This document shows positions 1-34,199 of a stretch of 34,199 nucleotides of DNA, one piece after another. Under the pieces are notes generated by a model. It saw only the letters and a program-made list of their open reading frames with translations. It ran no database searches and was not told where the DNA came from. Position 1 is the first letter of the stretch; the number at the start of each line of letters is the position of its first letter. A program made the translations under genes and the position numbers. The stretch is from Defluviicoccus sp. (GTDB lineage: Bacteria; Pseudomonadota; Alphaproteobacteria; MPNO01): contig JAJEHI010000076.1 in the NCBI GenBank assembly GCA_022823775.1, positions 1 through 34,199 of the forward strand, read 5' to 3'.

Positions 1-7
1 GCGTGGG

Positions 8-790
8 GTGAAAAACCCCCGATCACTCCTCGTGGACCAACCCGAACCCGCGGAAATCCGTCAAGCCAACGGGGTAAGAAAAATCTCAGCCCAGCCGGAG
101 CCCTTGCTCAGAAAGCGGTTCCAAACAGCGCACATGCCTCAGCAGGTACTCAGGCGCTACGACGTACTGTTCGCGGTCGACGAGGTGATCTGCGGTTTCG
201 GCAGGACCGGCAATTTCTGGGGCTCCCAGACCTTCGACCTCGAGCCCGATCTGCTGACGATGGCCAAGGCGCTGTCGTCCGGCTACCTGCCCATCGCCGC
301 GGTCCAGGTCAACGAGAAGGTTTACCGCGGCATCGCCGAGGGAACGCATGCCCGCGGCACGCTGGGCCACGGCTTCACCTATTCTGGCCATCCGGTGCCG
401 GCGGCGGTGGCGCTGGAAACGCTGGCGATCTACGACGAGATGGACCTGGTGGGACAGGTAGCCCGGACCGCGCCGCACTTGCAGAGAGGCGTTCGGGCGT
501 TCGCCGACCATCCCCTCGTCGGCGAGGTCGCCGGAATCGGGATGGTGGCGGTGATCGAGCTCGTGGCGGACAAAACGACGGGGCGGCTGTTCGATCCCGT
601 GGGGAAGGTCGGCTCCTATCTGATGGGGCGCGCCGAGGAACACGGGCTGATCGTCCGTGCGCTGGGCGACCGGGCCGCGTTTTCGCCGCCCCTGATCATC
701 GCCGAGGACGAGATCGGCGAGATGCTGGCGCGCTTCGGCCGCGCGCTGGACGACACCGCAAGCTGGGTCGCGGATCAGGGTCTGACCTGA
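8..790 (+). CDS. Class III (omega) aminotransferase, C-terminal part only; N-terminal half missing
   Basis: PLP-dependent fold-type I aminotransferase, probably transferring an amino group from an omega-amino acid or amine to pyruvate. The recognisable part begins near base 135. It has the cofactor-binding [11 protein letters not shown] stretch and the Schiff-base lysine in the segment [14 protein letters not shown], followed by a normal C-terminal domain ending at a TGA. Full-length family members have roughly 200 more residues in front, including the PLP-phosphate-binding part. The frame stays open to the left edge of the window, but residues encoded by bases 8 to about 130 do not resemble the family. 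The gene is therefore either interrupted (pseudogene) or the sequence is joined to foreign DNA there. An in-frame ATG lies at 134. The exact substrate cannot be called. Confidence 0.75.
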
Positions 791-893
791 CGCGAGTCCG
801 CGGGGCGGCGCCCGAGTGCGTCGCAAAGACGCATTCACAGGCCGACGGGTGCGCCGTATTCTCCGGGGCGTGCCCTGTCCGGGTAGAAGGGTT

Positions 894-2105
894 ATGGACT
901 ACGAACGTTTCTTTTCCGACCGCCTCGCACAGCTGCGGAGCGACGGTCGCTACCGCGTGTTCGCGGATCTCGAACGCCATGCCGGGGATTTCCCGACGGC
1001 TTCCCATCACGCCGGCGGCAGGGTGGAGGAAGTCACCGTCTGGTGCAGCAACGATTATCTCGGCATGGGCCAGCATCCCCAGGTGGTTGCGGCGATGCAG
1101 GAGGCGCTGGACAAGGTGGGCGCGGGAGCCGGCGGGACGCGCAATATCTCGGGGACCAGCCACTACCACGTCCTGCTGGAAGAAGAGCTGGCCGACCTTC
1201 ACCGCGCCGAGGCGTCGCTCCTGTTCACGTCGGGCTATGTCGCGAACGAGGCGACGCTCGGCACGCTCGGCCAGACCATGCCGGGCTGCACGATCGTGTC
1301 GGACGCCCACAACCACGCATCGATGATCGCGGGCATCCGCTACAGCCGGGCGGACAAGAAGATTTTCCGCCATAACGACGTCGAGCATCTCGACCGGCTG
1401 CTCGGCGAATGCGACCCGGACGCTCCCAAGATCGTCGCCTTCGAATCGCTCTATTCGATGGACGGAGACTTCGCGCCGATCGGCGAGATATGCGATGTCG
1501 CCGGGAAGCACGGAGCGATGACCTATCTCGACGAGGTCCACGCGGTCGGGCTCTATGGCGAGCACGGCGCCGGCGTCGCCGAACGCGATGGGGTAATGGA
1601 GCGGATCGACATCGTGCAGGGAACGCTCGCCAAGGCTTTCGGTGTTGTCGGAGGATACGTCGCGGGCTCCTCCGCGATGGTGGATTACATCCGGAGCCAC
1701 GCCTCCGGCTTCATCTTCACGACATCGCTTCCGCCCGCGATCGCCGCGGGCGCGCGGACGAGCATCCGCCACGTCAAGACGGCGGGCGAGCTGCGCGAAC
1801 GCCATCAGGAACGCGCGCGGACGCTCAAGTTCCGGCTGCGGGCCGCGCGGCTGCCCCTGATGCCCTCGCCATCCCACATCGTGCCCGTCTTCGTGGGCGA
1901 TCCGGCGCGCTGCAAGCAGGTGACGGACTCGCTGATGGAGCGGCACGGGATCTACGTCCAGCCGATCAACTATCCCACCGTTCCGATGGGCACGGAGCGC
2001 CTCAGGCTCACGCCGACGCCGCTTCACGACGATGCCGCCATGGACCGGCTGGTCGCCGCGCTCCAGGATGTGTGGAGCCTGCTGGATCTCAAATTCGCGG
2101 CCTGA
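894..2105 (+). CDS. hemA: 5-aminolevulinate synthase
   Basis: Condenses glycine with succinyl-CoA to give 5-aminolevulinate, the first step of heme (and, where present, bacteriochlorophyll and cobalamin) synthesis by the Shemin route typical of Alphaproteobacteria. The 403-residue length is normal for the family. Visible features are the glycine-rich [13 protein letters not shown] segment near residues 77-88, [10 protein letters not shown] with the pyridine-nitrogen-binding Asp213, and the PLP lysine Lys247 in [12 protein letters not shown]. The ATG at 894 was chosen because an AGAAGG ribosome site lies just upstream (885-890) and it gives the usual N-terminus. The sequence is intact. It follows the damaged aminotransferase gene by about 100 bases. 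Confidence 0.95.
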
Positions 2106-2157
2106 TTCGCGCGTTGGATCGATGGCGCGGCCGGACTCATCGCGCTAGGCTTGCCCG

Positions 2158-2688
2158 ATGTTCAACGACAACTCGCTCCTGCCCAAGGAGGCCGTCAGGC
2201 TGGCGGCCCTCGGCATGGTGTGCGAACGACCGAAACGCTACGCCGAGCTCGCCAATGCCGTTCGCGACTTCACCAGCCGCATCGTCGGCCCGTCGCTGGA
2301 CCTATTGGGAAGTTCGATCGAGCTGTTGAAGACCGAGGGGCTGATCGCCGGAGAAACCTCCGCGGAGGACTCGCCCCTACGGATAACCGAGGCCGGCCGC
2401 GCCCATCTTCACGACCTGCTGAAGAGCGCGGTGCGCGCGCCCAACTGCGATGTCGCCAGACTCGGGTTCGCGCTGAAGATTCGCTTCCTCCACCGTTTGT
2501 CGGCGGAGGAACAGCGAACCCAGACCGACAGCATGATCGAGACCTGCGAGGCGGAAATCGCCCGGCTCCGAGCGCTCGAGGATTCCGACCCGACGGACCC
2601 CGGCCACTTCGCCGGCTGGCTCCGTCACGACATCGATCTCGTCCGCTCCCGCAGGGACTGGCTGGAATCGTTGCGCGTGGAACTCTAG
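2158..2688 (+). CDS. PadR-like winged-helix transcriptional regulator
   Basis: A 176-residue protein with the layout of PadR family repressors: an N-terminal winged helix-turn-helix (about residues 8-80, in which LAALGMVCERPKRYAEL, a recognition-helix region and ITEAGR in the wing can be read), followed by an alpha-helical C-terminal half rich in charged residues, as in the Vir_act_alpha_C dimerisation domain. It starts 52 bases after the hemA stop with only a weak AGG ribosome site. It may control its own expression or that of neighbouring genes, but no operator was recognised. The family call rests on pattern similarity, not on a diagnostic residue. Confidence 0.6.
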   Translation: MFNDNSLLPKEAVRLAALGMVCERPKRYAELANAVRDFTSRIVGPSLDLLGSSIELLKTEGLIAGETSAEDSPLRITEAGRAHLHDLLKSAVRAPNCDVARLGFALKIRFLHRLSAEEQRTQTDSMIETCEAEIARLRALEDSDPTDPGHFAGWLRHDIDLVRSRRDWLESLRVEL

Positions 2689-2796
2689 CCCGGATTTCTC
2701 ACCGGTGTCATGGCCTGCGCGGCGCTGTCCGGCCGACAGGGCAGGAGAGCCGCGCGGCGCGATGCGGGGACATCGGGCTAGCGGGGAACCGGCCGA

Positions 2797-3546
2797 TCAG
2801 AGGAGGTGCTGGCCGCCGGTGACGAAGACCTCCGTCCCCGTCACGTAGCCGAACTCCTCGTCGCACATTCGGTGAACGATGGCGGCCACCTCGTCCGCGC
2901 TGCCCATCCGATTGAGCGGGATACGCGGGATCAGAGCCTCGTACTCCGGACCCACCATCTCCGTCTCGATCTCGCCCGGCGCCACCGCGTTGACGCGCAC
3001 GCCGAGCTCGGCGAACTCGACCGCGAGCTCCCGCGTCAACGCCGACAGCGCCGCCTTCGAGGTCGCGTAGGCGGAGCCCGCGAACGGGTGTCTCGCGTGC
3101 CCGGCGATCGAGGTGATGTTGACGATGGTTCCCCTGCCCCGGCTCAGCGCGCCGGCGAAGCCGCGCGCGAGCAGAAGAGGCGCGAACAGGTTCAGGTTGA
3201 ACACGTCGCGCCAGCCGCCGATGTCTCCGTTCAGGCAGCCGAGACGTTCCTTGTAGTCGGTCTTGGGCGAGACGGCGGCGTTGTTGACCAGGGCGTGGAG
3301 TGCGCCGTCGCCGATATGTTCGTTCGCCGCGTCCACGAAACGGCGCAGGCTGTCCGGGTCCGCGAGATCCGTCGGGATATGGTGGGACCAGTTGGGATCG
3401 CGCTTGCAAGCCTCCGGCACCTCGTCGCGCGAGCAGGTGAGAATGCGCCACCCTGCCTCGCTGAAGCGCTTGACGGTCGCGTGGCCGATCCCCCGGCTGG
3501 CGCCGGTCAGAATCATCGAGCGGTGCGAGGCGGCGGCATCCGGCAT
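2797..3546 (-). CDS. SDR family NAD(P)-dependent oxidoreductase
   Basis: Classical short-chain dehydrogenase/reductase of 249 residues. It carries the Rossmann motif TGASRGIG (14-21), the NNA motif (88-90), catalytic Ser146 in NITSIAG, Tyr160 and Lys164 in YATSK, and the usual C-terminal GTEVFVTGG segment. It should reduce or oxidise a carbonyl/hydroxyl substrate in the cytoplasm; the substrate cannot be deduced. Only 3 bases separate it from the stop of the universal stress protein gene upstream on the same strand, so the two are almost certainly co-transcribed. Confidence 0.9.
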   Translation of the reverse strand: MPDAAASHRSMILTGASRGIGHATVKRFSEAGWRILTCSRDEVPEACKRDPNWSHHIPTDLADPDSLRRFVDAANEHIGDGALHALVNNAAVSPKTDYKERLGCLNGDIGGWRDVFNLNLFAPLLLARGFAGALSRGRGTIVNITSIAGHARHPFAGSAYATSKAALSALTRELAVEFAELGVRVNAVAPGEIETEMVGPEYEALIPRIPLNRMGSADEVAAIVHRMCDEEFGYVTGTEVFVTGGQHLL

Positions 3547-3549
3547 GGT

Positions 3550-4416
3550 TCAGTGCGACAGCAGGACGGGAATCTTCGCGTGCGCCAGGATGTGCCGGGT
3601 TCTGCCGCCGAGGATGAGCTGGCGCAGCCGGCTCTGCGAATACGCGCCCTTGATCAGCAGATCCGCGCCGGCTTCGGCGGACTGTTCGAGAAAGGCGGCC
3701 CCGAGCTCGCTGGCCGCCGCCTCGAAACTCTGGATCTCGCAGGCGACCCCGTGCCAGGCGAGACGATGCCGGAGGTCGTCGGCGTCGATCGGGGAGACCT
3801 GCGCCGCCTTGGCGGACAGAACCGTCACCTTCTCGGCCTTTTCCAGCAACGGGATCGCGTCGGCGATCGCGCGCGCCGCCTCCGGACTTCCTTCCCAGGC
3901 GATGGCGATCGACTTGCCGAAACTGTCTCCCGCCACGGGCGGCGCCACGAGAATCGGACGTCCGGTGTCGAGCAGCGCCGCTTCGAGCGTGATCGGCGAG
4001 GGCAGCGCGGCGTCCTTGACCGGCCGGCCGACCGCGACGATGTCGTAGACGCGTCCTCTTGTCGCGACCACCTCGTCCTCTCGTCCGACGATGGACTGCC
4101 ACGAAATCGAAACCCCCGATCCTTTCTTCGGCTCGTCGGCGACGCGGAGTCCGTTGTCGGCCGCGAACTTGTCGAACATTTCCCGGGAGCGGGTCTCGCG
4201 CTCGCCGCCTTCGCGCTCGGTGACGTCCATGATCTCCTCGATCATGGAGCCATCCATCCCCTCGCCCGTATAGGGAACGAGGCCGCGCGGGTCCGGGCGC
4301 ACGTGAAGCACGTCGATATGGGCTTCGAAGGCCCGCGCCAGGTAAAGCGAGGTCTGCAGGATCGAAAGGCCGATTTCCGGCGCGCCGATCGGAGCGAGAA
4401 CCGTCCTGTACCGCAT
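3550..4416 (-). CDS. Tandem-domain universal stress protein (UspA family)
   Basis: A 288-residue cytoplasmic protein made of two Usp-like halves. The first starts with the typical beta-strand RTVLAPIGAPEIGLSIL and includes YDIVAVGRPV. The second starts near residue 165 (KSIAIAWEGSPEAARA) and ends with ADLLIKGAYSQSRLRQLILGG followed by TRHILAHAKIPVLLSH. This end matches the Usp C-terminal pattern in which glycines contact nucleotide. Tandem Usp proteins are associated with stress survival, but the exact role is unknown. It is the first gene of a two-gene unit with the SDR oxidoreductase. Confidence 0.85.
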   Translation of the reverse strand: MRYRTVLAPIGAPEIGLSILQTSLYLARAFEAHIDVLHVRPDPRGLVPYTGEGMDGSMIEEIMDVTEREGGERETRSREMFDKFAADNGLRVADEPKKGSGVSISWQSIVGREDEVVATRGRVYDIVAVGRPVKDAALPSPITLEAALLDTGRPILVAPPVAGDSFGKSIAIAWEGSPEAARAIADAIPLLEKAEKVTVLSAKAAQVSPIDADDLRHRLAWHGVACEIQSFEAAASELGAAFLEQSAEAGADLLIKGAYSQSRLRQLILGGRTRHILAHAKIPVLLSH

Positions 4417-4513
4417 CGACTACCTCGTGTTTCCCGGCCACAGGTTCCGCAAGCCCTTATATCGGAGCCTGCCCGATCCCGATAGCGGCAAATTCTCCGT
4501 GCCGCCGTCCCGG

Positions 4514-5104
4514 TCAGGGGAACAGCTGCGTCATCTTCCACTCATCCCGCCCGTCCCGCCGGTACAGCTTGCGCTCGTGAAGGCGGAACGGCCGGTCGCG
4601 CCAGAATTCGATCAACTCCGGCAAGACGCGGTAGCCGGTCCAGTGCGGCGGGCGCGGAACGGTGCCGAGGCCGAACCTGGCGGTGAACCGGGCGACCCGC
4701 TTCTGCAACTCGAAGGCGCCGCCCATGGGACGCGACTGGTCGGATGCCCAGGCGCCGATCTGGCTGCCCCGGGGGCGGGTGGCGAAATAGGCATCCGCCT
4801 CTTCGTCCGACACCCGCTCGGCCGTGCCGTCGATCCGCACCTGACGGCGGAGCGACTTCCAGTGGAACACCAGGGCCGCGCGGCGGGTCTCGTCCAGCTC
4901 GATCCCCTTGCGGCTCTCGACGTTGGTGTAGAACACGAAACCTGCGGAATCGGCGCCCTTGAGAAGCACCATCCTGGCGGAGGGCGTGCCGTCCGCCGCC
5001 ACTGTCGCGAGGGTCATTGCCGTCGGTTCGTCGGGCTCGGCCGCCTCGGCCTCCGCGAGCCAGGCATTGAACAGGACGATCGGATCCTCGACCTGGGCGG
5101 GCAC
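4514..5104 (-). CDS. pdxH: Pyridoxamine 5'-phosphate oxidase
   Basis: FMN-dependent enzyme that oxidises pyridoxine or pyridoxamine 5'-phosphate to pyridoxal 5'-phosphate, completing vitamin B6 synthesis and salvage. The 196-residue protein has the family's FMN-binding ARMVLLKG and [12 protein letters not shown] segments, [15 protein letters not shown], and the C-terminal signature [13 protein letters not shown] with LYRRD. The chosen start is a GTG at 5104, preceded by AGAGGGG at suitable spacing; it gives the short N-terminus usual in alphaproteobacterial homologues. It is divergent from the lipoprotein gene that starts at 5215. Confidence 0.95.
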
Positions 5105-5214
5105 GCGAACCCCTCTTGTAGAGAATCCGAAACTAGCCGATATAGGAGCGGCAAGGCAACGGACCGTCCGTCGCGCGCGAGGCGGCGCGGACCCGGTGGG
5201 AAGAGGAACGAAGA

Positions 5215-5682
5215 ATGGACATTGTCAAGGGCACGGTAGCGGCAGTCGCCATCATTGGGCTCCTCGGCTGCAGCGGGGGCGAAAAGGAAAGGGCCGGCAC
5301 CATGATCGGCGCGGGGCTGGGCGCTCTCGCCGGCGCCCATGTCGGCAAGGGCAAGGGAAAGCTCATCGCCGTCGCGGTCGGCACCCTGGCCGGAGCGGCG
5401 CTGGGCGGCGAGGTCGGCAAATCGCTCGACCGCGCGGACCGGCTCGCGATGCAGCGCTCTACCCAGACCGCGCTGGAGAAAAACAAGACGGGCAGCGCGA
5501 GCACCTGGCGCAACCCCGATTCGGGGAACGAGGGGACGGTGAAACCGACCCGGACATACCGGACCCAATCCGGACAGTATTGCCGCGAGTACCAGCAGAC
5601 GATCACCGTCGGGGGCAAGACCGAAACGGGATACGGACGCGCCTGCCGTCAGCCCGACGGGTCCTGGCGAATCGTCAGCTGA
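5215..5682 (+). CDS. Glycine-zipper outer-membrane lipoprotein (17 kDa surface antigen-like)
   Basis: A 155-residue predicted lipoprotein. The N-terminus is a short signal peptide ending in lipobox LLGC, so Cys19 should be lipidated. Residues about 28-70 form a glycine zipper ([17 protein letters not shown] and a second similar stretch) of the kind seen in rickettsial 17 kDa antigen and SlyB/RT0821-type proteins, likely embedded in or lying along the outer membrane. The C-terminal part has the conserved [13 protein letters not shown] and [15 protein letters not shown] pattern typical of this group. The function is structural or unknown. An inverted repeat and a terminator-like hairpin follow the gene. 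Confidence 0.8.
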
Positions 5683-5693
5683 GGACCACGATA

Positions 5694-5720
5694 CCGCCTT
5701 CGCGCGCGCCGCGAAGGCGG
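5694..5720 (+). repeat. Perfect 11-bp inverted repeat just after the lipoprotein gene
   Basis: Arms at 5694-5704 and 5710-5720 are perfect reverse complements with a 5-base loop. There is no T-run after it, so it is not a canonical intrinsic terminator, but its position 11 bases beyond a stop codon suggests transcript 3'-end formation or stabilisation. Confidence 0.6.
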
Positions 5721-5726
5721 AGGCGG

Positions 5727-5755
5727 TTGGACGGGCAGACGGCTTGGTGTAGCAT
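5727..5755 (+). promoter_or_regulatory. Weak candidate sigma-70-type promoter for fabI-aroC
   Basis: TTGGAC at 5727-5732 and TAGCAT at 5750-5755 are separated by 17 bases. Each box matches the consensus only partly. If it is used, the transcript would start near the base of the terminator-like hairpin at 5761. Confidence 0.3.
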
Positions 5756-5760
5756 GCCGT

Positions 5761-5785
5761 ACCCCCACCGCCGCGGGGGTTTTTT
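5761..5785 (+). terminator. Rho-independent terminator-like hairpin directly upstream of fabI
   Basis: The arms ACCCCC (5761-5766) and GGGGGT (5775-5780) enclose an 8-base loop and are followed by a run of T to 5785. This is a textbook intrinsic terminator for the lipoprotein transcript. It ends only 28 bases before the fabI ATG, so it either lies in the fabI leader or fabI is transcribed from a promoter overlapping it. Confidence 0.75.
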
Positions 5786-5813
5786 GTATCGAGACTTGCC
5801 GAGCGAGGGTTGA

Positions 5814-6629
5814 ATGTCCCGGTCCGAGCGCCTGCTGGACGGCAAAAAGGGGCTGATCATGGGGGTCGCCAACGAGCGTTCGATCGCCTGGGGAATCGCT
5901 CGCTCGGCCGCGTCCCACGGCGCCGATCTTGCCTTCACCTACCAGAACGACGCGCTGGCCAAGCGGGTGGGTCCTCTTGCCGAATCGGCCGGCTCTTCGT
6001 TTCTCCTGCAATGCGACGCCGCCGACCCGGACAGTCTCGACGATGTCTTCTCCGCGCTGGAGCAACGGTGGAGCACGCTCGATTTCGTCGTCCACGCGAT
6101 CGCTTTCTCGGACAAGGGGGAGTTGAAGGGTCGCTACGTCGATACCTCGCCCGAGAATTTCGCGATGACGATGAACGTCTCCTGCTATTCCTTCACCGCG
6201 GTCTGCCAGCGGGCCTCCCGGCTGATGCCGGAGGGCGGGAGCCTGCTCACCCTCACCTACGCGGGCGCGGAGCGGGTGATGCCCCACTACAACGTGATGG
6301 GCGTCGCCAAGGCCGCGTTGGAGGCGAGCGTGCGCTACCTCGCGGCCGATTTCGGCAACGACAGCATCCGGGTGAACGCGATATCCGCCGGACCGATCAA
6401 GACCCTCGCCGCGTCGGGCATCGGCGATTTCCGCTATATCCTCAAGTGGAACGAGCTCAACGCGCCGCTCAAGAGAAACGTGACGATCGACGATGTGGGC
6501 GGAGCCGGAGTCTATCTCCTGTCCGATCTTTCGAGCGGGGTGACCGGCGAGGTTCACCATGTCGATTGCGGCTACCATGTCGTCGGGATGAAGGCCGCGG
6601 ACGCCCCCGACATCGCGACCGTGACCTAA
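5814..6629 (+). CDS. fabI: Enoyl-[acyl-carrier-protein] reductase (NADH), FabI type
   Basis: Reduces trans-2-enoyl-ACP to acyl-ACP in the last step of each round of type II fatty acid elongation. The 271-residue protein has the FabI variant of the cofactor motif (GVANERSIAWGIA, about 17-29). The catalytic residues Tyr149, Tyr159 and Lys166, in YAGAERVMPHYNVMGVAK, have the same spacing as E. coli Tyr146/Tyr156/Lys163. A GCGAGGG ribosome site precedes the ATG at 5814. It is followed by aroC after 24 bases, a pairing often seen in Alphaproteobacteria, and the two are probably one transcript. Confidence 0.95.
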   Translation: MSRSERLLDGKKGLIMGVANERSIAWGIARSAASHGADLAFTYQNDALAKRVGPLAESAGSSFLLQCDAADPDSLDDVFSALEQRWSTLDFVVHAIAFSDKGELKGRYVDTSPENFAMTMNVSCYSFTAVCQRASRLMPEGGSLLTLTYAGAERVMPHYNVMGVAKAALEASVRYLAADFGNDSIRVNAISAGPIKTLAASGIGDFRYILKWNELNAPLKRNVTIDDVGGAGVYLLSDLSSGVTGEVHHVDCGYHVVGMKAADAPDIATVT

Positions 6630-6653
6630 GGGCCGTGCCGTCGGCTTCGATCG

Positions 6654-7724
6654 ATGTCTTTCAACACGCAGGGACGGATATTCCGCTTCACCACCTGGGG
6701 TGAAAGCCACGGGCCGGCGATCGGCTGCATCGTGGACGGGACGCCGCCCGGGATCGCGCTCGCCGAGGCGGATATCCAGGTCTGGCTCGACAAGCGGCGG
6801 CCCGGGCAAAGCCGTTTCGTCACCCAGCGGCGGGAACCCGATGCGGTCGAAATCCTCTCGGGCGTGTTCGAAGGGCGGACCACGGGAACGCCGATCTCCC
6901 TCCTCATCCGCAACCGGGATGTACGGTCGAAGGACTATACGGACATCAAGGACAAGTTCCGCCCGGGACACGCCGATTTCACCTATCTGCGGAAGTACGG
7001 CCGGCGCGACTATCGGGGCGGCGGCCGTTCCTCGGCGCGTGAGACCGCCTGCCGTGTCGCCGCCGGCGCCATCGCGCGCAAGGTGCTGGGCCGCAGGGTG
7101 CGGATCCGGGGCGCCATGGTCCAGATGGGCGACCGTGCGATCGACCGGTCGAACTGGGACTGGAAGACCGTCGACAAGAACCCGTTCTGGTGCCCTGACG
7201 AGGAAGCCGCGGAAAGCTGGTCGGAGTATCTCGATTCGGTCCGCACCGCCGGCTCCTCGGTGGGCGCGGTGATCGAGGTAACGGCGAGCGGCGTCAGACC
7301 CGGGCTGGGGGCGCCGATCTACGGCAAGCTCGATGCCGACCTCGCGGCGGCGATGATGGGCATCAACGCGGTCAAGGGAGTCGAAATCGGCGCCGGGTTC
7401 GACGCGGCCGCGCTCAGCGGCGAGGAAAACGCCGACGAAATGCGGATGCGGCGCGGCAAGCCTGTATTCCTGTCCAACAACGCGGGCGGCATTCTGGGCG
7501 GTATCTCGACCGGGCAGGACATCGTGGTCCGTTTCGCCGTCAAACCGACGAGTTCCATACTCTCGCCCAGGCGAACGGTGACGGTCGACGGGAACAACAC
7601 GGAGATTTCCACACGCGGCCGGCACGACCCCTGCGTCGGCATCCGCGCGGTCCCGGTCGGCGAAGCGACGATGGCCTGCGTGCTGGCAGACCACCTGCTC
7701 CACCACCGCGCGCAGTGCGGCTGA
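6654..7724 (+). CDS. aroC: Chorismate synthase
   Basis: Converts 5-enolpyruvylshikimate 3-phosphate to chorismate, the last shared step to aromatic amino acids, folate and ubiquinone; it needs reduced FMN. The 356-residue length is normal. Family signatures are visible: [14 protein letters not shown] (residues 16-29, with the catalytic His), [28 protein letters not shown], and near the C-terminus the glycine-rich [13 protein letters not shown] and [16 protein letters not shown]. It lies 24 bases after fabI on the same strand. It converges on the tlyA gene, whose stop is about 20 bases downstream. Confidence 0.97.
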
Positions 7725-7743
7725 GGCGGGGCGGCCGCCGCCT

Positions 7744-8514
7744 CTACCCCCGTTCGCCGGCGATCAGGTATTCGCGGTTGCCGCCGGCGCCCTCGATGGG
7801 GCTTTCCACGATGCCGAGCACGCGCCAGCCGTCCTGCCGCGCAAGCCAGGCGGAAACCCGTTCGCACGCCGCGGCCCGCGCGGCCGCATTCCTGACGATT
7901 CCTCCTTTCCCGACCTCGTCCCGGCCGACCTCGAACTGGGGCTTGATCAGCGCGACGAGCCGGGCGCCCGGACCGGTCAACGAGAGCGGCGCCGGCAACA
8001 CGGTCTCGAGCCCGATGAAGCTCGCGTCGCAGGTGACGATATCGACGGGTTCCGAAACATGCGCCGGACCGATATAGCGCGCGTTCAACCGGTCCAGCAC
8101 GACCACGCGGGGGTCCTGGCTCAGCCGCCAGAGAAGCTGTCCGCGCCCGACATCCACCGCATAGACCCTGGCCGCGCCGTGCGCCAGCAGGACATCGGTG
8201 AAACCGCCGGTCGAAGCGCCGACGTCGAGCGCGGCCGCGCCGGTCGCGTCGATGTCGAAATGGCGCAGCGCATGATCGAGCTTGAAACCGCCCCGCGATG
8301 CCCAGAGACTCTCGGCGCCTCTCAGTTCGAGGTCCAGGTCGGATCGAACGGAATGGCCGGGTTTGTCGAGCCGCTTGTCGCCGGACCAAATCCGGCCCGC
8401 GCGGATGAGTGCCTGGGCCTGCGTCCGACTCTCGGCCAGGCCGCGCGCCTCGACGAGCGCGTCGAGCCGGCTCTTGTCAGGCGCGCCCGGCTTCCGCCGT
8501 GACGGTCTCGCCAC
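7744..8514 (-). CDS. tlyA: TlyA family rRNA 2'-O-methyltransferase / haemolysin A-like
   Basis: Predicted SAM-dependent RNA methyltransferase. TlyA proteins methylate cytidine 2'-OH in rRNA; the older name haemolysin reflects heterologous activity. The 256-residue protein has an N-terminal S4 RNA-binding domain (about 15-70, [19 protein letters not shown]), then an FtsJ-like Rossmann domain. The SAM motif is [16 protein letters not shown] (95-110), with [10 protein letters not shown] and the acidic CDASFIGLE further on. The start overlaps the 3' end of dxs by 38 bases, indicating translational coupling in a dxs-tlyA transcript. Confidence 0.9.
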
Positions 8515-10399
8515 GTCCCAGCGCCTCCAGAGCCGTGGCGACGATGTGCCGCGCGTTCAACCCCGCCGCCTCGTACTGGAGCGGCGGCTTGTCCTGGTCC
8601 AGGAACAGGTCGGGCAGCACCATCGGGCGTATCCTGAGCCCGCCGTCCAGCACCTGCCTGAGCGCCAGCATGTGCAGCACCTGAGATGCGAAGCCGCCGA
8701 TCGACCCTTCCTCGATGGTGATCAGAACCTCGTGCTCGCGCGCAAGGCGCAGGACCAGGTCTTCGTCGAGCGGTTTGGCGAAACGGGCGTCGGCGACGGT
8801 TGTGGAAATGCCCTTTGTCGCTAGCTCTTCGGCCGCCTTCAACGCCTCGTACAAGCGGGCGCCGTAGGAAAGGATCGCGATGGTCGTGCCCTCGCGCATG
8901 ACCCGGCCCTTGCCGATGGGCAGCACCTCGGCCTCTTCGGGCATGTCGACCCCGAATCCATCTCCGCGCGGATAGCGGAGACCCGACGGCCGGTCGTCGA
9001 TCGCAACCGCCGTCTTGACCATATGGACCAGCTCGGCCTCGTCCGCCGCGGCCATCAGCACCATCCCGGGCAGGCAGCCAAGATAGGCGATGTCGAACGC
9101 GCCGGCGTGGGTCTGGCCGTCGGCGCCGACGAGCCCGGCGCGATCCATCGCGAACCGCACCGGCAGGCTCTGGATCGCCACGTCATGGACGATCTGGTCG
9201 AAGGCGCGCTGGAGGAAGGTCGAATAGATCGCCGCGAAGGGCTTCATGCCGTCGGCGGCGAGTCCCGCGGCGAACGTCACGGCATGCTGTTCGGCGAGCC
9301 CAACGTCGAACGCGCGATGCGGAAACGCCTTCTCGAACGCGTCGACGCCGGTGCCGGAGGGCATCGCGGCGGTGATGGCGACGATCTTGTCGTCCTTCTC
9401 CGCCTCGGCGATCAGGCTGTTTGCGAACACCTTCGTGAAGGACGGGACGTTGGTCTTGGGCTTGTCCTGGACGCCGGTGACGACCTCGAACTTGGAAACG
9501 CCGTGATACCGGTCGGCCGATTCCTCCGCCGGGGCATAGCCCTTGCCCTTTACCGTGACCACGTGGACCAGGATCGGCCCCTCGGCCTGGTCGTCGCGGA
9601 CGTTGCGCAGCACCGGCAGCAAATGGTCGAGATTGTGGCCGTCCACGGGCCCGACATAGAAGAAGCCGAGCTCCTCGAACAGCGTCCCCCCGGTCACCAG
9701 ACCGCGGGCGTACTCCTCCGCCCGCTTCACGCCGCGCTCGACCGCGCGCGGGAACCTCTCGGCGATATGATGGGCCACGTCGCGCAGGCCGCGATAGCTC
9801 TTCGACGAGATCAGCCGCGACAGATAGCCGCTCATCGCGCCGACCGGCGGCGCTATCGACATGTCGTTGTCGTTGAGGATCACGATCAGCCGGCTGTCCA
9901 GCGAGCCGGCGTGATTGAGCCCCTCGTAGGACATCCCGCCGGTCAACGCGCCATCTCCGATCACGGCGACGACACGGTTGTTTCTGCCCTGGAGATCGCG
10001 GCCGACCGCGAAGCCGAGACCGGCCGACACGGATGTCGAGGCGTGCGCGGCGCCGAACGGGTCGTATACGCTCTCCGACCGCTTGGTAAAGCCGGACAGC
10101 CCGCCGCCCTGCCGGATCGTGCGAATGCGGTCGCGCCGACCGGTGAGGATCTTGTGCGGATAGCACTGGTGGCCGACATCCCAGATCAGGATGTCTTCCG
10201 GCGTATCGAACAAGTGATGGAGCGCGACCGTGAGCTCCACGACGCCAAGCCCGGCGCCGAGATGTCCGCCGGTGGTCGATACCGCATCGACCATCTCGGC
10301 CCGCAACTCGTCGGCCACCGCCCGCAATTCTCGGGCGGACATGTCCCGGAGGTCGCGCGGCCAGCGGACCTCGTCCAGATGGGGAGTGTCAACAGCCAT
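8477..10399 (-). CDS. dxs: 1-deoxy-D-xylulose-5-phosphate synthase
   Basis: Thiamine-diphosphate enzyme that joins pyruvate and glyceraldehyde 3-phosphate, the entry step of the MEP isoprenoid pathway. The 640-residue protein matches the family length. It shows [15 protein letters not shown] with the substrate-binding His, the thiamine diphosphate motif starting [18 protein letters not shown], the transketolase pyrimidine domain with [15 protein letters not shown], and [15 protein letters not shown]. The start at 10399 ([10 protein letters not shown]) gives the usual N-terminus. Its upstream neighbour ispA ends 17 bases before it, and tlyA overlaps its end, so ispA-dxs-tlyA form a unit linking precursor synthesis with chain elongation. 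Confidence 0.97.
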
Positions 10400-10416
10400 T
10401 GTCAGTCCCTCGCCGC

Positions 10417-11322
10417 TCAGTTCCTGCGCTGGAGCACGAACGTCCCGAACGCACGCAGAGGCTCCGCCTCGGGGCCGAAGCCGTCGAGACGGGCAATTGC
10501 CCGGTCGACCAGCTTGCGTGCTTCGCCCTTCGCTCCCTTGACGCCCAGGGCGGCCACGAACGTCGCCTTGCCCGCCGCCGCATCCTTTCCGACCTTCTTG
10601 CCGAGCGCCGCCTCGTCCCCGGTCACGTCGAGCAGGTCGTCGACGATCTGAAACGCCAGCCCGATGTCGTAGCCGTATGACCGGAACGTGTCCCGCACCG
10701 CTTCGGAGCACCCGCCCAGGATCGCGCCCGCTTCGCAGCTGAAGGCGATGAGCGCGCCCGTCTTCATGCGCTCCAGCAGGGCGATCAGGTCGAAATCGGT
10801 TGCCCCATGCTGCGCCGCGAGGTCGATCATCTGGCCGCCGACCATGCCACGCCCTCCCGACGCTTCGGAAAGCGCGCGCACGAGCTCGGTCCTCGTCGCG
10901 GCGGACGGGTGGGTGGCTTCGTCCGCGAGAACCTCGAAGGCGCCGGTCAGCAGGGCATCCCCGGCGAGAATCGCCGTCGCCTCGTCGAAGGCGACGTGAC
11001 AGGACGGCTTGCCGCGCCGCATGTCGTCGTCGTCCATCGCGGGCAGGTCGTCATGGAGCAGGGAATAGGCGTGGATCATCTCGACCGCGGCCGCGACCCG
11101 GAGCGCGCCCGAATCGTCGGCGCGGGCGAGCCCGGCACCGGTCCTGACCAGAAACGCCCGCAACCGCTTGCCGCCGCCCAGCGCGCCGTAGCGCATCGCC
11201 TCGTAGAGCCGCGCCGCCGGGCCCTCGGGCTCCGGCAGCTCCCGGCGCAGCACGTCTTCCACCGCCATGGCGGTGTCCGCCATCGCACCAGCAAGGTCGG
11301 TATCGATCAGCACCTCAGCCAA
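10417..11322 (-). CDS. ispA: Short-chain polyprenyl (farnesyl) diphosphate synthase
   Basis: Condenses isopentenyl diphosphate with allylic diphosphates to give farnesyl (or geranyl/geranylgeranyl) diphosphate. Both aspartate-rich motifs are present: the first within [17 protein letters not shown], the second in [24 protein letters not shown] near the N-terminus binds the homoallylic substrate and [11 protein letters not shown] is the usual lysine-containing segment. The longest start is a TTG at 11322 that overlaps the xseB stop; a GGAG lies 10 bases upstream of it. An in-frame ATG at 11283 gives 288 residues, also normal, so the start is uncertain. Chain-length specificity is inferred from family resemblance only. 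Confidence 0.92.
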
Positions 11323-11590
11323 GGTCGGCAGGCTCCAGACCGGCGGGTTCCGAGCCTTCGAAGGCGATCTTCTCGATTCGCGCCTTGGCTTCGCCCAGCT
11401 TCTTCTCGCAATGGGTCTTCAGGGCGATGCCGCGCTCGTAGGCGCCGATGGCATCGTCGAGCTTCGCCTCGCCGCTTTCGAGCGTGCGAACGATCGCCTC
11501 GAGCTGCTCCAGGGCGTCCTCGAACGAAAGACTGGATATGTCGTCGGTCAAGTTTCGTCGGTCCGCTGATTCGTCTGCGCTCCGTCGCAA
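11315..11590 (-). CDS. xseB: Exodeoxyribonuclease VII small subunit
   Basis: Small helical subunit of exonuclease VII, which degrades single-stranded DNA together with XseA (not in this window). The core LSFEDALEQLEAIVRTLESG followed by a second amphipathic helix ending GIALKTHCEKKLGEAKARI is diagnostic. The gene has only TTG start candidates: one at 11590 with AGGG upstream (91 residues) and one at 11551 (78 residues) that gives the more typical N-terminus. It overlaps the longest form of ispA by 8 bases. The xseB-ispA-dxs order is common in Proteobacteria. Confidence 0.9.
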   Translation of the reverse strand: MRRSADESADRRNLTDDISSLSFEDALEQLEAIVRTLESGEAKLDDAIGAYERGIALKTHCEKKLGEAKARIEKIAFEGSEPAGLEPADLG

Positions 11591-11661
11591 ACCCTAGCCC
11601 TACGCCGGTTGTCCGACAAGACGAGACTTCCTTTCCCCATATCTAACAAAAACTTATGGGA

Positions 11662-12588
11662 TCAGGCTGTCATCAGGACACCGACATGGGCGGCGACGCT
11701 CGCCGCCAGGGCATCGAGATCGTAGCCGCCTTCCAGCGTCGCCACGAGACGGCCTCCGCATACCTCGTCCGCGATCCCGCACAGCCGTTCCGTCACCCAG
11801 GAGTAGTCGTCCTCCACCAGGCGGAGCGTCGCCAGGGGGTCGCGTTCGTGGGCGTCGAACCCGGCCGAGACCAGGATCAGATCCGGGGCGAAGTCCTTCA
11901 GCGCCGGGAATACGCCGCGCTCCATTCCAGCGCGGAACTCGGCCGAGCCCGATCCCGGTCGCAGCGGCACGTTGACGACGTTGCCGCAGCCCGTCTCCTC
12001 GGCCCGGCCGGTGCCCGGGTAGAGCGGAAATTCATGGGTGGAGGCGAAGAAGAGCGAAGGGTCGGCCTCGAACATGGCCTGCGTTCCGTTGCCGTGATGC
12101 ACGTCGAAATCGACCACCGCGACCCGGTCCGCGCCGAGTTCCTCCCGCGCATGGAAGGCCCCGACGGCAACGTTGTTGAACAGGCAAAAGCCCATGCTCC
12201 GCTCTGCCTCGGCGTGGTGTCCGGGCGGGCGGACGGCGCAGAACGCATTGTCCGCATCGCCGGCCATCACGGCTTCCACCGCGGCCACCATCGCTCCCGC
12301 CGCCCGGCGCGAGGCCTCGCCGGAATCGGCCGACATCACGGTGTCCGGATCGACTCTCACCCTACCCTCCGCCGGCACCGCATCCAGCAGCGCCTCGACG
12401 AAGGAGGCGGAATGGGCGCGCGCCAGCTGGTCGGGCTCCGCCTCCGGCGCCTCGCGGCGATCGAGGGCGGCGAAGGTCTCGGCGGACAGCGCCTCCATCA
12501 CCGCGCGAATCCGGTCCGGGCGCTCGGGATGGCCCCGGCCCGTGTCGTGCCTGGCCGAGCTGTCATGGTGGAGCAGCAGTGTCGTCAT
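11662..12588 (-). CDS. Histone deacetylase-like amidohydrolase (AcuC/class II HDAC family)
   Basis: Zn-dependent deacetylase fold of 308 residues. The active-site residues of the family are present: the double histidine in RPPGHHAE, the zinc-binding DFDVHHGNGTQ, and the downstream aspartate in SAGFDAHERDPLATL. Bacterial members deacetylate acetylpolyamines, acetyl-lysine proteins or other small amides; the substrate here is unknown. It starts 33 bases after the stop of the metallo-beta-lactamase-fold gene on the same strand, with a purine-rich GGGG site before the ATG at 12588, so the two may be co-transcribed. Confidence 0.9.
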   Translation of the reverse strand: MTTLLLHHDSSARHDTGRGHPERPDRIRAVMEALSAETFAALDRREAPEAEPDQLARAHSASFVEALLDAVPAEGRVRVDPDTVMSADSGEASRRAAGAMVAAVEAVMAGDADNAFCAVRPPGHHAEAERSMGFCLFNNVAVGAFHAREELGADRVAVVDFDVHHGNGTQAMFEADPSLFFASTHEFPLYPGTGRAEETGCGNVVNVPLRPGSGSAEFRAGMERGVFPALKDFAPDLILVSAGFDAHERDPLATLRLVEDDYSWVTERLCGIADEVCGGRLVATLEGGYDLDALAASVAAHVGVLMTA

Positions 12589-12621
12589 CCCTTACCCCTT
12601 CCGTCCCAAGACCGGACGCGC

Positions 12622-13485
12622 CTACAGCGTATCGACGGGAACCTTGAGATAGGAGGTTCCGTTGCTCTCCGGCGGCGGCATGCGCCCTCCCCGGATATTG
12701 ACCTGGACCGCGGGAACGATCAGCCGCGGCAGGGAAAGCTCCGCATCGCGGCCGGAGCGCATGGCGACATAGCTCTTCCGACTCACACCGTCGCGGCAAT
12801 GGATGTTGCTTCGGCGCTGTTCGTCGACGGTCGTCTCCCAGGCGAATTCGCGTGATCCGCCGGCGCCGTAGTCGTGGCACATGAACAGGCGGGTATCCAC
12901 CGGCAGGGAGAGGATCCGGCGGAGCGAGTCGTACAGGGTCTCCGCGCAGCCGCCCGGGAAATCGGCGCGCGCGGTGCCCGAATCCGGCATGAACATCGTG
13001 TCCCCCACGAATGCCGCATCGCCGAACACGTAGCAGGCGCAAGCCGGGGTATGGCCGGGAGTAAACATGACCCTTCCGTCGATGCCTCCGATCGAAACCG
13101 TATCCCCGTCCTCGAACAGCCGGTCGAAATGCGAAGCGCCGCCGGCCAGCTCGTCCCCGATATTGAACAACGCGCCGAAAGTCCTCTGCACCTCCGAAAC
13201 GCCCGCGCCGATCCCGGTCTTGCCGCCGAGGCGCTTCTGAACATGGGGCGCGGCCGTGATGTGATCGGCGTGGACGTGGGTTTCCAGGATCCAGTCGACG
13301 ACAAGGCCCTCCCGCTGGACGGCCGCGATCAGCGTGTCGGCGGACCCGGTCGCGGTGCGGCCCGAAGCGGGATCGAAATCGAGCACCGGATCGATGACCG
13401 CCGCGCGGCCGGTTTCGGGATCCGAGACGACATAGGAGATCGAATTGGTGGCTGGATCGAAAAACCCGTCGACCTTCGGCGTCAT
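12622..13485 (-). CDS. Metallo-beta-lactamase-fold hydrolase, ETHE1/Blh-like (candidate persulfide dioxygenase)
   Basis: A 287-residue protein with the metal motif THVHADH (His70, His72, Asp74, His75), a second metal site histidine in FTPGHTPACACYVFG, then FVGDTMFMPDSGTARADFPGG and CHDYG. The arrangement SYVVSDPETGRAAVIDPVLDFDP at the N-terminus and the C-terminal extension resemble the ETHE1/Blh group. Characterised members of that group are mononuclear-iron persulfide dioxygenases oxidising glutathione persulfide to sulfite. The ATG at 13485 is chosen for its GGGGAGG ribosome site and family-like N-terminus. It lies just downstream of sat, across a 182-base gap containing a palindrome. A sulfite-producing role feeding AprBA is an inference; a glyoxalase II-like hydrolase is the alternative. 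Confidence 0.8.
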   Translation of the reverse strand: MTPKVDGFFDPATNSISYVVSDPETGRAAVIDPVLDFDPASGRTATGSADTLIAAVQREGLVVDWILETHVHADHITAAPHVQKRLGGKTGIGAGVSEVQRTFGALFNIGDELAGGASHFDRLFEDGDTVSIGGIDGRVMFTPGHTPACACYVFGDAAFVGDTMFMPDSGTARADFPGGCAETLYDSLRRILSLPVDTRLFMCHDYGAGGSREFAWETTVDEQRRSNIHCRDGVSRKSYVAMRSGRDAELSLPRLIVPAVQVNIRGGRMPPPESNGTSYLKVPVDTL

Positions 13486-13538
13486 GCGTCCTCCCCTTCC
13501 GATGCGAGCCGGCCGAAGGGAAAGTCTACAACATCCGT

Positions 13539-13559
13539 CGCCGGGCTTGAGCCCCGGCG
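13539..13559. repeat. Single palindromic repeat unit between sat and the MBL-fold gene
   Basis: Perfect 7-bp stem (13539-13545 and 13553-13559) with a loop reading CTTGAGC. The core CTTGAGCC and flanking C/G-rich arms resemble each arm of the larger element at 23641-23728, suggesting one repeat family scattered in intergenic DNA. The rest of the 13486-13667 gap shows nothing else convincing. Confidence 0.5.
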
Positions 13560-13667
13560 TCCCATTTCTTCGGTTCATTCGTATGCAGGCGGGCCGGTGC
13601 GCCGTCTTTCCGGCCGTGACGCGTCAGGGCGCCGTGCAGACGGACAAAAGACGCCGGAAACAGGACG

Positions 13668-14927
13668 CTAGTCTACGGCGCCGTCGTAATACGCCTGCAG
13701 GATGGCGACCACGCCGTCGCGGCTGTACTCCGGCGGAATCGTCTCACGGTTGGCGAACATCTCGCGCAGCCTCGTGCCGGAGATGCGGAGCTTTCCGCCG
13801 TCGCCTTTCGGACAGTCCCGCCCCGCGGTGTCGCCCGTCGCCACCGCGGCCACGCCGCGATAACGCTCCTCCTCGGGCAGCGCATCCTCCCCGCCGTCGG
13901 CGAAGCACACGTTTCCGGTCGCCATGCCCCCGCAGTCGAAGCAATAGAACGTGTCGTCGATCTTAAGAGGCCGGATGGCGAGGCTGTCGGCGCCGATCTC
14001 GTCGAAGATACGGTGGGCATCGTAGGGGCCGTAATAGGCGCCGACCCCGGCATGGTCGCGTCCCACCACCAGGTGCGAGCAGCCGAAATTCTGACGGAAA
14101 AGCGCATGGAGGAGCGCTTCGCGAGGTCCGGCATAGCGCATCTCGATGGGGTAACCGGCCTGAATCACCCTTCCTTCCGCGAAGTGGTTGGCGACCAGCC
14201 AGTCGATCGCGCGAACCCGAACGTGGGCCGGGATGTCGCCTTCCTTGAGCGCACCGAGCACCTGGTGGATGAGCACCCCGTCGCAAACCTCGATGGCGAC
14301 CTTGGCGAGAAACTCGTGGCTGCGGTGCATGGGGTTGCGGGTCTGGAAGGCAGCGACGGTCGACCAACCCTTGTCCGCGAACAGCGCACGGGTCTCGTCG
14401 GGACGGAAGTAAAGCCCCCTGTAGGTCTCCGGGAAGTGGCCCTCGGAGAGGACCGAGACCGGACCGGCCAGGTTGACCGCGCCCTGCGCCAGGACCTTGG
14501 CGACGCCGGGGTGGGCCTCGTCGGTCGTGCGGTAGACCTCGCGGCATTCGAGGTCCTTGTCGATGGCGTATTTCTCGGTCACCGCGAGGATGCCGAGGAT
14601 CTCTCCGTCCCCGCCCGTCAGCGCGACTTCGTCGCCGACCGCCACGGCGAAGTCCCCGCCGCAGGAAAGGGTGATGGGCAGCGGCCAGAACAGCCCGTTC
14701 TCCAGACGCATGTCGAGGCACGCGCCGCGCCAGTCGGCCTCGCCCATGAAGCCCTCGAGCGGGGAATACGCCCCCATCGCGAGCATGAAAAGGTCCGAAA
14801 CCTCGCGGCTCGACAAAGACAGTTTCTTCAGGCCCCGCGCCTTCTCGAGCGCATCCGCCCGCTCCTCCTCGGCGAGCAGCAGCGGATTGAGGCCGGCGTT
14901 GCCGTGCGGGGCAATCAGTGTCGACAT
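13668..14927 (-). CDS. sat: Sulfate adenylyltransferase (ATP sulfurylase), dissimilatory Sat type
   Basis: Interconverts ATP plus sulfate with APS plus pyrophosphate; in sulfur oxidizers it runs toward sulfate and ATP. The 419-residue single-chain protein has an N-terminal PUA-like domain (GAYSPLEGFMGEADW) and the catalytic motif QTRNPMHRSHE (195-205), plus VVGRDHAGVG. There is a Cys-rich segment FYCFDCGGMATGNVC resembling the zinc-site cysteines reported in the Archaeoglobus enzyme. No APS kinase domain is attached, unlike many assimilatory or fungal forms. It begins 27 bases after the aprA stop and closes the aprM-aprB-aprA-sat unit. Confidence 0.95.
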   Translation of the reverse strand: MSTLIAPHGNAGLNPLLLAEEERADALEKARGLKKLSLSSREVSDLFMLAMGAYSPLEGFMGEADWRGACLDMRLENGLFWPLPITLSCGGDFAVAVGDEVALTGGDGEILGILAVTEKYAIDKDLECREVYRTTDEAHPGVAKVLAQGAVNLAGPVSVLSEGHFPETYRGLYFRPDETRALFADKGWSTVAAFQTRNPMHRSHEFLAKVAIEVCDGVLIHQVLGALKEGDIPAHVRVRAIDWLVANHFAEGRVIQAGYPIEMRYAGPREALLHALFRQNFGCSHLVVGRDHAGVGAYYGPYDAHRIFDEIGADSLAIRPLKIDDTFYCFDCGGMATGNVCFADGGEDALPEEERYRGVAAVATGDTAGRDCPKGDGGKLRISGTRLREMFANRETIPPEYSRDGVVAILQAYYDGAVD

Positions 14928-14954
14928 GGGTCGTCGTTGCGGCGAGAAACGGGG

Positions 14955-16799
14955 CTAGTCGACGATGTGATAGACGGGGGCCTTCTCCATGGCCCACTCC
15001 TTCGATTCCCGGTCGTACCTGGACAGGGTGAAGCAGTGCCAGTCGGTGTCGTCCAGCCTGGGATGATCGGCCCGATAGTAGTATCCCGGCCACCGCGTTT
15101 CCGTCCTGAACATCGTGTGATGGGTCACCGCCTCCGACGCCAGGACCCGGTGTTGCAGCTCCCACGCCCGCTGGAGCTGGTGAAGGTCTTCCGCCCCGAG
15201 ACAGTCGAGGTCCTCCTTCAGCATGCCGAGCAATTCCAGCCCGCGGGTGAGCATGGGCTCGTTCGTCGTGTAGTGGGCGCCGATCCCGCCGACATACTCG
15301 TCCATTATCTTTTCGAGACGCTGAAGCCCGTGGATGGGCAGTATGTAGCTCGGCGACACCGTGCCCTCGACGATCTCGTTGCGGCCGACCCGGTAGTTCT
15401 CCAACGGCTGGAAGACCGTCTTCCTGAGGTCCTCGTACTCCTTCTCGCTGACCTGGGGCCGCTCGGTCTTAAGGTCATTGACGTAGTTGACCGCCGCCTT
15501 GCCGGCGATCCGCCCCTCGGTGAAGGAACCCGACGAGAACTTGTGGGCCGTGCCGCCGATCGTGTCGCCCGCGCCGAACAGGCCGTCGACCGTCATCATC
15601 CGGTTGTAGCCCCACTGGTACCCGTCCGGCGCGTAATCCTCCGGCCCGCTCGCCCAGGCGCCGGAGCAGGTGGCATGCGAGCCCATCACATAGGGCTCCG
15701 ACGTGGTCAGCTCCGGATTGGTGTGCTTGGGATCGATGTTCTGGGACGCCCAGACGACGGCCTGCCCGATCGTCATGCCGAGGAAATTCTCCCAGCCCAC
15801 CTGCTCCTTGTGCGGGTCCTGGAAGGCCTCGGTGGTGACCATGCGGATCGGCCCGCGGCCGGCCTTGACCTCCTCCAGAAGCGCGTGGTTGCGGAGACAG
15901 GTCGGCACCGGATGCCGGTCGACATAATCGCCCACCAGCTCCTTGGTGTGGTCGTACCACCTGGATTCGTATTCCTCGCCGTAGGCGTTCTGAGTGTAGG
16001 TCTTGAGGTGGAGGAAATACGCGCCGACCGGGCCGTAACCGTCCTTGAACCGGGTCAGGACGATGCGGTTTTCCATTTGGGTCATCTTCGCGCCGGCAAG
16101 GATGGGCAGCGCATAGGCGGAGGCGCTGCTCCAGGGCGCGTACCAGGTCCGGCCCATGCCCTCGCCGACCGCGCGCGGCTTGAAGATATGCGACGCGCCG
16201 CCGGCGGAGACGATCACCGCCTTGGCCCGGAAGACGTAGAACTCCCCCGTGCGCACGCTGAAGCCGACGGCGCCCGCCACGCGGTTGGGCTTCGTTGCGT
16301 CCGTCAACAGGTGGGTGACCATGATCCGGTTGTAGACCTCGGTGGCCGCCTTGCGCGCGGCCTCCGCGACGATCGGCTTGTAGCTCTCGCCGTGGATCAT
16401 GATCTGCCACTTGCCTTCGCGCAGATAGCGCCCGGTCTCCGGGTCCTTCATGATCGGAAGGCCCCATTCCTCGAACTTGTGCACCGTGGAATCGACATGC
16501 CGGGCGATGTCGTAGCCGAGATCCTCCCGCACCAGACCCATCAGGTCGTTGCGGCAGTAACGGACATGGTCCTCGGGCCGGTTCTCGTCCCACTGCATGC
16601 CCATGTAGCAGTTGATCGCGTAGAGACCCTGGGCCACGGCGCCGCTGCGCTCGATGTTGGCCTTCTCGACACAGACCACCTTCAGGTCGCGGCCCCAGTA
16701 TCCGGCTTCGTAGGTCGCTCCGCAGCCGGCCATACCGCCGCCGACGACCAGGATATCGGCGTCCACGAAAACCGTTTTCCGACGGGAGAACGAACGCAC
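14955..16799 (-). CDS. aprA: Adenylylsulfate (APS) reductase alpha subunit
   Basis: FAD-containing catalytic subunit of APS reductase, which interconverts APS with sulfite and AMP in the cytoplasm. At 614 residues it is full length. It begins with the FAD-binding strand ILVVGGGMAGCGATYEAGYW and shows family segments such as NIERSGAVAQGLYAINCYMG, MENRIVLTRFKDGYGPVGAYF and HTMFRTETRWPGYYYRADHP. The GTG start at 16799 shares one base with the aprB stop (TAGTG) and has GGGAG upstream, indicating tight translational coupling. Because the neighbouring membrane gene is aprM and no qmo or dsr genes are present, operation in the oxidative direction is inferred. Confidence 0.97.
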   Translation of the reverse strand: MRSFSRRKTVFVDADILVVGGGMAGCGATYEAGYWGRDLKVVCVEKANIERSGAVAQGLYAINCYMGMQWDENRPEDHVRYCRNDLMGLVREDLGYDIARHVDSTVHKFEEWGLPIMKDPETGRYLREGKWQIMIHGESYKPIVAEAARKAATEVYNRIMVTHLLTDATKPNRVAGAVGFSVRTGEFYVFRAKAVIVSAGGASHIFKPRAVGEGMGRTWYAPWSSASAYALPILAGAKMTQMENRIVLTRFKDGYGPVGAYFLHLKTYTQNAYGEEYESRWYDHTKELVGDYVDRHPVPTCLRNHALLEEVKAGRGPIRMVTTEAFQDPHKEQVGWENFLGMTIGQAVVWASQNIDPKHTNPELTTSEPYVMGSHATCSGAWASGPEDYAPDGYQWGYNRMMTVDGLFGAGDTIGGTAHKFSSGSFTEGRIAGKAAVNYVNDLKTERPQVSEKEYEDLRKTVFQPLENYRVGRNEIVEGTVSPSYILPIHGLQRLEKIMDEYVGGIGAHYTTNEPMLTRGLELLGMLKEDLDCLGAEDLHQLQRAWELQHRVLASEAVTHHTMFRTETRWPGYYYRADHPRLDDTDWHCFTLSRYDRESKEWAMEKAPVYHIVD

Positions 16800-17260
16800 T
16801 AGACGACTCCCTGCTTGAACTTGTCCGGCGTCAGCACGGGCAGCGCCTCGATGTGGAGCGCGTCCGGCTCGTGCGCGAGTTCCTGGGATTTCATCGCGTC
16901 CTCGGTGGGCGCGTCGTAATCGGCCGGCGCCTTGATCGATCCCCATGGCGTGGTGCGGATCGGGGAGACGAAATTCTTCTCGGTGCCGTCGCGGAACTTG
17001 ATCTTCCAGGAGATGGTGCCCTTCGTCTCTTCGCGCAGCGCCCGGACGCTGTGGCCGAGGGGAGCGAAGTCCGCGTAGCCGCGGGCGTCGATCGCGTTCT
17101 GCGGGCAGGCCTTCACGCAGGAATAGCATTCCCAGCACATATTGGGCTCGATGTTGTAGGCCCGCCGATAGGTGGTATCGATGTGCATGATGTCGGACGG
17201 GCAGATGTCGACGCAGTATCCGCAGCCGTCGCATCGGGTCATGTAGACGAATGTCGGCAT
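16799..17260 (-). CDS. aprB: Adenylylsulfate reductase beta subunit (iron-sulfur protein)
   Basis: Ferredoxin-like electron-transfer subunit of APS reductase. It has two [4Fe-4S] motifs: Cys10, 13, 16, 20 (CDGCGYCVDICP) and Cys42, 45, 48, 52 (CWECYSCVKACP). A C-terminal tail (about residues 70-153) contains ISWKIKFRDG and SPIRTTPWGSI and wraps around AprA in known structures. The 153-residue length matches the family. An AGAGGAG purine stretch lies upstream of the ATG, at longer than usual spacing. The gene sits between aprM and aprA. Confidence 0.97.
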   Translation of the reverse strand: MPTFVYMTRCDGCGYCVDICPSDIMHIDTTYRRAYNIEPNMCWECYSCVKACPQNAIDARGYADFAPLGHSVRALREETKGTISWKIKFRDGTEKNFVSPIRTTPWGSIKAPADYDAPTEDAMKSQELAHEPDALHIEALPVLTPDKFKQGVV

Positions 17261-17303
17261 GGGGTTCGCTTGACTCCTCTTTCGCAGACCGACGGCGCGC
17301 CGA

Positions 17304-18089
17304 TCAGTAGTGGCTGGGCCGTTCGCGGGCGCTGCCGAACGTCTCGGGCTTGTCAGCGGGAGCCGGCAGATTGCTCCTGGAGCCGGTCGCCTCGGATACC
17401 CGTTTCTCGAACGCCGCCGCGGGCTTGAAGAACATGTGCGAGAACTTGGACCACGGGACGGATCCGAACAGCACCGTCGTCGCGGCGACGTAGAGGCCCA
17501 GGAACACGATCATCCACGAGCTCTCCGCCGCCTGCAGCCCCGCCCAGATCAGCCCCAGCGTCGTGCTGGCGAGAAGCGAGAGGATGAAAAGGTCCGCGCG
17601 CACGAGCCGGAGCGGCGTATGGCCCTCGGCCGCCACATCCACCCGGATGAAGAACCAGAACCAGTAGCCGCCGGCGCAGACCAGCAGGGCGCCGACGACC
17701 CACAAGAGAGGCAGGATGGCGGGGGTCTGCGTGGCCGGCGTCGGGTACCAGAACACCATGACGAAGGTGGCAATCACATAGGCCAGGAAGCCGTACATCG
17801 TCAGCAGATGGGCGACCCGGCGGCGTCCGGGGCCGAATTCGGCGGACGTCAGCCCCTCCGACAACGCGGTCTGGATCGCGATCCCGGCGATCTGCCCGCC
17901 GCCGACCCGCCGCGCGCCCTGGTTCTTCGATTTCCGCCAGGCGGCGAAGAAATAGGTGGCGCTGCCCTTGTGCCAGATATCGAACAGGGTGCCGCCCACG
18001 ACGAAGACGATCATCACCACGACATAGGCCTGCATGACGGCGGGCGATACGGACGCCGAGAGCGCGGCGAAGGGATTGCTGGTCAACAC
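17304..18089 (-). CDS. aprM: AprM-type membrane anchor/electron acceptor for APS reductase
   Basis: A 261-residue integral membrane protein with about five or six hydrophobic helices (for example YVVVMIVFVVGGTLFDI near the N-terminus, FLAYVIATFVMVFWY, and ILPLLWVVGALLVCAGGYWF), encoded directly ahead of aprBA. In sulfur-oxidizing bacteria lacking QmoABC, aprM is the gene described next to aprBA and is thought to pass electrons from AprBA to the quinone pool. Start codon is a GTG at 18089 preceded by GGGGG; nearby alternatives exist. The soluble C-terminal tail (last about 45 residues) is polar. The family assignment leans on context plus topology. Confidence 0.85.
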   Translation of the reverse strand: MLTSNPFAALSASVSPAVMQAYVVVMIVFVVGGTLFDIWHKGSATYFFAAWRKSKNQGARRVGGGQIAGIAIQTALSEGLTSAEFGPGRRRVAHLLTMYGFLAYVIATFVMVFWYPTPATQTPAILPLLWVVGALLVCAGGYWFWFFIRVDVAAEGHTPLRLVRADLFILSLLASTTLGLIWAGLQAAESSWMIVFLGLYVAATTVLFGSVPWSKFSHMFFKPAAAFEKRVSEATGSRSNLPAPADKPETFGSARERPSHY

Positions 18090-18159
18090 GCGATTGCCCC
18101 CGATGTCAGCCTGTTGCGATCGTTCCCGAAGCGGCGTTTTCGCTGCGCCGCCGGCAGGG

Positions 18160-18189
18160 ATACCATCTTTCGATCCGAGGAAATGTCAA
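18160..18189 (-). promoter_or_regulatory. Candidate sigma-70-type promoter for aprM-aprB-aprA-sat
   Basis: On the minus strand a perfect TTGACA (-35, 18189-18184) is followed after 18 bases by TGGTAT (-10, 18165-18160). The -35 box overlaps the stop codon of the metallophosphoesterase gene. The predicted leader of about 65 bases contains a GCGGCG/CGCCGC inverted repeat (18131-18136 with 18146-18151). Confidence 0.5.
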
Positions 18190-19007
18190 GCCGAGCCGGG
18201 CGCCGGGCGGCGGCGGAACGGAAAGGGGCCCGGATGCTCGACCAGGGGCAGGGTATGGGTAACCATGCCGATCCCGGGGCTCCACACATGAAGGAATCCG
18301 GCGGCCGGTTCGAGCACGAGATTGAGGTCGCTGTCGGGACGCAGGTCGAGCGGCATGTGAAACGCCGTCGACGGCGCCACGCAGGCGAGCGTACCGGCGA
18401 AACGGCGCTGGATGGCCCGGTGCAGATGCCCGCACAACACCCGCTCGACGTTCTCGTGCCTGCCGACGATCCCGGTGAACGCATCGGCCCCCTCGAAGTC
18501 CTGGCCGTCCATGAAGGGCACGCCCGTCTTGAATGGCGGGTGGTGCATCAGGATCACGGTCGGGCGGTCCGGCGCCTCGTCCAGGCGATCCTCCAGCCAC
18601 GCCAGGCGCTCGGCACACATCTCGCCGGTCTTGGCGCCTTCCTTGAGCGTGTCGAGCGCGAGGAAGCGCACCGGCAGGTCCTCGACGGCGTAGTGGAGGA
18701 ACGCGCCGTTCTTCGGCAGGTAGCCGGTATCGGCGAAGGCGGCGCGGAAGTTTGCGCGGTCGTCGCGATTGCCGGGGATCAGGTAGACGGGCACCGGAAG
18801 AGGGTCGAGCAGGCGACGAAGCTGGGCATAGGATTCGGCGTCAGGGGAGTCGACGAGATCGCCCGTCACGAACACCGCGTCGGCCGGAGGATCGAGAGCG
18901 GACAGGCGTTCGACGGCGCTGGCAAGGCCAACGGCGGTATCCGCCACGTCGTGGGCGAGATCGCCCTCGGGCCGGAGGTGTATGTCGGAAATATGGGCGA
19001 AGATCAT
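18186..19007 (-). CDS. Calcineurin-like metallophosphoesterase (CpdA/Icc-like)
   Basis: Dimetal phosphodiesterase of 273 residues. All the metal-ligand motifs of the family appear in order: ISDIHL (Asp8, His10), VTGDLVD, IPGNRDD, MHHPPF and CGHLHR. The PGNRDD form (Arg where many have His) is typical of the Icc/CpdA branch, whose best-known members hydrolyse cyclic AMP; other phosphodiester substrates are possible. It lies upstream of aprM on the same strand, 96 bases away. Its start at 19007 is divergent from the dienelactone hydrolase gene. Confidence 0.9.
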   Translation of the reverse strand: MIFAHISDIHLRPEGDLAHDVADTAVGLASAVERLSALDPPADAVFVTGDLVDSPDAESYAQLRRLLDPLPVPVYLIPGNRDDRANFRAAFADTGYLPKNGAFLHYAVEDLPVRFLALDTLKEGAKTGEMCAERLAWLEDRLDEAPDRPTVILMHHPPFKTGVPFMDGQDFEGADAFTGIVGRHENVERVLCGHLHRAIQRRFAGTLACVAPSTAFHMPLDLRPDSDLNLVLEPAAGFLHVWSPGIGMVTHTLPLVEHPGPFPFRRRPAPGSA

Positions 19008-19070
19008 GGACGCGGGAAACTACCACGGTGTTATGCTGGGACCCAAATCGCAAGGATCGAGGAGCCACAC

Positions 19071-19949
19071 ATGTGCGACGAAACGACTGCCCGCGACGAG
19101 GATGAATTCCTGCGCGGATCCGGAAACCTGACCCGGCGCGGATTCGGGACGCTGTCGGTCGGAACGGGCGTGGCCATGCTGTTGCCGCGGACCGCGGGCG
19201 CGGTCGATGTGACGGCCCGGAACGTCGAGATTTCGACGCCGGACGGCACGGCCGATTGCCACTTCGTGCACCCCGCGAGCGGTTCCCATCCGGGCGTACT
19301 GATCTGGCCGGATGCGCTCGGTCTCAGGCCCGCGTTCGAACGGATGGGGCGGCGGCTGGCCGAATCGGGATATTCGGTTCTGGTCGTCAACCCCTATTAC
19401 CGCAAGGTAAAGGCGCCGATCCTGCCGGAGGGCGCCACGTTCCGCGACGAGGCGACGCGCAACAAGGTCTTTCCCCTGATGCGTTCGCTGACCCCCGAGG
19501 TCACCGTGGCGGACGCCAAGGCCTTCGTCAGCTTCCTCGACGCCCAGAAATCGGTGGCGAGGGACCGCAAAATGGGGACGACGGGCTACTGCATGGGCGG
19601 TTCGATGACGATGCGGACCGCGGCGGCGTTCCCCGAGCGAATCGGTGCCGGCGCCTCGTTCCATGGCGGCCGGCTCGTGACCGACCGGCCCGACAGCCCC
19701 CATCTGCTGGTGCCCAGAATCCGCGCGCATTACCTGTTCGCGATCGCGGAGAACGACGACAAGAAGGAACCGAACGCCAAGACCGCGCTGCGGGAAGCGT
19801 TCGGCGCCGCGAAACTTCCGGCCGAGATCGAGGTCTACGCCGGGACCCTGCACGGCTGGTGCCCGCCGGATTCGGCCGTCTACAACGAAGCTCAGGCGGA
19901 GCGGGCGTGGAGCCGGATGCTGGCGCTGTTCAAGACCGCTCTCGCCTGA
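19071..19949 (+). CDS. Dienelactone hydrolase family protein with Tat-like signal
   Basis: Alpha/beta hydrolase of 292 residues. The N-terminus carries a twin-arginine-type signal (LTRRGFGTLS, Arg22-Arg23, then a hydrophobic stretch and an Ala-Gly-Ala cleavage region), suggesting export to the periplasm. The catalytic Cys174 sits in GTTGYCMGG, as in dienelactone hydrolase, with a candidate Asp in ENDDKKEP and His in TLHGWC. The ATG at 19071 has a GAGGAG ribosome site. Natural substrates of the exported homologues are mostly unknown. The gene is divergent from the metallophosphoesterase and precedes the DmsC/SoeC-like gene by about 90 bases. Confidence 0.88.
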   Translation: MCDETTARDEDEFLRGSGNLTRRGFGTLSVGTGVAMLLPRTAGAVDVTARNVEISTPDGTADCHFVHPASGSHPGVLIWPDALGLRPAFERMGRRLAESGYSVLVVNPYYRKVKAPILPEGATFRDEATRNKVFPLMRSLTPEVTVADAKAFVSFLDAQKSVARDRKMGTTGYCMGGSMTMRTAAAFPERIGAGASFHGGRLVTDRPDSPHLLVPRIRAHYLFAIAENDDKKEPNAKTALREAFGAAKLPAEIEVYAGTLHGWCPPDSAVYNEAQAERAWSRMLALFKTALA

Positions 19950-20038
19950 GGCGGAGGGCGGCATCGGCGCCGGTTCGGAACCGGTGAACGGAACGCCAGG
20001 CGGGCGCGGCACGGCGCGTCCGCCGTAGGGCCGGTTTC

Positions 20039-20884
20039 GTGCGACCCGACAGCTCGGCCATCCTGTCCACCGCCGCCTCGGGCACGGGTTGCGGCTTGCT
20101 GGTCCTGCTCGGCGTCTTTGCGAGCGGGGAGACGATCCCTTCCGACCGCTGGTTCGGGTTGGCGGCGATGGGCACCGCGCTGGGCGCGATGGGCATCGGA
20201 CTCGTATCCTCGGCCTACGACCCCGGACGCTCCGAACGCTTCCTGCACACGCTTTCCCGGTGGCGGTCGAGCTGGCATTCCCGCGCGGCGGTTCTGGCGA
20301 CCGGGGCCTGCGTCCCGGCGGGGCTATTCGGCGTCGGCTGGATCGGCTACGGGGAAGTCGACGGCATCTGGAGGGTGTGCGGCCTCGCCGCCGCCGTCCT
20401 GGCCGGGTTCACGGTCCACGCCACCGCCATGACTTACGCGACGCGGGAGCGGGTTTACGCGTGGAGCAACCGCTGGACGGTGCCGCTCCATCTCGCGCTC
20501 GCGCTCTATGCGGGCGGCCTCTGGCTGCACGCGCTGCTCGCCCTGTTCGGCCGCGCGAGCCCCGACAGCTCGCTGATCGTCGTAGTGGCCCTGTTCCTCT
20601 GCTTCTACCTGAAGCGCAAGTACTGGCGGTTCATCGACGCCGTCCGGGCGGTCTCGACGCCGGAAGCCGAGTGGGGGGAGTCGGGCCATCGGATCGCCCG
20701 CGAGCGCGCGGCAAGGCTCCGTCGCTACGCCTTCCTGCTCCTGTTCGCCCTGCCGCTGTTGCTCGCCATGGCGGGCATGGAAGCGGAGCCCGGGCCGGGA
20801 GCGCTCGCCGCTCTCGCCGCGGCGCTGTCGGGTTCCGCCGGGGTCGTTATCGAGCGCTGGCTGTTCTTCGCGGAAGCGGAGTGA
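20039..20884 (+). CDS. DmsC/SoeC-like membrane anchor subunit (orphan)
   Basis: A 281-residue polytopic membrane protein with roughly eight hydrophobic helices. Several segments match the DMSO reductase / sulfite dehydrogenase (SoeC) anchor family: SAYDPGRSERFLHTLSRWRSS early on, then MTYATRERVYAWSNRWTVPL, and the family-typical LKRKYWRFIDA. Such anchors bind quinone and hold a molybdopterin-containing catalytic subunit plus an iron-sulfur subunit at the membrane. Neither partner gene is next to it. The start is a GTG at 20039. Given the apr-sat genes nearby, a role in sulfite or other sulfur-compound electron transfer is an inference only. Confidence 0.7.
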   Translation: MRPDSSAILSTAASGTGCGLLVLLGVFASGETIPSDRWFGLAAMGTALGAMGIGLVSSAYDPGRSERFLHTLSRWRSSWHSRAAVLATGACVPAGLFGVGWIGYGEVDGIWRVCGLAAAVLAGFTVHATAMTYATRERVYAWSNRWTVPLHLALALYAGGLWLHALLALFGRASPDSSLIVVVALFLCFYLKRKYWRFIDAVRAVSTPEAEWGESGHRIARERAARLRRYAFLLLFALPLLLAMAGMEAEPGPGALAALAAALSGSAGVVIERWLFFAEAE

Positions 20885-20896
20885 CGCGGGCCCGGC

Positions 20897-21478
20897 TCAG
20901 GCGGCGGCATCCTTTTGGGCGGTGAAGGTGATGCCCCTGGCTTCGAACTTCTCCCTGACTCCCGGCTTGATGGCGTCGAGCCTGGCCGCGATGGACGGTG
21001 CCAGATCGATATCCGTCATGTCGTGCACACCGCCGGTGATCAGAACCTGCAGCACGCCCTCCCCTTCGCCGATATTGCGGAAGGCCCGGTTGACCCTGGG
21101 CGGCACCGAGATGGTGTCGAACTCGCCCAGCTCGACCCGCTCGCCGCCGTCGTCGTTCCATGTGACCTCGAAGCGGCCCTTGAGCACGGTGAAGGTCTCG
21201 TAGGTCTGGAGATGGGCGTGCAGCGACGGGCCTTGGCCCGGCGGGCAAACGGCGATGGTCATCGTCATGCCGGCGGCGTCCACGATGGGCGCTCCGGTAT
21301 TGATCGGCGTCTCCACATCGCCGCCGAGACCGATGACCGAAAGCAGCTTGCGGGCGTAGACGACGTCGTTCGCCTCCTGCGGAATTTCCGGGTCCTCCTG
21401 GATCGGCAGCGGCTTCAGCGCGCCGTAGCGCGAAATCCTGCTCTCCATCTCGTCCCGTGCGATCTCGATCGTCTTCAT
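20897..21478 (-). CDS. Cupin domain protein
   Basis: A 193-residue protein with one cupin-2 barrel. Motif 1 is complete: GPSLHAHLQTYETFTVLKG with metal-ligand candidates His87, His89 and Glu94. Motif 2 (IGEGEGVLQVLITGG) is less conserved. It may be a small metal-dependent isomerase or dioxygenase, or a ligand-binding protein; no substrate can be named. The ATG at 21478 is preceded by AGGGAGG. The gene is divergent from the alpha/beta hydrolase across a 125-base shared upstream region, so the two may share regulation. Confidence 0.85.
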   Translation of the reverse strand: MKTIEIARDEMESRISRYGALKPLPIQEDPEIPQEANDVVYARKLLSVIGLGGDVETPINTGAPIVDAAGMTMTIAVCPPGQGPSLHAHLQTYETFTVLKGRFEVTWNDDGGERVELGEFDTISVPPRVNRAFRNIGEGEGVLQVLITGGVHDMTDIDLAPSIAARLDAIKPGVREKFEARGITFTAQKDAAA

Positions 21479-21603
21479 CGAATCCTCCCTGGCGCGTCGC
21501 TTGGGTGTGTCGGGGATGGTACGGCGATCGGCGTCGGATTGAAAAGACATGGCGCGGCCGGGGTCCCGTTGACGCGCGCGCGACGCCCGCCAACAATCCG
21601 GCC

Positions 21604-22389
21604 ATGGTCGACCACACGCGCGAAACGATCCACGTCAACGGCTGCGCCATCGAGGTTCTGCGCGGAGGAACCGGGCCCGGGCTCCTGTTCCTCCATGGCG
21701 CGGGCGGCGCGAGCGACTGGGCGCCCTATATGGACCGCCTCGCCGAACGCTTTGAGATAGCGGTGCCGAGCCATCCCGGATTCGGACGGTCCGACACGCC
21801 GGGCTGGCTCGATAGCATGTCCGACCTCGCCTATTTCTACCTCGATGCGTTCGAGGCGATGGGGCTCGACGACGTTCATGTCGTCGGCAACTCGCTCGGC
21901 GGCTGGCTTGCCTGCGAGATCGCGGTCCGCTCCACCGAGAGGATGCGCTCGCTCACCCTGGTGGGCGCGGCCGGGATACCGGTCGACGGCGTGCCGATGG
22001 GCGACATCTTTCTGTGGAACCCGGAAGACCGGGTGCGCAACGTCTATCACGACCGGACCGTCGCCGAGGCCCGCCTTGCCCGGAACCCGAGCGAGGAAGA
22101 GGCCGACATCGCGCTCAAGAACTACTTCACCACCTCGCGGCTGGCCTGGAGCCCGCGCTTTTGCAACCCGGACCTCGCCAAGTGGCTGCACCGGATCCGG
22201 ATACCGACGATGATTCTCTGGGGCGCCGAGGACAAGGTGTTCCCGCCCGCCTACGGCGAAGCCTACGCCGCGTCGATTCCGGGCTCGCGGCTCCGGATCG
22301 TCCCCGAGTGCGGCCACCTGCCCCATCAGGAAAAGACCGACGCGTTCCTCGACGCCGTGACGGCCATCGCGGAGGAAGCCGCCCCATGA
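21604..22389 (+). CDS. Alpha/beta hydrolase
   Basis: A 261-residue hydrolase of the meta-cleavage-product/epoxide hydrolase-like group. It has the oxyanion-hole LFLHGAGG, the nucleophile elbow GNSLGG (Ser97), the acid in WGAEDKVFPP and the catalytic His in PECGHLPHQEKT. The ATG at 21604 gives a standard N-terminus. Its stop overlaps the start of the LLM flavin oxidoreductase (ATGA), so the two are translationally coupled and probably act on successive intermediates of one pathway. Confidence 0.9.
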   Translation: MVDHTRETIHVNGCAIEVLRGGTGPGLLFLHGAGGASDWAPYMDRLAERFEIAVPSHPGFGRSDTPGWLDSMSDLAYFYLDAFEAMGLDDVHVVGNSLGGWLACEIAVRSTERMRSLTLVGAAGIPVDGVPMGDIFLWNPEDRVRNVYHDRTVAEARLARNPSEEEADIALKNYFTTSRLAWSPRFCNPDLAKWLHRIRIPTMILWGAEDKVFPPAYGEAYAASIPGSRLRIVPECGHLPHQEKTDAFLDAVTAIAEEAAP

Positions 22390-23573
22390 AATTCTTCTTT
22401 TTCCACCTGATGCCCTACGCGCATCTCGACCTCGACTACGACAAGACCTATCCGGGGGCGTACCTCACCCTTCCCAACAGCTATTACGACCCGAAGAAGG
22501 GCGCGCCGCTCTACCACCGCTATCTCGACGAGCTGGAGCTTGCCGACCGGCTCGGCTTCGACGGGGTGTGCGTGAACGAACACCACCAGACCGCCTACGG
22601 GATGATGCCGGCGCCTAACCTGCTGGCCGGCGCTCTGACCCGGAGCGTGAAGAACGCGACGATCTGCGTGCTCGGCCGGGCGCTTCCGATCACCGACAAC
22701 CCGATCGCCATCGCGGAAGAATTCGCGATGCTCGACAACCTCGCCGAGGGCCGCTTCATCGCCGGTTTCGTCCGCGGGCTCGGCACCGAGTACCACGCAT
22801 CGATGGCCAACCCGTCCTTCAGCCACGAGCGGTTTCACGAGGCGCACAACCTGATCGTCCGGGCGTGGACCGAGACCGGCCCCTTCGCCTTCGACGGCAA
22901 GCATTACCGCTACCAGTACGTCAATCTCTGGCCGCGCCCCTACCAGACTCCGCACCCGCCGATCTGGATCCCGTCCCAGGGCTCGCGCGAAACTTACGAG
23001 TGGGCGGCGCACCCGGACCGGAAATACACTTACCTGATCACCTTCAATCCGGCCGAGGCGGTGAAGCGCAACCTCGACGCCTATGCCCGCCAGTGCGAGA
23101 CCTATGGCTACGAATGCGGCCCCGGCCAGCTCGGCTGGGCGCTCCCGATCTACGTTGCCGAGACGGACGAGGTCGCCAACCGCGAGGCGGCGAACCATAT
23201 CGAGGTCTTTTTCAACAAGTTCATCAACTCGCCGGCGGAGTACAAGCTGCCACCGGGCTATTCGTCGATGGCGTCCTACAAATATGTCATGGAGACCAAG
23301 TTCAAGGTCCGCGAGCAGTTCCTCACCCACGAAACCCTGACCGGGAACGGGATGTTCGTCTGCGGCGGCCCGGAGACGGTGACCGAAATCCTCGCCCGTC
23401 GCTTCGACGAGATGGGCTACGGCAACCTGGTCTGCATGCTCCAGTTCGGCACCCTGCCGCGCGATCTGACCGAAAAGAGCATGACGCTGTTCGCGAACGA
23501 GGTGATGCCGAAGCTCCGCCATCTCGGCGAGCGGAGCCCGGCGCCCCTCGCCGCCGCGCCGGCTGGCGGTTAG
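22386..23573 (+). CDS. LLM-class (luciferase-like) flavin-dependent oxidoreductase
   Basis: A 395-residue luciferase-like TIM-barrel monooxygenase using reduced FMN or F420-like flavin supplied by a partner. Family landmarks are LELADRLGFDGVCVNEHH near the N-terminus, LPITDNPIAIAEEFAMLDNL with GRFIAGFVRG, and YQTPHPPIWIPSQGS. Such enzymes oxygenate aldehydes, sulfonates, dimethylsulfide or other small molecules; sequence reading alone does not separate these. It is coupled to the preceding alpha/beta hydrolase by a 4-base overlap. No dedicated flavin reductase is encoded beside it. Confidence 0.9.
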   Translation: MKFFFFHLMPYAHLDLDYDKTYPGAYLTLPNSYYDPKKGAPLYHRYLDELELADRLGFDGVCVNEHHQTAYGMMPAPNLLAGALTRSVKNATICVLGRALPITDNPIAIAEEFAMLDNLAEGRFIAGFVRGLGTEYHASMANPSFSHERFHEAHNLIVRAWTETGPFAFDGKHYRYQYVNLWPRPYQTPHPPIWIPSQGSRETYEWAAHPDRKYTYLITFNPAEAVKRNLDAYARQCETYGYECGPGQLGWALPIYVAETDEVANREAANHIEVFFNKFINSPAEYKLPPGYSSMASYKYVMETKFKVREQFLTHETLTGNGMFVCGGPETVTEILARRFDEMGYGNLVCMLQFGTLPRDLTEKSMTLFANEVMPKLRHLGERSPAPLAAAPAGG

Positions 23574-23640
23574 CCTGGTTTCTTTACACGTGTTTGCCCC
23601 GGTGCCCGGGGGAATTCCTCGCTATCGACACCGGCGAGAC

Positions 23641-23728
23641 TGTCACCCCGGCCTTGAGCCGGGGTCCAGAGCAACAGGCACCACTTTCGCTCGGCTTCCC
23701 TGGACCCCGGCTCGAGGCCGGGGTGACA
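23641..23728. repeat. Large inverted-repeat element made of two palindromic arms
   Basis: Left arm 23641-23669 and right arm 23700-23728 (29 bases each) are reverse complements with one mismatch and enclose a 30-base spacer. Each arm is itself a small palindrome, CCCCGGCCTTGAGCCGGGG in the left one. This is the layout of REP/BIME-like elements found between genes in many Alphaproteobacteria. It occupies most of the gap between the LLM oxidoreductase and the DMT exporter. Confidence 0.85.
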
Positions 23729-23777
23729 GCGGGGCGCAAGACGGCACGCACACGTCACCGGCCGGTCAGGGCACCCC

Positions 23778-24716
23778 ATGAACCGCCACGCCCTTCTCGG
23801 GGCCGGCTTCATCGTGGTCGCCATGCTGTTCTGGGGCGGCAATACCACGGTCGGCCGCTTCGCGATGACGACGGACCTGCCGCCCATCGGCGTCAATTTC
23901 TGGCGCTGGACGATGGCGTTCGCGATCCTCCTGCCGCTCTACGTCCCGACGCTGTGGCGTCAGCGCCGGCTTCTCTGGCGGCACCGGATCTATTGCTTCT
24001 TCCTGGGGCTGGTCGGGGTGACCTGCTTCAACTCCTTCTATTACGTGGGTCTGCAGAGCACGACCGCGGTCCAGGGATCGCTGATCGCGGCGCTCCTCCC
24101 CCTCCTGATTCTCGTCCTCGGCGCGGTCTACGCGGGCACGGGCATCAGCGGGCGGCAGATGGGCGGACTCGTGCTCTCCATCGGCGGCGCGGTTCTGGTC
24201 GTCGTCCGCGGCGAATACGCCGTGTTGCGGACACTGACGTTGAATCCGGGCGATTTCTGGTGCCTCGCCGCGGTCCTATGCTGGGCGGTGCAGACCTTCA
24301 TGCTGCGCTACAAGCCGCCGGAGATGGACATCATGGCGCTGGTCGTGGCCTCCATCGGGCTCGGCTGGCTCGCCCTCGTCCCCGCCTACGCGGTGGAAAC
24401 CGCGTTGGGCGGCGCCATGCGTTTCGACCGGGAAACGGTGCTGCTGGTGGGCTATCTCGGGCTGTTCGCGAGCGTCATCGCGTTCAGCCTCTACAACGCC
24501 GGCGTGGTGCGCGTGGGTTCGGCGAGCGCCGGATATTTCGGCAACCTGTTCCCGGTGTTCAGCGCGCTGCTGGCGGTGATTTTCCTGGGCGAGGCGATCG
24601 CCTGGTACCACGCGCTGGGCGGCATGCTGGTGCTCGGCGGGATCTACCTCGCGACGGTTCCGCCGGGCGCGCTCCGGCGCCGTCCCACAGCCCGGTCAGC
24701 CGGAAGCGTCGGGTAG
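23778..24716 (+). CDS. EamA/DMT superfamily transporter
   Basis: Inner-membrane exporter or permease of 312 residues with about ten transmembrane helices in two EamA repeats. The first contains GGNTTVGRFAMTTDLPPIGVNFWRW in outline, the second SAGYFGNLFPVFSALLAVIFLGE near residues 255-280. Substrates of this family range from amino acids to drugs and are not predictable. Its 3' end overlaps by 21 bases with the convergent nitrile hydratase/thiocyanate hydrolase-like gene on the other strand. Confidence 0.9.
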   Translation: MNRHALLGAGFIVVAMLFWGGNTTVGRFAMTTDLPPIGVNFWRWTMAFAILLPLYVPTLWRQRRLLWRHRIYCFFLGLVGVTCFNSFYYVGLQSTTAVQGSLIAALLPLLILVLGAVYAGTGISGRQMGGLVLSIGGAVLVVVRGEYAVLRTLTLNPGDFWCLAAVLCWAVQTFMLRYKPPEMDIMALVVASIGLGWLALVPAYAVETALGGAMRFDRETVLLVGYLGLFASVIAFSLYNAGVVRVGSASAGYFGNLFPVFSALLAVIFLGEAIAWYHALGGMLVLGGIYLATVPPGALRRRPTARSAGSVG

Positions 24717-25352
24717 CGCCACGCCCACCATGCAATCGCGGGTGACGATGCCGGCGAGCCGTTCCGCGTCCCACGATTCCGTCCCCTCCGGCTGCATGGG
24801 CAGGACGAGGTAGCGCATGTCGGCGTTGCTGTCGTGCACCCGGACGGTGACGTCGTCGGCAACGGTCGTCCCGAACTCCTCCAGCACCGCGCGCGGCTCG
24901 ATCACCGCGCGGGAACGGTAGGACTTCGACTTGTACCAGTCCGGCGGCAGGCCGAGGATGGTGCGCGGATAGCACGAGCACAGCGTGCACACGATCATGT
25001 TGTGCGTATCCGGCGTGTTCTCGACCACGACCAGCTCGGTTCCGGCCATGGGGATCCCGAGCTCGCCGACCGCCGCTGTGCCGTCGTCGAGCAGGCGTTC
25101 CCTGAACGCCGGATCGGTCCAGGCCTTGGCGACGATTTCAGCCCCCAGCGCGGGTCCGCGCGAATCCATGAATTCGAGTTGCTCGCGGATTTGCTCGGGC
25201 GTGACCACGCCCTTTTCCACCAGCAATTCTCGGATCGCTGTCGCCATCAGCTCGTAATGGCCGGTCTCCTCGACGTCGCGATTCTCCGGTGCGACTTCGT
25301 GGTGGTGGTCATGATGATGGGCCTCTACGTGCCCGCGTTCTTCTTCCGCCAT
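24696..25352 (-). CDS. Nitrile hydratase alpha / thiocyanate hydrolase gamma-type subunit (Co-type)
   Basis: Metal-containing subunit of the nitrile hydratase superfamily, 218 residues. The claw-setting motif VCTLCSC (Cys122, Cys125, Ser126, Cys127) is present. Thr123 in CTLC is the residue associated with cobalt-type enzymes; iron types usually have Ser. After CYP comes Arg130, where the nitrile hydratases I recall usually have Trp; a basic residue could suit an anionic substrate such as thiocyanate. The N-terminus has a His-rich stretch (AHHHDHHHEV, 11-20) that may bind metal. It is the last of four genes on this strand, 10 bases after the beta-C-like gene. Nitrile hydration and thiocyanate hydrolysis cannot be separated by eye. 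Confidence 0.88.
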   Translation of the reverse strand: MAEEERGHVEAHHHDHHHEVAPENRDVEETGHYELMATAIRELLVEKGVVTPEQIREQLEFMDSRGPALGAEIVAKAWTDPAFRERLLDDGTAAVGELGIPMAGTELVVVENTPDTHNMIVCTLCSCYPRTILGLPPDWYKSKSYRSRAVIEPRAVLEEFGTTVADDVTVRVHDSNADMRYLVLPMQPEGTESWDAERLAGIVTRDCMVGVALPDASG

Positions 25353-25362
25353 CCTCTGTCTC

Positions 25363-25665
25363 CTAAGCCCTTTCCAGCCAGTGCTGGTAGATTTCCAGAT
25401 CGAGCGTGTCTTGTTCCGGACCGTCGTACCCGTCCCAGATGTCGTGCTGCCGGAACCGCACGCGGTAGAGATGCCTGCGGGGCTCGCCGTCGAAGCCGTA
25501 GGCGAGCTCCTCGGGGTTGCGGAAGGCACCGCAATAGCGTTCCACTACCCCGGTCTTGCCGCGGATGTAGAACGGCGTCCTCCGGTGGCCGGGCGGATGG
25601 CTGAGCGCGACCCGCACCTCGTCGCCGACCTCGAAGCGGCGTTCTTCCGGGGTCTCCGCACTCAT
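25363..25665 (-). CDS. Nitrile hydratase beta C-terminal-like subunit (thiocyanate hydrolase ScnA-like)
   Basis: A 100-residue SH3-like barrel protein corresponding to only the C-terminal half of a nitrile hydratase beta subunit. Readable landmarks are FEVGDEVRVALSHPPGHRRTP, YIRGKTGVVER and HLYRVRFRQHDIW, with the closing LDLEIYQHWLE. The ATG at 25665 overlaps the stop of the upstream gene (ATGA). In thiocyanate hydrolase this half is a separate alpha subunit, and the gene order beta-N, beta-C, metal subunit seen here is the same as I recall for scnB-scnA-scnC. Residues from this half normally hydrogen-bond the oxidised cysteines of the metal claw. Confidence 0.88.
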   Translation of the reverse strand: MSAETPEERRFEVGDEVRVALSHPPGHRRTPFYIRGKTGVVERYCGAFRNPEELAYGFDGEPRRHLYRVRFRQHDIWDGYDGPEQDTLDLEIYQHWLERA

Positions 25666-25967
25666 GTTCCGCCCTCCAGCCGCCGCCGGACTTCGTCCAT
25701 CCGACTCGCGATCTCGCCATGCGTGGCAAGGCCCTTCTCCTCCAGGAGATCGGTCAGGGCCTCGGCCCAGCGCTCGAAATAATCCCGGTCGTACTGTTCC
25801 GAAGGCAGGTCCTCGAGCGCGCGCCGCATCTCGTCGACCGTCATCAGCTTCTTCTCGCGCAGCGCGCCGACCGTGGCCGTGATCAGCTTGGCCCACGGCT
25901 TTGTCGGCGGGCTGTCCGGCTCGACCGGTCCCGCCGGCATGCCGCCCATGTCGTGTTGTCTCTGCAT
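25662..25967 (-). CDS. Nitrile hydratase beta N-terminal-like subunit (thiocyanate hydrolase ScnB-like)
   Basis: A 101-residue helical protein matching the N-terminal half of nitrile hydratase beta. It begins with QHDMGGMPAGPVEP, the HDMGG start typical of true beta subunits. It continues with a helical stretch containing YFERWAEALTDLLEEKGL. Nitrile hydratase activator proteins share the second part but not usually HDMGG, so a structural subunit is favoured over a cobalt chaperone. The ATG at 25967 lies 5 bases after the stop of the MetE-like gene and 4 bases of its end overlap the next gene, so all are in one operon. Confidence 0.83.
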   Translation of the reverse strand: MQRQHDMGGMPAGPVEPDSPPTKPWAKLITATVGALREKKLMTVDEMRRALEDLPSEQYDRDYFERWAEALTDLLEEKGLATHGEIASRMDEVRRRLEGGT

Positions 25968-25972
25968 CGTCC

Positions 25973-27022
25973 TCACCTTCCCGCCGTCCGGCCTTCGATC
26001 TCTTTCCGCACGATATCCGCGCCGGCGACCATCGCCTTCAGCTTGCCGAACGCGGTGTCGCGGTCGAGATACTTCATCCCGCAATCGGGCGCCACGACGA
26101 TCCGCTCCGGCGGCAGCGCTTCGAGCGCCCGGCGGATGCGCGCCGCCACCGTCTCGGCGGTCTCGATCCCGGGATCGCCCAGATTGAGCACCCCGAGAAT
26201 CACGGTCTTCGACGGCAACTGCTCCAGGATAGCGAGATCGAGATCGGGCTGGGCCGCCTCGATGGAGACCTGGTCGACCGCCGCGTTCTCGAGCTCGGGC
26301 AAGAACGAGTATGCGCTCGGCCTTTCGTGCACGATGTGCGCGTAGCCGAAGCAGAGATGGATCGCCGTCGTCCCCTCGACGCCTTCGAGCGCGCGGTTTA
26401 TCGCCTTGACCGCGTAGGATTTGGCGATCTCGGGACGCGCCTGCATGTAGGGCTCGTCGAGCTGGACCACGTCCACCCCGGCCGCGAACAGCGCCTTGAT
26501 CTCCTCGTTCATCGCGGCCGCGTAGTCCATCGCCGCCGCTTCGTCGGTGTCGTAATGGTCGTTCTGCGCCTGCTGGGTCATGGTGAACGGCCCGGGCACG
26601 GTGATCTTGGTCATCCGGTCGGTGTTGGCGACAAGGAACTCGGCGTCGCGGACCTCTATGGGGCGGGCGCGGTGGATCGGACCGGCGATGCGGGGCACCG
26701 GGTTGGGATGCCCGGTGCGGTCGATCGCCGTCCCCGGGTTGTCGATGTCGACCCCGCCGAGCGCCGTCGCGACCCGGTTGGAATAGCTTTCGCGGCGGAT
26801 CTCGCCGTCGGTGATGATGTCGACGCCGGCATGCTCGAAGTCGTGGATCGCGGCGAGCGTCGCGGTGTCCTGCGCCTCTTCCAGCACCTCCTCCGGCACC
26901 TTCCAGATCTCGCGCGCGCGCACCCGGGGCGGCAGCCTGCCCTTCAGATTGTCCCGGTCGACCAGCCAGTCCGGCTGGACATAACTCCCGACCACGGTCG
27001 TCGGCAAAATCCTCGGCTCCAC
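25973..27022 (-). CDS. Cobalamin-independent methionine synthase (MetE C-terminal)-like methyltransferase
   Basis: A 349-residue UROD/MetE-fold protein equal to the C-terminal catalytic barrel of MetE without the N-terminal half. Probable zinc ligands are His222 and Cys224 (IHLCFGYAH), Glu255 and Cys314 (APDCGMKYL), as in MetE. The substrate-binding LDEPYMQ segment is near 188-194. Stand-alone MetE-like proteins move methyl groups between thiols and various donors; the real substrate is not known here. A GTG start at 27022 follows a GGGGGAGG ribosome site. It is the first gene of the operon that encodes the split nitrile hydratase/thiocyanate hydrolase-like enzyme. Confidence 0.85.
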   Translation of the reverse strand: MEPRILPTTVVGSYVQPDWLVDRDNLKGRLPPRVRAREIWKVPEEVLEEAQDTATLAAIHDFEHAGVDIITDGEIRRESYSNRVATALGGVDIDNPGTAIDRTGHPNPVPRIAGPIHRARPIEVRDAEFLVANTDRMTKITVPGPFTMTQQAQNDHYDTDEAAAMDYAAAMNEEIKALFAAGVDVVQLDEPYMQARPEIAKSYAVKAINRALEGVEGTTAIHLCFGYAHIVHERPSAYSFLPELENAAVDQVSIEAAQPDLDLAILEQLPSKTVILGVLNLGDPGIETAETVAARIRRALEALPPERIVVAPDCGMKYLDRDTAFGKLKAMVAGADIVRKEIEGRTAGR

Positions 27023-27202
27023 GACGCCTCCCCCATCCGAACTCCCCCGACTATACGACAGCGGTGGCCCGCCGGGAAACGACCGCCGGCTACGAATCCC
27101 CGCGCCGCGACCTCAACTCTCTTTGGCGATATTGCAAAGCGTGACCTTCTTTTGGAAGACAAAGTAGGGTAGGCGCTAAGTATTCGATATATTTCATCTT
27201 CG

Positions 27203-28039
27203 ATGTCGGAGATGAATTCTATGTTTAGTAGAATATTTTATTTTTTCCTCGTCTCACCGTTGATTCGGAACACACCCGATCCTCGGCGACCGAGCGCTCA
27301 TCGCAAATTTCCAAAGCGGTATGGATCGGGCGCGATACCGATCCTTGTCGCGCTCGTCTTCGCGGCTCAGTTTCTTGGCGCCGACATGCTCCGGGCGGAG
27401 TCGCGGGCGTTTGTCAAGAAATCTGCGTCCGGAATTTGTCACTGTCCGGGCGGGCGATACTACGACCGAACGAAGAAATTCACGGCTCACCGCACCGTCG
27501 CGGAATGCCTGGCCAGCGGCGGCCGTCATCCCGGGCGCGGTCAGGGCGATTGCGGCCGGGTTGACGCCTCTCCTCTGCCGACCGAGACCGGGAAGAGAGA
27601 GGGCGTATCGCGCCCCCGCGCCGTGGCGGCGCGCATCGTCGACGGAGACACCGTGGTGCTGTCCGGGATCCGGGTCCGGCTGTACGGTATCGATGCACCC
27701 GAGGCGAAACAGTCCTGCCGCGATACCCACGACCGGCGCTACCGGTGCGGCCGGGTAGCCACGGCGGCCCTCGTTCGACTCGCCAGCGGCGGCATCCGAT
27801 GCAGGATGCAGCCCGGTACCGATCGATACGGCCGCAAGATCGGCACGTGCTACGCAGCGGACGGCACCGACATCAACGCAGAGATGGTCCGCCTCGGCCA
27901 CGCCCTCGCCCACCGGAAATATTCGAAGAAATACGTGCCGGAGGAACGGGAAGCCCGTGCAGGCCGTCGCGGCCTGCATCGCGGTGCCTTCGTCGAGCCG
28001 TCGGCCTGGCGGCGCGGTCAACGGCTTCCGGCGCGCTGA
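27203..28039 (+). CDS. Secreted thermonuclease (SNase-like) family protein
   Basis: Calcium-dependent staphylococcal-nuclease-type domain at about residues 142-265, with ARIVDGDTVVLSG, VRLYGIDAPEAKQSC and DRYGRKIGTCY carrying the expected acidic and arginine residues. Before it is a Cys-containing region (GICHCPGGRYYDRTKKF, then ECLASGGRHPGRGQGDC) that often accompanies such nucleases. A hydrophobic segment at about 44-60 probably directs export or anchoring. The start is uncertain: ATG 27203 has no ribosome site, whereas ATG 27221 has GGAG 9 bases upstream. The first about 25 codons and the upstream region are AT-rich, unlike the rest of the window. Confidence 0.8.
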   Translation: MSEMNSMFSRIFYFFLVSPLIRNTPDPRRPSAHRKFPKRYGSGAIPILVALVFAAQFLGADMLRAESRAFVKKSASGICHCPGGRYYDRTKKFTAHRTVAECLASGGRHPGRGQGDCGRVDASPLPTETGKREGVSRPRAVAARIVDGDTVVLSGIRVRLYGIDAPEAKQSCRDTHDRRYRCGRVATAALVRLASGGIRCRMQPGTDRYGRKIGTCYAADGTDINAEMVRLGHALAHRKYSKKYVPEEREARAGRRGLHRGAFVEPSAWRRGQRLPAR

Positions 28040-28146
28040 CTCCGAACCTCGGCGTCCGTGTCATCGAGGACGGGACCGACATACGGGCCCACCCGTTCGC
28101 CTCGCCCGGCAAATGCTCTAGGATCGGGCGTCCAGCGGGAGTCCGT

Positions 28147-29544
28147 ATGCGCGACCAGTCGATCAGAGGCCATGTCCGGAACCTCGAGCAGCAGGGCGAG
28201 CTGGTCCATTTCACCAAACCGGTGGAGCCCCACGGAAACGTCTCGGCGCTGTCGTGGAAGACCTATGACGAGCTCGGCAAGTCGGCGCTCTTCTCCAACC
28301 TCGAAGGGTTCCCGGGCTGGCGGATCTGCAGCCAGGTCATCGCCGACCGGCGCAAATGGTCGATCGCCCTCGGCATCGAGACCGATGCGCTCATCCCTAC
28401 GCTGATAGAGCGGATCAAGCAGCCGGTGGAACCGGTGGAGGTCGCCGCCGCCGGCACGCCCGTCAAGGAAAACATCAGGCTCGGCGGCGAGGTCGATCTC
28501 ACGAAGCTGCCGGCGGTCTGGCATTCGGAGCGCGACCCGGGGCCCTACATCGCGTCCGGCATGGCGATCGTCAAGGACCCCGAGACCGGGATCCGCAACA
28601 TGTCGATCCACCGGATGCAGATCCTGGGCCCGGATACGACCGGGTTCCTGATCTGCCCGCGCCACGCGCTCCGTATCTACCAGATGTACCAGGCGCGGAA
28701 CGAGCCGATGCCCGTGGCGATGGTGATCGGGGCGCACCCGGCGCTCTACTACGCGGCCGGCTTCACCTCGTCCTACGGCCTCGACGAGCTGACCGTAGCC
28801 GGAGCGCTGCTCGGCGATCCGGTCCGCATGGTGAAGTGCGAAACCATCGACATGGAGGTCCCGGCCGAAGCCGAGATCGTTCTCGAAGGCGAGGTCGCGC
28901 CGACCGGCATGACGCCCGAAGGACCGTTCGGCGAGGCGACCGGAACCTACGCCATGGAAGGCTCGACCGAGATCTTCCGGGTCAAGGCGATCACCCACCG
29001 CAGCGAGCCGATGTTCTATTCGATGCAGTGCGGCATCCCGATGACCGATACCCAGTCGATCACCGGCACCTGCATCGAGACCGTCGTGACCGACCATCTG
29101 AGGTCGGTCGAGGGCGGACTCGATCTGCGCGACGTGCGCCTCCTCGGCATCTCCGGGCTGATGGCGGTCGTCCTCAAGCTCCGCCCCCGCGTGGAGGGCC
29201 AGGCCAAGACGGCACTGATGGCGGCGCTGTCGAGCCCCTATCTCCACCCCAAGCTCGCGATCGCGGTCGACGAGGACATCGACGCGGGCGACCTCCGGCA
29301 GGTGTTCTGGTCGCTGACGACGAGGGTCCACGCGGAGCGGGACGTGATCAGGGTTCCCAACACGCGCATCTGGTCGCTCGACAACGTATCGGACATCGTG
29401 CCGGGGATGAGCGCGATGTACCGGATCGGCACCAAGACCGTCATCGACGCGACCATGCCCGCTGACGCGGCGGCGCGCGGCCGGTTCGAGCCAGCGATGC
29501 CGCTCAACCTGGCGGACGTCGATCCGACCGATTTCATGGGCTGA
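28147..29544 (+). CDS. UbiD family decarboxylase
   Basis: Prenylated-FMN-dependent (de)carboxylase of 465 residues. It has the family's segments WHSERDPGPYIASGMAI, IHRMQILG, MVIGAHPALYYAAG and EGPFGEATGTY, the last with acidic active-site candidates. UbiD-type enzymes act on aromatic, heteroaromatic or alpha,beta-unsaturated carboxylates. The dedicated prenyltransferase UbiX is not in the window and must come from elsewhere in the genome. The ATG at 28147 gives the normal N-terminus. It is followed after 41 bases by the GMC oxidoreductase gene, probably in the same transcript. Confidence 0.92.
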   Translation: MRDQSIRGHVRNLEQQGELVHFTKPVEPHGNVSALSWKTYDELGKSALFSNLEGFPGWRICSQVIADRRKWSIALGIETDALIPTLIERIKQPVEPVEVAAAGTPVKENIRLGGEVDLTKLPAVWHSERDPGPYIASGMAIVKDPETGIRNMSIHRMQILGPDTTGFLICPRHALRIYQMYQARNEPMPVAMVIGAHPALYYAAGFTSSYGLDELTVAGALLGDPVRMVKCETIDMEVPAEAEIVLEGEVAPTGMTPEGPFGEATGTYAMEGSTEIFRVKAITHRSEPMFYSMQCGIPMTDTQSITGTCIETVVTDHLRSVEGGLDLRDVRLLGISGLMAVVLKLRPRVEGQAKTALMAALSSPYLHPKLAIAVDEDIDAGDLRQVFWSLTTRVHAERDVIRVPNTRIWSLDNVSDIVPGMSAMYRIGTKTVIDATMPADAAARGRFEPAMPLNLADVDPTDFMG

Positions 29545-29585
29545 GCATCGGCGATGCGCCGGAGGTGAACGGAGGAGCTTGCGCG

Positions 29586-31304
29586 GTGTCCGAACTTTTC
29601 TCGAAGCGTTTCGATTACGTGATCCTCGGCGGCGGCTCGGCCGGCTGCGCGCTCGCCAACCGCCTGTCGGCGGACGGGCGGCACGAGGTCGCACTGATCG
29701 AGGCCGGCAAGGACTATCCGCCCGGCACCGAGCCCGCCGACATCCGCAGCTCCTACGCGCTGGGCGCCGCCTTCAACCCCGCCTATCACTGGAGCGATCT
29801 CAAGGTCCGGCTGTCGCACACCCCGACCAACGAGCCGGACCGGCGCACGCCCCGCTTCATGGAGCAGGCCCGGGTGGTCGGGGGCGGCTCGTCGATCAAC
29901 GCCCAGATGGCCAATCGCGGCTCGCCGCTCGACTACGACGAGTGGGAGTCGCTCGGCGCGCGGGGCTGGAACTGGGACAGCGTGCTGCCCTATTTCAAGA
30001 AGCTCGAAACCGACCAGGACATCGACGACGACTTCCACGGCAGGGACGGCCCGATCCCGGTGCGCCGCGTGCCCGAGCCCGAATGGACCGATTTCTCCCG
30101 CGCGGTCTCCAGCATGCTGACCGATTCGGGCCTCAAACCGCTACCCGATCAGAACGGGTATTTCGAGGACGGCTGGTTCTCCTGCGCGATCTCCAACAAG
30201 GACGAGCGGCGGGCGTCGGCGGCGATGGGGTTCCTCGACGCCGAGGCGCGCAAGCGGCCCAACCTCCACATCGTGCCGGAAACCACGGTCGAACGGCTGA
30301 TCTTCGAAGGCCGGCGCGTCGTCGGCGCGCGGGTCAGGCGGCGGGGAGAAACGCACGACATCCGCGGCGGGCGCATCGTCGTGTCTTCGGGAGCGCTGCA
30401 CACCCCGCCCCTTCTGATGCGCTCCGGCGTGGGGCCGGCGAGCGACCTGCGCGATCTCGGCATCGAGGTGATCGCCGACCGCCCCGGCGTCGGCGCCAAC
30501 CTGAACGAGCATCCGACGCTGGCCGTCTCCGCCTATCTCTCCAACGGCGCCCGGCTCCGCACGCCGGACCGGCGGCATGCCCACATAGCCTTCCGCTACT
30601 CCTCGGGCGTGGCCGATTGCGGGCCGGGCGACATGTACGTTTCGGTGACCGCCAAGTCGGGGTGGCACCCGGTGGGGATCCGCCTCGGATCCTTCCTGAT
30701 GTGGTGCAACAAGCCCTATTCGCGCGGCCGGCTGCGGCTGGCGAGCGCCGACCCGGCGGCCGAGCCCGACGTCGATTTCAACATGCTGTCGGACCGCCGC
30801 GACTACGACCGGCTGAGCCAGGACATTCGCCGGCTGGCGGGCTATTTCGATCATCCGGCTCTGCGGCGGATCGCCCGCGACCCCTTCCCCAGCGCCTATT
30901 CCGAACGGGTGAAGAAGATCGGCGCCGTCACGACGAAGAACCGCATCCTGACCACCATACTGGCCGGCATCCTCGACCTTCCCGGCCCGGTCCGGCGCTC
31001 GGCGATCAGAAACCTCATAACCATGGGCGACACCCTCCAGGATCTGCTCGGCGACGAGAAGCGGATGGAGGACTATGTGCGCGAGAACGTCACGGGATGC
31101 TGGCACCCGTCGGGGACCTGCCGGATGGGTGCGGCCGACGACCCGATGGCCGTTACCGACCCGTCGGGGGCCGTTTACGGCGTCGAAGGGCTCACGGTGT
31201 GCGACGCCTCGATCTTCCCCTGCGTGCCGCGCGCCAACACCAATATCCCGACCATCATGTGCGCGGAGAAGATCTCCGACGCGTTGCTGGCCGACCCGGC
31301 GTGA
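29586..31304 (+). CDS. GMC family (choline dehydrogenase-like) FAD oxidoreductase
   Basis: FAD-dependent alcohol or amine-alcohol oxidoreductase of 572 residues. The ADP-binding motif ILGGGSAGCALANRLS begins near residue 13. GMC signature 1 is readable as VVGGGSSINAQMANRG, and signature 2 lies in SSGALHTPPLLMRSGVG. The C-terminal catalytic His segment is CWHPSGTCRMG. The start is a GTG at 29586 with GGAGGA 8 bases upstream. Substrate is unknown. Adjacency to UbiD suggests the two serve one catabolic route, for instance alcohol oxidation and decarboxylation steps. Confidence 0.93.
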   Translation: MSELFSKRFDYVILGGGSAGCALANRLSADGRHEVALIEAGKDYPPGTEPADIRSSYALGAAFNPAYHWSDLKVRLSHTPTNEPDRRTPRFMEQARVVGGGSSINAQMANRGSPLDYDEWESLGARGWNWDSVLPYFKKLETDQDIDDDFHGRDGPIPVRRVPEPEWTDFSRAVSSMLTDSGLKPLPDQNGYFEDGWFSCAISNKDERRASAAMGFLDAEARKRPNLHIVPETTVERLIFEGRRVVGARVRRRGETHDIRGGRIVVSSGALHTPPLLMRSGVGPASDLRDLGIEVIADRPGVGANLNEHPTLAVSAYLSNGARLRTPDRRHAHIAFRYSSGVADCGPGDMYVSVTAKSGWHPVGIRLGSFLMWCNKPYSRGRLRLASADPAAEPDVDFNMLSDRRDYDRLSQDIRRLAGYFDHPALRRIARDPFPSAYSERVKKIGAVTTKNRILTTILAGILDLPGPVRRSAIRNLITMGDTLQDLLGDEKRMEDYVRENVTGCWHPSGTCRMGAADDPMAVTDPSGAVYGVEGLTVCDASIFPCVPRANTNIPTIMCAEKISDALLADPA

Positions 31305-31342
31305 CTACCGGGGCGGCGAGCGGCGGGACGTCGGGATGACGG

Positions 31343-31759
31343 CTACCCCCATCCCAACTGGTTGAAGGCCCATCCGTCGTTCCAGATCTTGGTGACGTGG
31401 GCGATCTTGCCGTCGCGCATGTCCGCCACGTAGACGTAATCGGATTCCGTCTTCTTCCCGGTCGGCGGAACCGGTCCGCCCTCGCCGGTATGGGTTCCGG
31501 TGAAAACCCCGAAGATCGCGACCCTGTCGTTCTCTTCGTCGGTCCCCGCCGCCTTGAGGTCGTAATCGGCGTCCGGCAGGATCGTGACGACCCCCTTCAT
31601 CCAGTCGCAATAGGCTTCGAGGGTGTCCATCTCCGCGATGGCCCGGGCCTGCGCGGAAAAACCCGCGTCGGGGTGACAGAATTCGGCGCACCCCGCCCAG
31701 CCCGCGCCGCTTTCGCAGGCGTGATAAAAGGCAAGTGCGGTTTCCTTCGAAACGCTCAT
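31343..31759 (-). CDS. SnoaL-like / NTF2-fold protein
   Basis: A 138-residue small protein with the cone-shaped NTF2-like fold expected from the pattern of an N-terminal helix (ETALAFYHAC), a middle helix (LEAYCDWMKG) and the closing beta strands VAIFGVFTGTHTG and KIAHVTKIWNDGWAFNQLGW. SnoaL-like members act as cyclases, isomerases or hydrolases on polyketide or aromatic intermediates, but many have no assigned role. A GGGAG ribosome site precedes the ATG at 31759. It lies 43 bases after the VOC gene stop on the same strand and converges on the GMC gene. Confidence 0.78.
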   Translation of the reverse strand: MSVSKETALAFYHACESGAGWAGCAEFCHPDAGFSAQARAIAEMDTLEAYCDWMKGVVTILPDADYDLKAAGTDEENDRVAIFGVFTGTHTGEGGPVPPTGKKTESDYVYVADMRDGKIAHVTKIWNDGWAFNQLGWG

Positions 31760-31802
31760 GGAAGTCTCCCTTCGTTCAGGCGTATCGATACGCTCAAGCT
31801 TC

Positions 31803-33026
31803 TTATCCCAGCGGGCCGAGGAACGGCTCTCCGGCGAAGGTGTCGGGCAGCGGGTCGAGCGCCTCGGGCCATTCGTCGCCCGTCCGGCGCCGCTCGGACG
31901 CCTCGCGCGGACGGCCGTCCCAGCCGATCTGCTCCATGTAGTAGTAAAGTTGAATGGCGTGGCCGTCAGGGTCGATGGCGAACGCGGAATAGTCGATCCC
32001 CGGCGACAGCTCGGGCGGCAGGTGGACGATCTGGACTTCGCGCTCTTCAAGGAAGCCCAGGGCGGCCCTGAGCTGGGCGTAGTCGCCGACCTGCACGCCG
32101 AAGGACATGCAGGACGTGTGCTCGCTCAAGCCCAGCTCGGACCGGAGCGCGATCGGATAGAGCGCCAAAGAGTGGTGCTCCGTGTTGACCCGCAGGAACA
32201 CGCAGCGGTGTCCGTTCCAGCGGATTTCCTCGGTCACCGTCATGCCCAGCCGGTCGCGGTAGAAGGCGAGCGACGCGTCGAGGTCGTCGGAGAAAAGCCG
32301 GACCGGCCCGATCCGCACCGCCTTGAACGGCCGGGGCAGCAGGACGCCGCCCACGTCGTAGGTCGCTTCGAGGGTCTGCTCGTGCCGGTAGCCGGACGCG
32401 ATGTCGGTGCCATTCGCCCGCGCCCTGTCGACCTCGGCGTATTCGGGGATCTGCGGCAGTCCCGGTTGCTCGTGGAACTCCTCTTCGTGCAGCGCGCCGG
32501 GCTTGGATCGCCCGTCCCATCCGATTTGCTCGATCCCGTAATAGAGCTCGTTGATGTGCTCGTCGGGATCGAAGGGGTAGACATGCCAGTTGGAGCCCGG
32601 CGTGTCGCGGCCGGACCGCCTGATCCGGATGTCGCCCTCGCGCAGCCAGTTTTCGGCCTCGGCGACCTCGCGCAGGCTGCCGACCTGCCAGGTGATCTGG
32701 TTGACCGTCATGTCCTGGCGTGTCGTCCGCCCGCCGATATGGTCGAGGACGGGCTTGGGGAACAGCACGAAGGAATGGTGGTCGCCGCCGTGGCGCATGA
32801 ACCAGCCGGTTGTCGTATCGAATTTCCCGGCGTCTTCCTTGTTCTTCAGCCGGGGGCCGAAATCGAGGGAATCGGAGAGCGCGAAGCCGAGCAGATCGGA
32901 ATAGAAGCGCATGCAGGCGTCGAAATTCCGGACGTTGAAGCCGAAATGGCCGAGCCTGCGGATTTTGAACGGCCGGTCGAGCAGGACGCCGCCGACGTTG
33001 AATTTCTGCACCCCGGTTCCGTCCAT
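31803..33026 (-). CDS. Tandem VOC (glyoxalase/extradiol dioxygenase-like) protein, internally duplicated
   Basis: A 407-residue protein of two homologous VOC halves. Each starts with VGGVLL...RPFK (11-20 and 225-234) and each ends with EQIGWDGR (166-173 and 365-372). Half 1 keeps possible metal ligands His27 (GHFGFNV), a His pair near 83-84 and Glu160 (INELYYG). In half 2 the first position is Pro/Val and the last is Gln359, so it probably no longer binds metal there. Extradiol dioxygenases and glyoxalases belong to this superfamily; the reaction is not assignable. The ATG at 33026 has GGGAGG upstream. Confidence 0.85.
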   Translation of the reverse strand: MDGTGVQKFNVGGVLLDRPFKIRRLGHFGFNVRNFDACMRFYSDLLGFALSDSLDFGPRLKNKEDAGKFDTTTGWFMRHGGDHHSFVLFPKPVLDHIGGRTTRQDMTVNQITWQVGSLREVAEAENWLREGDIRIRRSGRDTPGSNWHVYPFDPDEHINELYYGIEQIGWDGRSKPGALHEEEFHEQPGLPQIPEYAEVDRARANGTDIASGYRHEQTLEATYDVGGVLLPRPFKAVRIGPVRLFSDDLDASLAFYRDRLGMTVTEEIRWNGHRCVFLRVNTEHHSLALYPIALRSELGLSEHTSCMSFGVQVGDYAQLRAALGFLEEREVQIVHLPPELSPGIDYSAFAIDPDGHAIQLYYYMEQIGWDGRPREASERRRTGDEWPEALDPLPDTFAGEPFLGPLG

Positions 33027-33141
33027 GATCGCGTCCTCCCCTTCGCCGCGGGTCCATCTTACAGCGTTTCCCGGTATTGCAAGACCGGGCCCGCCGATGT
33101 AACAGATTGCGCCTTTTTTCGACCGGGAGATTGGTGCAACG

Positions 33142-33585
33142 ATGAGCGAAGCTACGACCGCGAAACCGGCCGCCGAAAAGAAAGAGACCAAGAGTTCCGC
33201 CGACAGCGCGAAGGCATCGACTTCGAGCGAGTCTTCGACCTCCGCGACGGAGAAATCGGCCCGCGATTCGGTGGGCGGCAAGAGCGAAGTCCATTACGGC
33301 TATTTCAGCAACGTCAAGACGCCCGAATACCGTTCCGGCTGGGACAGCATCTGGGGCAACGGCGAGACCAACGGGGCGCGGCGGAAGAGACCCGCATCGG
33401 GCCCGGCGAAGGCGAAATCGCCGATTCGGCTCACGCTGGACTTCGACGATCTGCCGGAGACGGTACGGGACGAACTGCGGGAGGCTGCGGAGGCAGCACT
33501 CAAGGCGAAGTCCCGGCTCGATTTCGCGCGCCGCGAACGGACGGGCGCGGTGAGCTGGACCATCGAATGCGAGGTGCGGCGGTAG
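33142..33585 (+). CDS. Hypothetical protein with Ser/Thr/Lys/Ala-rich N-terminus
   Basis: A 147-residue protein I do not recognise. Residues 1-45 are low-complexity and probably disordered. A YGYFSNVKTPEYRSGWDSIWG segment follows. Residues about 90-147 look like a small folded part: a beta strand (IRLTLDFDDLP), a helix rich in Arg, Glu and Ala, and a final strand SWTIECEVR. There is no signal peptide or membrane segment. The ATG at 33142 has GGGAGA 11 bases upstream. It is divergent from the VOC gene. Coding is likely from the ribosome site and the structured C-terminus, but not proved. Confidence 0.55.
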   Translation: MSEATTAKPAAEKKETKSSADSAKASTSSESSTSATEKSARDSVGGKSEVHYGYFSNVKTPEYRSGWDSIWGNGETNGARRKRPASGPAKAKSPIRLTLDFDDLPETVRDELREAAEAALKAKSRLDFARRERTGAVSWTIECEVRR

Positions 33586-33618
33586 CGCGTTTTTCGACCG
33601 GGCACGGCCGGCCGGCGA

Positions 33619-33720
33619 CCCCCTCACCCTGACCCTCTCCCCGTGGGGGAGAGGGGAATTGCGTGCCCACACCTCCTTACCTTCTCCCCTCCCGCTTGCG
33701 GGAGGAGCCGGGGGAGGGTG
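33619..33720. repeat. Intergenic palindromic repeat with two hairpins
   Basis: Two stem-loops are visible: a 10-bp stem at 33633-33642/33646-33655 with loop GTG, and a 7-bp stem at 33688-33694/33699-33705. The outer flanks (CCCCCTCACCC and GGGGGAGGGTGG) are also roughly complementary. The CCCTCTCCCC...GGGGAGAGGG core is a motif seen repeatedly between genes of Proteobacteria. It sits between a plus-strand and a minus-strand gene that converge, so it may also end transcription. Confidence 0.8.
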
Positions 33721-33748
33721 GATTGTCGGGGTACAGCCCGGTTACCCG

Positions 33749-34199
33749 CTAGCCCGGTCGCTCTCCGGCGCCCAGCCAGGACACCAGCTCGCGCGCCGAG
33801 CCGAAGGTTTCGAGATCGTCTATCGCGGCGATCGTCCGTTCCACCTCGGCCTCGCCCAGCGCCGCCCCGGCATAGGTTCTGAACTTCTCCCGCACCTGGG
33901 CGGACGACAGGGGATTTTCCGGGCTGCCCAGCGGGTGCTCACAACGGGCGGAATATCGTGCGCCCCGGACGGTCTCGACTTCCGCGATGGCGCCGCCCTT
34001 CAGATCGGGGGCGTGCACGACTTCCACCCGTTCGGCGGCGAAGCGGCGGAGCGCGGGGTCGTCGTAGCAGTCGGGCTCGAACCGGTCGAGCGTCAACGTC
34101 CGGTCCCGCAGATAGACCGCCGCGACGTAATGGGCCGAAAGCAGCGCCTCGAACTTCGCCCGGTATTTGGAGAACCCGCCATGCATCCGGAAAGCCGTT
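33749..34199 (-). CDS. MmgE/PrpD family protein, C-terminal part (runs off the window)
   Basis: C-terminal domain of a 2-methylcitrate dehydratase-like (MmgE/PrpD) protein. Recognisable segments are HGGFSKYRAKFEALLSAHYV, FEPDCYDDPALRRFAAERVEV and CEHPLGSPENPLS followed by QVREKFRTYA. The reading frame is open to the right edge (base 34199) without a stop, so the 5' part lies beyond the window; an internal ATG at 34186 is unlikely to be the start. Characterised members dehydrate 2-methylcitrate in propionate catabolism, but many paralogues in catabolic clusters have other, unknown substrates. Confidence 0.75.
   Translation of the reverse strand, partial: TAFRMHGGFSKYRAKFEALLSAHYVAAVYLRDRTLTLDRFEPDCYDDPALRRFAAERVEVVHAPDLKGGAIAEVETVRGARYSARCEHPLGSPENPLSSAQVREKFRTYAGAALGEAEVERTIAAIDDLETFGSARELVSWLGAGERPG

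Follow-up and report, generated by a model that had tools for sequence, protein, structure and literature searches.

Apparent exchange of soeABC-like genes for an aprMBA-sat cassette beside a persulfide dioxygenase gene in Defluviicoccus

Sulfite can be oxidised directly by SoeABC, which yields electrons only, or via APS by AprBA and Sat, which yields electrons and ATP, and the choice between the two systems changes the energy gained per sulfur. A stretch of 34,199 nucleotides from Defluviicoccus sp. (hereafter the window), which is one entire contig of a 4.8-Mb genome in 198 contigs, raises the question of what supplies the sulfite to such an AprBA-Sat pair, and how supplier and oxidising enzymes came to lie side by side. 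On its minus strand, the genes aprM-aprB-aprA-sat are followed by a gene for a type II persulfide dioxygenase (PDO; Table 1), an arrangement recognised in a preliminary description of this DNA and borne out by matches to curated profiles. That description began the locus at position 11662; the apr, sat and PDO genes are real, but this position is the end of a gene of the histone-deacetylase (HDAC) family, which leads into xseB-ispA-dxs-tlyA, a block unrelated to sulfur genes. The reading that we favour, with a probability of roughly two thirds (about 0.68), is that the products of the locus oxidise sulfite in the cytoplasm via the reverse APS pathway, with PDO most likely supplying the sulfite, and that this pairing arose by exchange of a soeABC-like set for aprMBA-sat at the PDO locus.

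Table 1. Genes of the sulfite-oxidation locus and its surroundings, in positions of the window.
Feature	Position	Strand	Identification and remarks
aprM	17304..18089	-	membrane protein typical of lineage I Apr loci
aprB	16799..17260	-	APS reductase beta subunit; TIGR02060, PF12139
aprA	14955..16799	-	APS reductase alpha subunit; TIGR02061; GTG start overlapping aprB stop
sat	13668..14927	-	ATP sulfurylase; PF01747, PF14306, NF003166 above cut-off
type II persulfide dioxygenase (putative), SdoA-like, MBL-fold	12622..13485	-	4ysk identity and pocket residues
calcineurin-like phosphodiesterase, GpdQ fold (predicted)	18186..19007	-	PF00149; 96 nt upstream of aprM
dienelactone hydrolase (DLH) family protein	19071..19949	+	PF01738, 133 bits; between phosphodiesterase and soeC-like gene
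lone soeC-like (DmsC-family) membrane subunit	20039..20884	+	PF04976
HDAC-family protein	11662..12588	-	PF00850; neighbour outside the sulfur pathway
xseB-ispA-dxs-tlyA housekeeping block	7744..11590	-	PF02609, PF00348, PF13292, PF01728

The apr-sat genes themselves leave little ambiguity. AprB scores 195.6 bits against a cut-off of 135.7, AprA 965 against 642, and the full-length Sat 465 against 387 with NF003166, while also passing TIGR00339; the aprA start and the aprB stop share one base. AprM falls into no Pfam family, matches weakly the membrane part of TcuB/QmoC and has five hydrophobic stretches. Its gene lies directly upstream of aprBA, and the order aprM-aprB-aprA recurs in almost every one of the 80 named AprA loci. 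All eight cluster cysteines of AprB are kept. The KGX(D/E)(K/R) loop of this subunit, which has been tied to Qmo-linked enzymes (PMC2211403), is missing: the window has CDGCGYC where L037 has CDGCKGGEVSAC, and three lineage-II-like relatives (L037, L042 and L043) have a loop at that position. In a quick tree of 91 AprA sequences, in which the outgroup branches are long, the window falls (SH-aLRT 100) into a group of 86 that takes in SAR11, Thioglobus, SAR116 and many uncultured proteobacteria, and that stands apart from Archaeoglobus fulgidus, Desulfovibrio gigas and the same three relatives. Because of this tree position, the loop-less AprB and the gene order, the locus is predicted to be a standard lineage I sulfite-oxidation cassette; tree, missing loop and complete Sat thus all agree with the sulfur-oxidizer type proposed earlier for AprBA, Sat and AprM, with AprA placed among oxidisers rather than reducers.

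The rest of the genome fits this assignment. It is, like others compared here, a metagenome-assembled genome, so that absences may be assembly gaps. At E 0.001 it gave no match to a DsrA model that matched in 8 of 14 control genomes, where the proteins hit are presumably assimilatory sulfite and nitrite reductases, and a QmoC search returned AprM as its only matches, far below the cut-off. The preliminary description had noted the lack of dsr and qmo genes, which is hereby extended to the whole genome for dsrA and qmoC. AprBA and Sat are reversible in principle, and reductive APS or sulfate metabolism, be it sulfate reduction or assimilation, could be imagined on this ground; no result of our analysis points to it, and a genome with neither a match to DsrA or a related siroheme reductase nor QmoC, but with lineage I AprA and AprB next to AprM, makes it extremely improbable and rules out an Apr of the reducer type.

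For the other systems named as informative at the outset (sqr, sox, rdsr and soe), the picture is mixed. SoxB stayed below its cut-off, and a direct search with SoeA at E 1e-30 gave no SoeA-like match in any of the window family's six genomes (G000, the window's own, to G005), which discards the possibility that one of the molybdopterin enzymes of this genome is a SoeA; these enzymes comprise 12 PF00384 matches, of which eight and one partial sequence were scanned, some being formate dehydrogenase- or TorA/BisC-like and the rest unspecific. A lone soeC-like gene is kept in the window (see below). Among 37 Pyr_redox_2 matches, partly sorted by eye and possibly including an SQR, a single FCSD-type flavoprotein was recognised. 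It is the flavoprotein of a flavocytochrome c sulfide dehydrogenase (FccB; PF21706, PF09242), encoded on contig C48 in an fccAB-like locus, where it is preceded by a cytochrome c fragment and accompanied by a TsuA/YeeE-like transporter. Since DsrA is missing, SoxB and QmoC stay below cut-off, and the fccAB-like locus and transporter are present, the genome fits a route without rDsr, and a path from sulfide via sulfane sulfur or persulfide, sulfite and APS to sulfate is plausibly encoded and coherent.

The MBL-fold protein that would provide the persulfide step had been called ETHE1/Blh-like. It is 55.5% identical to the Pseudomonas putida enzyme 4ysk, and it has each of the eight residues given for the metal site and glutathione pocket of Blh/SdoA in PMC5584763 (D78, H149, D170, R181, Y214, R250, R253 and L262 in P. 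putida numbering). With the Blh profile NF040641, only positions 139-423 of 423 are matched, i.e., the dioxygenase part, at 386 bits for a cut-off of 625. A true Blh is ruled out by this score and by the missing N-terminal sulfurtransferase domain; likewise, a glyoxalase II or a thioesterase can be dismissed, as the HMM scores of those families lie far below that of PDO and the pocket is complete. The earlier label therefore holds as regards a persulfide dioxygenase, but the protein corresponds to only the dioxygenase part of Blh and is closer to 4ysk; judged by its sequence, it is a type II persulfide dioxygenase.

Under the favoured reading, AprBA would combine sulfite with AMP to give APS, with AprM relaying the electrons to the membrane, and Sat would convert APS and pyrophosphate into ATP and sulfate, which also sets the presumed direction of flux. 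The adjacent PDO would most likely produce the sulfite from glutathione persulfide, whose sulfane sulfur may come from the flavocytochrome c sulfide dehydrogenase and the TsuA/YeeE-like importer encoded elsewhere. Another source of sulfite has to be weighed: AprBA and Sat might mainly serve sulfite released from organosulfonates such as taurine and sulfoacetaldehyde, with PDO a detoxification enzyme that is nearby by chance. Two congeners, G001 and G003, indeed have Xsc over cut-off, and in G001 its gene shares a contig with apr at a distance of about 25 kb. In addition, the bin names suggest that, among the closest relatives by AprA, several are sponge metagenome bins, and oxidation of taurine-derived sulfite by AprAB and Sat has a precedent in a sponge symbiont (PMC10356861). 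The window's own genome, however, lacks Xsc over cut-off, yet has PDO and the fccAB-like locus, and PDO pairs throughout the order with a complex of the sulfite-oxidising type, as described below; we therefore regard organosulfonates as an unlikely main source.

How firmly are PDO and apr-sat linked? Adjacency of sat and PDO is restricted to three genomes of one genus (G000, G002 and G004); candidate terminator sites between the two genes are no more frequent than expected by chance. In the congener G003, apr-sat is carried by a different contig from PDO, whose neighbours are HDAC-xseB-ispA-dxs-tlyA and a lone soeC-like gene; the congener G001 (89% complete) has apr-sat and gave no match for PDO or HDAC; and in G018, which belongs to a different family and lacks AprA, PDO and HDAC are paired. 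These three genomes contradict a single conserved sat-PDO-HDAC operon. The compact persulfide-to-sulfate module without rDsr that was first proposed is hence plausible as a function, its enzymes being encoded, but not as a conserved module. One could go further and see in the adjacency an accident of rearrangement devoid of function, PDO belonging to the HDAC-xseB-ispA-dxs block and apr-sat having landed beside it. The HDAC gene does follow PDO in L159 and L176, where apr-sat is absent, and both the narrow distribution of the adjacency and G001 are compatible with this view. On the other hand, the gap between sat and PDO, 182 nt in the window, is only 67-75 nt in G002 and G004, so that the two genes could be co-transcribed and perhaps co-regulated. 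The other side of PDO carries soeABC-like genes across the order and a soeC-like leftover in the window's genus, which ties this side of PDO to sulfite oxidation. An accident thus seems even less likely than a mainly organosulfonate-derived supply.

This pairing carries the argument for an exchange. In relatives of the same order without AprA, PDO is divergent from a set of three genes encoding a molybdopterin oxidoreductase roughly 985 aa in length together with a 4Fe-4S and a DmsC-like membrane subunit, which is the architecture of SoeABC; the set is called soeABC-like here by architecture and context, not by comparison with a characterised SoeA. A soeA-like gene lies beside PDO in 17 loci from 16 genomes, namely 15 of the 16 order relatives examined outside the family, none of which has AprA over cut-off, and G027, from outside the order. 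A homologous set in Azospirillum brasilense adjoins xsc, which encodes another sulfite producer. Within the order, AprA and SoeA occur in complementary families; outside it, they can coexist, as in G027, which has both. The order-wide pairing supports a link between PDO and sulfite oxidation, for which apr-sat would be a lineage-specific substitute partner. A search of the literature, mainly of titles and abstracts, found no report of gene linkage between PDO and either soe or apr.

In the window, the apr cassette sits where soeAB would be expected. The soeC-like protein of the window is 41-42% identical to the soeC-like subunit of the order relatives and 67% identical to its counterpart in G003 (L159:6158-7054). 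In G003, PDO and the soeC-like gene are direct divergent neighbours, while in G000 and G004 they are separated by sat-aprA-aprB-aprM-phosphodiesterase and the DLH gene. The outer flanks are the same in all three genomes, luciferase-like and EamA genes being conserved farther out, and G002 has the arrangement of G000 and G004 spread over two contigs. The soeC-like reading frame is open in four genomes, and its dN/dS, obtained with a pairwise counting method, is 0.32-0.42 compared with 0.06-0.22 in its neighbours, a sign of faster evolution. On the favoured reading, the window's family would have exchanged the soeABC-like dehydrogenase that its relatives have beside PDO for another sulfite-oxidising enzyme system; the soeC-like gene would be the leftover of this event, with aprMBA-sat now between it and PDO and no soeA-like gene remaining. 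As for the presumed order of events, the position of apr away from PDO in G001 and G003 means that the cassette could have entered the gap either before or after the loss of soeAB, and it may have moved next to PDO when soeAB were already lost.

A second lineage supports an exchange of this kind. In L081 (Centralia MAG 132), two fragments on the opposite strand, one on each side, flank aprMBA-sat-phosphodiesterase: a 42-aa piece of soeA (71%, E 2e-12) and a 22-aa end of soeC (77%, E 9e-6), both short and from a single assembly. L088, which branches nearby in the AprA tree, has a complete soeABC-like set adjoining the aprMBA-sat-phosphodiesterase cassette.

The phosphodiesterase gene in these cassettes is itself a recurrent feature. 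Relatives of it were found in 17 of the 80 named apr loci and in none of 304 kb of other loci, chosen for convenience as controls; their position varies, and in most cases aprA, sat or aprM is found on the same strand no more than about 100 nt away. All 17 aligned proteins have GN[R/K]D at the position of the GNHD motif, and the predicted fold of the window protein (pLDDT 84.7) resembles the glycerophosphodiesterase GpdQ (3d03, TM-score 0.85). Our literature search, mainly of titles and abstracts, returned no report of such a gene in apr loci. It is tempting to generalise, in that [phosphodiesterase]-aprM-aprB-aprA-sat may repeatedly land in or beside soeABC loci and take over their job (window genus, L081, L088), that the sulfite-oxidising slot beside sulfite producers would be exchangeable, and that the GN[R/K]D-type GpdQ-like phosphodiesterase could be an overlooked member of the oxidative APS pathway, removing for instance an adenylyl by-product or APS. 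This broader proposal is speculative and, taken as a whole, rather doubtful.

With its complementary families, a leftover subunit and a replacement that occupies the same PDO locus, the order offers a natural case in which to ask why sulfite-oxidising systems are exchanged. Gene position here also links persulfide oxidation with the reverse APS pathway, a connection for which earlier work, in the parts available to us, relied on co-occurrence. The same route with PDO and AprAB/Sat has been reported for heterotrophs of Bohai Sea sediments (PMC12345210), and the pathway itself is therefore not new; the predicted enzymes are the same and rDsr is likewise dispensable there. In the accessible part of that report, which deals with genes and transcripts in MAGs, neither gene linkage nor an exchange of soeABC was found. 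What is new here is the apparent soeAB to aprMBA-sat exchange beside a persulfide dioxygenase.

Among characterised proteins, the window's putative PDO is alike to SdoA of P. putida (PDB 4ysk/4ysl) in overall identity and in its metal/GSH pocket, and it shares with the bifunctional sulfurtransferase/dioxygenase Blh (NF040641) the dioxygenase part, without the N-terminal sulfurtransferase domain. In comparison with the SoeABC sulfite:quinone oxidoreductase, the complex beside PDO in the relatives has the same architecture, whereas the window keeps the soeC-like gene alone. Finally, with lineage I Apr of sulfur-oxidising bacteria (Allochromatium, SUP05/Ruthia and Pelagibacter; PMC2211403), the window has in common AprM, the gene order, the missing AprB loop and the position in the tree, and it differs from them by the adjoining type II PDO, the lone soeC-like gene and the extra gene for a GpdQ-like phosphodiesterase.

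The genome of the window (G000) probably has its entry point for sulfide and thiosulfate at a locus on C48, whose FCSD flavoprotein bears a Tat-like leader (table). Two congeners, G001 and G003, encode a sulfoacetaldehyde acetyltransferase (Xsc) that passes the cut-off, and the G001 copy shares its contig with apr; no Xsc over the cut-off was found in G000. On an Azospirillum brasilense plasmid, the soeABC-like genes that adjoin xsc are annotated merely as molybdopterin oxidoreductase and the like.

Coordinates of the features discussed
Feature	Location	Positions
Cytochrome c fragment, FCSD flavoprotein, TsuA/YeeE-like transporter	G000:C48 (L250)	1-2708
Xsc	G001:C74	24470-26194
Xsc	G003:C210	3144-4868
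xsc, soeABC-like genes	L263 (plasmid p4)	4384-11322
aprMBA-sat-phosphodiesterase (plus strand), soeA and soeC fragments	L081 (Centralia MAG 132)	7605-14071
aprMBA-sat-phosphodiesterase, complete soeABC-like genes	L088	3135-13924
Phosphodiesterase	window	18186-19007
~116-aa protein	L122	11869-12219

Minus-strand soe fragments flank the L081 cassette, one on each side; in L088, on a nearby AprA-tree branch, the adjoining soe-like genes are separated from the cassette by a LysR-like gene, identified by eye. The phosphodiesterase (GpdQ fold, GN[R/K]D motif) recurs in lineage I (oxidiser-type) apr loci, in variable placement and mostly on the same strand; besides the window, these loci include L053, L055, L059, L063, L066, L077, L078, L081, L082, L085, L088, L090 and L099. 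Directly 3' of aprA, L122 and 19 further SAR11/SUP05-type loci encode a small protein matching no Pfam family.

In contrast to the window's genus, the sister genus (G005; L037, C429) has lineage-II-like AprBA, with the AprB loop present, and a partial SoxB.
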